From contig NC_014962.1 in NCBI RefSeq assembly GCF_000186345.1, positions 2,818,450 through 2,882,449 of the forward strand: a stretch of 64,000 nucleotides of DNA, given 5' to 3'. The notes under the pieces are model-generated. The model made no database searches, had not been told where the DNA came from, and worked only from the letters and a program-made list of their open reading frames with translations. Below, in pieces: positions 1 to 64,000 of this stretch; positions within the stretch are counted from its first letter, which is position 1, and each line of letters opens with the position of its first letter. Origin of the DNA: Isosphaera pallida ATCC 43644. GTDB taxonomy: Bacteria > Planctomycetota > Planctomycetia > Isosphaerales > Isosphaeraceae. The translations under genes were made by a program, and so were the position numbers.

Positions 1-1718
1 ACGAAAAAACCGTGGAGGCGATCCGGGCCGCGCGTGAGGGAAAACCATTCGCCCAGGTCGATCCCTTCCGAATGCGTCCTGAGGATGTGGCGACCCTCAA
101 AGAGGCCGGCGGCAGCGCATGGGCGCGGTTGTTCCCGTTCCTGCTAGTGCTGATGACCCTCACTGGAGCGTTCTATCCCGCCATCGACGTGTTCGCGGGC
201 GAACGGGAACGCGGTACGTTGGAAACCCTGGTCCTCACTCCGGCCGGACGCGACGCGATCGTCATCGGCAAATTCCTCACCATCGCCCTGGTCAGCCTCG
301 CCACCGCGTTGCTGAACGTGGTCAGCATGGCCCTGACTGGCATCCAGTTGGCTGCCGCGGTCAACAACGCGCCAGGAGTCACCTCCGGACACCGTGGAGC
401 CGAAGCGGTCCTGTCGGCCCCCACGCTCGAATCACTGGTCTGGATGCTGTTGCTGATACCCCCTCTGGCCCTCTTCTTCGCGGCCGTCAGCGCCGCGGTG
501 GCCAACCAGGCGCGAAGCATGAAGGAAGGCCAATACTTCATGACGCCGCTCTATCTGGCCACCATCCCAATTTTGATGCTCTCGATGTCGCCCGCCGTGG
601 AGCTTGGCGTCTCGATGGCGCTGACCCCGATCGCCGGCCCGGCGTTGCTGCTGCGCGACTTGATCAAAGGCGACTACGCCACCGCCCGCGGTTTGGGTCC
701 GCTGGTGTTGCTAGCGACCCTGAGTTACGCCGCGCTAGCGCTGCGCCTAACCATTCGCGGCTTCGACCGCGAGGAGGCGCTGTTCCGCGACGCCGAACCT
801 TTCCATCCGGCCCTGTGGTGGACCGCTTTGAGACGTGATCGGCCCGAGCGGCCCACCTCCAACCAGGCGTTCCTCGGTTTCGCCCTGATGCTGACAACGG
901 CCTGGTTCTGCGCGCCGTTGCTCAGCGCCTCGTTGACCGGTCTGATCTTGGGCCAGGCTCTCTTCATCCTTGCGCCTCCTCTCGCGTTGACCTTGCTGCT
1001 CACCCGCAACCCTCGCGCGACTCTAAGACTGCGAACCACGTCGGCCTTCTGGTGGCTTGCTGCCCTGGGTCTAGCCCTGTGCGCCAATCCCGCGCTTCAG
1101 GAACTGCGTTCGCTCATCGAAACCCTTCAACCCATCCCACCCCAACTCGCCGAAGCCCTCCAAAACCTGACCAGCGCGACCCGGAACGGCTCGCTAGGCC
1201 TGGTGATCCTGGGGTTCGCCGTGGTGCCGGCGGTTTGCGAGGAACTGGCCTTCCGCGGCTTCATCCTCTCGGGATTGACCCAACCCCGCGACCGCCGCAC
1301 CGCCCGCGCGACCGCCGTGGCCCTCTCCGCCCTACTCTTCGGCCTGACCCACCTGGCGCTAAGCCTGCCTCAACAGTTCTTCCCCTCGACCCTTTTGGGT
1401 CTCATACTAGGAACCCTCGCGTTGGGAAGCCGCAGTCTGGGGCCGCCTCTGGTCTTCCACATCGTCAACAACACGCTAGCCTTCCTCTGGCCCCTCCTTC
1501 CCTCAGAGGCCGCCACAACGTTGTTCCGCGACCCCGAACGTCTGCTGTTTCAGACCCCAATCGTCGTTGTCGCCTCGGTGATTGCCCTCGCCCTGGTGAT
1601 CTCGATCATCCGCGCCGCCTACCCGCCCGATGTGGCCAACGCTCTCCCAACTCCCGCTGAACCCCATCCCGTCGCTCAACACCAGGACCAACCCAACGCG
1701 CCGGAGGCGGTCTCATGA
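1..1718 (+). CDS. ABC-2 type permease fused to CPBP (Abi) protease-like domain, 5'-partial
   Basis: Membrane component of an ABC exporter, probably Na+/drug-type (NatB-like), working with the ATPase that overlaps its stop codon. The frame is open to the left window edge, so the true start probably lies upstream; a GTG at 12 is only a fallback start. Counted from that GTG (568 aa): ABC-2-type membrane segments at about 40-250, with the characteristic GERERGTLE loop at 63-71, then further spans, then a CPBP intramembrane domain at about 395-520. The CPBP motif is intact: EELAFR (E410, E411, R415), a His at 447 in FGLTH, and HIVNN at 483-487. The permease/CPBP fusion is known in bacterial NatB-like proteins. 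The substrate cannot be read from sequence. Family assignment is firm; function as Na+ exporter is inference. Confidence 0.85.
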   Translation, partial: EKTVEAIRAAREGKPFAQVDPFRMRPEDVATLKEAGGSAWARLFPFLLVLMTLTGAFYPAIDVFAGERERGTLETLVLTPAGRDAIVIGKFLTIALVSLATALLNVVSMALTGIQLAAAVNNAPGVTSGHRGAEAVLSAPTLESLVWMLLLIPPLALFFAAVSAAVANQARSMKEGQYFMTPLYLATIPILMLSMSPAVELGVSMALTPIAGPALLLRDLIKGDYATARGLGPLVLLATLSYAALALRLTIRGFDREEALFRDAEPFHPALWWTALRRDRPERPTSNQAFLGFALMLTTAWFCAPLLSASLTGLILGQALFILAPPLALTLLLTRNPRATLRLRTTSAFWWLAALGLALCANPALQELRSLIETLQPIPPQLAEALQNLTSATRNGSLGLVILGFAVVPAVCEELAFRGFILSGLTQPRDRRTARATAVALSALLFGLTHLALSLPQQFFPSTLLGLILGTLALGSRSLGPPLVFHIVNNTLAFLWPLLPSEAATTLFRDPERLLFQTPIVVVASVIALALVISIIRAAYPPDVANALPTPAEPHPVAQHQDQPNAPEAVS

Positions 1719-2497
1719 TTGTGGTCGAACATCTCTCGAAGCAGTTTTTCGATTTGCGACGGGGACATGTCACCGCGGTCAACGACATTTCGTTCCGTTG
1801 CGCCCAGGGGGAAGTGGTCGGTCTGCTTGGTCCCAACGGCGCGGGCAAAACCACCACCCTACGCATCCTTTCCACCATCCTCAAACCGTCCTCCGGCGTG
1901 GCTCGAATCGACGGCATCCAAGTGGATCAGGCCCCCGAGGAGGTCCGCCGACGCATCGGCTACATGTCGGCCAGCACTCAGCTTTATGACCGCATGACCG
2001 CCTGGGAACTCGTTTCCTTCTTCGGCTCGCTGTACGACCTGGAAGGAGAGAGGCTGACCCAGCGCATGGAGGCGGTGTTCGACTGGCTGGGTATGAACGA
2101 CTTCCGCGATGTCCCGGTGGCCAAAATGTCCACCGGCATGAAACAAAAGGTCTCGATTGCCCGTGCCGTGGTCCACGACCCCCCGGTGCTGATTCTCGAC
2201 GAACCGACCTCGAACCTCGACATCTTAGTGGCGCGGGCGTTGGTCGAACGAATTGAGGAGCTGGCAAATCAGGGGAAAACCATCCTTCTTTCCTCACATA
2301 CAATGGCAATGATCGAGCGTCTTTGTCATCGGGTGATTATTCTTTACAAAGGAATGATTCTCGAATCTGGTCCCTTGAAGGAACTCAAAGCACGTTACAA
2401 AGCTGCCAGTCTTGACGATTTGTTCTTCGATCTCATCGACCAGTGCGACGCATGCGCTGCGCCCTCGGCTATGACCGCCGCCGACGCTCTAACCTAA
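1715..2497 (+). CDS. ABC transporter ATP-binding protein (NatA-like)
   Basis: Cytoplasmic ATPase that powers the adjacent permease. The ATG overlaps the permease stop as ATGA, indicating translational coupling. The 260-aa protein has Walker A GPNGAGKT (39-46), an ABC signature in the altered form MSTGMKQ (138-144, instead of LSGGQ) and Walker B ILDEPTS with D162/E163. The SSHTM segment supplies the switch histidine. Length and motif order match the NatA/CcmA group of exporter ATPases. MSTGMKQ-type signatures occur in this subgroup, so the change is not evidence of inactivity. The last ~25 residues are Cys/Ala-rich and look family-external. The 297 bases downstream, before the converging zinc-ribbon gene, show no clear terminator. 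Confidence 0.92.
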   Translation: MIVVEHLSKQFFDLRRGHVTAVNDISFRCAQGEVVGLLGPNGAGKTTTLRILSTILKPSSGVARIDGIQVDQAPEEVRRRIGYMSASTQLYDRMTAWELVSFFGSLYDLEGERLTQRMEAVFDWLGMNDFRDVPVAKMSTGMKQKVSIARAVVHDPPVLILDEPTSNLDILVARALVERIEELANQGKTILLSSHTMAMIERLCHRVIILYKGMILESGPLKELKARYKAASLDDLFFDLIDQCDACAAPSAMTAADALT

Positions 2498-2794
2498 GCT
2501 TTCTTCAGAGGGGGCGGGTGGTGAGCAAGCCGCCGCACAGGTGGTGGGGAAGTGGGGTGTGGGGTGTTCGGCGTGAGATGTGGGACGTTCGCAGTGAAAT
2601 GATTGAATGCTGATTTCCTATAATTTCTCGACTCCTCCGAGTTCGCAGAAGCGTTCCCATCCACCGGGATGGTGGGAGGTGAGGTCGCGTGGTGGCCGGT
2701 CATCTCGATGGGTTGGGGGTGTCTGATGTGGAAAAACAATCGACCGACCAACATTGGGAAGGATTCTCTGGCGACGGCTTGTGCGATGGTCAAC

Positions 2795-3592
2795 TTAACT
2801 GCGCGTGACCGTCGCGCCGCAATGACGGCATACCGTCGCGGCGATGTGCAGGGGACGCCGGCAATGGCCGCAGACCCGCAAGCCGCCGCCCAAACCCGTT
2901 TCTGGAATGCGTGAAGCCGCCAACAGTGCGGCGGCGTCCAGCGCCTCTCGGTCCGGGTCGAGCTGGGTTGGCGAGAACTCAGCTCCGGCCTGGGAGGACG
3001 CGAACCTGAGAGCAACCAAAGGGGGCGGCGTGGTGGGTGATCCTTCGGAATTGGGCGGCGGGGGCGGACGATCGGCCAGGGTGCCCATTAAATCGGGGTC
3101 GATCCTCATTTCCAACGAGCCGTCGTGGTGATCGGAACGTCGCGCTCGAGGATCACACGAATTGGCCGCCAGGACTGTCGAGCCGGTTGAGATGACCTGA
3201 GGGTCAGGCGAATTCGAACCCTTCTCTGCCAGTGCGTCGGCAGTGTGCTGGACGATCCAATTTTCCAAAATGGCCCGATCGGCCGCGGGCATCTCGCCAG
3301 TTGGAGCATCGTGGGGCAACTCCGGAACCGGCACGATCTGACGGCAGGAGGGACAGCGGGCCGACTTGGCTGCGTGGGAGGCGTCGAGCTTGAGCTTCTG
3401 GCCACAGGGGCAATCAAACAGAATCACGCCGCCGGGCCACGCCGCCCCGCCAGGGAGCCAGCCCGTGGCTGATGGACTCGTTTCGCGGCGGATCCGCACC
3501 CGAGCGCCACAGACCGGACAAATCAGCTTGTCGATCCCTGGAGGAATCGTCAGCGTCGTCCCACAACGACAGATCGGCGATCGACTCGCCAT
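2795..3592 (-). CDS. Multi zinc-ribbon protein of unknown function
   Basis: A 265-aa protein with three recognisable zinc-ribbon units. The first is at the extreme N-terminus (CRCG then CPVCG), the second at about residues 58-88 (CPCG then CPSC) and the third at the C-terminus (CGHC then CRHC, ending a few residues before the stop). Between them lies a low-complexity, Pro/Asp-rich linker without hydrophobic spans, so the protein is probably cytoplasmic. The open frame extends upstream to 3655, but the ATG at 3592 is preceded by an AGGGGCGAAG-like ribosome site and puts the first ribbon at residue 8, so I prefer it. Planctomycetes carry many such ribbon proteins, often tied to protein kinases; here no kinase is adjacent. 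Role unknown. Confidence 0.7.
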   Translation of the reverse strand: MASRSPICRCGTTLTIPPGIDKLICPVCGARVRIRRETSPSATGWLPGGAAWPGGVILFDCPCGQKLKLDASHAAKSARCPSCRQIVPVPELPHDAPTGEMPAADRAILENWIVQHTADALAEKGSNSPDPQVISTGSTVLAANSCDPRARRSDHHDGSLEMRIDPDLMGTLADRPPPPPNSEGSPTTPPPLVALRFASSQAGAEFSPTQLDPDREALDAAALLAASRIPETGLGGGLRVCGHCRRPLHIAATVCRHCGATVTRS

Positions 3593-3717
3593 CTTCGCCC
3601 CTCTCCCCTCCTTCGATCCGACCGTGCCCGCGCTGCGCTGTGGATTCCGACCCAACCTTCCTTAACCAAACCCCTCGCAAACCAAACCCCTCGCAACACA
3701 ATCGAACGCAGCTTGTC

Positions 3718-4653
3718 TCAACCGCCGTTCTTGGCGACCGGACGCAGTGAACCACCGATCCTTAGATCATCCGAGGCGACCAACCCGTTGAGGCTGCCGG
3801 AGCGGAACCCTTCCAAGTCGAGGGTGACGAACTTGAATCCCAGGTCTTTGAAAACCCGAATCAACTCGCCGCGAGTCTGAAGCGCCACAAGGTCGGCCAG
3901 GTGTTCCAAAGGAACTTCAATGCGGGCGAGATCGCCCTTGTGGTAGCGGACCCGCACCACGTTGAGGCCGGTCGTCCGCTTGAGCCAAAGCTCAGCCGCG
4001 TCGATCATGCGGACCCGTTGGGGCGTGACCTCCTCGCCGTAGGCGATCCGACTGGATAGGCAGGGCGAGGCCGGTTTGTCCCAGGTGGGCAGCCCCCACG
4101 CCTTGGCCAACGCCCGCACGTCGGCCTTGGTCAGCCCGCACTCCTGCAACGGGTGGCGGATTCCGTTCTCCGCCGCGGCGATCAGGCCGGGACGATGATC
4201 CCCCATATCGTCGAGGTTCGCTCCCGACACGATCGTCTCGACCCCAAGTTCCTCACGCAACGCGGTCAGCCGCCCGTAGAGCTCACTCTTGCAGAAGTAG
4301 CAGCGATCGGAATGGTTGCGCAGATAGTTAGGGTCCGCGAACTCCTCGGTTCGAATGACCCGATGCCGCACCCCGATCCGCTTGGCCAGTTCGACTGCCT
4401 CTTCAAGTTCGCCCGAGGCCAGGCTGTCCGAGACTGCCGTGATCGCCACGGCCCGCTCGCCCAACGCGAGATGAGCCGCTTGAGCCACCACGGTCGAGTC
4501 GATCCCCCCCGAATAAGCCACGCCCACCGTGCCCATGCCGCTCAACGTTGCCAACAAGCGGTCGCGTTTCGCGCGCAGTTCCGGGTCGGCCCAGGGATCG
4601 CCCCCCACGGCGGGATCGGCGGCGGGTCGGGTCGGGGTCACGGTCGGGGACAT
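3718..4653 (-). CDS. larE: LarE-like ATP-dependent sacrificial sulfur transferase
   Basis: LarE adenylates and then sulfurates the pyridinium-3,5-dicarboxylate precursor of the nickel-pincer cofactor of lactate racemase. The 311-aa protein has the PP-loop ATP pyrophosphatase motif SGGIDST at 48-54, the RCYFCKSELY segment typical of the family, and a Cys (about residue 198) in SPCLSSRI, at the position of the sulfur-donating cysteine of the Lactobacillus enzyme. The longer frame to 4794 adds an untypical hydrophobic leader; the ATG at 4653 gives normal family length. No larA, larB or larC is seen in this window, so the partner genes are either elsewhere or the protein serves another sulfur transfer. 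PP-loop family membership is firm, the precise substrate is inferred. Confidence 0.85.
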   Translation of the reverse strand: MSPTVTPTRPAADPAVGGDPWADPELRAKRDRLLATLSGMGTVGVAYSGGIDSTVVAQAAHLALGERAVAITAVSDSLASGELEEAVELAKRIGVRHRVIRTEEFADPNYLRNHSDRCYFCKSELYGRLTALREELGVETIVSGANLDDMGDHRPGLIAAAENGIRHPLQECGLTKADVRALAKAWGLPTWDKPASPCLSSRIAYGEEVTPQRVRMIDAAELWLKRTTGLNVVRVRYHKGDLARIEVPLEHLADLVALQTRGELIRVFKDLGFKFVTLDLEGFRSGSLNGLVASDDLRIGGSLRPVAKNGG

Positions 4654-5088
4654 GAGCCGTCTTCCAACAGGGATGGCGAACGAGAACAACGCGACAGGGT
4701 GTTTCCATTGTAGCCGGACCCCTCCGCCAAGCCAACGGAGGGGGAAGTCTGGAAAAACGACGACGGGCTCTTGGAGCTTGTAGAGAACAAACAAAGAGGG
4801 GGATTCGATCTTAAACCCCTAAAAGGGGAAGAGAATTGACACACTCGTGTTCAGCGCCTGGACTTCAGTTGAGACACTGATTCGGTGGCCCAAGTTGAAG
4901 TGGGCCAAGGAGGGTCTTCGGGAGGATCGCCTTCCCAATCAACCAACTCACCCCCCACCAACTGGGCGATTGAGACCATTACTCCGAGGCAGCCCTGAAC
5001 AAGCTGGGGAGCGACCAACCCAAGCAGGACAATGCGCCACCTTACATAACCCGACGCGCCGGCTCAATCACCACGATCAATCAGCCTC
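4654..5088. other. Intergenic region upstream of larE
   Basis: About 435 bases between the start of larE and the stop of the quinone oxidoreductase, both on the minus strand. The larE promoter should lie here. I see no convincing -35/-10 pair for the minus strand and no terminator with a T-tract for the upstream gene. A TTGACA hexamer near 4836 faces the plus strand, where there is no gene, so I give it no weight. Confidence 0.4.
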
Positions 5089-6096
5089 TTACTCGTCCCA
5101 AACTACGACGGTTTTGCCAAAGCCGGTGTTGGCGGCCATGCGTTGAAGTGCTTCGCTCAGACGTTCGACCGGATACACGGCGTCGAGGATGGGCGTGATC
5201 CGACCAGAAGTCAGCCAGGGCCAGGCTCGTTCGACGAACTTCCAAGTGATTTCGGTCTTCTCGGCCACGGAGCGGTTGCGCAAGGTGGTCGCTTGCAAAC
5301 GTAACCGCTTGCTCATCCACAATCCCAGATCAACCTGGGCTGTCGCGCCGGCGAGCAAGCCGATCAGGGCAACTCGACCGCCCAGGGCCAAAGAGCGCGC
5401 GGTGCGGTCGAGGTTAGCTCCGCCCAGGAACTCCAGCGCGGCGTGAACGCCTTGGCCCGCGGTCAAACGGGCGATCGCCGTTTCGTAGGGTTCGGCGTCG
5501 GGGGTGGTCGGGAGGGGATGATCCAACCCCAGGGCGACGGCCTTTTCCAGCTTTTCCGGAGTGCGGGAGGTGCCGAAGGTTTCGCAGCCCATCATCTTCG
5601 CAAGTTGAAGCGCGGCGACTCCGACTCCAGAGCCCACCGCGTGAATCAAGACCCGTTCACCCGGCTGGACCTCGGCCCGCGTGGTCAGGGCATCGTGGGC
5701 GGTGAGAAAGGCTTCGGGCACGGCGGCGGCTTGAGCGTCGCTCCAGGATTCCGGCACGAGAATCGTCTGAGGCGCGGGGACCACGACGAACTCGGCATAG
5801 GCTCCGCCGCCAACCACTGCGGCGACCCGGTCGCCAACTCGCCGGATGGTGGTGGGATCGTTGCCGACCCGAGGCCCCAGCTCGACGACCTCGCCGGCAA
5901 CTTCGAGACCCGGCACCTCGGCGGGCCAACCTGGGGGCGCAGGGTAACGCCCGGCGATTTGCAGCAAATCAGCCCGATTCAGGCCGAAGGCCCGCACCCG
6001 GATCAATACCTCGTCTCCTTGAGGGTGGGGACGGTCTGCCTCGACCATCTCCAGACCCTCGGGACCACCAGGACGCGCGATACGAAACCAACGCAT
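5089..6096 (-). CDS. Zinc-independent quinone oxidoreductase / MDR-family NAD(P)H dehydrogenase
   Basis: A 335-aa medium-chain dehydrogenase/reductase of the quinone oxidoreductase (PIG3/Qor-like) branch, a cytoplasmic NAD(P)H-dependent reductase of quinones or enones. The N-terminal GroES-like part contains GLNRADLLQIAGRYP, diagnostic of the PIG3-type branch, followed by the nucleotide-binding GSGVGVAALQLAK segment. The catalytic-zinc cysteine of alcohol dehydrogenases is absent, as expected for this branch. The frame extends to 6207, but the ATG at 6096 begins the conserved fold (MRWFRI) and avoids overlap with the next gene. It follows the membrane glycosyltransferase gene by about 60 bases on the same strand, so co-transcription is possible. 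Physiological substrate unknown. Confidence 0.87.
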   Translation of the reverse strand: MRWFRIARPGGPEGLEMVEADRPHPQGDEVLIRVRAFGLNRADLLQIAGRYPAPPGWPAEVPGLEVAGEVVELGPRVGNDPTTIRRVGDRVAAVVGGGAYAEFVVVPAPQTILVPESWSDAQAAAVPEAFLTAHDALTTRAEVQPGERVLIHAVGSGVGVAALQLAKMMGCETFGTSRTPEKLEKAVALGLDHPLPTTPDAEPYETAIARLTAGQGVHAALEFLGGANLDRTARSLALGGRVALIGLLAGATAQVDLGLWMSKRLRLQATTLRNRSVAEKTEITWKFVERAWPWLTSGRITPILDAVYPVERLSEALQRMAANTGFGKTVVVWDE

Positions 6097-6157
6097 GAGG
6101 AGGTATCCTCGTTGAAGCGGAGTTCGTTTCCCGTCGCCGTTGGCTCGACCCGACTTG

Positions 6158-8347
6158 CTAGTCGTCCGGATCGGTGGGATCAACCACGGCGGTCTCGGGC
6201 AGCCCACGACCGCGAGAACGAACGTCGCCGCGCTGGGCGCGCTCCGCGATCAATTTGCGACGCCAGTCAGGCTGGCCCTCGGTGCGGGCCAGGACCCGGG
6301 CCACCTCCAGGCTCATGGGGTCGCGGAACGAGAAGACTTCGCGCAGCGGCGGCGCGTTGGCGGGCCAATGACGGAACTCCTCGGGGTGAAGCAAGATGAA
6401 CTTGGGTTCCGAACCGGGTTGGAGTCCCAACATTCGTGGTTCGGTCAACTGTTTGATGGGATGACCAGCCGCGAACAGCAGATCGGCCGGCCAGGCGTTG
6501 AACGACGAACCAAGGGTGTGGATCGGCCAAAGCGGCGGCACCCATTGACCAATCGCCCGGCCCCAGGGACCGGCCGAGACCCGATAGTTCCACTCCGGCA
6601 CGGCGTAACCCCAATGAGTCGTCTTCAGCAGCGCCGCCAGCAGAATCCAAGCAACGACGACCCCCCGTGTCGAACCGGAGGCCACCACCCATCCCAGCGA
6701 GACAATCAGGATGACCGAGGCCACCAGCGCTGGAATCAACACCGGATGATAATACGGGGCCACCAGAATCACGCGAACCATCAGCGGCAAGGTCGTGACG
6801 CACCAAACGGCCGTCGCCAGAATCGTCAAGAGGATGGCCGCTGGTCGGAGCCAACCCAACGCCGCGCCGGGGTCGTCGGCGCGAGGATCGTTGGACGGCT
6901 GGGCCTCCGGTTGATTCGACGGCCCCGCGCGTCGTTTCCACCAAGAGGGGGAGGTCTGAAGCAGCGTGACCATCAGGGCCGCCGCAGCAGTTGAAACGGC
7001 CAGAAGGATGACGCCCAGGGCCGGTTGCCCTAGACCAGGCAGCATTGTGCCGGCCAGGGCGGCAGCGAGAGCGGCTTTGAAACGCCCAGCCACCACGTCG
7101 CGGGTCGCGGGGTTCCAGTAGCCGCCACCGACCAGACGCGACCAACCCAACCCGGCCAGCACCGCCAAGGGGGTCCAGGGCAACGCCCAAGCCAACGCGC
7201 GGGGCACCAAGTCCCAGGCCGCGGGGCTTTTCAAAGGCAGGGTGATCGCCGCTCCCCAGACGAGCGCTGGGGCGGTGGACCAGGCCCAACCGCTCCAAGT
7301 GGCGAAGGCCACGAGAGGAAATAACCAGAATGCCCAGACTCCAGCGTGTTCCAGCCTCCCACGGTGTGAGGGCGATTTGTCCTGGCCCGAGGTTTTGTCG
7401 AGAATCGCGGTTCCTGCTTCAAGCTCTTCGTGGTTCAAGACGCGCATTGAGGGACGCGCCACCAAGCCGCAGAAGGCGATCACCGCCAAGGCGGGCCAGC
7501 CGCCGGTCAGCAACGCCAAGGCCGCCCAGAGTCCCGCCAACGGTCCAAAGCCCCGCGCCGCGATCCGATCGACCGCCGCCAGCACCGGCAAAGCGATCAG
7601 CAGATCGAACCCAGCTAAAGGCATCATCACCCTCAAGCCGGTCAGGAACGGCCAAAACAGCGCTTCGGACCGATCGATCAACGCGAGGGAACCATACCAG
7701 CAGACCGCGAACAGCACCCCTGCGCTCAACCCCATCGCTCCGGCGAGGCGTCGGGAGAGCAACCAGCCCAGCAGCAACCCAGCCAGAGCCTGGGGAACGC
7801 GCACGGAAAAGGCGGTTGGTCCTTTTTCCTCCCACTGAGACGCCGCCCAGACCGGCAGAGTTTGACCTGCTAAATGACCGGGATCCCAGTGACCGGCCAC
7901 CTGACCGAAGGGGGCCGGTTTTCCCCAGGCGGCAAATCCTAAACGGGCCTCCTCCGGTCCCAACTCCCGGTCCCACATGCCTAAAACCACGAACACCAAC
8001 CCGGCCAGCAACAGGCCCGCCAACGCCCAGGCCAAGTCGCCCAAAGGCATCGGACGCTCCGACTCCCCGTGCCCCGGCCTTGAGGTGTCGTTCGCCATCC
8101 GTTCGGTCTCCCCAACCCGGCCGGGTGCCGCAGCCACCACGTCGAGCCGGAACCGCCAGCCGCGACGCCCGCCGGCGGTCTCGCCACGACGCGGACGCGA
8201 CGCCCACTCCCCCTGCCCCTCCTCGTCGGGCCCGTTCCGCCGCGTTGGACGATCCCGATTGGTCCAGGAGGAAGGTGAGTCGGAAGCACCCGCATCCGCA
8301 TCCGCGTCCCAAAACCGACCGCCCCGAGGCTCCGATTCAGCGCTCAT
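6158..8347 (-). CDS. Multi-span membrane glycosyltransferase-like protein (ArnT/PMT superfamily)
   Basis: A 729-aa inner-membrane protein with a long charged N-terminal tail (about 110 residues, rich in Arg, Asp and Gly) followed by roughly ten or more hydrophobic segments and a C-terminal soluble domain from about residue 620. The first loop after the first span reads GMWDRELGPEEARLG, which resembles the acidic catalytic loop (D-E-x-R) of GT-C enzymes such as ArnT and PMT that use polyprenyl-phosphate sugars. The ATG lies inside the end of the upstream phosphatase gene (11-base overlap), so the pair is probably translated together. Sugar and acceptor cannot be predicted. The superfamily call rests on topology and one motif, so confidence is moderate. 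Confidence 0.7.
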   Translation of the reverse strand: MSAESEPRGGRFWDADADAGASDSPSSWTNRDRPTRRNGPDEEGQGEWASRPRRGETAGGRRGWRFRLDVVAAAPGRVGETERMANDTSRPGHGESERPMPLGDLAWALAGLLLAGLVFVVLGMWDRELGPEEARLGFAAWGKPAPFGQVAGHWDPGHLAGQTLPVWAASQWEEKGPTAFSVRVPQALAGLLLGWLLSRRLAGAMGLSAGVLFAVCWYGSLALIDRSEALFWPFLTGLRVMMPLAGFDLLIALPVLAAVDRIAARGFGPLAGLWAALALLTGGWPALAVIAFCGLVARPSMRVLNHEELEAGTAILDKTSGQDKSPSHRGRLEHAGVWAFWLFPLVAFATWSGWAWSTAPALVWGAAITLPLKSPAAWDLVPRALAWALPWTPLAVLAGLGWSRLVGGGYWNPATRDVVAGRFKAALAAALAGTMLPGLGQPALGVILLAVSTAAAALMVTLLQTSPSWWKRRAGPSNQPEAQPSNDPRADDPGAALGWLRPAAILLTILATAVWCVTTLPLMVRVILVAPYYHPVLIPALVASVILIVSLGWVVASGSTRGVVVAWILLAALLKTTHWGYAVPEWNYRVSAGPWGRAIGQWVPPLWPIHTLGSSFNAWPADLLFAAGHPIKQLTEPRMLGLQPGSEPKFILLHPEEFRHWPANAPPLREVFSFRDPMSLEVARVLARTEGQPDWRRKLIAERAQRGDVRSRGRGLPETAVVDPTDPDD

Positions 8348-9164
8348 CGCCGATCCTCCCTCTGGAGATCGTCTCGTCCGTCGAAGCGTCCTCCACCGTC
8401 TGCGGCGAACCCACGAAGGGATCCAGCGCCTCGTCGCCGTTGAGTTCGTAGAACGGCGTTCGACTCACCATGTTGTAAACATATCCGGCAATGGCGCGTT
8501 GTCGATAGCCATGGCGCTTCAGTTCGGCCTCGACATCCTCCAGGGTCCAGCCGTCCCGTTCGTAACGCATTAGGGCCACAGCCGAGCCGGTACGGCAGGT
8601 TCCCCGGGCGCAGTGGACTAAAACCGGCTGAGACTTGGGGTCGTCGATCATGTCCAGGACGCGGCGGAACTGGTCGGGTCGTCCCAGACCGTCGCCAGGC
8701 ATGGGTAGCACGGCGTAGTTCAATCCCAGACGGCGGGCGACCTGGCGTTCGCGGGCCAACGTAGGGCTGGGCAGTTGAAGGTTGATCACCGTTTTCAGGC
8801 CATAGCGGCGAACGGCCTCTTCGAGCTGGTCGGGATCGAGTTGACCGCTCCGATAGAGCAGGCCAGGCTTGACCACGTCCCAGTGGTCCCAATCAACGTT
8901 GTCCGGCAACGTGGCCGCAATTCGCCAACCCGCCAGCGCTGCCAGGGCCAGCGCCACGGTTACCCCGGCCAGCATCGACTGAACCCCGATCCGATCCCTC
9001 CGCGCGGTCCCGGCGTTGGGAATCGGACATGGCGACGCATCATCGAGATCGCGGGGACCGCCCAAACTCGAACTCGGGTCGCGCATACCCCTAACCCTCT
9101 CCCATCCTTGGGAATCCCTAATGCGCGGTCTCATCGGAGCGCATCCCTCGGCCCGACGATTCAT
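8337..9164 (-). CDS. Membrane-anchored dual-specificity / tyrosine phosphatase-like protein
   Basis: A Cys-based phosphatase with the P-loop HCARGTCRTG (HCX5R, nucleophile Cys and invariant Arg both present) in the C-terminal half. Upstream of it is a single transmembrane segment (LAGVTVALALAALAGW), which would hold the catalytic domain on one face of the membrane. The VIYRSGQLD-like LLYRSGQLDPDQLE segment and the NLQLPSP region match the bacterial DSP/Siw14-like group. Several start codons are possible: I chose ATG 9164 because AAGGA lies 8 bases upstream, while ATG 9134 and 9086 remain candidates. It overlaps the glycosyltransferase gene by 11 bases, suggesting that the phosphatase acts on, or regulates, envelope polymer synthesis; that link is inference. 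Confidence 0.8.
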   Translation of the reverse strand: MNRRAEGCAPMRPRIRDSQGWERVRGMRDPSSSLGGPRDLDDASPCPIPNAGTARRDRIGVQSMLAGVTVALALAALAGWRIAATLPDNVDWDHWDVVKPGLLYRSGQLDPDQLEEAVRRYGLKTVINLQLPSPTLARERQVARRLGLNYAVLPMPGDGLGRPDQFRRVLDMIDDPKSQPVLVHCARGTCRTGSAVALMRYERDGWTLEDVEAELKRHGYRQRAIAGYVYNMVSRTPFYELNGDEALDPFVGSPQTVEDASTDETISRGRIGDER

Positions 9165-9518
9165 CCGCAATTCCTTGCGAACCGATCCAGTTCCCGGGGG
9201 ATCGTCCCGAATCGACCGCAGCGCGGCCCTCTTCGGAACACGACGCAACCCGCGCCGATCCCGCGTCGCCGCCCATCTACCCCTCGACGGTCGGATCGTA
9301 GGACGCTCCGGTGTCGCGGTCAACCTCACTTCCCTCGCAAACCGGCTGGTCCCCCGCCCTCGACCCCGACGCCGCTTGGGGAGCGGCGAATATTGTCCGA
9401 CAATGTTTCAACGACTAGAATGAGGAATCAATGCCATCCCGCCAAGCCAATCCCGCGACTCGATGACGCGAGCCCACCACTCGACTCGCAGTTAAGTCAT
9501 TCCAGGGGACGACACGCG
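9165..9518. other. Divergent intergenic region
   Basis: About 354 bases between the phosphatase gene (minus) and the PSCyt1/DUF1549 gene (plus). It must hold the promoters of both transcription units. The part nearest the plus-strand gene is less GC-rich and contains a 13-bp perfect palindrome (9392-9404). No consensus promoter pair was found. Confidence 0.4.
9392..9404. promoter_or_regulatory. Perfect 13-bp palindrome, possible operator
   Basis: ATTGTC-C-GACAAT, two 6-base arms around one central base, 115 bases before the start of the PSCyt1/DUF1549 gene and in the only relatively AT-rich stretch of the divergent spacer. The shape fits a dimeric repressor site, but no regulator is adjacent and no second copy was noticed. 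Confidence 0.3.
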
Positions 9519-11834
9519 ATGGGAACCATCGGGACAGGGAAAGGGTCTAGATTGCTCGTGGTCCTTGCCGCCTGGAACGCGATCTACGCCGCCGCCCCAC
9601 TCTTGGGACAGGAATCCCCCGCCACGCTCCGCGTGGCTGACGACCACGCCGCAGCCATGAAGGCCGGGCTCGCCCTGTTTGAGTCCCAGGTGCGGACCAT
9701 TTTGGAGCGTCATTGCCTGGAGTGTCACGGCGGCGGCACGGTCAAGGCCGGCTTCGACCTCTCCAATCGCGCAGCGATGCTCAAAAGCCCGGGGGCCGTC
9801 GAACCGGGCCGCCCCCGCGACGAAAGCCGTCTGTGGCTGATGGTCGCTCATGAAGACGACCCACCCATGCCTTACAAGGCCGCCAAGCTCGCCGACGACG
9901 AGATTGACGCCCTGGGCCGCTGGATCGAATTAGGCGCGCCGTTTGACCGCCCTCTGGTCGAACCGCCCTCCGATGAACGTCAAGCCGACGCTCCCCGTGG
10001 TCCCACCCAGGCCGAACGCGACTTCTGGTCGTTCCGCCCGCTGGAGGCCATCGCCCCCCCCACGCCCCGCGATGCCCAAGGCTGGGCGTGCGGAGCGATC
10101 GACCGCTTCATTCTCGCCGACCTCGAAGCCCACGGACTCCACCCCAACCCTCGTGCGGATCGTCGAACCCTGATCCGCCGTGTCACCTTCGACCTGATTG
10201 GTTTGCCCCCCACGCCCGAAGAGATCGACGCCTTTCTGACCGACCCCCGCGACGATGTCCAGGCTTACGACGCCCTAGTCGATCGCCTACTCGCCTCGCC
10301 CCACTTCGGCGAGCGCTGGGCGCGTCACTGGCTGGACGTGGCCCGCTTCGCCGAAAGCCACGGCTACGAACAGGACTATGACCGCCCCCACGCCTACCTT
10401 TACCGCGATTGGCTCATCCGCGCCTTCAACGAGGACCTGCCTTACGACGAGTTCATTCGTCGCCAACTCGCCGGCGACGAACTCCACCCCGACGACCCGT
10501 GGTCGATGGTCGCCACCGGCTTTCTGGGCGGCGGAGCCTTCCCCACCCAATTGACCGAAGCCGAATTCGAGTCGGCCCGCTACGACGAGCTCGACGACAT
10601 GACCGCCACCACCGGGGTCGCCTTCCTCGGCCTCACCCTGGGCTGCGCGCGGTGTCACGACCATAAATACGACCCGATCCGCATGAGCGACTATTACAGC
10701 GTCGCCGCCGTCTTCACCACCACCATCCGCTCGGAAATCGAGTTGCCCCTAGGCCCCTCGGGCCAGATCATCAAAGCCCAGGTCTGCTCCGAAGGGTTCA
10801 AGCCAACCAAGCACCACGCCGACGACCGCGGCTTCCCCCACTTCTACCCCGAAACTCACGTGCTGGAACGCGGCGACCCCAAGCGTAAACTCGGCCTGGC
10901 CCAGCCCGGCTATCCCGCGGTGCTGGTCCGCCACGGCCGCGACCCAGACCACTGGAAAGTCACGCCGCCCCAAGGTTGGACCCGCACCAGCTTCCGCCGC
11001 GCCGCGCTGGCCAACTGGCTGACCGACCCCGCCGACGGAGCCGGACATTTGGCGGCCCGCGTCATAGTCAACCGTCTTTGGCATCACCACTTCGGGCGGG
11101 GGATCGTCGCCACGCCCTCCGACTTTGGTTTCCAAGGCGCACGGCCCACCCACCCCAAGCTGCTGGACTGGCTGGCGGTCGATCTCATCCATCACGGCTG
11201 GCGTCTCAAACGTCTCCACAAAGCAATCGTCACCAGCGCGACCTACACCCAATCGACCGCCTACGACTCCGCCCGCGCGGCGCTGGACCGCGACAACCAG
11301 CTCTGGTGGCGGCGCGAACCCCGCCGCTTGGAGGCCGAGGCAATCCGCGACGCCCTGTTGGCCTGCTCGGGCCGACTCGACCGCACGCCCTATGGTCCCG
11401 GCTCGCTTGATGAGACGATGACCCGTCGCAGTGTCTACTTCTTCATCAAACGGAGTCAACTCATTCCCACCATGATGCTCTTCGACTGGCCCGAACATCT
11501 GGTCTCGCTGGGGGCGCGCAGTCAAACCACGATCGCGCCCCAGGCGCTGGCCTTCCTCAACGGCCCGCAAACCCGCGCCGACGCCGAAGCGCTGGCCGGG
11601 CGCGTGGCCCGCGAAGCTGGCGACGACCCCGAAGCCCGCTTGGAACGCCTCGGCGTCATCACCCTGGGACGCCCGCCCGCCGCCTGGGAACGCGACGCGG
11701 CCCGCGACTTCCTGGCCGCCCAGGTCGAAACCCATCGCGCCTCGGGTCGCAACCCTGACGACGCGGCCCGTCTGGCCTGGATCGACCTGGCCCACGCCTG
11801 GTTCGGTCTAAACGAATTTCTTTACATTGATTGA
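9519..11834 (+). CDS. PSCyt1/DUF1549/DUF1553 (PSD1) planctomycete secreted protein
   Basis: A 771-aa protein of the large planctomycete family that joins a cytochrome-c-like PSCyt1 domain to DUF1549 and DUF1553. A signal peptide covers about residues 1-31. PSCyt1 has the haem-binding CLECH at 66-70. DUF1549 (PSCyt2) spans about 165-390, with a second CARCH at the end of this region. DUF1553 occupies the remainder, with RVIVNRLWHHHFGRG a typical signature. The longer frame to 8775 is an artefact: ATG 9519 has AGGGGAC nine bases upstream and starts the signal peptide. It is followed 98 bases later by a DUF1501 gene, the usual partner. These pairs are suspected to act in extracytoplasmic polysaccharide breakdown or electron transfer, but no activity is established. 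Confidence 0.93.
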   Translation: MGTIGTGKGSRLLVVLAAWNAIYAAAPLLGQESPATLRVADDHAAAMKAGLALFESQVRTILERHCLECHGGGTVKAGFDLSNRAAMLKSPGAVEPGRPRDESRLWLMVAHEDDPPMPYKAAKLADDEIDALGRWIELGAPFDRPLVEPPSDERQADAPRGPTQAERDFWSFRPLEAIAPPTPRDAQGWACGAIDRFILADLEAHGLHPNPRADRRTLIRRVTFDLIGLPPTPEEIDAFLTDPRDDVQAYDALVDRLLASPHFGERWARHWLDVARFAESHGYEQDYDRPHAYLYRDWLIRAFNEDLPYDEFIRRQLAGDELHPDDPWSMVATGFLGGGAFPTQLTEAEFESARYDELDDMTATTGVAFLGLTLGCARCHDHKYDPIRMSDYYSVAAVFTTTIRSEIELPLGPSGQIIKAQVCSEGFKPTKHHADDRGFPHFYPETHVLERGDPKRKLGLAQPGYPAVLVRHGRDPDHWKVTPPQGWTRTSFRRAALANWLTDPADGAGHLAARVIVNRLWHHHFGRGIVATPSDFGFQGARPTHPKLLDWLAVDLIHHGWRLKRLHKAIVTSATYTQSTAYDSARAALDRDNQLWWRREPRRLEAEAIRDALLACSGRLDRTPYGPGSLDETMTRRSVYFFIKRSQLIPTMMLFDWPEHLVSLGARSQTTIAPQALAFLNGPQTRADAEALAGRVAREAGDDPEARLERLGVITLGRPPAAWERDAARDFLAAQVETHRASGRNPDDAARLAWIDLAHAWFGLNEFLYID

Positions 11835-11932
11835 CTAGCAAACCATTCTATCGAATCGGGCCGGGTGACGACTTTCGAGCCTACCTCCCCCCCTACCCCC
11901 TTTGTTTGGCCAATCGTGACGGAGTTCCTGCC

Positions 11933-13450
11933 GTGACTGCATTCCATCCCGCCCCCGATTCCGGTCTGATCTCGCGTCGCTCACTGTTGGCCCGCGCTGG
12001 TGGTGGGCTTGGTTTGCTTGGTCTAGCCGCCTTGCTGGAGGATCAAGGCTTGCTGGTCCAGGCGTGCGCGGCTCGAACCGACGGTGGGGGCCGGACCCGC
12101 GCGACTGGTGGACCGCTCGACCCGATGGCACCGCGTCCCGGCCACATCCCGGCCAAAGCTAAGGCGGTCATTTGGGTGTTCATCAATGGGGGACCCAGTC
12201 AGGTTGACACCTGGGATTACAAGCCGGCGCTGGAGCGTTGGGACGGCAAAAGCATCGCCGAGTTCGATCCCGGCTTCGACAACACCACGGGGTTCTTCAA
12301 AAACGCCGTCGGAGGGTTGATGAAGTCGCCGTTCACCTTCCGCCCTAGGGGCGAATGCGGCAAGATGGTCTCCGACCTGTTCCCTCACTTGGGCGAACAT
12401 GTGGACAAAATGGCGTTCATCCATTCGGGCTACACCGAGTCCAACAATCACTCCCCCGCGCTGTTCATGATGAACACCGGGATGCCCCGGATGGGCTTCC
12501 CCTGCGTGGGGTCATGGATCACCTACGGACTCGGCAGCGAGAACCGCAACCTGCCCGGCTTCGTGGTCATGTCCGACCCCAAGGGCCGGGGACTGCCCAA
12601 AGGCCACGCCGCCAACTGGGGCGCTGCGTTCCTCCCCGGGGTCTACCAAGGCACCTACCTGAGCCCCACCGGCGCTCCCATCGCCAACCTGTCTCCACCG
12701 GAGCCATTGACCCCCGCGGCTCAACGACGGCAAATCGACCTGATCAATCGGCTCAACACCCACCACGCCCAGGCTCCCGGCCACGAGGCCCTGCCCGACT
12801 TGGTCGCGCGGATCGAGAGCTTCGAACTAGCTTATCGAATGCAGTCAGCCGCCCCTGAAGCGCTCGATATCGAGTCCGAACCAGAGTCCATTAAGCGCCT
12901 TTATGGATTCGACGATCCGCGTTGCCGTCATTTCGCCGTTCAGTGCCTCATCGCGCGACGGTTGGTCGAACGCGGGGTCCGGTTCGTGCAGATCTATTCC
13001 GGCGGCATGGAGAACCAACTATCTTGGGATGGACACATCGATATCAAAGGGAATCATGAGCAGTTTGCAGCTGAGACCGACCAGCCGGTGGCCGGTTTAC
13101 TGACCGATTTGGCGCAGCGGGGCCTGTTCGAGGAGACCCTGGTGATTTGGGCTGGGGAGTTTGGACGGTTGCCGATCGCGCAGACCGGAGCCAAGCCCGG
13201 TCGGGATCACAACCCGCATTGCTTCACCGCCTGGCTGGCCGGGGGCGGAGTCAAGGGGGGAGTCAGTCACGGCGAATCGGACGAGGTGGGCTACAAGGCG
13301 GCGGTCGATCGGGTGTCGATCCACGACCTGCACGCCACGATTTTGCATTTGATGGGTTTGGACCACACCCGTCTGACTTATCGCCACAACGGGCGGGATT
13401 ATCGCCTCACCGATGTCGCGGGCGAAGTGGTGCGATCAATCCTGGCCTGA
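11933..13450 (+). CDS. DUF1501 Tat-exported protein (sulfatase-like fold)
   Basis: A 505-aa protein exported folded by the Tat pathway: SRRSLL with the twin arginines at 15-16, then a hydrophobic stretch. The body has the DUF1501 hallmarks FINGGPSQVDTWD, HSGYTESNNHSPA and WAGEFGRLP, and the fold is alkaline-phosphatase/sulfatase-like. The start is the GTG at 11933, with GGAG eight bases upstream; an in-frame TTG at 11831 would touch the stop of the preceding gene and add residues before the Tat signal. Paired with the upstream PSCyt1/DUF1549/DUF1553 gene, as is general in planctomycetes, so the two products probably act in the same periplasmic process. Substrate unknown. Confidence 0.92.
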   Translation: MTAFHPAPDSGLISRRSLLARAGGGLGLLGLAALLEDQGLLVQACAARTDGGGRTRATGGPLDPMAPRPGHIPAKAKAVIWVFINGGPSQVDTWDYKPALERWDGKSIAEFDPGFDNTTGFFKNAVGGLMKSPFTFRPRGECGKMVSDLFPHLGEHVDKMAFIHSGYTESNNHSPALFMMNTGMPRMGFPCVGSWITYGLGSENRNLPGFVVMSDPKGRGLPKGHAANWGAAFLPGVYQGTYLSPTGAPIANLSPPEPLTPAAQRRQIDLINRLNTHHAQAPGHEALPDLVARIESFELAYRMQSAAPEALDIESEPESIKRLYGFDDPRCRHFAVQCLIARRLVERGVRFVQIYSGGMENQLSWDGHIDIKGNHEQFAAETDQPVAGLLTDLAQRGLFEETLVIWAGEFGRLPIAQTGAKPGRDHNPHCFTAWLAGGGVKGGVSHGESDEVGYKAAVDRVSIHDLHATILHLMGLDHTRLTYRHNGRDYRLTDVAGEVVRSILA

Positions 13451-13514
13451 GCTCAAGCGGGCGGCGGGGATCGCTGTGGAAGGAGGATCGAAGGGGCGAG
13501 GTTGGCAGATTGGT

Positions 13515-14705
13515 TCATTCGACCAATTCGACTGGCGTGGAGCTATCCGGGTTGGTGACTCGAAGCGCCACCTTGCCCTCAGCGACATCCACCAACGATC
13601 GACCGACTACTTCGGCCCGCCAGTCACGCATCATTTTGGGCAACCGGTCTTGAGGTTTGCCTTCGACAACCCAGCGGTAAAGGTCGCGCAGGTCGGCGTT
13701 GGTGCCCAGCAGGTTGCTGGAGATGCCGTGACGGTTGGAGCAGTGGGAGAGGGCGACTTGGAGCAGCGTCACCACCATCGAGGCACCCGGGGGGTCCTCG
13801 GGACGCTCGGTGTGCTGGGGCAGAACCTCCTCGGGCACCGCCATTGCCTCTTTGACAACCGCGATGATCTCGCCGGAACGCCGCAACAGATATGGCTTGT
13901 TAAAGTCGCGCAACGCCTCAAGGTCGCGTTTATCCTTGGGCTGGCGTTTGGCAATGGCAACGAGTAGGTCGTCCTTCATCAAGAAACGGAGGGGCTTATT
14001 CTGAATCTGGGCATCCTCCATGCGCCATTCGGCAAGGCGGCGGGCAATTTCCAAACCACGACGGTTGAGCTGATGGAGTCCCGGGAGGCGACGCCAACGG
14101 TCGTCGGCGTCTTGGTTTTGGCTGATGTCGTCTAAAAAAGCACGGGTCTCTTCGATCACCCAGTCGAGCCGCCCCATCCGTTCGAGCTTGCTGCGCAGGG
14201 CATCAGCCAGGTCGAGGAGGTGGCGCACGTCTTCCAAGGCATAGTTCATCTGGGCGACGGAGAGGGGACGCTTGCGCCAGTCGGTGCGGGATTCGCCGCC
14301 GACGAGTTGGACTCCCAGAACTTCGCGGGCCAGGTTGGTCAGCGAGAGGGGGTAGCTCAAGCCGGTGAAGCCGGCGGCGAGTTGGACGTCGAAAACCCGC
14401 TCGGGGAGCCGTCCGGTTTTGATTTTGCAGATGCGGAGATCCTCGCCCCCAGCGTGAACGACCACTTCGAGCTTGGGGTCGAGAACCGCGTCCCAGAAGG
14501 GCGAGAGGTCGGAGAAGGCCAAGGCGTCGATCACCACGAGTTTGGAGGCGGTGGCGACCTGAATCAAACACAGAATCGGTTCGTAGCTTTCCTCGGCGAC
14601 AAACTCGGTGTCAAAGCCAAAGCGGCCCTCGGCGCGCAGGTGGTCGGCCAGGTCGCGCAAGGCTTGGTTGCCAGTGATGAGTTGCTTAGTCTCGTGAGCG
14701 GCCAT
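13515..14705 (-). CDS. rnd: Ribonuclease D
   Basis: A 3'-5' exoribonuclease of the DEDD superfamily that trims tRNA and other structured RNA 3' ends. The 396-aa protein has the exonuclease motifs FDTEF (motif I), HAGGEDLRI (motif II) and YALEDVRHL (motif III), followed by an HRDC domain (LPGLHQLNRRGLEIARRLAEW) and a further helical C-terminal part. The open frame reaches back to a TTG at 14732, but ATG 14705 gives the standard N-terminus. It is convergent with the DUF1501 gene (64-base gap) and divergent from the kinase-FGE gene. An inverted repeat sits 24 bases upstream of the start (14729-14753). Confidence 0.92.
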   Translation of the reverse strand: MAAHETKQLITGNQALRDLADHLRAEGRFGFDTEFVAEESYEPILCLIQVATASKLVVIDALAFSDLSPFWDAVLDPKLEVVVHAGGEDLRICKIKTGRLPERVFDVQLAAGFTGLSYPLSLTNLAREVLGVQLVGGESRTDWRKRPLSVAQMNYALEDVRHLLDLADALRSKLERMGRLDWVIEETRAFLDDISQNQDADDRWRRLPGLHQLNRRGLEIARRLAEWRMEDAQIQNKPLRFLMKDDLLVAIAKRQPKDKRDLEALRDFNKPYLLRRSGEIIAVVKEAMAVPEEVLPQHTERPEDPPGASMVVTLLQVALSHCSNRHGISSNLLGTNADLRDLYRWVVEGKPQDRLPKMMRDWRAEVVGRSLVDVAEGKVALRVTNPDSSTPVELVE

Positions 14706-14728
14706 AACAATGGAGTATCGCGCCCCGT

Positions 14729-14753
14729 GCAACGATTGGCAAGTTGTCGTTGC
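14729..14753 (-). promoter_or_regulatory. Inverted repeat in rnd leader
   Basis: GCAACGA at 14729-14735 and TCGTTGC at 14747-14753 form a 7-bp stem around an 11-base loop, flanked by CCCC and GGGG that could extend the stem with a two-base bulge. It lies 24-48 bases before the rnd start on the transcribed strand, so it could be an mRNA hairpin or an operator. Confidence 0.35.
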
Positions 14754-14919
14754 GGGGTTCGCGTCGCGCTGGCTTGATCCTCTTTTCGGGAGATCGCCGC
14801 CGTTCCTTCGAGATCAAGATCACTGAGGTGGGATACTCCGTCCGGTTGGGGATCCCCGCGTCCGGAAGTTGCGATGGAACGGGGTTGGTCGGGTGTCCTT
14901 GGAGTGGGAAGGCGTGTCC

Positions 14920-17499
14920 ATGATCGGTTCCGGCTCGAATCGGGGCAAAGCGACGGACCCCCTTGACGCGCGGAGCGCGGGTGGGTCGTTGCGGTCTTGG
15001 CCTGAGGAGGACTGGATCGGCCTGGAAGTGGGTCGAGGGCGTTATTGGATTCGGAACCGGATCGGGGTCGGCGGCATGAGTGTGGTTTATCTGGCCGACG
15101 ACCGCGCTTTGGGTTGCGCGGTAGCGATCAAGGTGCCGACGGCCCGAATGATGAGTCTGCCCGGCTTTGCGCATCGATTCCGCCGGGAGACCCAGGCCTT
15201 GACCGCGCTGGCCCATCCCCACATTGTGCGTGTTTTGGACGTGGGGGAATACGAGGGGCGGCCCTTTATCGTATTGCCCCACCTGGCGGGCGGCTCGCTG
15301 GCGACGCGTCTGCGGCGCGCCCCCCGGGGACGAGCTGCCGGCGGGTTTGTGGCCAGTTGGCTCGGGCCGGTGGCCGACGCGCTGGATCACATTCACGCCC
15401 GTGGAGTGATTCACCGCGACCTCAAACCCGCCAACATCCTCTTCGACCCCTTCGGACACCCCTTCGTCGCGGACTTCGGGCTGGTCAAGCTCGCCGAACC
15501 GACCGACCCTCCGCCCGACTCGGCGGCCTTAGCCCTTTCAGCCCCAGGTTCGGACCATCCCACCCGCCCCGGAGCGATTCTGGGCACCATTCCCTACATG
15601 GCGGTCGAGGCGCTGTTGGGGGATCCCATTGACGGACGCGCCGATCAATACGCCCTGGCGGTGATCCTTCACGAAGCGATCACAGGGCGACGTCCCTTCG
15701 ACAAGCGGGACGGCACCGCCCGCGAAGTCCTGGCGGCGGCCCTCAAGGGCCAACTCGTCCCGCTGACCCGAATCATCCCCGATCTGCCGGTCGATGTCGA
15801 TTACGCCATCCGTCGCGCGCTCTCACCCGACCCGGCCGACCGCTTCGAGGACTGCCGCAGCCTGGCCCGCGCGGTCCTACGCGGATGGGGACAGACCCTC
15901 GCCGAACTCGACTCTAAGCCGATTCGTCCCGAACTGCATCTCAATTGCCCGGTCTGTGGCGCGCGTCTGCGGCTCACCGCCGATCGTCTGGGCCCAGACG
16001 CGTTGACAATCGTGGATCCCGCGCGACGCCGCGGCGGACCATCCGCGCCGATTCGAGGCGTCACCTGCGGGCAATGCCGAAGCCGGTTACGGTTCGATCC
16101 GTCGGGCCCCGCGCTGACGTTCTTGGAACCCACTGCACCGCCCAGGGCAGAGAACGCAGCGGGCGCGTTCGACCCCGCGTGGCCCACTTCAGGTTCCCTA
16201 CCACCGCGTTCCCGCCGGGTCAACCGATCCGAACCGATCGACCTGGGGATTCGGCTGGACGATTCGCCAAGCCCATTCGATTCGCCGCCTTCCACTCACA
16301 ATCACAAGATGGTCCCCGCCTTGCCAACCTCCTGGCATGGCGGAACGCTTCGTCTGATCGCGGGGACGAGTGCCTTGATGATCGTTCTCGGGACGGTGGG
16401 TTTGGCATGGTGGGTCGGGCGTGGCGGCGAAGCGGGCCCGGTCTTTCCCGCCGCCTCCCCTCCTCTTGCCCCTCAAAAAGCAGCCCCCCACGCCTCCTCG
16501 CCACCCGCTGTGGCAGTCTCCGACGCGGAGGGTCAACCCTCTGTCGCTCAAACCGACGCTTGGAATGAACCCACGTCCCCACCGGAATCCCCCCCGCGCC
16601 TGGTCAATTCCCTGGGTATGGAGTTTGTCCAAATCGCGCCTGGAAGAATGTTGATGGGACGGGGACCGACACCCCAATGGGGTGGCGAGCCCAATTCGCT
16701 GGGCAAGGAGGTTCGCTTCGTGAAGCCGTTCCATCTTGGGACCACCGAGGTGACGGTCGGTCAGTTTCGCCGGTTCGCCGAGGAGTCCGCCACCCTGACC
16801 ACGGCTGAGTCGATCGGCGGATTCACCCGTCGGGCGCTCTGGGAGGCGGTACGCGATCGGACCCAACCCCGCCCCGATCGAAGCGTGACCTGGCGACGCC
16901 CAGGTTGGGAGCAAACCGACGATCATCCGGTCGTACTGGTCGAGTGGTCCAAGGCGGTCGAGTTCTGCGAGTGGCTCAGCGCCCGCCCCGAAGAACGACG
17001 CGCGGGACGGCGTTATCGCCTACCCAGCGAAGCGGAATGGGAATACGCTTGCCGAGCTGGCGAGTTGCAAACTCCCCCCCTGGAACAGGAATGGGCCGAC
17101 CTGGCCCACCGCATTCGCTGGGCTGGTCATCCGCCTCAAGCGCCCGTGGGTCCGTTGAAGGTCGGCCAAACCCCTGCCAATCGCTGGGGCCTGTTCGACC
17201 TGCGAGGCAACGTGGCCGAATGGGTGGCCGACGATCTTCCCCTCCAGACCGCTCCCATGACGGTCTCTGGCGTCTCCTCGCCGTCTCCTCTTGATCGCGG
17301 ACGCTCAGTTCACGTGGCCCGCGGCGGTTCGTTTTACGACGACCAGCCCCAAGCTTTCGCGCCTCACGCCCGCGATGGGCTGTTGTATGGCCCTGACATG
17401 GCTTTGGACGACGTGGGATTCCGCGTCCTTCTGGAACTCGACATGATCGACTCATCCAAACCCCAACCCCAAGCCGGATCTTCGGACGCTCTTCCTTAA
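14920..17499 (+). CDS. Serine/threonine protein kinase - zinc ribbon - TM - FGE-sulfatase domain fusion
   Basis: An 859-aa membrane kinase. The cytoplasmic N-terminal Hanks-type kinase (about 40-320) has a glycine loop (GVGGMSVVYLA), Lys71 in VAIKV, catalytic Asp167 in HRDLKPAN and Asp185 in DFG, so it should be active. A zinc ribbon follows with Cys at 343, 346, 383 and 386. One membrane span lies at about 478-500. The C-terminal domain (about 565-850), probably extracytoplasmic, belongs to the FGE-sulfatase (formylglycine-generating enzyme-like) family: LVNSLGMEFVQIAPGRMLMG at its start, RLPSEAEWEYACRAG and WGLFDLRGNVAEWVAD later. ATG 14920 is preferred over an upstream TTG. Such fusions are typical of planctomycetes; the domain may sense an external ligand. 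That role is inferred. Confidence 0.92.
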   Translation: MIGSGSNRGKATDPLDARSAGGSLRSWPEEDWIGLEVGRGRYWIRNRIGVGGMSVVYLADDRALGCAVAIKVPTARMMSLPGFAHRFRRETQALTALAHPHIVRVLDVGEYEGRPFIVLPHLAGGSLATRLRRAPRGRAAGGFVASWLGPVADALDHIHARGVIHRDLKPANILFDPFGHPFVADFGLVKLAEPTDPPPDSAALALSAPGSDHPTRPGAILGTIPYMAVEALLGDPIDGRADQYALAVILHEAITGRRPFDKRDGTAREVLAAALKGQLVPLTRIIPDLPVDVDYAIRRALSPDPADRFEDCRSLARAVLRGWGQTLAELDSKPIRPELHLNCPVCGARLRLTADRLGPDALTIVDPARRRGGPSAPIRGVTCGQCRSRLRFDPSGPALTFLEPTAPPRAENAAGAFDPAWPTSGSLPPRSRRVNRSEPIDLGIRLDDSPSPFDSPPSTHNHKMVPALPTSWHGGTLRLIAGTSALMIVLGTVGLAWWVGRGGEAGPVFPAASPPLAPQKAAPHASSPPAVAVSDAEGQPSVAQTDAWNEPTSPPESPPRLVNSLGMEFVQIAPGRMLMGRGPTPQWGGEPNSLGKEVRFVKPFHLGTTEVTVGQFRRFAEESATLTTAESIGGFTRRALWEAVRDRTQPRPDRSVTWRRPGWEQTDDHPVVLVEWSKAVEFCEWLSARPEERRAGRRYRLPSEAEWEYACRAGELQTPPLEQEWADLAHRIRWAGHPPQAPVGPLKVGQTPANRWGLFDLRGNVAEWVADDLPLQTAPMTVSGVSSPSPLDRGRSVHVARGGSFYDDQPQAFAPHARDGLLYGPDMALDDVGFRVLLELDMIDSSKPQPQAGSSDALP

Positions 17500-17536
17500 T
17501 CGAGGCCGTTGGTCCCCCTCACTTGAACGGATCGGA

Positions 17537-18460
17537 CTACTTCGAACGATCGTCGTCGGAGGAAAGGCCGATTGATTGGGAGTCGAGGGGACGCCATGCG
17601 TCGGGGTCGTGATCGAGCAAGAGATCGTCCACGGCTGCGGCGTCCAAACCCGCCGAGACGTTGGGATATTCGACCACCTCCGGTTCGGCTCCGGGGCGAT
17701 TCACGAACGCCAAGATCGCGGGCATGTCCGCCGGCACGCGACGCGGTCTCACAATGGTCCGTGAGGGGACTGGATCGGCGGACGCGGCGGTATCCACCCG
17801 CTTGTGACCGGGTCCAGTAGCAAGCTCGGTCGTCCGCCGGAGTGGACGGATCACCCGCGGACGGCCGTCGAGATCGAGGTCGGGCAGCCAGTCGCGGACC
17901 GAACGGACGGAGGGGGGACGTTGGACGCTGGGCGGCGACGGCGGCGACGAATCGGACGCGGGGGACAGCGGCGGCTCCGCCGGAGGGAGGGGGACGACCG
18001 CCGCCGTGTTGGAAGGCGGCTGGGGTTCCCGCTTGAAAATACGCGAACGAAACGTTAACTCGATCCGTTCTCCTAGCGCATCCTCGACGACGACTTTGCC
18101 CTCGAAGTCACCGGAGGCGAAAAACTCATGGTCGCCACGAACCTCGAAGCGACGTTCTTCCTGCGCGGTTGAGGCTTCGGCGGCGGATGATGGGGCATTC
18201 AACCTGACGTTGGGAGAATCGAGCTTGACGACCCGGCCAAGGGAAGGGGGAGAGCCATCGCCCCAATCAATCCAGGCATGATAGAAATTAGCGTTGGGTC
18301 GCGGGTCGGTGAAGGCGGCGACCACTTGATCGCGGCTGCGGGCCAGGGGTTGGGCCGTTGTAGCCGCCGCGCCACGCTCCGTCTCGACCTGATCGGCCAA
18401 CGACGCGGCATGGTCCGAGGCCTCGTTGGACGTGGCGGAAGGATGGTTGGGCGACATCAT
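17537..18460 (-). CDS. Hypothetical protein with PKD-like segment
   Basis: A 307-aa protein I do not recognise as a named family. Residues about 50-145 read like an Ig/PKD-type beta domain (FYHAWIDWGDGSPPS is a typical PKD strand with WGDGS), then a Pro/Ser-rich linker (about 150-195) and a polar, Asp-rich C-terminus. No signal peptide or membrane segment is visible, so export would need another route. The start is the first of two tandem ATGs (18460), with AGGAGG eight bases upstream, one of the best ribosome sites in the window. It is convergent with the kinase-FGE gene (37-base gap) and sits 216 bases past the stop of the CNNM/CorC gene, on the same strand. Confidence 0.6.
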   Translation of the reverse strand: MMSPNHPSATSNEASDHAASLADQVETERGAAATTAQPLARSRDQVVAAFTDPRPNANFYHAWIDWGDGSPPSLGRVVKLDSPNVRLNAPSSAAEASTAQEERRFEVRGDHEFFASGDFEGKVVVEDALGERIELTFRSRIFKREPQPPSNTAAVVPLPPAEPPLSPASDSSPPSPPSVQRPPSVRSVRDWLPDLDLDGRPRVIRPLRRTTELATGPGHKRVDTAASADPVPSRTIVRPRRVPADMPAILAFVNRPGAEPEVVEYPNVSAGLDAAAVDDLLLDHDPDAWRPLDSQSIGLSSDDDRSK

Positions 18461-18676
18461 GACCTGGACCTCCTGGACGTGGCCCACACGGCCGAAATTC
18501 GGGACGTGAAGGTGGTGTCCCTGTTTTCCTTCGGATCATCCCCGCCGAAGGATGATGAATGGGGAGTTGGATCACGTGCCGTAATGAGGAGGGCGCTAAT
18601 CATAACGGATTTCACGGGCGGCGGAGGAGTAGAGCCTCGGCCGTCTCGGGACGTCCCGGATTGTTCGGTTCGGAAG

Positions 18677-20128
18677 TCAGAAGCTGAGGCGAGTGGACCT
18701 GGTTTCCGACGACGTAGACACGTTCGAGTTGGCCTGGTCGTGTTGAGGAAGGGCCGTGTTGGCGGTCGCGTCGAGCTGACAAGGGTCACCTTGGCCGCTT
18801 TGAGTGGGGAGGGGGGAAGTGTCCGGTGTCGAGGCTGTGGAGCGCGAGGGACGACTGACGAGGATGCGATCGAGCCGCCGTCCCACCCGGGACGCGACCT
18901 GGAGGCGATGGCCATACCACTCGACCGTTTCTCCCACGTCGGGAAGTCGTCCCAGACGCGAAATGACCAAACCGCCAAGGGTGTGGAAGGGGTCGGTCCG
19001 GGTTTCTTTGGGCAAGGCCAAGAGGTTGCGCACCTCGTCGATGGGAGTCAGAGCGTCGATCGACCAGCCGTCGGGGTGAGGGGCAATCGCCGGCAGGCCC
19101 TCCTCGTCGTACTGCATCAGGTCACCCACCAGTTCCTCGAGCAGATTGCCTAGCGTGATGATGCCCTGGACCACGCCGAACTCGTCGAGGACCACTGCCA
19201 GATGCGCGCCGGTTTCGCGGAAACGCTCCAACACCTTGAGCGCGGGGAGTTCCCCATAGATTAGCAATGGCGATTCAATGAGGTTGTCGAGAGGGATCGC
19301 GTCGCCGGTCATCAATCCCGACATCAGAAGGTCTTTGGACTGGACCACGCCCACCAGGTTGTCCAGTGAGCCGCGCGCCACCAGGAACCGCGAGTGAGGC
19401 GAGGCGGCTAGTTTGGCTCGGATGGCCTCGGGCGGGTCGTTGATGTCGAACCAGCAAAGGTCGCCACGTGGGGTCATCATCTGGCGGGCGCGACGGTCTC
19501 CAAGGCGAAGCACCCGATGAATCAGTTTCTGTTCCGATTCTTCGATCACCCCGGCGCGGGTGCCTTCGTGAAGCAGGTGTCGGAAGTCCTCTTCGGTGAC
19601 GTTTTGTCGCGGAGGGTGGTGTTGTCCCAGCATCCGTAGGACCAGGCGGGTCGAGGCGCTTAGAACGACCACCAGCGGTTCGCCGAACCGGGCGAGCAAG
19701 CCTAGGGTGGGGGCGACCCGCACGGCGATCGCTTCGGGGTGTCCCAGCGCCAGGCGTTTAGGCACCAGTTCGCCCAGCACCAAGGTGGCGAAGGTGATTC
19801 CCAGCACCACCATGCTCAAGGCGATCATGTCAGATCGTTGGGCCAGCGGGGACCAGGGAATTTGGCTCAGCCACCCGGCTAGGGTTTCGGCCAACGCCGC
19901 GCCGCCGAAGACCCCAGCGACGGTCCCCACCAGGGTGATGCCAATTTGAATGGTGGACAGCAAAATGTCAGGGGTTTCGGCCAATTCTAAGGCGCGCTGC
20001 GCCCCGGCGTGGCCTTGTTCGGCATGTTCCCGCAACCGCGATCGCTTCGCCGAGACCACCGCCAGTTCCGACATCGCAAGGAACCCATTGATCCCAATCA
20101 GGGTCGCCACGATCAGGAGTTCGACCAT
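18677..20128 (-). CDS. CNNM/CorC (HlyC) family membrane protein
   Basis: A 483-aa member of the CNNM/CorC family, whose characterised members export or transport Mg2+; older names call it a hemolysin. The N-terminal CNNM domain (about 1-190) begins with membrane spans and the LAMSELAVVSAKRSRL segment. Two CBS domains follow at about 205-325 (RQMMTPRGDLCW, LVGVVQSKDLLM, VVLDEFGVVQGIITLGNLLEELVGD), and a CorC_HlyC C-terminal domain at about 340-425. The final ~55 residues are a polar Ser/Thr-rich tail. The open frame continues to 20365, but ATG 20128 starts at the first span and has GGGAGG 11 bases upstream. Monocistronic by spacing. Confidence 0.9.
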   Translation of the reverse strand: MVELLIVATLIGINGFLAMSELAVVSAKRSRLREHAEQGHAGAQRALELAETPDILLSTIQIGITLVGTVAGVFGGAALAETLAGWLSQIPWSPLAQRSDMIALSMVVLGITFATLVLGELVPKRLALGHPEAIAVRVAPTLGLLARFGEPLVVVLSASTRLVLRMLGQHHPPRQNVTEEDFRHLLHEGTRAGVIEESEQKLIHRVLRLGDRRARQMMTPRGDLCWFDINDPPEAIRAKLAASPHSRFLVARGSLDNLVGVVQSKDLLMSGLMTGDAIPLDNLIESPLLIYGELPALKVLERFRETGAHLAVVLDEFGVVQGIITLGNLLEELVGDLMQYDEEGLPAIAPHPDGWSIDALTPIDEVRNLLALPKETRTDPFHTLGGLVISRLGRLPDVGETVEWYGHRLQVASRVGRRLDRILVSRPSRSTASTPDTSPLPTQSGQGDPCQLDATANTALPQHDQANSNVSTSSETRSTRLSF

Positions 20129-20377
20129 CTTGGATACGGCCTCCCAGGTTGGGGAAACCGAGCGCGGGGGAGAGGAGAGTCCTGAGCGAAAGGGAACGGC
20201 GGCCAAGAAGTCCGCAACAGGGGGATCGCCCCGCGTCCGATGGAAACCCAACCCGGAGCGATCCTGAGCGCTGCTTTGGGTCATCCTGGAAGGGACCCGC
20301 CCGCCAGAGTGGGACTCTGTCGGCGGCAGTCTCCCCCTGGTGGGCGGTTCGTTGCGTGGTTCCAAAACAACCCAGAC

Positions 20378-22294
20378 TCATTCGCCTGGCGTCGCAGCCG
20401 ATTCGGCCGCACGGGTCTCCGCCAAAGTCGAGGAGGCAGAGGAAGTCTCGTTCCTGCTCCGATCGCTAGGAGGAGGAATATAGTCCCCCTTGAGGTAGCG
20501 GATGATCATGACAAGATCCGAGTTGGTCAACTGATCCGGCGGGAAGGCCGGCATGTTGGGAACCTCGGTGTCCTGGTCGCCACCGTAAAGATAACCATAT
20601 TTATCGGTGGCATGCGGCTTGCGGATCATGCGGCTGGTCCAGCGGGGCGAGCCCCAGGCGAACAGATCGGGGGCGTCTTGTTCGCCGCCCTCGGTGATCC
20701 CGTCGGCCCCGCCGGTCAGGTGACATCGTCCGCAGTCGTTGATATAATGTTCCATGCCGGGATAGCGTTCCATGAAGGCGTCGTCCAGGCTCTCGGCCCA
20801 TTCCGCGGGGGTGACGTCTTCGGGGATGGCGGCGAAGGTGGCCACGAAGTCGGCGACGAGCTTGATTTGGTCGGCGGTCAACTTGGTGGTTTGTTTCCAG
20901 GTGGTCATGCCGGAGCATTGGGGCACCTTGCCGAAATAGCGGTCGGAGCTGGGATCGGCCAGCAGGCCGTCGAGCCAGGCGCGGGTGCCGTAGCCGTCGA
21001 GGTCGGCGGCGGTTTGGGGACTCATCGACCGTTGGCCGTCGAGTTCGACGACTTGACCTTCGCCGTTGAAGTAGTGGCAGGATTGGCACTTCTGGGCGAA
21101 GACGGCCTGACCGCGGGTGTATGGGTCGCGTGCTAGGATGTAGTTGGCACCGTCAGGCGGCACGCCGGCTTCGGGATGGCTGGCCAGTTGCAAGGCGCGG
21201 AGGCGTTCGCGGTCGGCCTTGGCGCGGGAGGCGAGAAAGTCGGGGTTGCGGTTATCTTCCAGCACGGCGGCCACTGTGAGGTAGATCGCTGCGCCAAGCA
21301 ACGCGAAGACCGAGCCGCAAGCGACGAAGTGGGCCAGGCGGTTGGGCATGATCCGATCGAGCAACGGCAGCACCGCCAGCAGACCCACGATCGCGCCGGG
21401 AACCACCACCGTGCCCAGCACCTCGTTTTCGCCCGCAAAGATCGGGTATTTGAGCATTTGGAACAGCGAGAGGAAATACCACTCGGGACGCGCTGGGTAG
21501 TCGCTGGAGGAGGGGTCGGCGGGAGCATCGAGGTTGGCTCCGCCTTCCCAAACGGTAAGGCCGACTAGCGTGAACAGCACCAGTGAGGCGGCCACGGTGT
21601 CGTAAAAGACCTGTTTGGGCCAGAATCCCTCGACGATCCCTTTGGTGTCCTTGGGGTGGGTCACACCGTGTTTGCGGAACAACGCGACATGGATCACGAC
21701 CGCCAAGGCCAGCAGCGCTGGCAACACGACCACATGAAGTGCGTAGAACCGCGTGAGGGTGTGGTTGCCGTAATCCGAGCCGCCGACAACCACCTGTTGA
21801 ATCGACGAGCCCACCAGCGGCACCGATCCCATGATGTTGGTGGCCACCTTGGTGGCCCAGTAGCCTTTTTGGTCCCAGGGCAACAGGTAGCCGGTGAGAC
21901 CCAGCGCGACGGTAAAAAATGCCAGGATCAAGCCGAACCACCAGTTGACTTCGCGGGGGGCGCGATAGGCTCCGGCCAGAAGCACCTGGAGCATGTGCAG
22001 CGCCAGTAGCACGATCATCGCTTGTGAGCCGAAGTGGTGGACACCTCGGATCAACCAGCCGAAGGTCATGACGTCGTTGATGTAATAAACGCTGCCCCAG
22101 GCCGTTGTGGAGGAGGGGGCGTAGGCAGTCATTAACAACGCGCCGGTGACTACTTGGATGGCGAAGGTGGCCGTCAGCGCCGAGCCGAAGACATACTTCC
22201 ACTTCGCGCCACCGGGGATCGGCTCTTCGAGCGCCTCGTGGACCACCTGGCGATAACCGGTTCGGTTATCCAGCCAGTCGAGCAGTTTTGTCAT
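20378..22294 (-). CDS. Cytochrome b fused to a di-haem cytochrome c (bc complex)
   Basis: Core of a quinol:cytochrome c oxidoreductase. The first ~370 residues of the 638-aa protein are an entire cytochrome b: RQVVHEALEEPIP at the start, membrane spans with haem-ligand histidines (VHHFGSQ, LHMLQ, LHVVVLPAL, VIHVALF) and a PEWYFL quinol-site motif. The remaining ~240 residues form a c-type domain with two haem motifs, CQSCH at 403 and CGRCH at 521, and methionines that could be axial ligands (VPNMPAFP). It follows the Rieske gene by four bases, so the two are one operon. ATG 22294 removes a spurious 52-residue leader. The fusion replaces a separate cytochrome c1, a form known in some Gram-positives and suggested for planctomycetes. 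Confidence 0.92.
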   Translation of the reverse strand: MTKLLDWLDNRTGYRQVVHEALEEPIPGGAKWKYVFGSALTATFAIQVVTGALLMTAYAPSSTTAWGSVYYINDVMTFGWLIRGVHHFGSQAMIVLLALHMLQVLLAGAYRAPREVNWWFGLILAFFTVALGLTGYLLPWDQKGYWATKVATNIMGSVPLVGSSIQQVVVGGSDYGNHTLTRFYALHVVVLPALLALAVVIHVALFRKHGVTHPKDTKGIVEGFWPKQVFYDTVAASLVLFTLVGLTVWEGGANLDAPADPSSSDYPARPEWYFLSLFQMLKYPIFAGENEVLGTVVVPGAIVGLLAVLPLLDRIMPNRLAHFVACGSVFALLGAAIYLTVAAVLEDNRNPDFLASRAKADRERLRALQLASHPEAGVPPDGANYILARDPYTRGQAVFAQKCQSCHYFNGEGQVVELDGQRSMSPQTAADLDGYGTRAWLDGLLADPSSDRYFGKVPQCSGMTTWKQTTKLTADQIKLVADFVATFAAIPEDVTPAEWAESLDDAFMERYPGMEHYINDCGRCHLTGGADGITEGGEQDAPDLFAWGSPRWTSRMIRKPHATDKYGYLYGGDQDTEVPNMPAFPPDQLTNSDLVMIIRYLKGDYIPPPSDRSRNETSSASSTLAETRAAESAATPGE

Positions 22295-22298
22295 AAAA

Positions 22299-22889
22299 TT
22301 AGACCTGCACCTTGTCATGGATGCCCGAGCGGAAGCGGACGAATTTGACTCGGATGACGGGGTCCTCCCCTTCCAGAGGGGCGACCTCCAACTCATCCAG
22401 TCCTCGGGGCGGAATGGAGTTGGTGGGCTGGCCGTCCAGGCCGAATCCACTATTGTGGCAGGGACAAAGGAATGCTTGACCGCCGGGCGCGAGATTCACC
22501 GCGCAACCCAAGTGGGGACATTCCGCCGAGTAAGCGGTGACCTGGCGTGTGGTCTTGCCTTGGCCCTCCTCCTCGTCGCGGCGGATCAGCCAAACGGCTC
22601 CCACCGGTTCAGGCGGAAAGCTCATCCAGGCGTCGGTGCGGCTGAGGATGACTGGGAAGACCCGGGGCGTGTTGGGTTTGAGATCGCTCCAACGCGCTAG
22701 GCTCACGAAGTCATCCAACCCGCCGGCCTTCTGGTCCGCCTCGCCGCCCGATTCAGCCGAGGCGTCAGCCTTGCCCCACTTGCGCACGAGAGGGTCGAGC
22801 AGGTAGCCGACCCCAGGAATCGCCAACATCAGGGTGAATAAACCACCCAACCCAATGGTTCCCAAAATGTGAAACGTCCGTCGAGTCAT
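22299..22889 (-). CDS. Rieske [2Fe-2S] protein of the bc complex
   Basis: Electron acceptor from quinol in the bc complex encoded with the downstream cytochrome b/c fusion. The 196-aa protein has a single N-terminal membrane span (about 8-30) that anchors the domain in the membrane, and both cluster boxes: CPHLGC (ligands Cys124 and His126, disulfide Cys129) and CPCHNSGF (ligands Cys142 and His145, disulfide Cys144). ATG 22889 begins just before the membrane span with a short MTRRTF basic start; the longer frame to 23048 is rejected. The downstream gene starts four bases after its stop. Confidence 0.93.
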   Translation of the reverse strand: MTRRTFHILGTIGLGGLFTLMLAIPGVGYLLDPLVRKWGKADASAESGGEADQKAGGLDDFVSLARWSDLKPNTPRVFPVILSRTDAWMSFPPEPVGAVWLIRRDEEEGQGKTTRQVTAYSAECPHLGCAVNLAPGGQAFLCPCHNSGFGLDGQPTNSIPPRGLDELEVAPLEGEDPVIRVKFVRFRSGIHDKVQV

Positions 22890-23183
22890 TGTCGCGGGTC
22901 TCGTCTTCTCATGGCAGAACGACCAAGCCGCGCCGGTTGGGGGCGGTCTGACAGCGGGGTGAACCGAAGTTCGAGCAGGTGGGCGGGGAGAAGCCAACGT
23001 GAAGCAATGGGGCGCGGTTATTCTATCCCCGACCCCACTCACCCGCAACCGTTTACAGAAAGGTGGAGCGTTGAGGAGGTGGAGGCCGGCGACCGTGGCA
23101 GCAAATCGATCTTCAATTCATCCCAATCGAAACGAGTCAAATGAGGTGAACGTGAGGAGACGGTCGCGTTGAATTCATCCGTC

Positions 23184-23510
23184 CTACGAGCCGCCTTTTT
23201 CGGGGCGTTCGAACCGGAACAAAAATTGCGCAATGGCCACCTCGTCGCCGTGGTGGAGTTGGGCTTCACGGACTCGTTGGCCATTGAGATACACGCCGTG
23301 GCGACTCTCCAGGTCGCGGATCAACCAATCCTGGTTCACATGAATGAAGCAGCAATGTCGCCGGGAGATGGTGGCGAATCCCAAGGTTAGGTCGCAGCCG
23401 TGCGTCCGTCCCACTAAGTTAACTGGAAGCCGAAGTGGGAGTTCAGGCAGGCTGACGGGGTTGCGCCCCAGAGGAACCAACCGGGCGACGGACTGAGCGG
23501 GCAATGCCAT
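23184..23510 (-). CDS. Single FHA-domain protein
   Basis: A 108-aa protein that is nearly all forkhead-associated domain, a phosphothreonine-peptide reader. The FHA signature is complete: GRTHGCDL, the ISRRH phosphate-binding block and a GVYLNGQRV motif near the end (the usual xxNGxxV). No other domain is present, so it would work as an adaptor. It is followed (upstream on the minus strand) by a second FHA protein 63 bases away, so the two are probably co-transcribed. A start at 23510 gives a complete beta-sandwich; no strong ribosome site was seen. Planctomycete genomes are rich in protein kinases; none is adjacent here. Confidence 0.82.
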   Translation of the reverse strand: MALPAQSVARLVPLGRNPVSLPELPLRLPVNLVGRTHGCDLTLGFATISRRHCCFIHVNQDWLIRDLESRHGVYLNGQRVREAQLHHGDEVAIAQFLFRFERPEKGGS

Positions 23511-23573
23511 GAGGTCGGTATCGTCAGGATAGTCGGACGTTCCCCCTTGAGGCTGGGACGAATCCGCGGGAGC

Positions 23574-24392
23574 TCAGACACGCGGGAGGCTTCTCGAGTC
23601 GGGTAGGCCGCCTGAGGAAGGATGTGGGGCCAAGACGTCTTTGGAAAACCCGTTGGAGTCGGACGATCGTGGAGCGCCACCTTCAATTCGATGGTCGTGC
23701 CCGAGGGGAGGAGCGATCTCAACGGAAAGCGAGATGCGGTTTGCGAGGTCGTCTCCCAGAATCTGTTGAATCAAGAGGGTAAGCAGACGAGTGATGGTTT
23801 CGGGAGTCGGGTCACTCTGCTCGACCCAGCCCATTCCTTCGAGCAAATCGTTTTTGAAGTCGTCCGGCAAGTTCAACTTCGCCAACGCCTGTTTGAAGTC
23901 GATCGAGGAGGTTTGCGCCAAATTCGAAGGCCCGCTGTGGACTGGGTCTGGGGCGGGGGCTGACTTGACCGCTGGAGACTCAGGCTGGTGAGACGCCAAC
24001 AGACTGGGCTGAGCCGCTTGGGCTGCGGCTAGGGTCCGGGAGTCGCCAGCGCGCCCTCGATGGACTGGGGAGTTTTGGTTATGATCCAAGGGCGCTGAGG
24101 ACGATTTGGAATCCAGTTGAAAGCGGAACTTCAAATGAGCAATGGTGAGTTCGTCGCCGTCGCGCAATCTGCCCGAATCGACTCGCTGACCGTTGATTCG
24201 GATGCCGTTGGTCGAACCAAGATCCCGGACGATCACCTGGTCGTTGTCATAGGCGACGCAACAATGACGTCGCGAGATTCGGGGCGAATCCAACCGGGCT
24301 TCGCACGTGGGGTGTCGCCCTACAATAATCATGGGGCGATCTAGCAGGATCACATGCGACTCGTCATCCTGGGAGATTAGGCGCGGGACCAT
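23574..24392 (-). CDS. FHA-domain protein with linker and C-terminal helical region
   Basis: A 272-aa protein. The N-terminal FHA domain (about 5-95) has GRHPTCEA, SRISRRHCC, GSTNGIRINGQRV. A Ser/Pro-rich linker follows (about 100-160), then a helical segment around 165-220 (FKQALAKLNLPDDFKNDLLEGMGWVEQ, with a LLTLLIQQIL helix after it). The C-terminal part is not recognised. ATG 24392 has GGAGG seven bases upstream and starts the FHA fold directly; the frame to 24545 is not needed. With the next FHA gene it forms a likely two-gene unit for phospho-dependent signalling. A helical tail like this is reminiscent of planctomycete 'type VI-like' FHA proteins, but I cannot assign it. Confidence 0.78.
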   Translation of the reverse strand: MVPRLISQDDESHVILLDRPMIIVGRHPTCEARLDSPRISRRHCCVAYDNDQVIVRDLGSTNGIRINGQRVDSGRLRDGDELTIAHLKFRFQLDSKSSSAPLDHNQNSPVHRGRAGDSRTLAAAQAAQPSLLASHQPESPAVKSAPAPDPVHSGPSNLAQTSSIDFKQALAKLNLPDDFKNDLLEGMGWVEQSDPTPETITRLLTLLIQQILGDDLANRISLSVEIAPPLGHDHRIEGGAPRSSDSNGFSKDVLAPHPSSGGLPDSRSLPRV

Positions 24393-24820
24393 GAGGCGTC
24401 CTCCACCATTAGCGTTGGAAATGGTTGGGCTCGACCGCGTGAACGGATAAGACAGGACAGCCAGGACCAAATCGCGGCCCCGCGGTCGTCGGGGTGGGCG
24501 ATGGTGGAGGGGGAGAAGGGTGATTGGTCGGGGTGAGGGTTCCAACGCCCCCCAACGTCACACGCGGAACTGGAACCTTGAGATGGCATTGAGGGGAAAG
24601 GGCTCAACCGGAAACGAATCATTCCAAGCATACCTTAGTCCGCGGTTCAACCAGCTGGGGAACGCTCTTTATCAACACAACAACCTGCGCGACGCCGCCG
24701 AAACCGATCGGAGAACCAAGCTCGCTAGGACATCGTAAACCGAGTCAACCAGGGTTGACAAGGAGCGGACCCTCCATCAACTCAACCACGATTTGGTTTG
24801 GCGTGTTCCTCGACAAGAGA
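24393..24820. other. Intergenic region upstream of FHA genes
   Basis: About 428 bases between the FHA protein start (minus) and the stop of the epimerase gene (minus). Presumably holds the FHA promoter and the epimerase terminator. No T-tailed hairpin or consensus promoter was recognised. Confidence 0.4.
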
Positions 24821-25885
24821 TCATTCTGTTGAAGAGGAAGCCAAGTCACCGGCTTCGCGTAGCCAAGCGATGGCGTCGCGTAGCGAGTTTTCCAGGGGAC
24901 GCGGTTGGAGGCCCAAGATGCGGTGGGTGAGCGACGGATCGAACCGTGCCGGACGACGCGCCAAGCGGACTCCAGTCAGCGAGGCTTGCGGAGGGCCGCC
25001 GCCCAGATGGTCGGCACGCCATTCCTCCCAAGCCGCAAACAGCAAAGCGATTCCCGAAGGCACACGCAATCGAGGCGCAGCGACTCCGGAGAGTGACGTA
25101 AGCATGACCATCAGTTGGCTCATCGTCAAGTTCCAACCGGCCAAAAGATGACGATGACCTGGTTCGCCGCGCTCGGCGGCCCGGATCATCCCGAGCGCCG
25201 CGTCCCGGGGATCGATCACGTTGAGCGTCCACTCCATCCAGGCGGGCAACCGTCCCGAAAGGAAATCGCGGATCAATCGCGTCGGCGGAGAAAGGTTGCG
25301 GTCCCCCGGACCTATCGGCATGGTGGGATTGACGATCCAGACTGGAGCGCCTTGACGGTGTGCCTCGAAGGCGGCCAGTTCGGCCCGCAGTTTGGAGAGA
25401 CAGTAAGGGCCGACCGCGTCCGACTCCGTAACCACCGTCGCCTCGTCGATCATCTGGTAGGCTCGACCACGACCATGATGGCGACGCCGGGTCAAGATGC
25501 TTTCGGTGCTGACGTGGATGATCCGCTTGGCTCCGACTCGGCGGGCCTGATCCAGCACGTGCCGGGTTCCCTGGTGGTTGACCGCCTCGAATTCCCGCTT
25601 GTCTCGCGCCCAGAGGTTGGGGTTGGCCGCGAGATGAAAGACGGTGTCGGCTCCCCGCAAGGCCTGGCCTACCGCTTCGGGGTCGCGGATGTCGGCCCGA
25701 ATCACCTCCACCTGGTTGGGAAGGTGATCGACCGCCGCGCCGGGGCGCTCCACCACTCGGATCGTCTCGCCCCGCGCCTGGAGAAGCTCGACCAGATGAC
25801 TGCCCAGAAACCCCGCGCCGCCGGTGACCACGGTGAGACCACCGAAGGGGCAGCCCAGCTCCTCGCGTCGGAAGCCCGCAACCAT
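24821..25885 (-). CDS. NAD-dependent epimerase/dehydratase (extended SDR, HpnA-like)
   Basis: A 354-aa extended short-chain dehydrogenase. The Rossmann start has TGGAGFLGSHL (GxxGxxG), the active-site pair is YCLSK (Tyr and Lys of YxxxK), and a Ser in STESI lies upstream. Such enzymes modify nucleotide sugars or, in the HpnA branch, act in hopanoid or lipid metabolism. No other hopanoid gene is visible, so the substrate is open. ATG 25885 starts the fold; the frame to 26077 would overlap the end of the upstream gene by 118 bases and is rejected. The gene follows a membrane glycosyltransferase-like gene by 74 bases on the same strand, so both may work on surface glycans. Confidence 0.85.
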   Translation of the reverse strand: MVAGFRREELGCPFGGLTVVTGGAGFLGSHLVELLQARGETIRVVERPGAAVDHLPNQVEVIRADIRDPEAVGQALRGADTVFHLAANPNLWARDKREFEAVNHQGTRHVLDQARRVGAKRIIHVSTESILTRRRHHGRGRAYQMIDEATVVTESDAVGPYCLSKLRAELAAFEAHRQGAPVWIVNPTMPIGPGDRNLSPPTRLIRDFLSGRLPAWMEWTLNVIDPRDAALGMIRAAERGEPGHRHLLAGWNLTMSQLMVMLTSLSGVAAPRLRVPSGIALLFAAWEEWRADHLGGGPPQASLTGVRLARRPARFDPSLTHRILGLQPRPLENSLRDAIAWLREAGDLASSSTE

Positions 25886-25959
25886 TGGTTCGCCGCGGTC
25901 GTTGACCTGCGATGGCCTCAGCGGCGGGGTTGGATCGCTGAGGGAGGACGACGAGGAAC

Positions 25960-28161
25960 TCAAGGCTTCGTCTCCGTGGGAAAAAGGTCGGGGGAGGAAT
26001 TCGATCGCACCTCGAACACCTCGACGCCGCGTCCGGGAACTCCCCGCAAACGTCGCAACCAGCCGGCTTGAACCCAACGCTCGAACAACTCAGGTGTGAC
26101 GTAGTCGGTGTAACCGTAGTTGCCCGGCGAGCGGTAGCGGGCGATTTCGTTCCAATCCACGAAGATGTGGGTGATTCCCCGGTCGCGGACCGCGCGGCCC
26201 GCCTCGACCGGGTCCAATCCGGCGGTCCAGACTTCGAGCGTTTCTCGATTGAACACGGTGTTGTAAACAACGGGCACGGTGAGATGAAACACCGCTGCCT
26301 CGCCCACCAACAGCGGACGCGCCTTGGGCGGCAGCGCTTCGGCAAACTCCACGAGTTCCTTGTCGAGCAGGCGGGGGATCGAATGCCGCAGATCGTCCAA
26401 CGGGGTGGTCCAGTTGGTTGGTCCGGTGAGGGGGGAGAGCGATTGAACCAGACCGACACTCATGCAAACCCCCAGGATCGCTACGCGGGCGATTTTCCAA
26501 ACCCGTTGACTCATCCCATTCCAACCCAGTCCCACTAGTACGGCCGCGGGCGCAAGCAACGGCAGCCAGAAACGGTCGAGACGGTGGGTCAGCAACCACC
26601 ATCCCGCGAACAACCAGACCAAAAACGCCGTGGCTACCGCGGCGTGACCGCGACGCCCTCGCGCCAACCAGGCCAGCGGAGCGAACGCCAGATACACCGG
26701 CGATTGCCAGTCCGAGCGTCCCGCCACATCAACCAACGCCCGGCCCAGTTCCGCCAGGGTGATCGGCTTGCGGCCGTGGGCGGCCCGCCATTTGGCGTCG
26801 AGGGTCTCGTCCCATTGATGGCTTCCAAACACGGCGTATCCCAATGGATACACCGGGTCGCCGGTTTCCACCGCGTTTTTGAGGAGCCAGGGACTCACTA
26901 CCAACGCCACCCCGAGGACGAAACCAACTAGGGATGCGGGGTGGCGTCGCGTGATTGCGGCGGCCGCGGCCGCCAGGCCAAAGGGAATCACCGCCGAGAT
27001 CAGGCCGGGATACTTGCAGGCCATCGCCCCACCAGCCAGCAGTCCCACCACGCTCCAGGCCCGTCCCCGCCCCTGGGAATCGGAGTCGTTCCAGGCCGTC
27101 ACCGCCGCTCCCAACGCTGCAGCGTGGAAGAAGCACAATGGACCCTCCACGTAGGGCAGCACCCCCATGCGGTAAATCCACGGGGTCGCCAAATAGGCTA
27201 ACGCCGCCGCGACCCCCGAACCCGTCCCCGCCCAACGCGCCGTGAGCCCCCCCACCGCCCAAGCCGCCATCACCGCGACCCCCGCCAGCGTCACTTGACC
27301 GGCCAGCGCTCCGACCGCCCAGTCGTCCAGCGCGTGCATCGCCAGCAGGTGCAGCATCTCCACCCCGAACGGCATCGAGGTGTAGACATTATGAGGCAAG
27401 AAGGCGATTCGCCCCCCAAGATAGAACTCCTTGGGGCCTTGCAGGTGATACTCCAATGCGTCGAAGTCAATAGTGGGGATCATCGCCCCGAGGAACATCG
27501 GCACGAGGAACGGCAAGGCAAACCCCAGAGGCCAAAGCGATCTCCAGGGAATCCGTTGGGACGCCGCGGAACGCCCCTCTTCAGAAGACGAACGCCACCC
27601 ACGGCGGGCAGTCAGGTTGGCCAGCGCTAACGCGCCAATCAGAACGCGGGCCGTGGTCGGCCCAAGCCAACCCCACCAACCCAGTCCCAAAACCACCGCG
27701 CCTAGGGTCGCGGCCCCGATCCCGAAGCGGATCGGTGGACCGAGCCCCGGCCCCCAAACCCGGGCGAACCGGCAATCGGGGTCCAGAAGTCGTAAAATGA
27801 CCCCGCCCAGGCCAAAGATGGCCGCCAGAATCAATCCGGCGACGGCCAGGATGGCAACGCGGTCCCCCAGACGCCACCACTGGCTCAGTTCATCAAGCGC
27901 GGAACCCAGGATCGAGTCGGACCAATCCAGGTCGGGTGTCGGACCCGGCAAGGCAACCATCAACAGCAGACCGCGGCTGATCTGAGGCCCTTGGCCGTTT
28001 CTAGAGGCGTTGGGCAGCGGCTCCCGCAAGCACCAGATGAGCCAAATCACCTGACAGATCACCACTAGACCGACCCACCATCCCGTAAACCGTCCGGTTG
28101 GACTGGAAACCTGCGCGAGCGTCGGTGGTCGAACGGATGCGGGGGAGGCGTGGGGCGACAT
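25960..28161 (-). CDS. Multi-span membrane protein, GT39/PMT-like glycosyltransferase fold
   Basis: A 733-aa inner-membrane protein with about eleven or twelve hydrophobic segments and a C-terminal soluble domain of roughly 130 residues, the topology of GT-C enzymes that move sugars from polyprenyl phosphate. The loop IPTIDFDALEYHLQGPKEFYLGG has acidic residues at the place expected for a GT-C catalytic loop, with a following LPHNVYTSMPFG region seen in DUF-type relatives. ATG 28161 is preferred over TTG 28179; GAGGA lies about 11 bases upstream. Downstream are the epimerase gene and then the FHA genes. Sugar and acceptor are unknown. The GT-C call is by topology and short motif only. Confidence 0.68.
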   Translation of the reverse strand: MSPHASPASVRPPTLAQVSSPTGRFTGWWVGLVVICQVIWLIWCLREPLPNASRNGQGPQISRGLLLMVALPGPTPDLDWSDSILGSALDELSQWWRLGDRVAILAVAGLILAAIFGLGGVILRLLDPDCRFARVWGPGLGPPIRFGIGAATLGAVVLGLGWWGWLGPTTARVLIGALALANLTARRGWRSSSEEGRSAASQRIPWRSLWPLGFALPFLVPMFLGAMIPTIDFDALEYHLQGPKEFYLGGRIAFLPHNVYTSMPFGVEMLHLLAMHALDDWAVGALAGQVTLAGVAVMAAWAVGGLTARWAGTGSGVAAALAYLATPWIYRMGVLPYVEGPLCFFHAAALGAAVTAWNDSDSQGRGRAWSVVGLLAGGAMACKYPGLISAVIPFGLAAAAAAITRRHPASLVGFVLGVALVVSPWLLKNAVETGDPVYPLGYAVFGSHQWDETLDAKWRAAHGRKPITLAELGRALVDVAGRSDWQSPVYLAFAPLAWLARGRRGHAAVATAFLVWLFAGWWLLTHRLDRFWLPLLAPAAVLVGLGWNGMSQRVWKIARVAILGVCMSVGLVQSLSPLTGPTNWTTPLDDLRHSIPRLLDKELVEFAEALPPKARPLLVGEAAVFHLTVPVVYNTVFNRETLEVWTAGLDPVEAGRAVRDRGITHIFVDWNEIARYRSPGNYGYTDYVTPELFERWVQAGWLRRLRGVPGRGVEVFEVRSNSSPDLFPTETKP

Positions 28162-28370
28162 CGAGCCAAACGTCCTCAAGGTGGTGTTGACGACGTGTCA
28201 CGGGGCCGACCATCAATTCGACCAAGACGGGTCGTGGCGATCGCCCGCCGTCGATTCCTCAACGGGATCGTCGAAGACGCCGGGGAGTGGATCAGTGTAT
28301 CATTGTCTGCCTTTGATTCGGGAGAGGGAATTGGGATGACGCCGGAGACCCAGATCGCGCCGTTTCCATC

Positions 28371-28415
28371 AAAACCGCCCTCGTTCCCGCCACGAAGCGA
28401 CGGAAACGAGGGCGG
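28371..28415 (-). terminator. Rho-independent terminator for the repeat-rich secretory gene
   Basis: Left arm CCGCCCTCGTT at 28375-28385 pairs with AACGAGGGCGG at 28405-28415, an 11-bp GC-rich stem (two more G-C pairs possible). On the minus strand it is followed by TTTT (AAAA at 28371-28374). It lies 48 bases past the stop of the minus-strand gene at 28464, the right place and orientation. Confidence 0.85.
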
Positions 28416-28463
28416 AGCGGATTGGATTGGATTGGATTGCCGTCTCGGGGTTGAAGATCATGG

Positions 28464-29948
28464 TCAAAGCTGAGGCTGAGGAGTTGGGCAGAACGGGTTG
28501 GGAACCGTCACCATCACGCAGCGGGTGACCGGAATCTGACGCTCGACCACCCGAGGAACTTTGCGCATCACCGGCACCGTGATGGTTTCAGGGACACAAA
28601 CCGGGACGCACTTGGTGACCACGTCCTGAATCAGTCGTGGGGTCTTGACCGGAACGATCCGGGTCTCGGTGACCGGCATGCAAGTCACCACCTTGGTGGG
28701 AACGACCACGGTGTACGGCTCGCAAACCTTCCGCACCACCGGCACCGGAATGGTGTAGGGAATGTGGACCGGAACTTTGCGGGTGACCATCTCGGTGACT
28801 TGACGGGGCACGCACACCGGCACACAACGCACTTGCTGAGTCGGAACCATCGTGACTTCGCAGACGGTCACGATGTCAGTGTAGTTCTCGGGCACCATTT
28901 TGACCACCGGCACGTCGCACTCGTAGGGCACCAACCGGGTCACCGGCTTCATTTGAGTTACTGGCTCGGGGACAATCGTGCAAACCGGCTCGACACTGGT
29001 GTAGGGAACCGGCACTAAGCGGCAAACCGTCTTGGGTACCATCACAGTTTCAGGGCAGCAATGCTCAATCGGCTTGCATACATAAACTGTCTGGCAAACA
29101 ATCTGGCAGGGAACCGAACCGCAACAATTCAACAAGCCACAAGCATTGAACATCGAAAACAAACCACCGTGGCAAGTCGCGTTGGGATCGGACACGGCGA
29201 CAGCCTGTTGCTCATAGCCACCTACGTAGTCCACAACCTTGCGCAACCGGGTCACCGGCACGAGTTCCGTGTCGAATTCCTTGACATAGCGGGTTTTGGT
29301 GACCGGCTGCATCGTCACGACTTTGCGGGGGATCGTGACGGTCACCGGGACGTACTCGGTCACGGGGCGATGGCGGACGACCCGCTTGATCTCGCAAACC
29401 CTGTGGAAGCGGGTGCGGGTCACTGGCTTCTGCACCATCTGCTTATGTGGGAGGTTGACCGTCACCACCTTGGTCACCAGCTGCTTGTCGAAGACCGTCC
29501 GGGTCACCGGCACCGTCTCGTAACGATACTCGACCCGATGACAAGTCTTCATCACTACGTCATGTTCAAAGCGAATGTTGAACTTCGTGACTGGCTTAGG
29601 CACGATCTCGCAATGAGGCACCATCTTGGTGAACGTGCGGGGCTCGAACGAGCAATCAAACACCGTGCGGGTGATCGGAACTTGGCGATGCTCCAGAATC
29701 GTGCGGAAGGTGGTCCGGGTCTCAACGTCAGGAACACAATCGAACACAGTATCACAAACGGTGACGTAATCCGTGACGATCTGAGGAACCTGAATCGTTG
29801 TCGGAAGCGAACACACCACCGCCGGGGGACAATGGTTGTAGCAGGTCGCGCCGCAATAGGTGGCCGACGCGGTTGAACTCCACGCAAGCGATAACACGAC
29901 GGTGGCAGCCGAAACCGCCCACCGCACTCCATTGACTCTCGCGGTCAT
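28464..29948 (-). CDS. Cys-rich secretory protein built of Val-Pro-Val-Thr repeats (YTV-type)
   Basis: A 494-aa exported protein: signal peptide over about residues 1-29 (AVSAATVVLSLAWSSTASA then ATYCGATCYNHCPP). The rest is a degenerate repeat of short units with the pattern V-P-x-T-x-x-V/R-x-x-x-x and frequent PVT, PVTRT, VPETI and VPKTVC motifs, with many Cys (more than 30) and Thr/Val and almost no helix-forming hydrophobic spans. This matches the YTV-type repeat proteins described from planctomycetes, thought to be cell-wall structural proteins cross-linked by disulfides. The GGCxGGLF-type insert near residue 260 interrupts the repeats. AGGAG lies nine bases before ATG 29948. A T-tailed terminator follows. 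Function inferred from family only. Confidence 0.82.
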   Translation of the reverse strand: MTARVNGVRWAVSAATVVLSLAWSSTASATYCGATCYNHCPPAVVCSLPTTIQVPQIVTDYVTVCDTVFDCVPDVETRTTFRTILEHRQVPITRTVFDCSFEPRTFTKMVPHCEIVPKPVTKFNIRFEHDVVMKTCHRVEYRYETVPVTRTVFDKQLVTKVVTVNLPHKQMVQKPVTRTRFHRVCEIKRVVRHRPVTEYVPVTVTIPRKVVTMQPVTKTRYVKEFDTELVPVTRLRKVVDYVGGYEQQAVAVSDPNATCHGGLFSMFNACGLLNCCGSVPCQIVCQTVYVCKPIEHCCPETVMVPKTVCRLVPVPYTSVEPVCTIVPEPVTQMKPVTRLVPYECDVPVVKMVPENYTDIVTVCEVTMVPTQQVRCVPVCVPRQVTEMVTRKVPVHIPYTIPVPVVRKVCEPYTVVVPTKVVTCMPVTETRIVPVKTPRLIQDVVTKCVPVCVPETITVPVMRKVPRVVERQIPVTRCVMVTVPNPFCPTPQPQL

Positions 29949-30765
29949 CGAAGAACACTCCTGAACGGCCGTCGAACATCCCTGCCGGACGACCGCCAGC
30001 TAAAATCCATCCGGGCTTCAAACACGGCCGCCACGCGCCTCGAAGCGAACCGGACCCGGGAGATGCAAATCAAACTCGGACAGGGATCCAACCGGATTAC
30101 TCAATCATGCGATCCCGCTCATCACGGCCTCGCCGGAGAAGCCTTGACCGTTTCTCCAGCATGATCCCGTTGATTCAAACGTGTAGCGACGGAGACGATC
30201 CGACGAGGCACCCCGATCGTGTCACAACTTCAATGTCACTCGTGGAAGAGGGCTTGTCAGGTGAGAACGCCCTGATTTTCGAGACGGTCCCATCGTTCTT
30301 GACGGCATGCGCGGCCAAACCGATCGCGCCGATCGGCCCGAGTTGATCACACTCAAGTTCGCAAGTCGGAAATCCGAGCGAATGATCGGCTTCGTCCCCC
30401 GCGTTCGTCCCCTCCCGACCTGTTGAAGTGAAGCCAGGCGGTCGCGTGGAGGTCTAGCGACGCGGAGCCGCCGATTGGGTAGAATGAACTGTCCCCTCAC
30501 CCGCACCCCACCCGACTGGAGCATGGCCTGAATGATCGTTGACGCGAAAGGTCGGGATCATCCTTCGACGGATGGGCGGGTTCGGTCGGCCCCCCCTTCC
30601 CGCGTTGATGTTCCGGCGAGACGCCTCGCGCCGGGAGCAGCTCGACGCGATCGTCACGGACAGGATGAGCTTGATGGGATCGTGAGTTCTCCCCCGCGTC
30701 TCCTCAACCTCCCGTTGGTTTGGCTCGCCCAATTGTCTTGTTTTGGACGGAACGGAAGAACACCC
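29949..30765. other. Divergent intergenic region with no supported gene
   Basis: About 817 bases between the repeat-rich secretory gene (minus) and the HtrA-like gene (plus). It must contain both promoters. Open frames inside are short, GC-shadow-like and unsupported by ribosome sites. A weak inverted repeat (GGAGAA 30135-30140 / TTCTCC 30152-30157) is the only structure I noted. Confidence 0.5.
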
Positions 30766-32349
30766 ATGTTCTGGTTGAACGGCAGGTTCGGCATCGAGGT
30801 TGTGACGGCTTGGGAACACCGCGCGGTGGGGTGGGCTTGGCGGAGGGGGTTGTGCGTTGGCGTGGGGGTTTGGAGCCTGGTGATTGCCGCGGCCGGTTGG
30901 AATGGTGGGGCGGCTTGTTGGGGACAGGATCAGAACCACGCCGCCCCACCTAACCCCCCCGCTTCTGCCCCCTCGCCCTTGGAAATCGTCCAGGCACTGG
31001 AAACCGCTACGATCGACGCCATCCAACGCGCCGAAGCCTCGGTGGTGGCGGTGGCCCGCTACCGCAACACCGAAAACCCCGACGTGACCACCGCCATTCG
31101 TGGACAACGACCACGAGTCGAACCCCGCCCCCGACGTCCTGGCCTCTTGGTGCTGGACGACGAAATGGCCGGCGAACCCACCGGGCCACGCGACTTTGGT
31201 TCCGGCGTGATCATCGGTCCCAACGGCGCGATCCTCACCGCCTACCATGTGGTTCACGGAGCGGCGCGGCTGGAAGTGCGGGCTCGGGGTGGCCTGCTCT
31301 TCGAGGCCGAGATTGTCGGAGCCGATCCCCGCAGCGACCTGGCCGTGATCGCGCCCCGCAACCCCGCGGTCGCCGCCGAGGCTCAGCTGACCCCCCTGCC
31401 CCTGGGCAACGCCGAGCAACTTCGTAAAGGCTCGTTCCTGCTGGCGCTGGGCAACACCTTCGACGCCGCCCGCGAGGACGGCCGGGTCTCGGCGGCGTTG
31501 GGCATCCTTTCCAACGTCGATCGCAAACTCATGACCCCACCGGACGACTTCGCCCAGCCTCAACTGCGTCATTTGCCGACCCTGCTGCAACTCGACAGCA
31601 AGCTCAACTTAGGTATGAGCGGCGGCGCGGTGGTGAATCTCAAAGGCGAACTGGTCGCAATCACCACCGCCGCGGGCAACCCGGCCTCGTTCGACCCCCA
31701 GGCTGGCTACGCCATTCCCCTGGATGGTCTTGGCCTGCGCGCCGTTGAAGCGCTTCGAGAAGGCCGCGAAGTCGAATACGGCTTCCTCGGCATCCGGCTG
31801 GATCAGGAAACCCGCACCAACCGGATCGAAGGTGTCACCGACGGCACTCCCGCCGCTTTGGGCGGCCTCTTGACCAACGACCTGATTCTGGAGGTCGGCG
31901 GCCGCGCGGTGTCCAACGCCGACCAACTCGTGCTGGCGATCAACCGAATGCCGGTGGGTGAGGAGGTGCCGCTGAAAATCGAACGCAACGGCGACCGGCT
32001 GCTCAAAACCGTGGTCCTCTCCAAGCTCCGCATTCAGGCCGACTGGCCGGTCATCGTCACCACCAAGCCCCCGTCGTGGCGGGGAGCCCGGTTTGACTTC
32101 ACCAGCGCTGTGTTCGCACCCAACGACCTCAACGTATTGTCCGAGATGAGCCGGGGCACCGTCAGTGTCTCGGAAGTCGAGCCAGGCAGTCCCGCTTTCC
32201 AGGCCGGTCTCCGGGCCGGCCAGGTCATCATCGCCATTGACGGCCAACCGGTCGCCACCCCCAAACAGGCCCTCCAACGCCTCAACGAACGGAACGGTCC
32301 AGTGACCCTCGACACTCATCGCGGTCAAGTGACCATCCCCGCCCCCTGA
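30766..32349 (+). CDS. HtrA/DegP-like S1C serine protease with two PDZ domains
   Basis: Periplasmic or secreted trypsin-like protease. The 527-aa protein has a signal sequence or membrane anchor near residues 30-53, then the catalytic domain with His161 (LTAYHVVHG), Asp191 (SDLAVI) and Ser285 in GMSGGAVV (commonly GNSGGP). PDZ1 spans about 322-412 and PDZ2 about 460-520, giving the protease-PDZ-PDZ order of DegP/DegQ. ATG 30766 is chosen because GGAACGGAAG lies upstream; the frame runs back to 30532 through an untypical Arg-rich stretch. It lies 162 bases before alaS and could share its transcript. Substrate recognition and quality-control role are inferred from the family. Confidence 0.87.
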   Translation: MFWLNGRFGIEVVTAWEHRAVGWAWRRGLCVGVGVWSLVIAAAGWNGGAACWGQDQNHAAPPNPPASAPSPLEIVQALETATIDAIQRAEASVVAVARYRNTENPDVTTAIRGQRPRVEPRPRRPGLLVLDDEMAGEPTGPRDFGSGVIIGPNGAILTAYHVVHGAARLEVRARGGLLFEAEIVGADPRSDLAVIAPRNPAVAAEAQLTPLPLGNAEQLRKGSFLLALGNTFDAAREDGRVSAALGILSNVDRKLMTPPDDFAQPQLRHLPTLLQLDSKLNLGMSGGAVVNLKGELVAITTAAGNPASFDPQAGYAIPLDGLGLRAVEALREGREVEYGFLGIRLDQETRTNRIEGVTDGTPAALGGLLTNDLILEVGGRAVSNADQLVLAINRMPVGEEVPLKIERNGDRLLKTVVLSKLRIQADWPVIVTTKPPSWRGARFDFTSAVFAPNDLNVLSEMSRGTVSVSEVEPGSPAFQAGLRAGQVIIAIDGQPVATPKQALQRLNERNGPVTLDTHRGQVTIPAP

Positions 32350-32511
32350 CCGCATCCACCATTCTCAATCGACCTCCACCGACCCGCCCCCACCCGACCT
32401 TGTCTTGCCTTGCCTTGACCGACCCCGACCGTGTTGTTCCTCGGCCGATGGGCCATTGGTTTCCCTGATCCTCGTTCCGTTCCTCCGTTCGGACCCGCTT
32501 CGAGACCGTCC

Positions 32512-35136
32512 ATGACCACCGACGAGCTTCGGCAATCGTATCTGGATTTCTTCGTGTCTAAGGGCTGCGTCCTCAAGCCGAGCGACGTCTTGGTGCCACG
32601 CGACGACCCCACCGTGTTGTTCACGCCCGCGGGAATGAATCAGTTCAAACGCGAATTCATGGGCCTGGGCGACCCGACCTTCAAAAAAGCGGTCACCTGT
32701 CAGAAATGCCTACGCACCGGCGACATCGATAATGTCGGCCGCACCGCCTTCCACGAAACCTTCTTCGAGATGCTGGGCAACTTCAGCTTCGGCGACTACT
32801 TCAAACGCGAAGCGATCCACTGGGCTTGGGAATATCTGACCAAGATTCTCAAAATTGACCCCGACCGGCTCAGCGTCACGGTCTACTTGGACGACGACGA
32901 GGCGTTTGCGATCTGGAACAACGAGATCGGTCTGCCCTCCTCGCGGATCACCCGGATGGACGAGGCCGACAACTTCTGGCCTGCCTCCGCCCCCAGCCTG
33001 GGACCCAACGGGGTGTGTGGTCCTTGCTCGGAGATTTTCTTTCACGGCAACGGACCCAAGGAAGTCGAGATTTGGAACTTGGTGTTCACCCAGTTCAACC
33101 GAGTTGGGTTCCGGCAACTCGAACCGCTGCCCCACAAAAACATCGACACCGGCATGGGACTGGAGCGGGCCGCCGCCTGCCTCCAGGGGGTGCCGACCGT
33201 CTTCATGACTGACCTGTTCCGACCGATCGTCGCGCGGGTCGCCGAGGTTCTGGACCAACCCTACCAGGCCGATTCTCCCGACGGCGTCCGCATGCGCCGC
33301 ATGGCCGACCACGCTCGCGCATTGACCTTCTGCATCCATGAAAATGTGCGGCCCTCCAACGAAAAGCAAGGCTACGTACTCAGACGTTTGCTCAGGCGCG
33401 CTGTGCTGGACGGCTATCATCTGGGCCGCCGCGAGCCGTTTTTGTACCAGTTGCCGCCCATCGTGGCTCAACAGATGTCCGGCCCCTATCCCGAGGTGGT
33501 CGGCAGCGTGCCGCGGATCCAGGCGGTCATCCGCGAGGAGGAGGAGGATTTCCTCCGCAACCTGGAACATGGCATGAAGCTGCTGGAGGACACCTTCCGC
33601 AAAACCAAAGCGGCCGGTTCGGATGTGTTGGACGGTTCCACCGCCTTCAAGCTCCACGCGACCCACGGTATTCCGATCGAAGTGGTCGAAAGCCTCGCCG
33701 CTGAGCGGGAGCTCACGGTCGATCGCCCTGGCTTCGAAGCCGCCGTTGAGGAACACGCCCGAATCTCTCGCGGCACGAGCGAGGCGGCCGCGGTCTTCGA
33801 GGTCGGTCCGCTCGACGAGTTGAAGAAGGCTCATCCTCAGGGAACCCGCTTCCTCGGTTACGAAACCACCCGAGCCACCGGCAAGGTGATTGGGCTGATT
33901 CAAGGACCAGCGCTGGTCGATTCGGTCGCCGCCGGCACCGGCGACCACGCCCAAGCCGCCATCGTGCTGGACCAATCGCCGTTCTACGGCGAATCCGGCG
34001 GCCAGGTCGGCGACACCGGACGCCTCACCGGACCCGACGGCTTCCTGTTCCTCGTGACCGACACCCAAAAGAAAAACGACTTCCTGCTGCATCTGGGACG
34101 GGTCGAACACGGCGCGATCGTACCTGGTGCCACGGTCGAGGCCGAAGTGGACGCCGAACGCCGCGAGGCGATTCGTCGGGCCCACTCGGCCACCCACCTG
34201 TTGCATCACGCCCTGCACAAACACCTGGGTGAACATGCCCAGCAGGCCGGCAGCAAGGTCGAGCCCGATCGCCTGCGTTTCGACTTTGCCAACCCCGAGG
34301 CGGTCGGACGCGACCGCCTCAAAGCAATCGAGGCGACCGTCAACAACCTCGTGCTGGGCGACGCCCCCATCACCTGGACCATCATGCCCCTGGACCAAGC
34401 CCGCAAGCTCGGAGCCATGGCGCTGTTTGGCGAAAAGTACCCCGAAAACGTCCGGGTGGTGACAATGGGGGACTACTCCCGCGAACTCTGTGGCGGTACC
34501 CACCTTGATCACGTCTCCCAAATCGGGGTCTTCGCCATCCTCTCCGAGGAGTCGGTGGCCGCGGGAACCCGACGCATCACCGCCCTGACCGGACGCGCGG
34601 CGCTGGATTATCTCAAGGAACGCGACGCCGTTCTCGAAGAGATCGCCGCTACCCTCAAAGTGCCCGTCGCTCAAGCCCCCGCCCGGGTTGCCGCCTTACT
34701 GGAGGAGGTCAAAACCCTCAAGAAACAGGCCACCCAGCGCAAAAGCGCCCAGACGCTCGGATCAATCGATTCCTTCCTCAACGAAGCCGTCGAAGTGGAC
34801 GGGGTCCAATTGGTCGCGCGAGTCATCGACGGCGGCACGGTCGAGGAGATGCGGCAGCTTTGCGATGTGATGCGCAAAAAAGCCGGCGAACGCCTAGCGA
34901 TCCTGCTGGGGAGCGTGGTGGAGGGCAAAGTCAACTTGGTGGCAGCCTTCACGCCCGACCTAGTGGCCCAACGCAAGGCCAATGCTGGACAGTGGCTCAA
35001 AATCCTCGCCCCGATCGTCGGCGGCGGCGGTGGCGGCAAGCCCGAAATGGCCACCGCCGGCGGCAAACTGCCCGACAAGTTGCCCGAAGTCGTCCGCCGG
35101 GCTCCCGAGACCCTCCGCGATGTGCTGAGTTCTTGA
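32512..35136 (+). CDS. alaS: Alanyl-tRNA synthetase
   Basis: Charges tRNA-Ala and edits mischarged Ser/Gly. The 874-aa protein has the class II catalytic domain at the N-terminus (FFVSKGC, SDVLVPRDDPTVLFTPAGMNQFK, RTAFHETFFEMLGNFSFGDYFK), the editing domain with HSATHLLHHAL (HxxxH zinc site) and CGGTHLDH, and a C-terminal DHHA1-type domain ending GGGGGGKPEMATAGG. Length and order are standard. ATG 32512 is the family start; the open frame begins at 32431. It is convergent with clpS; the spacer holds a tandem repeat and a hairpin. Confidence 0.97.
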   Translation: MTTDELRQSYLDFFVSKGCVLKPSDVLVPRDDPTVLFTPAGMNQFKREFMGLGDPTFKKAVTCQKCLRTGDIDNVGRTAFHETFFEMLGNFSFGDYFKREAIHWAWEYLTKILKIDPDRLSVTVYLDDDEAFAIWNNEIGLPSSRITRMDEADNFWPASAPSLGPNGVCGPCSEIFFHGNGPKEVEIWNLVFTQFNRVGFRQLEPLPHKNIDTGMGLERAAACLQGVPTVFMTDLFRPIVARVAEVLDQPYQADSPDGVRMRRMADHARALTFCIHENVRPSNEKQGYVLRRLLRRAVLDGYHLGRREPFLYQLPPIVAQQMSGPYPEVVGSVPRIQAVIREEEEDFLRNLEHGMKLLEDTFRKTKAAGSDVLDGSTAFKLHATHGIPIEVVESLAAERELTVDRPGFEAAVEEHARISRGTSEAAAVFEVGPLDELKKAHPQGTRFLGYETTRATGKVIGLIQGPALVDSVAAGTGDHAQAAIVLDQSPFYGESGGQVGDTGRLTGPDGFLFLVTDTQKKNDFLLHLGRVEHGAIVPGATVEAEVDAERREAIRRAHSATHLLHHALHKHLGEHAQQAGSKVEPDRLRFDFANPEAVGRDRLKAIEATVNNLVLGDAPITWTIMPLDQARKLGAMALFGEKYPENVRVVTMGDYSRELCGGTHLDHVSQIGVFAILSEESVAAGTRRITALTGRAALDYLKERDAVLEEIAATLKVPVAQAPARVAALLEEVKTLKKQATQRKSAQTLGSIDSFLNEAVEVDGVQLVARVIDGGTVEEMRQLCDVMRKKAGERLAILLGSVVEGKVNLVAAFTPDLVAQRKANAGQWLKILAPIVGGGGGGKPEMATAGGKLPDKLPEVVRRAPETLRDVLSS

Positions 35137-35263
35137 TCCTTGAACGTTCCAAAAACCAAGACCTCACTCAGCCCAGAGCTGCGCCTTGGATTTTTGGAAA
35201 CAACCTCAAGAATCGGCCCAGTCAACGAGCACGGTCGAAGGCAAGTTCGCGTGGTTCCCACTC

Positions 35264-35295
35264 GTTCCCAGGGCTTGACCCTGGGCTGTAGGAAC
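35264..35295. terminator. Hairpin downstream of alaS
   Basis: CCCAGGG (35267-35273) and CCCTGGG (35279-35285) form a 7-bp stem around CTTGA, with GTTCC/GGAAC outer arms (35264-35268, 35291-35295) that could compete. It lies about 130 bases past the alaS stop, with no clear T-tract. Confidence 0.4.
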
Positions 35296-35418
35296 TGTCT
35301 GAATACTCCCTTCGGGATCGCAGATGATCCAACTCGGCCTAAGCTCGAATCGCTAACAGGCAAGCCGGTCCCCGTTCAATTCAGGCCTAGACCACTGCTT
35401 CGCGCAGCCCAAGTCGGA

Positions 35419-35502
35419 GGAGCGAGCCGCTCCCATCCGGCTTGGGGGAGCGAGCCGCTCCCATCCGGCTTGGGGGAGCGAGCCGCTCCCATCCGGCTTG
35501 GG
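35419..35502. repeat. 28-bp tandem repeat, three perfect copies, each with a palindrome
   Basis: Units at 35419-35446, 35447-35474 and 35475-35502 are identical. Each contains GGAGCG AGC CGCTCC, a stem of six to seven bp around AGC. With the preceding G the stem is GGGAGCG/CGCTCCC in the second and third units. There is no unique spacer between units. Confidence 0.85.
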
Positions 35503-35514
35503 AGGTGTTGGCGA

Positions 35515-35889
35515 TCAGTCGGCCGGTTCGATGTAACAGGCTAGCGAGGTCTTGGAAATCTCCATCCGCGGGTCCGGTCCCCAGGACAGCACCTGGTCAC
35601 GCTTGAGTTCTGCCAACTCCTTGTGGGTCGTGTAGACGATTGCCATACCGCGGGTGTGGATCTGCCAGGTCAAGGCTTCGGCAGTGGGCCGGGAATGACG
35701 AAACACCTTGGTCAGCAGATCAATCACATACTCGAAGGTATGTTCCTCGTCGTTGAGGATGATGACATGATACCGGGGCAATTGACGAGTTTTGGTAAGA
35801 CCCCGGGTAGAGGTTTTGGGGGCGCTCTGGGTGGTGACGGTGGTGCCCGCGCCCAGATCATCCGGTTCGTAGTCGTTCGAGTCGCTCAT
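35515..35889 (-). CDS. clpS: ClpS adaptor for ClpAP/ClpCP protease
   Basis: Delivers N-degron substrates to ClpA or ClpC. The 124-aa protein has a flexible Ser/Thr/Asp-rich N-terminal tail of about 45 residues, then the ClpS core: YHVIILNDEEHTFEYVIDLL (with the N-end-rule pocket Asp/Asn in LNDEEH) and HTRGMAIVYTTHKELAELKRDQVL. ATG 35889 is preferred to 35910. No clpA is adjacent. The N-end residues of the pocket are as in classical ClpS, so substrate binding is likely intact. It ends near the 28-bp repeats. Confidence 0.9.
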   Translation of the reverse strand: MSDSNDYEPDDLGAGTTVTTQSAPKTSTRGLTKTRQLPRYHVIILNDEEHTFEYVIDLLTKVFRHSRPTAEALTWQIHTRGMAIVYTTHKELAELKRDQVLSWGPDPRMEISKTSLACYIEPAD

Positions 35890-36150
35890 ACACGCGCGTC
35901 CACAACTCAATGAACAAAGTCGGGATGGGATCGAAGGACAAAACGGTGGAGACCCGGACGTGTTGCGCGTCCGAGGGGTTCAGAGGGGGCCGCCACGTTG
36001 GTTCCAACGCAGCGAGCCTGGACCGCTCGACGCCATCCTACCAGCAAGGAGGCGACCTCGGGCGGAATATCATAGTATTGTGAACTCCGGAGGCAAGGTT
36101 CAATCGTCGATTTCCATTTTCTGCTTCTGCTCTGTTGGGAGATTGGACTC

Positions 36151-36489
36151 ATGGGCAACACGACGCCCGGCAAGGCGTTGCGGACGTTGCAGGTGTTGCG
36201 GCAGGATTTGGGCAAAGCGCGCAAAATTTTGGCGGCGGTCGGTTCTCAACCAGTCCACCCGAGTGAAGCGCAACGAATCTTCCGCGTCGGTTGGGACGCC
36301 TTGACCCGAGCCCATCGCGAACTGGCCGCCCTTCCCGCCGAGGCGGCCGACGAGGCGGTGCTACTCAAGCTGATCGCGTTGGAGCGGTACGCTGCAGCGT
36401 TAGCGGTGCGGTTGCGTCGTCTCATCCGGGGCGAGGCGGTCGGCTCCAACAGCGAACCCGGCGACGATCTCGGGGAGTTCGACGAGTGA
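36151..36489 (+). CDS. Small helical hypothetical protein
   Basis: A 112-aa protein of no recognised family, predicted almost wholly alpha-helical and soluble (Ala, Leu, Arg and Glu rich; no Cys or hydrophobic span). GGGAG lies nine bases upstream of the ATG. It overlaps the downstream methyltransferase start by four bases in the form GTGA, so the two are translated together, which suggests a role linked to ribosomal RNA or translation. The function is unknown. Confidence 0.7.
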   Translation: MGNTTPGKALRTLQVLRQDLGKARKILAAVGSQPVHPSEAQRIFRVGWDALTRAHRELAALPAEAADEAVLLKLIALERYAAALAVRLRRLIRGEAVGSNSEPGDDLGEFDE

Positions 36490-37916
36490 GCGACGGTTCC
36501 CGCACCCAATCGACTTCGATCCCTCCCCGCGCTTCAAGGACTCCTGCCGCGCCGGCTTTGGCCTGGCCTTGGGGGACGGCCTGGCCTGATCGCCCTCTGG
36601 AGTTCGACCCTGCGCGTGACGGCGACTCCGCCGGCGACCCACCTCGGGTGCTGCTCAAAGCCGGCTACGGCCGACCGTTCCTCTTCACCAAGATGGTGGA
36701 CGACCGCCCCTCGCCACGCGCGATGGGCCAGCAGGCTCGGCCTGGCTCCTTTCGGCGCGCCGCCACAGGCGATCTGGTTCAACTCGTTGATCGGACCGGG
36801 CGTGCCGTGGGCTTTGGTCTGTACAACGCCGCCTCACAAATCCGCGTCCGGCCTTTGGTCTGGATCGATGGTCGTGGCGGCGAGGCTCCCTCTGACTCAC
36901 AAACCCATCGACCGCCTGGGCGGCAATGGTGGCGCGACCGTTTCCGCCGGGCCATCGCTTTGCGTGAGGAACTCCTCCAACTTCACCAGACCACAAACGC
37001 CTTTCGCCTGATCCACGCCGAAGGGGATGGGTTGCCTGGCTTGATCGTCGATCGCTTCGACGATATCCTCTCCATCGAGGTTTTCAGCCTGGCGGTCTGG
37101 CAGCGTCTGGGCCCGATCGTGGCCGAACTCGCCCAACTCACCGGCTGCCGTCACGCCCACGTCCGCTTCGATGAGCGACCCGCCCGTGCTGAGGGAGCAA
37201 CCCCCCAACGCTTGGCCACCCCCGACGCCCCTCCTCGCACCATCGCCCGCGAGGGGTCGTTGCGAATGAGGGTCGATTTCCGCGAAGGACATAAAACCGG
37301 CTTTTTCTGCGACCAGCGTGACAACCGCCGGCGTTTGACCGCCTTCACCGCCGGGCGCAACGTGCTGGATGTCTGTTGCTATACCGGCGGCTTCGCCTTG
37401 GCCGCCAAACTCCAGGGCGGAGCCGCCGAGGTTCAGGGAGTCGATCTGGACGAGAAGGCGATCGCTCTGGCCCGCGAAAACGCCCATCTCAACCAGGTGC
37501 GGGTCAGTTTCGTCCAGTCCGACGCCTTCGGCTATCTGCGTCAAATGGCTGTCAATCAGCGGCGCTTCGGTGTCATCGTCCTTGATCCCCCCAAACTCAT
37601 CGCCGACCGCGAGAGCTTCGAGGAGGGACGCCGCAAGTATGGCGACCTCAACACACTGGCGTTTCCCCTGGTCGAGCCGGGCGGACTGCTCGTGACCTGC
37701 TCCTGTTCAGGGTTGCTCAGCCAGGACGATTTTTTGAGCGTGTTGCGTTCGTCGGCCCGTCGAGCCGGTCGAACCGCTCAGGTGCTAGCGGTCACCGGAG
37801 CCGGAGCCGATCACCCGATCGGTCTGGATACGCCCGAAGCGGCTTACCTCAAGGCAGTCTGGCTCCGCGTCGGAAGCGACGAGCCGTTGGGGGACGACCT
37901 CGACACGCCTTGTTGA
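36486..37916 (+). CDS. RlmI-like class I SAM-dependent rRNA (cytosine-C5) methyltransferase
   Basis: Likely methylates 23S rRNA cytosine. The 476-aa protein starts, after a disordered Pro/Arg-rich leader of about 60 residues, with a PUA-like domain (VLLKAGYGRPFLFTKM, GFGLYNAASQIRVRPLVW), then the catalytic domain: FREGHKTGFFCDQRDNRR, DVCCYTGGFALAA (motif I) and VLDPPKL (motif IV), and a CSCSG Cys block near the end. Start GTG 36486 overlaps the stop of the helical gene (GTGA) and has GGGGAG nine bases upstream; the frame reaching back to 36291 is a shadow. The site of methylation is not proven. Confidence 0.88.
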   Translation: MSDGSRTQSTSIPPRASRTPAAPALAWPWGTAWPDRPLEFDPARDGDSAGDPPRVLLKAGYGRPFLFTKMVDDRPSPRAMGQQARPGSFRRAATGDLVQLVDRTGRAVGFGLYNAASQIRVRPLVWIDGRGGEAPSDSQTHRPPGRQWWRDRFRRAIALREELLQLHQTTNAFRLIHAEGDGLPGLIVDRFDDILSIEVFSLAVWQRLGPIVAELAQLTGCRHAHVRFDERPARAEGATPQRLATPDAPPRTIAREGSLRMRVDFREGHKTGFFCDQRDNRRRLTAFTAGRNVLDVCCYTGGFALAAKLQGGAAEVQGVDLDEKAIALARENAHLNQVRVSFVQSDAFGYLRQMAVNQRRFGVIVLDPPKLIADRESFEEGRRKYGDLNTLAFPLVEPGGLLVTCSCSGLLSQDDFLSVLRSSARRAGRTAQVLAVTGAGADHPIGLDTPEAAYLKAVWLRVGSDEPLGDDLDTPC

Positions 37917-38102
37917 TGAACCAAACCAACTCGGCTTGACTCCGCTCCGTTCGGCTCGGCTCGGCCCAATTCGTCCGCTTGACGCGCGGGGGCGGCGCAC
38001 TCTCACCTCACCTCACCCATCTCACGTCACGTCACGTCACACCACGTTCGGATGGAGCATGGCGTGTGGGAACCACCGTCGCCGTCTCGCAGCCCCCCGG
38101 CC

Positions 38103-39272
38103 TCACTCCTCCAACGGCTCTTCCGCCTCGCCATCGCCATCGCCACCGGAAATGAAGGCCCCGTTCTCCTTCATCCGCTTGGCGATCACCTTGGCGGCGA
38201 TCTCGTCAGCGAGTTCGGGATGCTCCTTGAGATAAAGTTTGGAGTTCTCCCGACCCTGGCCCAACCTCAGATCGCCGTAGCTGAACCACGAGCCGGTTTT
38301 TTCCACCAGCTTGTCGGCCAGCGCTAGGTCGAGCAAATCACCCTCGCGGCTGATCCCCTGGTTGAACATGATGTCGAACTCGCAGACCCGGAACGGCGGC
38401 GCGATCTTATTTTTGACGATCTTAACCTTGACCCGGTTGCCAGTCGCCTCGTCTCCCTCCTTCACCGAACCAATTCGCCGCACGTCGATCCGCAGCGAAC
38501 TGTAGAACTTCAACGCCCGGCCCCCCGGCGTGGTTTCCGGCGAGCCAAACATCACTCCAATCTTCTCGCGAATCTGATTAATGAAAATCAATACGCATTT
38601 AGAGCGCGAGATCGCCGGCGTCAACTTGCGCAACGCCTGACTCATCAACCGCGCTTGGACCCCCACGAAGCTGTCGCCGATCTCGCCCTCGATTTCCGAC
38701 TTGGGTACCAGAGCGGCCACCGAGTCCACCACGATGATGTCCACGGCGTTGGACATCACCAGCATCTCGGCGATCTGGAGCGCCTCCTCAGCGCAGCTAG
38801 GCTGACTGACCAGCAGCGACTCGATATTGACCCCCAGCTTCTTGCACCAGGAGGGATCCAGCGCGTGTTCGGCGTCGATGAAGGCCGCCACCCCGCCCAG
38901 CTTTTGGGCGTTGGAGACCGCCTGCAGCGCAATCGTGGTCTTTCCGCTCGATTCTGGTCCGAACAACTCCACAATCCGGCCCCGTGGGAACCCTTTGCCT
39001 CCTAACGCCAAATCCAGCGACAGCGCCCCCGAGGAAATCCCCTCCACCTCCAGATGGGAATTTTCCCCCATCTTCATAATCGCCCCGGCCCCAAACGCCT
39101 TCTCGATCTGGCTGATCGCGTTGAGCAACGCCTTGTCCTCGGCGCTGGAGGCCGTCGCGCCACCACCCGATCCCTTGGATTCGCCCGACTTCGGCTTGGC
39201 CACCTCGACCACCTCCCCCGTCTGGATGTCCTCGTTGTCCACCGACCTGGATCGCGACACCACGGCCACCAC
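38103..39272 (-). CDS. recA: RecA recombinase
   Basis: DNA strand-exchange ATPase and SOS co-protease. Walker A GPESSGKT, the [17 protein letters not shown] Walker B region and [23 protein letters not shown] (L2) are all present, plus a C-terminal acidic tail ([14 protein letters not shown]). The N-terminus has an extra ~40-residue Gly/Ser/Lys-rich extension before the helix [18 protein letters not shown]. The 389-aa form starts at GTG 39272 (GGGGAGG six bases upstream). A TTG at 39326 also exists but lies only about ten bases after the expected transcript start, so it is unlikely. A promoter and a 22-bp near-palindrome lie just upstream. Confidence 0.95.
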
Positions 39273-39318
39273 GCCAAACCTCCCCCCCACCTCAGGACGC
39301 TCAATCTGTTGGAGTTGT

Positions 39319-39340
39319 GAACGCAAGTGTACTTCCGTTC
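39319..39340 (-). promoter_or_regulatory. Near-perfect 22-bp palindrome at the recA promoter (operator candidate)
   Basis: On the minus strand GAACGGAAGT-AC-ACTTGCGTTC: two 10-base arms that match at nine of ten positions around a two-base spacer. It starts two bases past the -10 hexamer and covers the likely transcription start. A LexA-type repressor bound here would block recA. The spacing and core differ from the classic Bacillus box and I do not know a planctomycete consensus. Confidence 0.65.
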
Positions 39341-39342
39341 AA

Positions 39343-39370
39343 AATCTACTCCGCCGCCGGTTTCTGTCAA
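39343..39370 (-). promoter_or_regulatory. Sigma-70 type promoter of recA
   Basis: Reverse strand: -35 TTGACA (39365-39370), 16-base spacer, -10 TAGATT (39343-39348, four of six consensus positions). Transcription would start near 39336, leaving a 60-odd-base leader to GTG 39272. Confidence 0.7.
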
Positions 39371-39720
39371 GTCCCGACCGACGGGAATGGTTCATGTGGT
39401 TCGCCGCCGGGAGGCCCCGAGCGCTTGGGTCGGGGCTGTGGAGCGTGGCGCATCGAAGGGATTGCCCCTGATCCGCGTCGAACCTTAAGGGGAGGTTGGG
39501 CGTGAATCGGAACGATTGTATCATGGAAGGGCGTCGTCGGGATGGGGTTTGAGGCGGGTTGTCCGATCGTCTTGGGTTAGCGATCCCCCGGCGATTGGAG
39601 CCGCTCCTTTTGAAAGCCGGCGCGATGGTCAACCCAACGCGATGGAACCCCGCCAAACGTAAGATAACTCAGCGCGACGCGACACGACGCGACGAGATGG
39701 GAGAAGGAGGGCCGAGGACG
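39371..39720. other. Remainder of divergent spacer between recA and coiled-coil gene
   Basis: 350 bases beyond the recA promoter, up to ATG 39721. It should contain the promoter of the plus-strand coiled-coil protein, which I could not define. No gene is supported. Confidence 0.4.
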
Positions 39721-40725
39721 ATGAAGCGATCGCGGGACGGACGCGAAGGAGGCAGCGAAGCGACGGCGGTTGGCTGGTTGATCGTCGCGGCAATGATCGG
39801 GGGCGTTGCGTCGCCTTGCGCCGCCCAGGCGAACCGAACCACCGCCGTGGACCCCGACCAGTTTCCCTTGCCGTTGCATCGCGCAATGGAGGTCGAGGAC
39901 ATCGACCGCCAGGGACGCCAGTTGCGCGACCAGATCGCCGAGGCCGAGACCCGCTACGCCAAGGTCCGCGAACTGGCCGAACGCAAAGTGGTTCCCGTGG
40001 TCGAACTCAAACGCGAGGCCGCCGAGTTGGACCACCTCAAGGCCCGCGCCGTCGAGCTTCAGGCGTTCCGCGCCCTCAAGCTGCACGAACGCGAGGTTCT
40101 AGCCACCGGAATCAACAACGAGGCCATCACCTACGACCTCCTCCTCGCTCTGCTAAAGGCACAGGAGGAGATGGCGCGGGTGGAACGCGAGTTCCGCCGC
40201 TACGAATACCTCCAGACCGCCGCCCTGCGCAAAGCCGGGGCCGTCAGCGACGAGGAACTGGCACGGGCCAAGTCCAACTATGACTTAGCGTCCGCAAATC
40301 TGAACATGAGTCGCGCCCGTCAGGAACAGGTGGCTTTAGAACTGGCGGTTCGCAAAGGCGAACAAGCCTTCGAGGCCAACGCCTTCCGCGATCTCAAACT
40401 TCGCGCCGTCCGAGCTCGTTTGGTTTACGATGAACTCGCCGCCGAGGCGATTCGCAGGCGTTTGGATCTGGCGCGGGAACGGGCGCGGCGCGGTCTGACC
40501 GCCAACGCCGAACTCGAAGCCCTGAGCGCCGCGTTGAAGCAGGCTCAGGCCGAAGTCGAGGCCGACCGCACGGAACTCGAACGGTTCGCCAACGAGACGA
40601 TCGAACCGCCACCCCCCTTAAACCCGCCCACCAATCCCGCCGCCCCTGTCCCGCCCCGGACCCAACCCCGCTCTGGTCCCGACACGGCCACCCACGTTTC
40701 ATCCTCTCCAAGGCTCAACGGCTGA
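39721..40725 (+). CDS. Secreted coiled-coil protein of unknown function
   Basis: A 334-aa protein. An N-terminal hydrophobic segment (VGWLIVAAMIGGVASPCAAQA) reads as a signal peptide. Residues about 55-295 form long, charged helices rich in Glu, Arg, Ala and Leu, the pattern of a coiled coil, e.g. an adaptor or outer-membrane-efflux-like hairpin, and the protein ends in a Pro-rich tail. No enzymatic motif is visible. A GAAGGAGG site about 12 bases upstream and a second GAGGA closer in support ATG 39721. Not a clear match to TolC or HlyD, which also use such helices. It precedes the degenerate hydrolase gene by 123 bases. Confidence 0.65.
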   Translation: MKRSRDGREGGSEATAVGWLIVAAMIGGVASPCAAQANRTTAVDPDQFPLPLHRAMEVEDIDRQGRQLRDQIAEAETRYAKVRELAERKVVPVVELKREAAELDHLKARAVELQAFRALKLHEREVLATGINNEAITYDLLLALLKAQEEMARVEREFRRYEYLQTAALRKAGAVSDEELARAKSNYDLASANLNMSRARQEQVALELAVRKGEQAFEANAFRDLKLRAVRARLVYDELAAEAIRRRLDLARERARRGLTANAELEALSAALKQAQAEVEADRTELERFANETIEPPPPLNPPTNPAAPVPPRTQPRSGPDTATHVSSSPRLNG

Positions 40726-40848
40726 GAGGAAACCAGACTCGGTCCCTTCCGTCCGACGATCGATCGCGTCCGCCTTGGTCCGTTTCGACCTCCGCGTCTC
40801 CCCTCTCCCTTTTGCGACGCCTCATGGAAGGCCAAAGAGGAGTGACGA

Positions 40849-43377
40849 ATGAACTCGGATCGTTTTCAACCCCCGTCACACCGTTCGCCTGTGGTCAGCC
40901 GCCGTTTGACGGGGACGCTCCTCGCGCTGGCGGCCCTCGGCCCCTGGTCGCTTTCAGCGTGGGGACAGAACCAGGATTTGGTGCTACTCAAGGATGGACG
41001 GGTGTTGCAAGGCGTCGTGGAGCGGGACAACGTCTTTTTTATAGTGGCCGACTCGATGCGTCGGATCACCCTCAGACGCAACTGGGTCGCCTCGACCGAC
41101 CCGGCCCCCAACCCACCAACCCCCGCGGACATCCGCCTGTTCCACGCCAATATGGTCCAGGGCGGCGACATGCCGGAGTTCGCCCTCAATTTCAAGGTGG
41201 GCCAGTGGAATGCAGAATTGCGCCGGGAGGTGTCCTACGTCGGCACCCGCGACGGACGCGCTACCGAGTTCATCCAGGCGGTTCACCTGCTTGGTCCTAA
41301 GGTATGCGAGATTCGAGGCCTCAACCGCTTCTGGAAAGCCAACCACGCCACGTCGGAAATCCCCAAGGAACTCATTTTGGGCATGTTCCGACGGATCAAG
41401 GCCGACAACCTCGACAACCCTGAAGCGCTGAAGAAATTGACGATCTTCCTCATCCAGGCTGACTGGCTTGAGGAGGCGTTGATCGAACTCGACGAGTTGG
41501 CCCGTCGCTTTCCCGGCGAGGCAGAAGCGGTCGAGCGAACCCGCTCCAGCGTGCTAAACCTGATCGCGCGACGGGAACTGGAGGGGGCCCAAGCGGCGCT
41601 CAAGCGGGGGCGGCCCAGGGAGGCTCGTCGGCGTTTGGAAATCCTCGTGCGCCGCTTCCCTCTGGAAGGGGAAACCGCTCGCCGGGTCGAAGCCCAACGT
41701 CTGGAGTGGGAGACCCGTGATCGCTTCGATCGAGAGTTGGCCGAGCGTCTGGTTCTGGCCGCCGACGCCTTGCCCCCCAACGACCGGGCCGCCTGGAGTC
41801 CCGCCCTGATCGAGATGCTTCAAGCCCTGGCCGAAGTGCCCGACATTGTGGGTCCGCTTATCGAAATCGCTCTGGACGAAACCGCCGCCCCCCACTCGCG
41901 TGTGGCTGCGGGTCTCAACGCCGCCAACGCCAACGCCAACGGCAACGCCAACGCGCCCGCCGAGGTGACGCTTCCGGGTAGTCCCATCGACGTGCCGCCC
42001 CCCCCAAGCGTGACCAACCCACCTGCGTTGGGGAACGATCCTCCAACCGCTCCCGCAACTGCCGACCCCGCCCAGGCTCCCTCTCCGGCACCGGACAACG
42101 CCTCGCCGGCGTCGTCGCGTTTTGCGCGGGCCGCGTCGATCTTCGTAGCGGGGCCGGAACAGATGACCGGCGACCTCGACGCCGCAGCGTTGCTCTGGAA
42201 CGCGCGGGCGCTGTTGCGGGCGATTCTGGCCGACGACAACGATCCACCGCCCGACCTGATCGCCCAGCTGGACGCGCTGGGGGTGGACGCTCCCCTCGCC
42301 CTGACCTTGATTCAACGGATGCCGCCGGTTCGAGCCGATCGCTCGGCCGCCTCGGGCATGGTCCGCACCTGGCGGACCCGGGACTCCGAGTCGCCCGATT
42401 CGGTCGAATATGTGGTCCAGCTGCCCGAGGAATACCACCCGTTGCGGTCCTATCCGGCGGTCATCGCCCTTCACGACGGCGACGGCCCCGAACAGGCCCG
42501 CGCCCTTTGGGGTCCGGAGGCGGCCCGCCGCGGTTTCATCCTAATCGCCCCCGAGTATCGACTGCCTAATCGTCCCGCCGACTACGGCTTCACCCGCGAG
42601 GAACACGCCGCGGTCGAGTTGGCGCTACGCGACGCCTCCAAACGCCTGGCGATCGACACCGACCGCGTCGGCCTGGTCGGCTCGCTGTTTGGCGGCACTA
42701 TGGCCTGGGATGTCGGCCTGTCCCACCCCGGACGCTTCAACGGCGTGGTGGCGATGTCGGCCCTCCCCGGCAAACATATCGCCGCCTATAAACCCAACGC
42801 CAAGCTCGCCTCGCTCTACATCATCCAAGGCAAGCTAACCCCCGGCTGCGATCGGATCATCGCCGAGGGCTGCCGCGCATTGATCGGCTCTAACAACGAC
42901 TTGACCTATGTGGAATATTACCATCGCGGCCTGGAAACCATCGCTGGGGAAGTGCCCGCCGCCTACGACTGGCTGGAGGCCCGCAAACGCAACACCTACC
43001 CCAGCGAGTTCAAGGTGGTCGCGGGCCGCGAGGGGGACACCCGGTTTTACGGCACCGTCATCAACGCCTTCGCCCCCGGACGGGCCCCCGACCCGGCCGG
43101 GATCGACGCCACCGGCTCCAACCTCAAGCCCGCCACCCTCTCCTGGTCCCTCAACCCCCGGACCAATTCGATCAAGCTGGAGACCGACGGCGTGACCTCG
43201 CTGGATGTTTGGTTGCCGCCCGTTGGCCTGGACCCTCAACGACCCGTCGAGTTGCGGGTCAACGGGAAAACGTGGTTCAAAGGACTGATTCCCCGCGACT
43301 TGGAGCCAATGCTCCGCGACCTGCGTATCCGCGGCGACCGCCGCCAAACTTACCTGTTCCGAGTTCAGGCCGGATGA
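40849..43377 (+). CDS. Secreted protein with alpha/beta-hydrolase-like C-terminal domain lacking the nucleophile serine
   Basis: An 842-aa exported protein: signal peptide at about 18-39. The N-terminal part (to about 350) is helical and tetratricopeptide-like (LIQADWLEEALIELDELARRFPGEAE). A low-complexity Asn-Ala and Pro-rich linker follows (about 355-425). The C-terminal alpha/beta-hydrolase domain (about 500-750) matches the PHB-depolymerase/esterase group: PAVIALHDGDGPEQ (oxyanion-like strand) and DTDRVGLVGSLFGGTMAWDVGLSHPGRF. In that elbow the usual GxSxG would place Ser at residue 613, but it is Leu (G611-S612-L613-F614-G615-G616), so catalysis is doubtful. The ATGA at its end overlaps the next gene. 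Confidence 0.75.
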   Translation: MNSDRFQPPSHRSPVVSRRLTGTLLALAALGPWSLSAWGQNQDLVLLKDGRVLQGVVERDNVFFIVADSMRRITLRRNWVASTDPAPNPPTPADIRLFHANMVQGGDMPEFALNFKVGQWNAELRREVSYVGTRDGRATEFIQAVHLLGPKVCEIRGLNRFWKANHATSEIPKELILGMFRRIKADNLDNPEALKKLTIFLIQADWLEEALIELDELARRFPGEAEAVERTRSSVLNLIARRELEGAQAALKRGRPREARRRLEILVRRFPLEGETARRVEAQRLEWETRDRFDRELAERLVLAADALPPNDRAAWSPALIEMLQALAEVPDIVGPLIEIALDETAAPHSRVAAGLNAANANANGNANAPAEVTLPGSPIDVPPPPSVTNPPALGNDPPTAPATADPAQAPSPAPDNASPASSRFARAASIFVAGPEQMTGDLDAAALLWNARALLRAILADDNDPPPDLIAQLDALGVDAPLALTLIQRMPPVRADRSAASGMVRTWRTRDSESPDSVEYVVQLPEEYHPLRSYPAVIALHDGDGPEQARALWGPEAARRGFILIAPEYRLPNRPADYGFTREEHAAVELALRDASKRLAIDTDRVGLVGSLFGGTMAWDVGLSHPGRFNGVVAMSALPGKHIAAYKPNAKLASLYIIQGKLTPGCDRIIAEGCRALIGSNNDLTYVEYYHRGLETIAGEVPAAYDWLEARKRNTYPSEFKVVAGREGDTRFYGTVINAFAPGRAPDPAGIDATGSNLKPATLSWSLNPRTNSIKLETDGVTSLDVWLPPVGLDPQRPVELRVNGKTWFKGLIPRDLEPMLRDLRIRGDRRQTYLFRVQAG

Positions 43378-44270
43378 CCGCCTCGCCCCCTCATCCCCCC
43401 TCCCCCGCGCTTCGGCAACGGGCCGCGACCGTGCGGTTGCTCGCCATCGACATCGATGGCACCCTGCTGGATCGTTCGGGACGGCTTCTCCCCAGCACCG
43501 CCCAGGCGGTCGCCCGCGTCGCCGAGGCCGGCATTCGCCCCGTGCTTTGCACCGGACGCCGCCATCGTCGCGCTCGTCCGGTCGCCGAGCAACTGGGACT
43601 CGACGCGCCTCTGGTGTGCAACAGCGGCGCGGTCGTCAAGTCGCGCCAAGGGGACCGGACCCTGCATCGGGCTGACCTGCCGCCGGGGATCGCCGCTGAA
43701 CTCGTGCGTCTGTTTGAGAGCCGAGGCCATCGCGCTTTGTCATTTCTCGACGACCCCGCCGACGGGGCCGACTTTGTTACCGCCGCCGACCCCTCCGGCG
43801 ATCCCTACCTCGACCGCTACCTCGACGTCAACCGCGGCCACGGGCGTTACGACCCGTCCTGGAAAACCACCATCGACCGCGAACCGCATTATCATGTTTG
43901 CTGCTTCGGCGAGTTCGAGGCGATGCGGCCTCTCGCCGAAACCGCCCTGCAACGGTTCGGCGCGGCGATTCAGCCGTTCGTGCAACGTAGTCCTAGCGGT
44001 CTGGGATATGTCTGCGAGATTGTCCGGGGCGACGCCTCCAAGTGGTCGGCGGTCATCACCCTGGCCCGGCAATGGGGCATCGAACCCGACGAAATCGCCG
44101 CCATCGGCGACGACATGAACGATCTGGCCATGATCCGTCACGCCGCCCTCGGGGTGGCGATGGGCCACGCTCCCGAAGCCGTCCGCGCCGCCGCCGATTG
44201 GGTCACCGCCGACCACGACCACGACGGCCTCAGCCGATTCATCGACGACCTGCTGCTGGCCGATCGTTGA
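43374..44270 (+). CDS. HAD-superfamily Cof-type hydrolase
   Basis: A 298-aa cytoplasmic phosphatase of the Cof/YidA type acting on sugar or nucleotide phosphates. Motif I is IDIDGTLLD, motif II is CTGRR (Thr), and motif IV is GDDMNDLAM, with Lys of motif III in WSAVITLARQWG-adjacent DASKWS. A cap domain lies between. The start is ATG 43374 overlapping the stop of the hydrolase gene (ATGA), so the two are coupled. The frame continues upstream to 43209 only as a shadow. The substrate cannot be predicted. Confidence 0.9.
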   Translation: MTASPPHPPSPALRQRAATVRLLAIDIDGTLLDRSGRLLPSTAQAVARVAEAGIRPVLCTGRRHRRARPVAEQLGLDAPLVCNSGAVVKSRQGDRTLHRADLPPGIAAELVRLFESRGHRALSFLDDPADGADFVTAADPSGDPYLDRYLDVNRGHGRYDPSWKTTIDREPHYHVCCFGEFEAMRPLAETALQRFGAAIQPFVQRSPSGLGYVCEIVRGDASKWSAVITLARQWGIEPDEIAAIGDDMNDLAMIRHAALGVAMGHAPEAVRAAADWVTADHDHDGLSRFIDDLLLADR

Positions 44271-44337
44271 ACGCCCTAGCACCGCGCATCCCGTCAATGC
44301 GCCATCCTTCTCCTTTCAATCCTTCAGGGACGCCTCG

Positions 44338-46113
44338 ATGGTCTTGATCCGGCCGCGTGGGGTGGTGGCTCTCACCGCGTTGGAACTGATGGTCGGCCTT
44401 GGCGCGCCCCCCCAAGGCGAGTCTCCCACGGAATGGTTCGACGACCAGGCGTCCTCCTGGGGTTTAACGGTGTTTCAATACGTCGATGGGTCGCGTGGGC
44501 GGCGCGATCTGGTGGAAATCATGGGCGGCGGGGTCGCGTTGGCTGACTTCGACGACGATGGACGGCTCGATGTGTGGCTCGCCAACGGCGGGCCGATCGG
44601 TCCTGGCTCCCCCCCCGACGACCCGCCCAGCGCCCTGTTCCTTCAAACCCGACCCGGACGATTCCTCCCGGCCGATCCGCCAATCCCCGGCCCCTCCTAC
44701 GCGATGGGAGCCGCCGTGGGCGACTTCGACGGCGATGGCCGCCGCGATTTGCTCGTCACCGGTTGGCGAGGGCTGGCCCTGCTCCGCAACCTGGGTGGCG
44801 GACGATTCGAGGAGACCTCCGATCGCCTGGAGTTCTCCCAGGTGAAGAACGTCCCGAAGCTGGACGAACTCTGGACCACCTCCGCCGCCTGGGGCGATCT
44901 CGACGGCGACGGCGATTTAGATTTATATATCTGCGCTTACGTGCACTATGATCCAACCCGCGCGCCGTACTGCGCCGCGCCCGACGGTCGGCGGGACTAT
45001 TGCGGTCCTCTCGACTTCGCCGCTCAGCGCGACCTGTTGTTTCGTAACGACGGCGGCCGTCTGGTGGAGGTGGGCGAAACCCTGGAAATCGACCAGCCGC
45101 CCCGTCGTGGCCTTGGCGTCGTCGTCGCCGACGTCAACGACGATGGACAGCTCGACCTGTTCATCGCCAACGACGCCGAACCGGCCCGGTTGTGGCTCAA
45201 TCGGGGTCACTGGGTCTTCGAGGAGGTGGGCGAACTGGCCGGGGTCGCCTTCGACGCCCACGGTCAGCCACCCGCGGGCATGGGGGTGGTCTGGGCCGAC
45301 CTGATCGCCGAGCCCCATCACCAACCGACCCGGTTCGATCTGGCTGTTGCCAACTTCTTCGGACGCGGCACCCTGGTTTATCGCAACCTGGGAGCCGCGA
45401 CGTTTCAAGAGGTGTCCGAATCCTCGGGGCTGAGCGGCGCAACCCGCGACGTGCTGGGCTTCGGCCTGGTCGCACTCGACGTTGATCGAGATGGGCGGCT
45501 CGACCTAGTGCAAGCTAATGGTCATGTGCTGGACCGCGACCGCCTGGGCGAACCGTTTCGGCAACCACTGCGCTGGATGCGCAGCGTGGGACCATCCCGT
45601 TTCGTCGCCCAAACCCAGGCTTGGGCCAACCCGCCGAGGTTAGGCCGCGGCTTGGCGGTGGGCGACGTCAACAACGATGGCCTGCCCGACTTGGTAACCA
45701 CTCGCCTGGATGGACCGCCCGCGCTGTTAATCGCCCGCGCCCACAATCGCCCCGGCCTGACAATCCGGCTCCGACCTCGGCCCGGACAGGCCGATCCGCC
45801 CATCGGCGCGCGGGTGGTGGTTCATTTGGCGAGTGACGACGGTTCGGCCCGCGACCATGTCGGCGTGGTGGTTGGCGGCGGCTCGTATCTCTCGGCCTCC
45901 GACGACGCCCTCTTCGTCCCCCTGCCCCACGGCCAACGAGTCGCGTCGCTCAAGGTCGTCTGGCCCTCGGGGGAAACCCAAGAGTTCGATCCCATGATCC
46001 CCAGCGCAGACCAGGAGCGAGAGCGATCGTTCCAACGTATCCAAATCGACCAGCATCAGAGTCGGTACCGATCCCCTGAAGTCCGCCCCGGTCTCAAACG
46101 AGGGAATCCTTGA
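44338..46113 (+). CDS. FG-GAP/VCBS repeat protein with ASPIC/UnbV C-terminal domain (CRTAC1-like)
   Basis: A 591-aa exported protein. A short hydrophobic N-terminus (VVALTALELMVGLGA) may be a signal peptide. The body is a beta-propeller of FG-GAP repeats, each with a Ca2+-binding DxDxDGxxD-like loop (ADFDDDGRLDV, GDFDGDGRRDL, GDLDGDGDLDL, ADVNDDGQLDL, LDVDRDGRLDL, GDVNNDGLPDL). The C-terminal ASPIC/UnbV domain reads IGARVVVHLASDDG and KVVWPSGETQEF. The family is expanded in planctomycetes and related bacteria. Role unknown, probably extracellular adhesion or polymer binding. It follows the HAD gene by 67 bases. Confidence 0.9.
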   Translation: MVLIRPRGVVALTALELMVGLGAPPQGESPTEWFDDQASSWGLTVFQYVDGSRGRRDLVEIMGGGVALADFDDDGRLDVWLANGGPIGPGSPPDDPPSALFLQTRPGRFLPADPPIPGPSYAMGAAVGDFDGDGRRDLLVTGWRGLALLRNLGGGRFEETSDRLEFSQVKNVPKLDELWTTSAAWGDLDGDGDLDLYICAYVHYDPTRAPYCAAPDGRRDYCGPLDFAAQRDLLFRNDGGRLVEVGETLEIDQPPRRGLGVVVADVNDDGQLDLFIANDAEPARLWLNRGHWVFEEVGELAGVAFDAHGQPPAGMGVVWADLIAEPHHQPTRFDLAVANFFGRGTLVYRNLGAATFQEVSESSGLSGATRDVLGFGLVALDVDRDGRLDLVQANGHVLDRDRLGEPFRQPLRWMRSVGPSRFVAQTQAWANPPRLGRGLAVGDVNNDGLPDLVTTRLDGPPALLIARAHNRPGLTIRLRPRPGQADPPIGARVVVHLASDDGSARDHVGVVVGGGSYLSASDDALFVPLPHGQRVASLKVVWPSGETQEFDPMIPSADQERERSFQRIQIDQHQSRYRSPEVRPGLKRGNP

Positions 46114-46278
46114 TGCCGAGTTTGCCACGACGACCCAAACTACCCTAGCGATTCTCGGGAGAACTTCAACTGAGCTTGAGGGATTCTCGTCAAATTTTCT
46201 CTTTTTATTCGAAAATGTCCAGAAAATCAACCGTATTGTTCAAGTCCCGAGGGCGGATTCGATTCCCCCGACGGTTGG

Positions 46279-46398
46279 TTTCCCCATGATCCCTGGCCCC
46301 AACGGTTCGGGGACCAAGTAATCTTTCGCTCCTCACTCCTCTCCCCTCGCTTCTCACACGTGGAAACGACCCCGTTGGGGTCGAGGATCATGGGGAAA
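46279..46398. repeat. Long inverted repeat, 27-bp arms with a variable 4-bp core
   Basis: Left arm 46279-46305 and right arm 46372-46398. The first 14 bases (TTTCCCCATGATCC) and the last nine (CCCCAACGG) are identical between the left arm and the reverse complement of the right; only the central four differ. The 66-base spacer includes the start of another hairpin (46367-46383, CGACCCC-GTT-GGGGTCG). Confidence 0.75.
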
Positions 46399-46454
46399 GG
46401 GAAGGAAGCGAGTCGCTTTGCCACAAGCGGTGTTTGATTCGAACAAACCGGGTA

Positions 46455-46501
46455 ATGGTCCATCGAGCCGATTCTCTTGGCATGATGGTCCGTCGAGCCG
46501 A
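46455..46501. repeat. Direct repeat, 17 bp, 30-bp period
   Basis: ATGGTCC[A/G]TCGAGCCGA at 46455-46471 and 46485-46501, one mismatch, 113 bases before the chosen sufS start. The period of about three helical turns suits two binding sites on the same face of DNA. Confidence 0.6.
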
Positions 46502-46613
46502 AATCACAGCCCCCCCTCTCAGCCACCGCCTTCCCCTGAGCTGTCCCACCCCGTAAAATGAATTTGGAGCCTCAACGCCCATGCGGTGGGATCCCAACCG
46601 GGAAGGACGCGAC

Positions 46614-47990
46614 GTGATCATGGCATCGGATGGAGATAAAAATAGAACTGTTGGCAACGCGCCGGTAGGTTCCGCACGGCAGGAGCGCCGGGGGTTCGAT
46701 TCCCGAGCGATGCGGGCGGCGTTTCCGGCGTTGCACCGCGAGGTTCATCCGGGCAAACCCCTGGTGTATCTCGATTCGGCGGCCACCGCGCCCAAGCCCC
46801 AGGCGGTGCTGGACGCGGTGAGGCGCTACGACGCCGAGTTCCCGGCGAATGTCCATCGCGGCATCCACACCCTCGCCGAAGAGGCGACCGAGGCGTATGA
46901 GGCGGCTCGCGCCACGGTCGCCGCCTGGCTCGGTTCGACCGACCCCCTTGGGGACGCCTCGCGCGTGGTGTTCGTCAAGAACGCAACCGAAGCCCTCAAC
47001 CTGGTGGCGCTGGGGTGGGCCGGTTCGCGTCTTGAGAAGGGCGACGAGGTGGTGCTGACCGTGGCCGAACATCACGCCAACCTCGTGCCCTGGCGGATGC
47101 TGGCGGAGCGTCGCGGTGTGACCTTGCGTTACGCCGACCTCGACGCCGAGGGCCGTCTGACCTTCGAGGCGGTTGAGGCGGTGGTCTCGGAGCGCACCCT
47201 TGTGCTGGCGGTCACAGGGCTGTCCAATATTTTGGGCACGAGTCTGCCAGTGGACCGTCTGGTAGCGCTTGGGCGTTCGGTCGGAGCGGCGGTGGTGGTC
47301 GATCTCGCTCAGGCCGCCGGCCGTTTGCCCGCGCCAGTGAACGGCGGTTGGCTGGAGGCCGACTTTTTGGCCTTCTCTGGTCACAAGTTGGGCGGTCCCA
47401 CCGGGGTGGGGGTGCTGGTGGGTCGTCCCGAACGCTTGGAGGAAACCGAGCCGATCCTGGGCGGCGGCGGCATGATCGCGCGGGTCGATCTCGATGCGGT
47501 CACCTGGACCGAGCCGCCCCACAAGTTCGAGGCGGGCACGCCGCCCATCGCCCAGGCGATCGGTCTGGCCGCCGCGATCGACTTCCTCGACCAGTTCGAC
47601 CGGGTCGCAATAGCCGCCCACGAACAACGCCTGGCCCAACGCGCCGCCCGCGAACTCGCCGCCCTGGATGGGGTTCGGCTGGTGGGAGCGGGAGCCGATC
47701 GGGTCGAACGTCATGGGATCGTCAGTTTCGTGTGCGACGCGGTCCATCCCCACGACCTGGCGCAATGGGCCGACGCCGACGGGGTGGCGATCCGGGCCGG
47801 TCATCATTGCGGTCAACCGCTGCATCGCCGCCTTGGCTTGACCGCCTCGGCTCGCGCCAGCTTCGGACCCTACAACGACGATGCGGACGTCGATTGCTTG
47901 ATCGCCACGGTGCGATCGGCCCTGGCCCGTTTCGGTCGTCATCGGGCAACGGTTGCCGTCGGCTCTCATCGAATCGGCACACCTCGGTGA
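46614..47990 (+). CDS. sufS: Cysteine desulfurase SufS
   Basis: PLP-dependent enzyme that removes sulfur from cysteine for Fe-S cluster assembly. The 458-aa protein has the PLP lysine in SGHKLGGPTG, the persulfide-forming cysteine in RAGHHCGQPLH, a PLP-binding HHANLVPW and VVVDLAQAAG. The class is group II (SufS/CsdA). GTG 46614 has AAGGA six bases upstream; ATG 46620 and ATG 46581 are alternatives. sufU follows after 21 bases, giving the sulfur-transfer pair. sufB, sufC and sufD are not in the window. Confidence 0.95.
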   Translation: MIMASDGDKNRTVGNAPVGSARQERRGFDSRAMRAAFPALHREVHPGKPLVYLDSAATAPKPQAVLDAVRRYDAEFPANVHRGIHTLAEEATEAYEAARATVAAWLGSTDPLGDASRVVFVKNATEALNLVALGWAGSRLEKGDEVVLTVAEHHANLVPWRMLAERRGVTLRYADLDAEGRLTFEAVEAVVSERTLVLAVTGLSNILGTSLPVDRLVALGRSVGAAVVVDLAQAAGRLPAPVNGGWLEADFLAFSGHKLGGPTGVGVLVGRPERLEETEPILGGGGMIARVDLDAVTWTEPPHKFEAGTPPIAQAIGLAAAIDFLDQFDRVAIAAHEQRLAQRAARELAALDGVRLVGAGADRVERHGIVSFVCDAVHPHDLAQWADADGVAIRAGHHCGQPLHRRLGLTASARASFGPYNDDADVDCLIATVRSALARFGRHRATVAVGSHRIGTPR

Positions 47991-48011
47991 TCCCACGCCG
48001 ATTCTTTGAAC

Positions 48012-48455
48012 ATGAATGAGATGGATTCCATGATTGACCAACTGTACTGCGACGAAATTCTCGACCTGGCGCGGAACTCGCCCCATCGGGGCGACCTGAA
48101 CCATCCTGACCTGTTGGCTTGCTTATCCAATCCGCTTTGCGGCGACGAACTGACAATCGCGCTGAAACTCGCGCCTCCGGAGAATCCGGACGACACTGAC
48201 CCAGACCATCGGCGCATCGAGGCGTTTCGGTTCGTGGGACATGGTTGCGCGATCAGCCAAGCCGCCGTGGAGTTGCTGGCCGAGCATCTGGAAGGCCGCA
48301 CGCTGGCCGAAGCCCGGGCGTTCGGCGAACGCGACCTGCTCGACCTTTTAGGGTTGCCTCTGACCCCGGCCCGGCTCAAGTGCGGCCTTCTGGGGTTGCG
48401 CGCGTTGAAGCGGGCGCTCGACGCCGAGGCCCGCGACCGTGGGCGGCCTTCCTGA
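48012..48455 (+). CDS. sufU: SufU-type Fe-S assembly/sulfur-transfer protein
   Basis: A 147-aa zinc-dependent sulfur acceptor of the SufU family that takes persulfide from SufS. The three metal/sulfur cysteines are present: NPLCGDEL, GHGCAISQA and RLKCGLLGL, with the Asp of CGDEL as the fourth ligand. It carries the insert that separates SufU from IscU. ATG 48012 is chosen; ATGs at 48021 and 48030 are possible. It follows sufS directly and a strong hairpin (48495-48530) follows it. Confidence 0.9.
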   Translation: MNEMDSMIDQLYCDEILDLARNSPHRGDLNHPDLLACLSNPLCGDELTIALKLAPPENPDDTDPDHRRIEAFRFVGHGCAISQAAVELLAEHLEGRTLAEARAFGERDLLDLLGLPLTPARLKCGLLGLRALKRALDAEARDRGRPS

Positions 48456-48494
48456 ATTCGATCCGGCAAGGAGATGGATGTAAGAGAGTGTCAC

Positions 48495-48530
48495 CGCCGT
48501 TGGGCCAATCCTCGGGTTGGTCCAACGGCG
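48495..48530. terminator. Strong hairpin between convergent sufU and the dockerin gene
   Basis: CGCCGTTGG (48495-48503) pairs with CCAACGGCG (48522-48530), with CCAA/TTGG inside; a 13-bp stem with one G/T internal mismatch and an eight-base loop. It lies 40 bases after the sufU stop and 48 before the opposing gene's stop. The T-tract is weak, so it may end transcription in both directions. Confidence 0.65.
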
Positions 48531-48577
48531 TTCAGGGTTTGGAGAAATGCGAACTCGGGTGAAAGGACAAACCGACC

Positions 48578-51500
48578 TTAGATCCGGCGTCCCAGGTTGG
48601 CGCGGAAGCGGATGAGGTCGGAGTTGTCCACGTCGCCGTCGTCATCAGAGTCAAAGAAATGAACATAGGCTCCAGCCAATGCGAGGCGGAAGTTGCGCAG
48701 GTCGGAGTTGTCCACGTCGCCGTCGCCGTCGGAGTCGCCGAAGAGGCGGTGGAACAGCAGCGAAGCGTTCTGGGTCATGGCGGTATTGGAGGCGGTGGAG
48801 GAGACGGCCGAGGCGACCACTTCCAGACGCCACCAGCCATCGGCCACCGAGTTCCCCGTTGCCAGCCGAACGGTGGCGACGGTCTTGCCGTTGACGAGTT
48901 GGGTGGTCCAGGTCAGGGGGACAGCCGCGCCTCCATTGGCGGGCACGAGGCGAAATGCGGTGGGGGCGAGTTGGACCGCGGTAGAGAAGGCGACCAGCCA
49001 TTCACGCACCATCGAGCGTTGCAGGTGAGGCGAGGCGTGGACTTGAAGCGACTCGACCTCAGGCACGACTACCGGAGCTGGACGGATCGAACCGGTAAGG
49101 GTCAGGTCGCGGCTGGGGTCGCCGAAGCCTACGCCGGTGATGGTCCAATCCTGAGCGCCGAAATAGACTAGGCGGAATGTGACCGGATCGGCGCGGTCGA
49201 TCAAGCCCGGGATGCCGGCGAGGTTGGCGGTGATTCCTTGGGCGGAGTTGATCGTGCCAGTGGTGGGGAGGTACTGGAAGGTCGCGCCGTTGTCCAGCGA
49301 GTAGGCCACCGCGACGCCAGCGCTGGCTGGGTTGTTTTGGAAGAAGGGTTGGAAATTCAACTCGGTGAGGGTCATCAACTGATTGGGGGCGGGTTGGATC
49401 TGGAATTCATAATATTCGCCGCGTTGCATGGCGTCGTCGCGGTTGGTAGCCCAACGGTTGCCTTGAACGCTGGCGGTCAAACGTCGCGGGAAGGAGTTGG
49501 TCGCCCAATTCGGCGGCAGACGCAAGGCGGGACCACGTGACAGAGGCGTGGTAGTGATCCGGTTGGTGCCGCCGGTGCGGGGGGCGTTGGCCTCGTCGCC
49601 CAGGAAGTTGGTCAGTTCCCAGAACGCTAGCGCACCGAGTTGGCCATCGGCCATTGGAATGGCGGCAAGCTCGTTGGAGGGCAAACCGGGACCGCGATCG
49701 TTGAGGGTCGAAATGGCGAAGACGTAATTGGTGCCGTTGGTCAAGCCGCTGATTCGTTGATTGGTCACACTGGGACCGACCACCAACTCCTGATCGTATA
49801 GACCTGGTTGGGTGCCCCAGCGCACCAGATACCCGGTGGCTCCGGCGACTGGGGACCAGGTGAGATCGACGTATTGATCGCCGTCGGCGGCGCTTTGAAG
49901 GATGGGAGGAGCGAGGGTGCCGACGGGGCGGACTTCGACCCGGTTGAGGGTGAAGGAGCCACCCTGGGAGCGGACCATGACCGAATGAACGCCGGGGGTC
50001 AAAGTGGCGACGCCGGAGACCGGCTGGCCGGAGACGCCGTTGCTCAACACGGTTCGACCGGCCCCCAATTCCAGGCGGACTTGGCCGCCGCTCGTGGTGT
50101 GAGCGATCACTTCGTAATCGCCCAGGGTGGGAATGATCACATTGAAGGCCATCCAGCCGTAGGCGTTGAGAATCGCACCGTTGGTCCGAACGGCGGCCTC
50201 GCGGTCGCCGGGCAGAAGTACCGTGGGGGCGCGGTTGCCGTTGGTCGGCTCGACCCGAAGGGTGTTGTTATGGACGCTCCAGCTTTGATAAATCGGTTCG
50301 ACGGCGATGTTGTCTAGGTCGTACCACTGGAAATAGGTGCCGTGGACATTCAAGACGCCGCCGGAGCGGGAGAAGGCGTCCAAGGCGCGCTGGTTGGCCT
50401 GGGCGGCGCGGGGGTCGAGGAACTTGGCGTGGTTTTGGATGGGCAGCTGTTCGAAGTCGCCGCCGAGCGACCAACCGCCCTCGTAGGCCACCACGTTCAG
50501 TCCGAACGACTGGGCCCAGCGGGCCTGATTGTGGAGTTGCCGTTGATAATTGCTCTGGGCAATTTGACCATTCGCTTCGCCCGAACCGGGGATGCCGCCG
50601 GCGAAAATCGCGTCCAGACTGACTAAACGCAGGTCGTCCAGATAGGTTTCCCGCTCGCCGGTGGCGGGGGTGCTGATTTGAATCGTGTAGCTGCCGGCGG
50701 TTGGCGCGTCGAACACGACGCTGCCGTAACGCACGAAGTTCGTCGCGTTTTGACCCCATCGCCCAGGCGGGGTGAACGTGCCGGGGTTGACCAGGTGGCT
50801 GGCCGGATCGCGGCGGATTGGACCGCCGGGCGTGATGTTCTGACCGTTGACCGTGATCCGGAGCGGAGCGGCCATGTTGGAACCCGATTTGACCGCCGCG
50901 CGGAATTCCAGGGCGTACTGGCCGGGAGTGGTGATCGTGATGGTCTGGCTCATCGCGCCGTTGGCCCCTAAAAAGGCGCGTTGCCCGCCCTCGAAGGAGG
51001 TGGCTCGTTCGATACCCGCGTTGCCCGTGAAAGTCCAGCCAGCGCCAGCGGGAGCAACCACGCGTCCGCTGACGACGGGGCTTTCAAAGCCGGGGTTGAC
51101 CAAGCTCATCTCGGTTTGCAGTCCCCGAGAGTTGCCCGAGCCGTAGTAGGTTGCTCCACCGCCTCCCCAAATGAAGTAGCTAACCGGCTTGGGATTGGCC
51201 ACATGAGTTTGGCCGTCGCCGTTGTTGAAATAGTCGTCCAGGAACCGCAACCCGGTCATCGCCGAATCCTGGGCATTGTCGTACTGATATTCATAAAGAA
51301 CACGCACCCGATCCCCCATCGCCGCGTCGCCGAAGACCGAGCGGAAAATCTCGCTGGCCCTTACGGTGCGCAGCGCCATCCACCGCAGATAGTTGCCATT
51401 GGGAGCGCTGCCGTCGAAGTTGATGATCTGGCCGTCGGGGGTGTTGTTGTGGACCGCCTCGCGGGCGAGTTCCACCGCGCGGTTGGACTGGCTGAAGGCC

Positions 51501-52960
51501 CAGTTCCAGACCTCGTTGGTCCATTCGACATAGACCTTCAGGTTGGAGTTGAGTGGGGGATAGACCGGGTTGGCGGTGGGACCGTTGTAGGGGTTCACGC
51601 CGTCGGAGCCGTAGCGGATCAGCTTGGCCAGACGAGTGACATAGTCATTGTCGGCGGCTACGGGAATCGTAATGTACAAATCCCTCCCGGTTTCATTCGA
51701 AACCATAACCTGGTGTTCCCAGGTGGGCCGGGGATTCCAGGGGCGCAGAACCCTTGGTTGGTCGGGGAGGATTCGGTCGTTCCAAGTGACCTCGTTGGTG
51801 TTGAAGTTGACCGTCAGCCAGCGCAGCGTGGTCAGGGAGGACACCGCGTTTTTATAGGAACGCGCGAGATACTCACCCCGATCGTGGGGGATGGAGGAGC
51901 CGGGACTGATCGGGCGGTAAAGTTGGACTTGGGTGACCCCGTCGTTGGTGGTGCTGGCCGGGGTTCGCCGGGTGTCGCGGAAGCTCAAGTAAAGAATGTC
52001 GAGTCCCGGCAGATCGACCAGCGCGGTGGTGGTGTTGGTGGCCGCGTCGTAGCCAACGCCGAATGGCAGCGAGTTGCCGTAGGAGACGCCGTTGACTCGG
52101 AAAACGCTGGCGTTGCTCTGGGTCGAGACCCGCGCTCGGCCCTGGAAGACCAAAAGGTAGGTGCCCGCGGTTTTCTCCGGCGAGCGGCCTTCCCACACGA
52201 TGTTGGTGGCGTCGGCGGTAGGCCAGCCTTGCGCATCGAGTGCCACGAGCGGCGAACCGAAGTAGTTGTTGGGGTTGCCCCACTCGGCCCTTCCGGTGCG
52301 GATGGTGTCCGCGAAGATCTCAAAGGCCGCTCCTTCGGTGTTGACCCCAATCTGGCCCAATGGTTCGATCGTTTCCAGAGGCACGCTGGGGGCCGACCAG
52401 GCGAGTTGGACCCGCGCCGGACCGGAATCTTCCCGATATTCCAGACGCACATCATACGTCGCGCCAGCGGTGAATGAATATGTTCCAGTGAACGTGTTGT
52501 TCGACGAATTGTTCCACTGGTCGATCACGGTCGTCCAAGTGGTTGAACCAGCTGGGCGGATCGCCAGGCGAACCCCGTCGCTGGTGGACAGCCTCAGCGT
52601 GTAGGTCTCGCTGAACCTGGGAATCAGTTGGCCGGTCCAGCGCACCGAATAGTCGTCCACGCCCACTTGCCGAAGCGCGGGATTGGTAGACCCGCCGGGT
52701 GCAGTGGTGGTGCCCCAATCGAAGTCGATCCGCACGTCCCGACGCACGAACGCCGGCGCGCCTTGAAGGTCGGGGTTGGCGAAGTAGTCGCCCAACAGAC
52801 CTGCCGAGGTGAAGCCTCCTCCCAGGCCGCTCATCACCAGGCGGTTTTCCAACACCTCTAGCATCATCCGTCTTGAGGCGAGGCGACGACGATCCCGGGA
52901 GGCAGCGCGGCTCCGGTAAGACTCACAAATGCTCAATTCCGTTTTTTTGCATTCTAGCAT
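48578..52960 (-). CDS. Large secreted multi-domain protein with PA14, glycoside-hydrolase-like, Fn3 and dockerin domains
   Basis: A 1460-aa protein. N-terminus RRLASRRMMLEVLENRLVM (26-43) resembles the planctomycete 'LExLExRxL' leader that marks surface or secreted proteins. PA14-like domain about 50-195. A TIM-barrel-like domain follows at about 350-900: acid/base motif WTNEVWN at 480-486 (clan GH-A 'NE') and a nucleophile-type motif VVAYEGGW with Glu827. An adhesin-like beta module (620-780, NPGFE and YLDDLRLVS) sits between them. Then a carbohydrate-binding-like module (905-1015), an Fn3 domain (1016-1105), further beta domains, and a C-terminal dockerin with two DSDGDGDVDNSDL-type loops (1408-1458). 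AAGGA lies upstream of ATG 52960. Glycanase activity is predicted, not shown. Confidence 0.88.
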   Translation of the reverse strand: MLECKKTELSICESYRSRAASRDRRRLASRRMMLEVLENRLVMSGLGGGFTSAGLLGDYFANPDLQGAPAFVRRDVRIDFDWGTTTAPGGSTNPALRQVGVDDYSVRWTGQLIPRFSETYTLRLSTSDGVRLAIRPAGSTTWTTVIDQWNNSSNNTFTGTYSFTAGATYDVRLEYREDSGPARVQLAWSAPSVPLETIEPLGQIGVNTEGAAFEIFADTIRTGRAEWGNPNNYFGSPLVALDAQGWPTADATNIVWEGRSPEKTAGTYLLVFQGRARVSTQSNASVFRVNGVSYGNSLPFGVGYDAATNTTTALVDLPGLDILYLSFRDTRRTPASTTNDGVTQVQLYRPISPGSSIPHDRGEYLARSYKNAVSSLTTLRWLTVNFNTNEVTWNDRILPDQPRVLRPWNPRPTWEHQVMVSNETGRDLYITIPVAADNDYVTRLAKLIRYGSDGVNPYNGPTANPVYPPLNSNLKVYVEWTNEVWNWAFSQSNRAVELAREAVHNNTPDGQIINFDGSAPNGNYLRWMALRTVRASEIFRSVFGDAAMGDRVRVLYEYQYDNAQDSAMTGLRFLDDYFNNGDGQTHVANPKPVSYFIWGGGGATYYGSGNSRGLQTEMSLVNPGFESPVVSGRVVAPAGAGWTFTGNAGIERATSFEGGQRAFLGANGAMSQTITITTPGQYALEFRAAVKSGSNMAAPLRITVNGQNITPGGPIRRDPASHLVNPGTFTPPGRWGQNATNFVRYGSVVFDAPTAGSYTIQISTPATGERETYLDDLRLVSLDAIFAGGIPGSGEANGQIAQSNYQRQLHNQARWAQSFGLNVVAYEGGWSLGGDFEQLPIQNHAKFLDPRAAQANQRALDAFSRSGGVLNVHGTYFQWYDLDNIAVEPIYQSWSVHNNTLRVEPTNGNRAPTVLLPGDREAAVRTNGAILNAYGWMAFNVIIPTLGDYEVIAHTTSGGQVRLELGAGRTVLSNGVSGQPVSGVATLTPGVHSVMVRSQGGSFTLNRVEVRPVGTLAPPILQSAADGDQYVDLTWSPVAGATGYLVRWGTQPGLYDQELVVGPSVTNQRISGLTNGTNYVFAISTLNDRGPGLPSNELAAIPMADGQLGALAFWELTNFLGDEANAPRTGGTNRITTTPLSRGPALRLPPNWATNSFPRRLTASVQGNRWATNRDDAMQRGEYYEFQIQPAPNQLMTLTELNFQPFFQNNPASAGVAVAYSLDNGATFQYLPTTGTINSAQGITANLAGIPGLIDRADPVTFRLVYFGAQDWTITGVGFGDPSRDLTLTGSIRPAPVVVPEVESLQVHASPHLQRSMVREWLVAFSTAVQLAPTAFRLVPANGGAAVPLTWTTQLVNGKTVATVRLATGNSVADGWWRLEVVASAVSSTASNTAMTQNASLLFHRLFGDSDGDGDVDNSDLRNFRLALAGAYVHFFDSDDDGDVDNSDLIRFRANLGRRI

Positions 52961-53509
52961 TAGGTGATATTCCTTGTTGCAGATCCAAGCAACCGCTGCG
53001 ACATCTTGCTGAGTGAGGAAAGATGCCGCCGGCTCCCAGCGGTTGTGAGCCGGTCCAACGCAGTTGCGGACTTCGCTTGGGCCTGGAGAAACACGGTGTG
53101 GTCAAACTTTGCAGTACCACGAAACGACATGACGGTGGACTTGGATGGCAACCAGCCAGCCGACGCCTAGGGACAGGCGTGTCCAACTCCACCGACGACG
53201 GCATGGAGTCGGAACATACGCGATTCGAGAGAAGGGGCGGAAGTGAACCGCGTGAAAGAACTTGAAGGGATGAAAACGGGATGGTGTGGAAAAGGACACT
53301 TCGCGTTCCAATCGCCTGAATCCGTTCACAATCCCGATGGGACAATAGGTTTGATTTCCGGGACCGTCAAGAGGGTTGTAGCATCAAAGCATCAGTGGTC
53401 TGCATCGAGGGGGATTGGAAACACGTTGTGTCGATTGCGGGTCGAACTTGTGACCAAACCCGCGGTGAAGCGGGGCGGCATGATTCACTGGAGCGGAATG
53501 CGCTGCGGC
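52961..53509. other. Leader/promoter region of the dockerin gene
   Basis: About 549 bases before ATG 52960 up to the fabH stop. Its first 95 bases hold two interlocked inverted repeats (52990-53053). A promoter was not resolved. Short open frames here are not supported. Confidence 0.5.
52990..53053 (-). promoter_or_regulatory. Interlocked inverted repeats in the dockerin-gene leader
   Basis: CAACCGCTG (52990-52998) pairs with CAGCGGTTG (53037-53045); CCGGCTC (53029-53035) pairs with GAGCCGG (53047-53053). The second arm of the first repeat lies in the loop of the second, so the transcript could form a pseudoknot or switch between two hairpins, 30-95 bases before the start codon. Confidence 0.4.
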
Positions 53510-54535
53510 TCACCAGCGCCAGAGGAAGGTGCCCCAGTTGAGACCGGCTCCGAAGCCAGAGATCAGCGCGAGGTCGCCGCGCTGGAGACCGGGGCCGCGT
53601 ACCAATTCGTCCCAGGCGAGGGCGACCGAGCCGGCGGAGGTGTTGCCGTAGCGGTCCAGATTTTTGAACACTTTTTCGCGGGGGAATCCCAGCACGTCGC
53701 TGGCTGAGTTGAGGATGCGGACGTTGGCCTGGTGGGGCACGAACCAGGCGACTTGATCGACGTTGACCTGAGCGTGCTTGAGAACGTCCAGCGCGCTATC
53801 GGTAAGGACGCGGACGGCCCACTTGAACACGGCGCGGCCGTCCATGTGGAGGTAGTGGCGGCCGGCGGCGAGTTCCTCGGGGGTGGGCGGGTTGCGGCTG
53901 CCGCAGGCGGGGCGATCCAGCAGCGGACCGCCGGCTCCGTCGGAGCCGAGTTGACAGGCGAGCATTCCTTGATCGGGGTCGCCCGGTCCTAACAACACCG
54001 CGCCGGCTCCGTCGCCGAAGAGAGGGAAGCTGCGGGGATCGTTGGGGTTGATGATCCGGCTGTTGGTGTCGCCGCCAATGACCAGAGCGCGCTTGGAGGT
54101 GCCGGCAGCGACGAACTGGGCGGCGGTGGCTAATGCGTAAACGAACCCAGCGCAGGCGGCTTGCAGGTCGAAGGCGGGGCAGACCAGCTTCATGCGGTCT
54201 TGCACGATGCAGGCGGTCGAGGGAAACGAGAAGTCAGGGGTGAAGGTGCCCAGCACCAGCAGATCGACTTCGGAGGGGGCCACCCCGGCGGCTTCCAGAC
54301 AGCGCTGGGCGGCGATCACGCAAAGGTCGCTTGTGGCTTGATCGGGCGCGGCGAAGCGGCGCTCATAAATGCCGGTACGGTTGACGATCCAATCGTGGTC
54401 GAAACCGTGGGTGCGCGCCAGGTCGTGGTTGGTGACCACCAACGAGGGGGCGTAGCTGCCGGTACCCAGGACCGCGACGCCCTGCAGCGACCAAGTCCGG
54501 GCGTCGGTGAGGGTGCGTGAAGTGCTTTGGCTCAT
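53510..54535 (-). CDS. fabH: Beta-ketoacyl-ACP synthase III (FabH)
   Basis: Initiates type II fatty-acid synthesis by condensing acetyl- or branched acyl-CoA with malonyl-ACP. The 341-aa protein has the catalytic triad: Cys in QAACAGFVYAL, His in VPHQANVRI and Asn in RYGNTSAGS. WIVNRTGIYERR marks the start of the fold. ATG 54535 is used; the frame to 54727 is spurious. No other fab gene is near, so it stands alone. Confidence 0.93.
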   Translation of the reverse strand: MSQSTSRTLTDARTWSLQGVAVLGTGSYAPSLVVTNHDLARTHGFDHDWIVNRTGIYERRFAAPDQATSDLCVIAAQRCLEAAGVAPSEVDLLVLGTFTPDFSFPSTACIVQDRMKLVCPAFDLQAACAGFVYALATAAQFVAAGTSKRALVIGGDTNSRIINPNDPRSFPLFGDGAGAVLLGPGDPDQGMLACQLGSDGAGGPLLDRPACGSRNPPTPEELAAGRHYLHMDGRAVFKWAVRVLTDSALDVLKHAQVNVDQVAWFVPHQANVRILNSASDVLGFPREKVFKNLDRYGNTSAGSVALAWDELVRGPGLQRGDLALISGFGAGLNWGTFLWRW

Positions 54536-54915
54536 AACGGCTTGACGGACGCGCCGACCTCGACCTACCGAAGCGAATCTCGGAACGGGAAACCGAGTCG
54601 TCTCATTCGCCTTCGCGCCGCGAGTTCCTGGGTGAATCGTCCGACCGTTGGTTGGCAAAGGGCGGACGAACACGCGGAGAGGTCTTCGGACGCGATCGCG
54701 TTGGAGTCGATCGGCGATGAAGAGCACGCCGCCGGAAGTGTCGATTCCCAGACCTCATTGAGGAACGAGGGATCTCCAGGGGGGAGGTGACGGCCTCGGC
54801 GCGTCTCATGCGTTTCATCATACCCCAGCCGGCGATTCGCTCCTAGACGACTTCCTACCTTGGCGGGAATCGACCATCCATGAGTGGGCGATTCGAAGGG
54901 CCAAGCCAGTTGGTG
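54536..54915. other. Spacer between fabH and the hybrid kinase
   Basis: 380 bases between the two minus-strand genes (fabH start 54535; kinase stop 54916). Should hold the fabH promoter. I see no gene and no consensus promoter. Confidence 0.4.
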
Positions 54916-57900
54916 TCAAGGGGGGGACGAACAAGCAGTGCGCCAGGCGGTCGCTTCGACCATCGCTTGCGTGGCGGCGTGTCGCAGCTCGTTGAGCAGC
55001 GGCGTGACCCGGTCGTCGGCCATTGGTTCGACGAGACCCCGGTCCTCGCGTTTCATTGGGGGCCAGGGCGTTTGGGCGTCGGAAGGTGACGCGACATCCC
55101 AACAGGCGTGGTGAGTTGGGACTCCGTGGGAACCCGTGGGAGCGATCATTTCGCGCAGAACACGCTCCAGAGCCGAGGCAGCGCTGGTGATCCGTCGAAA
55201 ACCGAACATTCCTCCAGCCCCCTTGAGCTGGTGAGCTAACGAGCGAACCCGTTCGGTGTCGCGTTGGTGCCATAGTTGATCCATCTCGTCGAGGCGAAAT
55301 GGCAAGGAGGCGGCGAAGTCGTTGACCAGTTCGAAAAATTCCGGGTCCCTCCATTGGGTGGAGTCGATCGAGTCCAACCTGGACTTTGGTTTGGACGAGT
55401 CGTCCGTGATGGAAGCGTGGAGCGGTTGGGGCGACGTGACGTAGAGTTGCTGACTTGGGGAGCCGCCTTCCGCAATCGCGGTGAGGTGGGCGGGAGTTTG
55501 GGCGGCTTGAGGATGAAGATCGGGTGGGGGGAAGACTGCGAGGAATTTCGTTTCGGCGGCGTGTTCTCGTTCATGGCAATGGGACACGGGGGTCGCCGCG
55601 TTTTTGGCAACCACCGCCGAAACGGTGCCTAGATGTTGGGCGAGGCGTTGGATCAACTCCCCTTGTCCCACCGGCTTGGTCAAATAGTCGTCGAAGCCTT
55701 GCTCAAGACAACGTTGGCGTTCGCCGTCCAGGTCGTTGGCGGTCAACGCCACAATGGGGGTGACGACTCCCCGAGCGCGAAGGCGGCGGGTGGCTTCGAC
55801 ACCATCGAGCCGAGGCATTTGCAGATCCATCAAGATGAGGTCGAACGACGTGGTGGTTGCTTTGGCCAGCCCTTCCTCGCCATCGGAAGCAGTTTCAACC
55901 CGCCAGCCCGCCGCGGTTAGGAAGGCGGTTAGAACCCGGCGCAGGTCGGGGTTGTCCTCCACCACTAGGATGCTGGAGGGGGGGAAGGTGGGTTGCGAGG
56001 TCGCGGTTACCGTGGAAGGCGCTTGGGTCGCTTCGTTCCCAGCTCGGGTCGGAGCCGAGACTTCGGTCAACCACGACGGCGCGACGTGTCGGCTTGAGGT
56101 CGAACTCAAACGGGCCGACAAGGTCGCCAGAGAGACCACCAAGGGGTCGTCCAGAGGCAGCCAGTTCCCCAGCGACTCGGGCGCAACCGGTAGGCGAACG
56201 CTGAACCGACTGCCTTGACCGGGGTGACTCTGAATCTCCAGACGCCCTCCCATCCACTCCACCAGCCGCGTCACCAACATCGAACCCATTCCCAGGCCGC
56301 GTGGGACGTGATCGCGCCCGTTCTCTTGGAATTCGAACATGCGTTGGAACCGTTCGATCTCCTCGGGGGTCATGCCCAACCCGGTGTCGATGACGTCGAT
56401 TCGCAACAAAGGGGGTGCAAGATGGGGCGGTGGAGGGTCCAGGCCGACCCGCACGATCACCGTCCCCTTGCATGTGTATTTGATCGCATTCTCGATCAAG
56501 TGATGCAATACCTGGGAGACTCGCCGCCCATCCAAAGGGAGCTGTCGCGGCAGGGGGTGAAGCAGCTCAACTTGGAAGCCCAGACCTTTGGCGCGGGCCA
56601 AAGAGAGCAACGGATCAATGATTGTGTTGAGAGGTTCAAGCGGCGAGGTGGGAACTAAATTTAGCCGTAGGGTCTGGGTGTGAACTTTGGAAATGTCGAG
56701 CAGGTCGCAGACCAGCCTCAGGAGCGAGCGGCTGTTTTGGCGTAGGCCGTCCAGCGCGTCCGAGCGGATTTGAGGGTCATCGGAGGAGGCCAGGAGTTCG
56801 GCGTAGCCTTGAAGCGCAAACAGGGGCGAACGAATCTCGTGGCTGACGTTGGCTAGGAAATGATCCTTGAGGCGGCCCGCTTGTTCGATGCGTCGAGCCG
56901 CCTCGCGCGACAGGCGTTCGGCCCGAGCGTGGGCGGTCACGTCGTGCAGGGTCAAAGCGAACACCCCAGAATCACGCTCGCCGATCCGGGGCCAGGCCAC
57001 TAGGGTTTGCTCCACATCGCGTGGACCGTAGCGCACGTCCCGCGCCACCCCGGTTCCACTCCACGACCCGCGCAGGACCGCTTCCGAAAACCCTTGGTCC
57101 CGTAAACTACGCACGGTATCCGGGTCGAAGAGCCGCTCCATCCAATCGCGTGGAATTGGCTCGTCGTCGGCCACCCCGAGCATCCCGCGGGCCGCCGCGT
57201 TGATCCAAATCGGTCGCTCCTCGAAGTCGAACTGAAGAATCGCCTGAGGGGCCGCCTCGGCAATCGCCGCCAAGCGACCAGCCTCTTCGATCCGTTGAAT
57301 GTCCCGAGTGATATCGAGATATACCCCCGACCAAACATTTTCGTTGGTTTGGGGATCACGCTCCAGCAGGGTTAGGGCTCTCAACCAGCGTAATTCGCCA
57401 GTTTGGGCGTGACGAATTCGGAATCGCAGGTCGTGGAACCCAGGCTGAGTGGTGGTTTGACGAGTCCAGGCCAGCAACCAGTCGTGATCGTCGGGGTGAA
57501 CCAGTTCCCAGGCCCGATCCATCCGCGAACACAGCATCTCGTTGGACAGCCCAGTAATTTCCCGAGCGGAGCCGCCCAGCATTTCAAAGCGTCCCAAACC
57601 CTCCGGCCCCGCTCGAAGCTGCATCCACATCAAGGGGAATGCGCTGCTGATTTGAGTGAGGAAGCGGTGGCTCCGGGTGGCCTCCAGGTGGGCTTCGACC
57701 CGAAGGGTGACATCCTCCATCAACCCCACCGCCATGAGAGGGTGGCCTTGGGAATCGCGACGGTAAATCGCCAGACGGTCGTGAAACCAGCGCCACGACG
57801 AGGACTTGTCGTCGTGGTCCCTGGAAGGTCCGAGATGGAGGCGGAATTCCGCTTCGACAGTTTCGCCGGGCTGGGCGTGACACAGGCGGTCGCGGGCCGC

Positions 57901-58563
57901 TTCCAGACGTTCGCGGTCCTCCGGATGAACGCGGCGGACCAACGGGTCGGCGTCGGAAGCGGACAGCTCACCATCTTCCAGACCCAAAACCCGAGCGATT
58001 CGGGCGGAGGCGGAAACCATCCGCCGCCGTCGGGGGTCGTACAAATAGATCAGCCCGGGGATGTCCTGCATGACCTGGGCGACGAGGTTGCGATCCGACA
58101 GCGTCGATCGGCCGGGATCGTCGCAACAGGGGTCCTGATCCTCGCTTAGTGGGCCGGATTCCATCGCCCCGGTCCCGGTGAAGGAGGCCGCTGGAGGGAC
58201 CAACGCAAGTGGGATGGGGACGCCGGCCCGTGGTTGGCCAACTCCCTCGCGCCGGCGAAGCCACCACGCTATCATCAAGGTCGCCAACGCCGTCGCTCCA
58301 AGCAACCCATTCACTAACGAAGGGCCGGTGGGTGGAAGCGCCGTGGCCAACGCGGCGACCAGAAGTCCCACAGCCAGTCCCTCCAACCAAACTCGTTTGC
58401 TTGAGGTGGTCGAGCGAGCGTTGTAGGGAAGGGGAAAGAGTTGAGTTGCCGTTATGGAGTCGTTCACCGTCCCAACCTTTCCAATTCCAAAACCGGTGGA
58501 ATTTCCATCACCTTGGCCGGCCATTTTCGCAATGGCCGATGGGTCTGTTCCAACATGTCGCAT
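54916..58563 (-). CDS. Hybrid sensor histidine kinase with PAS domains, receiver and HPt
   Basis: A 1215-aa membrane-associated phosphorelay protein. A pair of hydrophobic segments lies at about 61-104. Three PAS-like domains follow (about 165-290, 300-425, 435-550). The HisKA phosphoacceptor is His575 in ANVSHEIRSPL, with an HATPase domain at about 620-820 (ENAIKYT, DTGLGM, GLGMGSML). Then a receiver domain at 863-985 with Asp913 (LMDLQMP) and a C-terminal HPt with His1111 (AHQLKGAGG). All phosphotransfer residues needed for an internal relay are present. ATG 58563 has GGAG nine bases upstream. The partner response regulator is not in the window; the signal is unknown. Confidence 0.93.
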   Translation of the reverse strand: MRHVGTDPSAIAKMAGQGDGNSTGFGIGKVGTVNDSITATQLFPLPYNARSTTSSKRVWLEGLAVGLLVAALATALPPTGPSLVNGLLGATALATLMIAWWLRRREGVGQPRAGVPIPLALVPPAASFTGTGAMESGPLSEDQDPCCDDPGRSTLSDRNLVAQVMQDIPGLIYLYDPRRRRMVSASARIARVLGLEDGELSASDADPLVRRVHPEDRERLEAARDRLCHAQPGETVEAEFRLHLGPSRDHDDKSSSWRWFHDRLAIYRRDSQGHPLMAVGLMEDVTLRVEAHLEATRSHRFLTQISSAFPLMWMQLRAGPEGLGRFEMLGGSAREITGLSNEMLCSRMDRAWELVHPDDHDWLLAWTRQTTTQPGFHDLRFRIRHAQTGELRWLRALTLLERDPQTNENVWSGVYLDITRDIQRIEEAGRLAAIAEAAPQAILQFDFEERPIWINAAARGMLGVADDEPIPRDWMERLFDPDTVRSLRDQGFSEAVLRGSWSGTGVARDVRYGPRDVEQTLVAWPRIGERDSGVFALTLHDVTAHARAERLSREAARRIEQAGRLKDHFLANVSHEIRSPLFALQGYAELLASSDDPQIRSDALDGLRQNSRSLLRLVCDLLDISKVHTQTLRLNLVPTSPLEPLNTIIDPLLSLARAKGLGFQVELLHPLPRQLPLDGRRVSQVLHHLIENAIKYTCKGTVIVRVGLDPPPPHLAPPLLRIDVIDTGLGMTPEEIERFQRMFEFQENGRDHVPRGLGMGSMLVTRLVEWMGGRLEIQSHPGQGSRFSVRLPVAPESLGNWLPLDDPLVVSLATLSARLSSTSSRHVAPSWLTEVSAPTRAGNEATQAPSTVTATSQPTFPPSSILVVEDNPDLRRVLTAFLTAAGWRVETASDGEEGLAKATTTSFDLILMDLQMPRLDGVEATRRLRARGVVTPIVALTANDLDGERQRCLEQGFDDYLTKPVGQGELIQRLAQHLGTVSAVVAKNAATPVSHCHEREHAAETKFLAVFPPPDLHPQAAQTPAHLTAIAEGGSPSQQLYVTSPQPLHASITDDSSKPKSRLDSIDSTQWRDPEFFELVNDFAASLPFRLDEMDQLWHQRDTERVRSLAHQLKGAGGMFGFRRITSAASALERVLREMIAPTGSHGVPTHHACWDVASPSDAQTPWPPMKREDRGLVEPMADDRVTPLLNELRHAATQAMVEATAWRTACSSPP

Positions 58564-59143
58564 CGGCCAAGACTCCAACACGCGGGAAACGCGGTCGGGA
58601 CGGGTCGAATCAGAATCTTGACGACAACATCCAAAAAACGGAGGGATCAGGTAAGATCAGCCTGGAAATATCGATCGAATGGAGACAACACAAGACGTGC
58701 CCTATGGGACCGCGTCGCATTTGACGACGGACTGGTGAGATCGATTGTCATCTTCAAACTCGGTTGTGTCAACGATTAGTTCCACTGAATTCGGGATTTC
58801 CCTGACGCTTCGCAGGGAGAACCCGCGAACGACAACGTAAGGATTGTTGCTCTTCGACGATCGACGACGACTTGCGATTGAGCATCCATCCGGGTTGATG
58901 CTTGGCGGCGAGTTGTTGACGTTTCCTGGGTCTGACTCCCGGGTTTTGATTCTCGGCGTCCTACGGATGGGGTCTTTGTTTGAGCCGTTCTGACCTGGTT
59001 GGTCAAGGGTTGAGGGGATCTCGGATCGGAATCGACCGCGATGGACGATCGAAATGGGGTAAAATGGCCCGCGTGCAAGTGGTTCGCATCGACATTGGCC
59101 AGGACCGCGAGAAAGCGGTCGCGCTCGATTCAAGAGACGACGC
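58564..59143. other. Divergent spacer between hybrid kinase and DUF1573 gene
   Basis: 580 bases with both promoters expected. A TAAAAT near 59060 is a -10-like hexamer on the plus strand but lacks a -35. No gene supported. Confidence 0.4.
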
Positions 59144-60340
59144 ATGAATCTTTCCGTCACGAAACTGGGCGTCTCCGGGTTGCCGCGGTCCCGAGGGGAT
59201 GGCCTGCCTTCGGTTTGGTTGAGCCGAACACCCTTGATGTCGGGCCGTTCCGAAGTCGAACGAGTCCACCAGAAAATGCCTTGGCGAATCCGATTCGCAA
59301 CGGCGATGACCATTCTAGGTGGATTGTTGTTGGGATCGGGACAGCTGATTCGGGAATCCTCCGCCTGGGCTTGGGAGCCGAAGCTGAGTCACTTCGAGGA
59401 GGACTGGACCCACGAGGTCTTTCCCGTTCGCACTCATGATTTCGGAACGGTGGCGCGGGGCTCGAAGGTGCGCTGCGTGTTCCCGGTCGTCAACAAAACC
59501 GCGGACGATCTGGAGATCGCCGAGGTGCGGACCAAATGTGGTTGCACCGAGGTGCGGGTCGGAGCGCGGGTGGTGCCGCCGGGCACCAAGACCACGATCG
59601 AGGCGATCCTGGACACGACCAAGTTCGTTGGCTACAAGGCGTCGGGCCTGACTTTGGTTCTCAAGCGGCCCACCTTTGCCGAGATTGACCTGAATTTCAC
59701 CGCCTTCATCCGCAGCGAGATCACCCTAGAACCCGGCCAGGCCGACTTTGGCGTGGTCCCCCGAGGTTCGGGGGCGACCCTCAAAATGCGCTTGGCCTAC
59801 AACGGCAAGCGTGCCGACTGGCAGGTGACCCGGATGCGCACTCAACGCGCCGGGATCAAAGCAACCCTCGACCCCCGGCCCCGCACCAAGGTGTCAGACC
59901 CGATCGAATACGACCTGACCATTGCCCTCAACCCCGCACTTCCCGCCGGTCCTTACAAGGACGAGATCACCATTTCCACCAACGACCCGGACACGCCGGA
60001 GTTTTTGATCTCGGTTTCAGCAGTTGTTCAATCAAGTCTGACGGTTTCTCCTTCGGTTCTCAATTTGGGACGGACTCCCGCCGGTTCGACCCTCAAACGT
60101 GCGGTGGTCATCAAGGGCCGCGCGCCGTTTCGCGTCACCGGGTTCTCGGGTGACGAAGGGATGGTCAAACTGGTCTCTGACTCCGCCGCCGACGCCGCGC
60201 GACCCTTGCACACCTTGACCTTGGAACTTACCCTGCCCGACCGTCCCGGTCCGTTTCACCTGCCCCTGACAATCGTCACGGATCAGACCGGCGATGCCAC
60301 CGCTCGGCTCTCGATCTTCGCCACCATCGAACCCCGCTGA
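59144..60340 (+). CDS. DUF1573-containing exported protein
   Basis: A 398-aa protein. A hydrophobic segment near residues 50-75 (FATAMTILGGLLLGSG) is a signal or anchor. The mature part carries a DUF1573 domain with the diagnostic TKCGCTEV near residue 128, and a second Ig-like beta domain in its C-terminal half (LTVSPSVLNLGRTPAGSTLKRAVVIKG). DUF1573 proteins are common in planctomycetes and Bacteroidota; function unknown, thought to be envelope-located. Start ATG 59144 is the longest frame; ATGs at residue 32 and 45 are possible. It converges with the glycosyltransferase gene, and the spacer has a terminator-like hairpin. Confidence 0.85.
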   Translation: MNLSVTKLGVSGLPRSRGDGLPSVWLSRTPLMSGRSEVERVHQKMPWRIRFATAMTILGGLLLGSGQLIRESSAWAWEPKLSHFEEDWTHEVFPVRTHDFGTVARGSKVRCVFPVVNKTADDLEIAEVRTKCGCTEVRVGARVVPPGTKTTIEAILDTTKFVGYKASGLTLVLKRPTFAEIDLNFTAFIRSEITLEPGQADFGVVPRGSGATLKMRLAYNGKRADWQVTRMRTQRAGIKATLDPRPRTKVSDPIEYDLTIALNPALPAGPYKDEITISTNDPDTPEFLISVSAVVQSSLTVSPSVLNLGRTPAGSTLKRAVVIKGRAPFRVTGFSGDEGMVKLVSDSAADAARPLHTLTLELTLPDRPGPFHLPLTIVTDQTGDATARLSIFATIEPR

Positions 60341-60400
60341 GCCGCCAACCCGCCGGTTTTGGTCGGATGCGTTTCGGAATGTCCGAACCATGAACAACCC

Positions 60401-60443
60401 AGGCCGCCCGCAAGACGACGGCCCATCGTCTCACGGACGGCCT
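60401..60443. terminator. Hairpin between convergent DUF1573 and glycosyltransferase genes
   Basis: AGGCCG-C-CCG-CA-AGACGA then loop CGGCCCA then TCGTCT-CA-CGG-A-CGGCCT: a 15-bp interrupted stem with one mismatch and one internal 2+2 loop. It lies 60 bases after the DUF1573 stop and 40 before the opposing stop; no long T-tract. Confidence 0.6.
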
Positions 60444-60482
60444 GTTCGCGTTGGGGAGGTTGTCCAACGAATTGGTTGAAGC

Positions 60483-61796
60483 CTAACGGCGCGGGGCTTT
60501 GGCCAAGATGGTCCGATAAACCTCAGCATACTTTTGGGCGTTGCGAACCGTGCAAACCTGCTCGCGGGCGACGTTCCAGGTCTTTGAAGCCAACCGGGCG
60601 GCGAGTTCGCTGTCGTTGAGAACCCGGATGATCCCCTGGGCAATCCCCTCGGGAGAAACCGGAGTGAGCCAACCTGCGCCAGTGTCGCCCAAAAGGTGTT
60701 GATAATCGCCGAAGTCGGTCGCCACGATCGGCCGGCGGGCCGCCAGATAGACCGCCATCTTGGTCTGGACCGAGTAGTTCTCCCGACAGGCCAACCGAGG
60801 GTGAACCAACACGTCGGCCCGCTGGGTTAGCCCCACGATGTCGTGGGGCGTTTGATGGTCAAGAATGATGAGATGCTCGCTCAAACCGGGCCGAACCGCC
60901 TCCAGACGCGCCTGGTAAGCCAGACCCGCGCTCATCGGTCCCCCCACCAACACGCAACGGACGCGGGGAACTGCCGCCACGACCGCCGGCAGGGCGTCGA
61001 TCAACAGCGGTACCCCCTGGTTGGGATGTTCGATATTGCCCACATACATCACCACCCGATCCTCCGCCGCGACGCCGGGAATCGCCGCCGGCGGCCCGGG
61101 ATTCTCGTAAGGCGTCAAATCCATCCCTGGGTGGATCACGAAGACCCGATCTTCGGGCACCCCCTTTTCCTCGACCATCACCCGTTTGACCGGATGCCCC
61201 AGCACGGTCACCGCGGCCGCGTGGCGACAGACCCGCCGCTCGACAGCGCGGTTGAGCTGGAACTTAAGTCCTCGGCCCAGACGGTCGCGTTCGACCTCGT
61301 CCCCTAGCAGCGAGTGGACCTGATAGACCAGAGGCCAGCCATGTTTGATCGCGGCGAAGGAGGAGCGGGTTGCGCCTCCGTAATGCTCGGCGTGGATCAG
61401 GTCGAAAGCGAACTCGCGGCGGATCGCCTCCAGGCCGGAGACCCAGCGGCTGGGCGGCACGGTGAAATACGGCGTCCCCTCGAACTCGTCGCGCACGACC
61501 CGGCCCGTCAGCGGACGCCACCGCAAATGGGCGATCTGCACCTCGATCCCCTGCGCCTTGAGGCCGCGAATGACCTGAATCGGCAGCATGGTCGAGCCGT
61601 CGAACCCCGCCTTGAGCGACACTGAAGTGGTCACCAGCACCCGCAACGGACGTTCCGACGCGGTCGTGCGGTTCGCATCGCCGCCCGCCAGTGGCTGACG
61701 TTCCCTTTGTTCTGTCGTGTGAACTCGAACCGTTCTGGACCCGATGGGCTCCGGCGACGCCACCGCCGAAGCCGAGGGGGTTTGGATCATCGTCAT
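60483..61796 (-). CDS. GT-B glycosyltransferase (family 4-like)
   Basis: A 437-aa cytoplasmic glycosyltransferase. The N-terminal Rossmann fold has VSLKAGFDGSTMLPIQVIRGL (acceptor-binding loop) and the C-terminal donor domain has VMYVGNIEHPNQGVPLLIDAL and RPIVATDFGDYQHLL followed by TGAGWLTPVSPEGIAQGI, the typical GT4 nucleotide-sugar site. ATG 61796 has GGGAAGG eight bases upstream; ATG 61790 and the frame to 61826 are alternatives. Donor and acceptor unknown. It is the only glycosyltransferase here of GT-B type. Confidence 0.88.
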   Translation of the reverse strand: MTMIQTPSASAVASPEPIGSRTVRVHTTEQRERQPLAGGDANRTTASERPLRVLVTTSVSLKAGFDGSTMLPIQVIRGLKAQGIEVQIAHLRWRPLTGRVVRDEFEGTPYFTVPPSRWVSGLEAIRREFAFDLIHAEHYGGATRSSFAAIKHGWPLVYQVHSLLGDEVERDRLGRGLKFQLNRAVERRVCRHAAAVTVLGHPVKRVMVEEKGVPEDRVFVIHPGMDLTPYENPGPPAAIPGVAAEDRVVMYVGNIEHPNQGVPLLIDALPAVVAAVPRVRCVLVGGPMSAGLAYQARLEAVRPGLSEHLIILDHQTPHDIVGLTQRADVLVHPRLACRENYSVQTKMAVYLAARRPIVATDFGDYQHLLGDTGAGWLTPVSPEGIAQGIIRVLNDSELAARLASKTWNVAREQVCTVRNAQKYAEVYRTILAKAPRR

Positions 61797-62228
61797 GGTG
61801 CGACCTTCCCTGGAAGCCAATCTCAAGCGAATCCCTTAGCGCGGTCTAGATCATCGTCATCCCCTGCCGACCACGGGGCCAGCATGGTTGGAGACCTGCC
61901 ACACTCAATCCGATCCTAACCCAAACCGCCTCCAGCGCGAAGGGCGAGAAACCTAGTCTTGGGCGATCGTCTTAACTTGATTAGGGTTGGGATGAAATAG
62001 ACTGAATCCGAATAGCGCGGCGTGATTCATCACAGATCAAGTCGCAGCCAAGGGTGAGTGGACGAATCACAGAGAAGAACTTCTCCGAAACAGGAGCTTC
62101 ATCTCGTTCATTCTTATGGAAAACAAACCATTTACCAAAGCTCAAGAATCCAGCATGGAATCTGTCAACCGATCAAAATGATTACCAAAGCTCAAGAATC
62201 CAGCATGGAATCTGTCAACCGATCAAAA
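61797..62228. other. Spacer between glycosyltransferase and tRNA-Leu
   Basis: 432 bases. The right half contains a perfect 49-bp tandem duplication (62132-62230) that reaches the tRNA end. Left part shows no gene. Confidence 0.6.
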
Positions 62229-62230
62229 TG
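62132..62230. repeat. 49-bp direct duplication abutting tRNA-Leu
   Basis: Two identical 49-base copies, 62132-62180 and 62182-62230, separated by one base. The second copy ends with the last two bases of the tRNA gene (CA on the tRNA strand), so the first copy carries a duplicate of the tRNA tail plus its T-rich trailer. Confidence 0.9.
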
Positions 62231-62314
62231 CCGGAGACAGGACTTGAACCTGCACCCGATATAACTCGGACTAGCCCCTCAAGCTAGCGCGTCTGCCAAT
62301 TCCGCCACTCCGGC
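62229..62314 (-). tRNA. tRNA-Leu (anticodon GAG)
   Basis: 86-nt class II tRNA. Acceptor GCCGGAG pairs with CTCCGGC and the discriminator is A (62229). The anticodon stem CTAGC/GCTAG encloses TTGAGGG, anticodon GAG reading CUC/CUU. A long variable arm and GGTTCAAGTCC (T loop) are present. CCA is not encoded; TTTTGATC follows directly and may end transcription. A strong promoter lies 19 bases upstream. Confidence 0.96.
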
Positions 62315-62339
62315 AAGGGAGGCGATTTTGCGTTGGTGG

Positions 62340-62367
62340 ATTGTACAATCGCCTGGCCTCGTGTCAA
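62340..62367 (-). promoter_or_regulatory. Consensus-like promoter of tRNA-Leu
   Basis: Reverse strand: -35 TTGACA at 62362-62367, 16-base spacer, -10 TACAAT at 62340-62345. Transcription would begin near 62333, about 19 bases before the mature tRNA 5' end at 62314. Confidence 0.85.
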
Positions 62368-62423
62368 GATCGGACCCGGTGAGATCCCGTGTTGGATGGG
62401 CATGAGGTTGGGGGGTCGAAGGG

Positions 62424-63458
62424 GTGGAGGTGCAATGGCTGCAACCGGCGTGGTTGGTGGGGGTGATTCCTGCTCTGGTTTGGCCGTGGATAGCCGATTG
62501 GTGTTTGGGCGCGGGGCGATGGGCGGCTCCAGTGGCGTCCGTGACGGGGATCGACCGTCGCGCCCTCCGCGCTGGCAAGCTGGCCTGGGTCATCAACCGT
62601 GCAGCTCGCATGGTGGCTCTGGGAGCGCTAGCGTTGGCGCTGGCCCAGCCAGTTCGACCTGAAACCGATCCCGAGCGTTTTGCCAGAGTCCAATCCGAAG
62701 GACGAGCCTTAATGGTGGTGCTCGACCGCAGTTCCAGCATGAACGCGCCGGTTGGGCCGGGTGACCGGGGACCGTCCCGTTTCGAGGCCGCGCGGATCGC
62801 TTTGGCCGAGTTCATCGCCGGGCGTCCCAACGACGTGATTGGACTAGTCGGGTTCGCCGCCCTGCCCGATCTGGCCGCGGTTCCTTCGCTGGACCGCGAC
62901 TTCCTCCGGGCCGCTTTGCTCGCCCAGGAAATCGCCCGCCCTCTAGAGGACGGCACCAACTTGGGCGACGCGCTGGCCCTGGCCGCCGACGCTCTGCGCG
63001 ACCAAGACGCCCTGAGCAAAGTGGTGGTGCTGGTCACCGACGGACGCAACTCCCCCGCCCTCCCCAACCCTCTCGATCCCCAGGTCGCCGCCGAGTTGCT
63101 GGATGACTTGGGAATCACCCTGCATATCCTGGCTCTCGGAACCGAAGACCCAACCGAACTCCTCGAGACCGAGACGACATCGCGTCCAGCAACGGAGCCT
63201 CGAACCAATCTTGCTTCTCTCGGAAGCGAACTGGAACGCTTGGCCCAACGCGCCGGGGGACAGGTCTTCGAGATCACCAACCCCGGTGCCCTCCGCGCTG
63301 CGCTGGCCGCCATCGACCGTTTGGAAACCTCCAGGCTGGAAGATCGCCTGCCCGCTCGCCGTTATCCCCTCCGTCCCGCCCTCCTTATCGTCGCGCTCGC
63401 GGCGCTGAGCGTTGAAGCGTTGGGTGGTTGGTGTCTGGGGGGACGAGTTGCGCGTTGA
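62424..63458 (+). CDS. VWA-domain membrane protein (BatA-like)
   Basis: A 344-aa protein of the aerotolerance/BatA type. N-terminal membrane segments (about 8-25 and 62-75) precede a von Willebrand A domain (about 90-290) with a near-complete MIDAS: DRSSS at 101-105 (D-x-S-x-S) and TNLGDAL for the Thr. A final hydrophobic segment lies at about 320-340. Start is GTG 62424, with a second GTG six bases on as an alternative. The usual neighbours (MoxR AAA ATPase, DUF58) are not in the window. Substrate and partner unknown. Confidence 0.83.
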   Translation: MEVQWLQPAWLVGVIPALVWPWIADWCLGAGRWAAPVASVTGIDRRALRAGKLAWVINRAARMVALGALALALAQPVRPETDPERFARVQSEGRALMVVLDRSSSMNAPVGPGDRGPSRFEAARIALAEFIAGRPNDVIGLVGFAALPDLAAVPSLDRDFLRAALLAQEIARPLEDGTNLGDALALAADALRDQDALSKVVVLVTDGRNSPALPNPLDPQVAAELLDDLGITLHILALGTEDPTELLETETTSRPATEPRTNLASLGSELERLAQRAGGQVFEITNPGALRAALAAIDRLETSRLEDRLPARRYPLRPALLIVALAALSVEALGGWCLGGRVAR

Positions 63459-63828
63459 CCGACCGATCCGCCTGGCCGTGGCACCGATGAGTCGAACCAA
63501 AGAGGGCGTCAAGACCCACCGAAACTCGCCTCGCCACACGTTGAATCGTCCATCCCAGCCCACGCGAAATCTGCCATTCGAACTACCCAAAGACTGGACC
63601 ACTTGTTAGAATGGGACGCAGCGGAGAATCATTCTCCCCAAGCCGTTGGAGTCGGGACGAAGGCTGGTCCCCGTTCGTCCGATTTGGATTGGCGTGACGC
63701 GATCGAGGTGATTTGGAATGGCGTGGTCGCGTTGGTGTTGGCGTTGGCTGAGGTAAGCCGTTGCCTTGGGGGTGAATGGGGCAAGAGGGACCAGACGCTC
63801 GGCGAGATTCGAGCCGGAGAGACTCGTC
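63459..63828. other. Spacer after VWA gene
   Basis: 370 bases with no gene supported on either strand. The promoter of the gene that starts at 63829 should lie here; none was recognised. Confidence 0.45.
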
Positions 63829-64000
63829 ATGTCCTATCCATCCAGCCTAACCTTGGCGCGATCCTCCGGTTCCAGCGTGGCTCCCGCGGAAGTGGGGTCC
63901 GACCCGCGGCCTCCTGTCCACCACGACATCGAGTTGCAACCACTCCAGGTCGATAAAAGCCCGGAGGAGAAGTTCCGCGAGTTCCTCGCCATCCGCGGCG
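63829..64000 (+). CDS. N-terminal part of an unidentified gene, possibly Fur-family regulator (3'-truncated)
   Basis: An open frame from ATG 63829 to the window end (57 codons). The start has GGAGAG about nine bases upstream. A disordered Ser/Pro leader is followed by SPEEKFREFLAIRG, which resembles the opening helix of Fur-type metalloregulators (winged-helix DNA-binding domain). Only one helix is visible, so this is a guess. If right, the protein would bind DNA in a metal-dependent way. Confidence 0.4.
   Translation, partial: MSYPSSLTLARSSGSSVAPAEVGSDPRPPVHHDIELQPLQVDKSPEEKFREFLAIRG

Follow-up and report, generated by a model that had tools for sequence, protein, structure and literature searches.

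The LexA box of the Verrucomicrobia is reportedly a 14-bp element, TGTTC-N4-GAACA, found at the recA promoter of Verrucomicrobium spinosum. Of the known boxes it is the closest in kind to the element described here, with which it shares a 14-bp palindromic unit, a 4-bp spacer, TG..C/G..CA half-sites, and the placement at the recA promoter. The box of Bacillus and other Gram-positive bacteria (LexA, or DinR), CGAACRNRYGTTYG (GAAC-N4-GTTC), is likewise short and palindromic, with GAAC/GTTC letters on either side of a 4-bp spacer, but its half-sites are inverted with respect to the planctomycete motif. The E. coli box, CTGT-N8-ACAG, also provides a recA operator at the promoter, and the cyanobacterial box, RGTACNNNDGTWCB, has GTAC/GTWC half-sites. 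For the planctomycetes, the literature searched gave only the statement that their LexA does not recognize the E. coli box (2011 paper, PMC3108266); no paper that sets out a LexA motif for planctomycetes turned up there, an absence that proves little, most subscription papers lying outside the coverage.

Here we analyzed the recA locus in a 64-kb stretch of the Isosphaera pallida genome (64,000 nucleotides; hereafter designated the window). The analysis leads to a sequence-based definition of a putative SOS operator, TGTHC-N4-GTACA for the Isosphaeraceae and, more loosely, TGWWC-N4-GWWCA for the planctomycete class, which links it to the Verrucomicrobia box and names recA, lexA, dinB, and possibly a ComEA-like gene as candidate targets.

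The recA promoter and a 14-bp unit within the palindrome

The recA gene (TIGR02012, 518 bits) occupies 38103–39272 on the minus strand, its likely start codon being the GTG at 39272, preceded by the ribosome-binding site GGGGGAGG. Its promoter, of the sigma-70 type, consists of the −35 hexamer TTGACA (39370–39365), a 16-nt spacer, and the −10 hexamer TAGATT (39348–39343) followed by two T residues, and it is the sole promoter-like site in 39250–39600 (one versus 0.1 in shuffled sequences). Directly past the two T residues lies the 22-bp near-palindrome GAACGGAAGT-AC-ACTTGCGTTC (39340–39319, minus strand), with arms matching in nine of ten positions and extendable by one further pair to TGAAC...GTTCA (39341–39318). 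The promoter and palindrome noted at 39319–39370 in the initial annotation are thereby confirmed on the minus strand. Judged as a palindrome only, the element is neither exceptional nor rare, the window containing five pairs of 10-bp arms that match in at least nine of ten positions with a spacer of 2 and 39 such pairs with spacers of 0–8; it stands out by its location and its motif content. When the described boxes were compared with the recA leader, the best match to the Bacillus box had four mismatches, that to the E. coli box missed three of the eight fixed bases, and the cyanobacterial box had three mismatches; the fit of the Bacillus and E. coli boxes is thus poor.

The conserved core within the palindrome is a 14-bp unit, TGAAC-GGAA-GTACA, running from 39341 to 39328 on the minus strand (TGTAC-TTCC-GTTCA on the plus strand) and hereafter designated site A, the predicted main LexA-type operator over the expected transcription start. 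A matrix built from relatives' recA leaders only, used in their orientation, found its best match in the window at site A (14.7 bits; plus-strand AAGTGTACTTCCGTTCAA), and ranks 1, 2, and 4 of the 127,966 window positions scored on both strands fell on the palindrome. With a strand-symmetric matrix, site A scored 13.8 and the next-best position of the window 9.6. The center of site A lies at 39334/39335, and that of the full palindrome at the AC dinucleotide (39329/39330). The 22-bp palindrome as first delimited is not itself the operator unit; the unit has 14 bp (39328–39341), and the rest belongs to a weaker, mirrored second copy 10 bp away.

Conservation in recA leaders of relatives

The recA loci of the family (Isosphaeraceae) and of the class were retrieved, and their leaders were compared. 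An expectation-maximization (EM) motif search of 29 family recA leaders, from which the present sequence was left out, yielded TAGTGTTCTTGCGTACAG, that is, TGTNC-N4-GTACA (about TGTHC-N4-GTACA), immediately downstream of the −10 box. TTGAC is likewise placed in the recA leaders of nearly all relatives, and a TAGATT/TATATT-type box directly precedes the motif. The offset of the motif from TTGAC is 29 here versus 31–33 in nearly all relatives, so that site A is the positional homologue of their site; an operator-like site overlaps the recA promoter at a conserved position. Conservation of the palindrome in relatives' recA leaders, raised as a check in the initial annotation, accordingly holds for the inner 14-mer and fails for the outer left arm, which is absent from these leaders.

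Site A departs from TGTHC-N4-GTACA by one mismatch, its left half containing AA where the relatives have TT, TC, or AT, and it lies one or two changes from the consensus depending on the strand read. Compared with the Verrucomicrobia box, site A differs in three of the ten fixed bases and the Isosphaeraceae consensus favors GTACA as its right half, whereas class members match better, some of their sites (TGTTC-ATTT-GAACA in L150 and TGTTC-GGCC-GAACA in L160) being exact. The strict pattern ASTGWYC-N4-GTACA occurred eight times in six relatives, four times at recA and four times not at recognizable SOS genes.

As a separate observation, the recA promoter of many relatives (L006–L020) directly follows the end of an ORF, which by eye we take to be a 2'-5' RNA ligase gene; the window has no such neighbor upstream of its recA.

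LexA and motif matches at other SOS genes

Candidate targets were chosen by inspecting known SOS genes rather than by an unbiased regulon scan, and enrichment of the recA-trained symmetric motif was tested against 300 dinucleotide shuffles per leader set. None of the 300 shuffles reached the observed value in any of four sets, namely dinB leaders of the family (z 8.3), lexA leaders of the family (z 3.1, a modest enrichment), recA leaders of the class outside the family (z 7.7), and lexA leaders of the class (z 7.4). The same motif is thus found upstream of other SOS genes, strongly at dinB, where in the family it often lies between −35 and −10, and more weakly at lexA. In the genome itself, whose two contigs total 5,529,304 bases (5,472,964 of them in the larger one), the sole Y-family (dinB-type) polymerase gene has a match, CTAAACTTTCGTTCAG (11.4 bits), overlapping the probable −10 box, and the lexA leader has a weaker one, GTGATCGCACGTTCGG (7.0 bits).

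Simple patterns were also counted on the genome scale and were set aside. TGTWC-N4-GTWCA was no commoner than its reversed control (6 versus 15), the sites of note being those at recA and at the ComEA-like gene. GTRHWC-N4-GTTCR (38 versus 25 in the control) fell mostly in coding sequence and was uninformative beyond recA and lexA, and ACTTNCGTTCA (9 versus 5) coincided with SOS-gene promoters only at recA (twice) and dinB.

The ComEA-like gene, a helix-hairpin-helix gene (L254:1596–2339), has in its leader one of these six TGTWC-N4-GTWCA sites, TTGTACTTTTGAACAG (14.8 bits; L254:1501–1514, G000:C2:371125–371138). It may tentatively be considered an SOS target, and only tentatively, because among the relatives upstream sites were seen in G002, G021, and G019 only, where they score 11–14 bits, weaker than its own. 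Separately, the family lexA leaders (L035–L064) contain a conserved block of about 45 bp, AAAATGTTCTCGCGTGCGCTAGACGACCTGTGTACATTAGC, roughly 60–400 bases before the lexA start (here ATTGTTCTACCGTGCGCTAGGCCACCAGTGTACATTAGC), conserved far beyond the need of a LexA site alone.

The genome encodes one LexA (TIGR00498, 202 bits) and a single S24 peptidase domain; the LexA protein, P0001, contains the helix-turn-helix together with the S24 peptidase, and the Ala-Gly, Ser, and Lys motifs are visible. Its recognition helix region, IKSPNGVMCHLKALQKKGLI, is identical in almost every family member, the exceptions being one K-to-A and one K-to-R change in one member each. Since this helix is nearly invariant and the motif occurs at SOS genes of the family and class, the predicted operator is of a family- and class-wide planctomycete type, close to TGTTC-N4-GAACA, and is not strain-specific. 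The notion of a lineage-specific LexA site therefore gives way to a TGTHC-N4-GTACA-type box present across family and class and paired with the recognition helix of the family.

Inverted repeats at transcript starts can also work otherwise, as the site of another regulator or as an RNA hairpin with which the recA transcript would begin, in which case the likeness to a LexA motif would be accidental. We regard this as very improbable, given that the relatives keep the 14-bp motif and not the palindrome arms and that the motif recurs at dinB and lexA at differing positions relative to the promoter. The element at recA is very probably the LexA operator of this gene; LexA/SOS control of recA, as the initial annotation proposed from its placement over +1, is well supported by the position and conservation of the site, the motif at dinB and lexA, and the single LexA having the family helix.

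By analogy with established LexA knowledge, binding, repression, and induction would most likely proceed as follows. In undamaged cells, a LexA dimer would occupy the 14-bp site A, one base past the −10 box, covering the expected transcription start and blocking initiation at recA. Upon DNA damage, RecA filaments would promote the self-cleavage of LexA, and recA would be derepressed.

The overlapping second copy

The second copy, site B (TACAC-TTGC-GTTCA, 39318–39331, minus strand), is predicted to be a weaker, mirrored operator-like site offset from site A by exactly 10 bp and sharing its TACA half. It scored 11.2 with the oriented matrix, the second-best value in the window, and 7.9 with the symmetric one. 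The 22–24-bp palindromic appearance arises because site B overlaps site A 10 bp downstream, the 22-bp near-palindrome (39319–39340) being made up of the outer halves of the two sites plus their shared middle.

It could be supposed instead that the whole 22–24-bp palindrome is one lineage-specific LexA operator with outer TGAAC...GTTCA arms 14 bp apart. The extended arms match in 10 of 11 positions, their spacing exceeds that of TGWWC-N4-GWWCA by exactly one helical turn, and GTTC forms the right half of the recA, dinB, and lexA sites alike in this genome, whereas GTAC prevails there in the relatives. Against such a single wide operator, the 22-mer has a single occurrence in the whole genome, even with up to three mismatches allowed, so that no further copies were detected near SOS genes; no second motif match at +10 was present in any of the relatives' recA leaders scored; the recognition helix of LexA is that of the family; and the conservation is accounted for by the inner 14-mer on its own. 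This reading thus appears improbable. Of the second copy near other SOS genes for which the initial annotation called, the inner 14-mer has counterparts, at dinB and lexA, and the full 22-mer has none.

Within the preferred reading, that of site A as a LexA operator of the family type, the overlapping double copy is, with the relatives' sequences as comparison, the only feature peculiar to this genome. Site B lies on the same helix face as site A, and it would probably offer an alternative register for one LexA dimer rather than a place for a second, because two sites that share a half-site can hardly both be filled. A more elaborate version, in which three half-sites form overlapping 14-bp sites one helical turn apart and the two dimer registers tune recA repression unlike that of relatives, is conceivable but rather unlikely. 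We give a slightly less than even chance to site B being a chance or neutral sequence, with site A alone functional and the palindrome a by-product of a short indel. Random sequence of equal composition reaches a score of 7.9 roughly once every 3 kb, one site suffices in the relatives, and palindromes of equal quality are common in the window; on the other hand, site B lies exactly one turn from site A and has 14 identical bases (ACTTGCGTTCACAA) in common with the only site of G002, a distant relative (L032, GTGCACTTGCGTTCACAA). On account of this resemblance, the present arrangement may stem from a small indel that fell between the −10 box and an older site.

Two LexA-like sites also occur in the recA leaders of genus g6 (L021, L022, and L304), where GTGTTAATGTGTTCAT and ATGTTCACCAGTTCAC are well separated, 26 bp apart, an arrangement that differs from the overlap of sites A and B.
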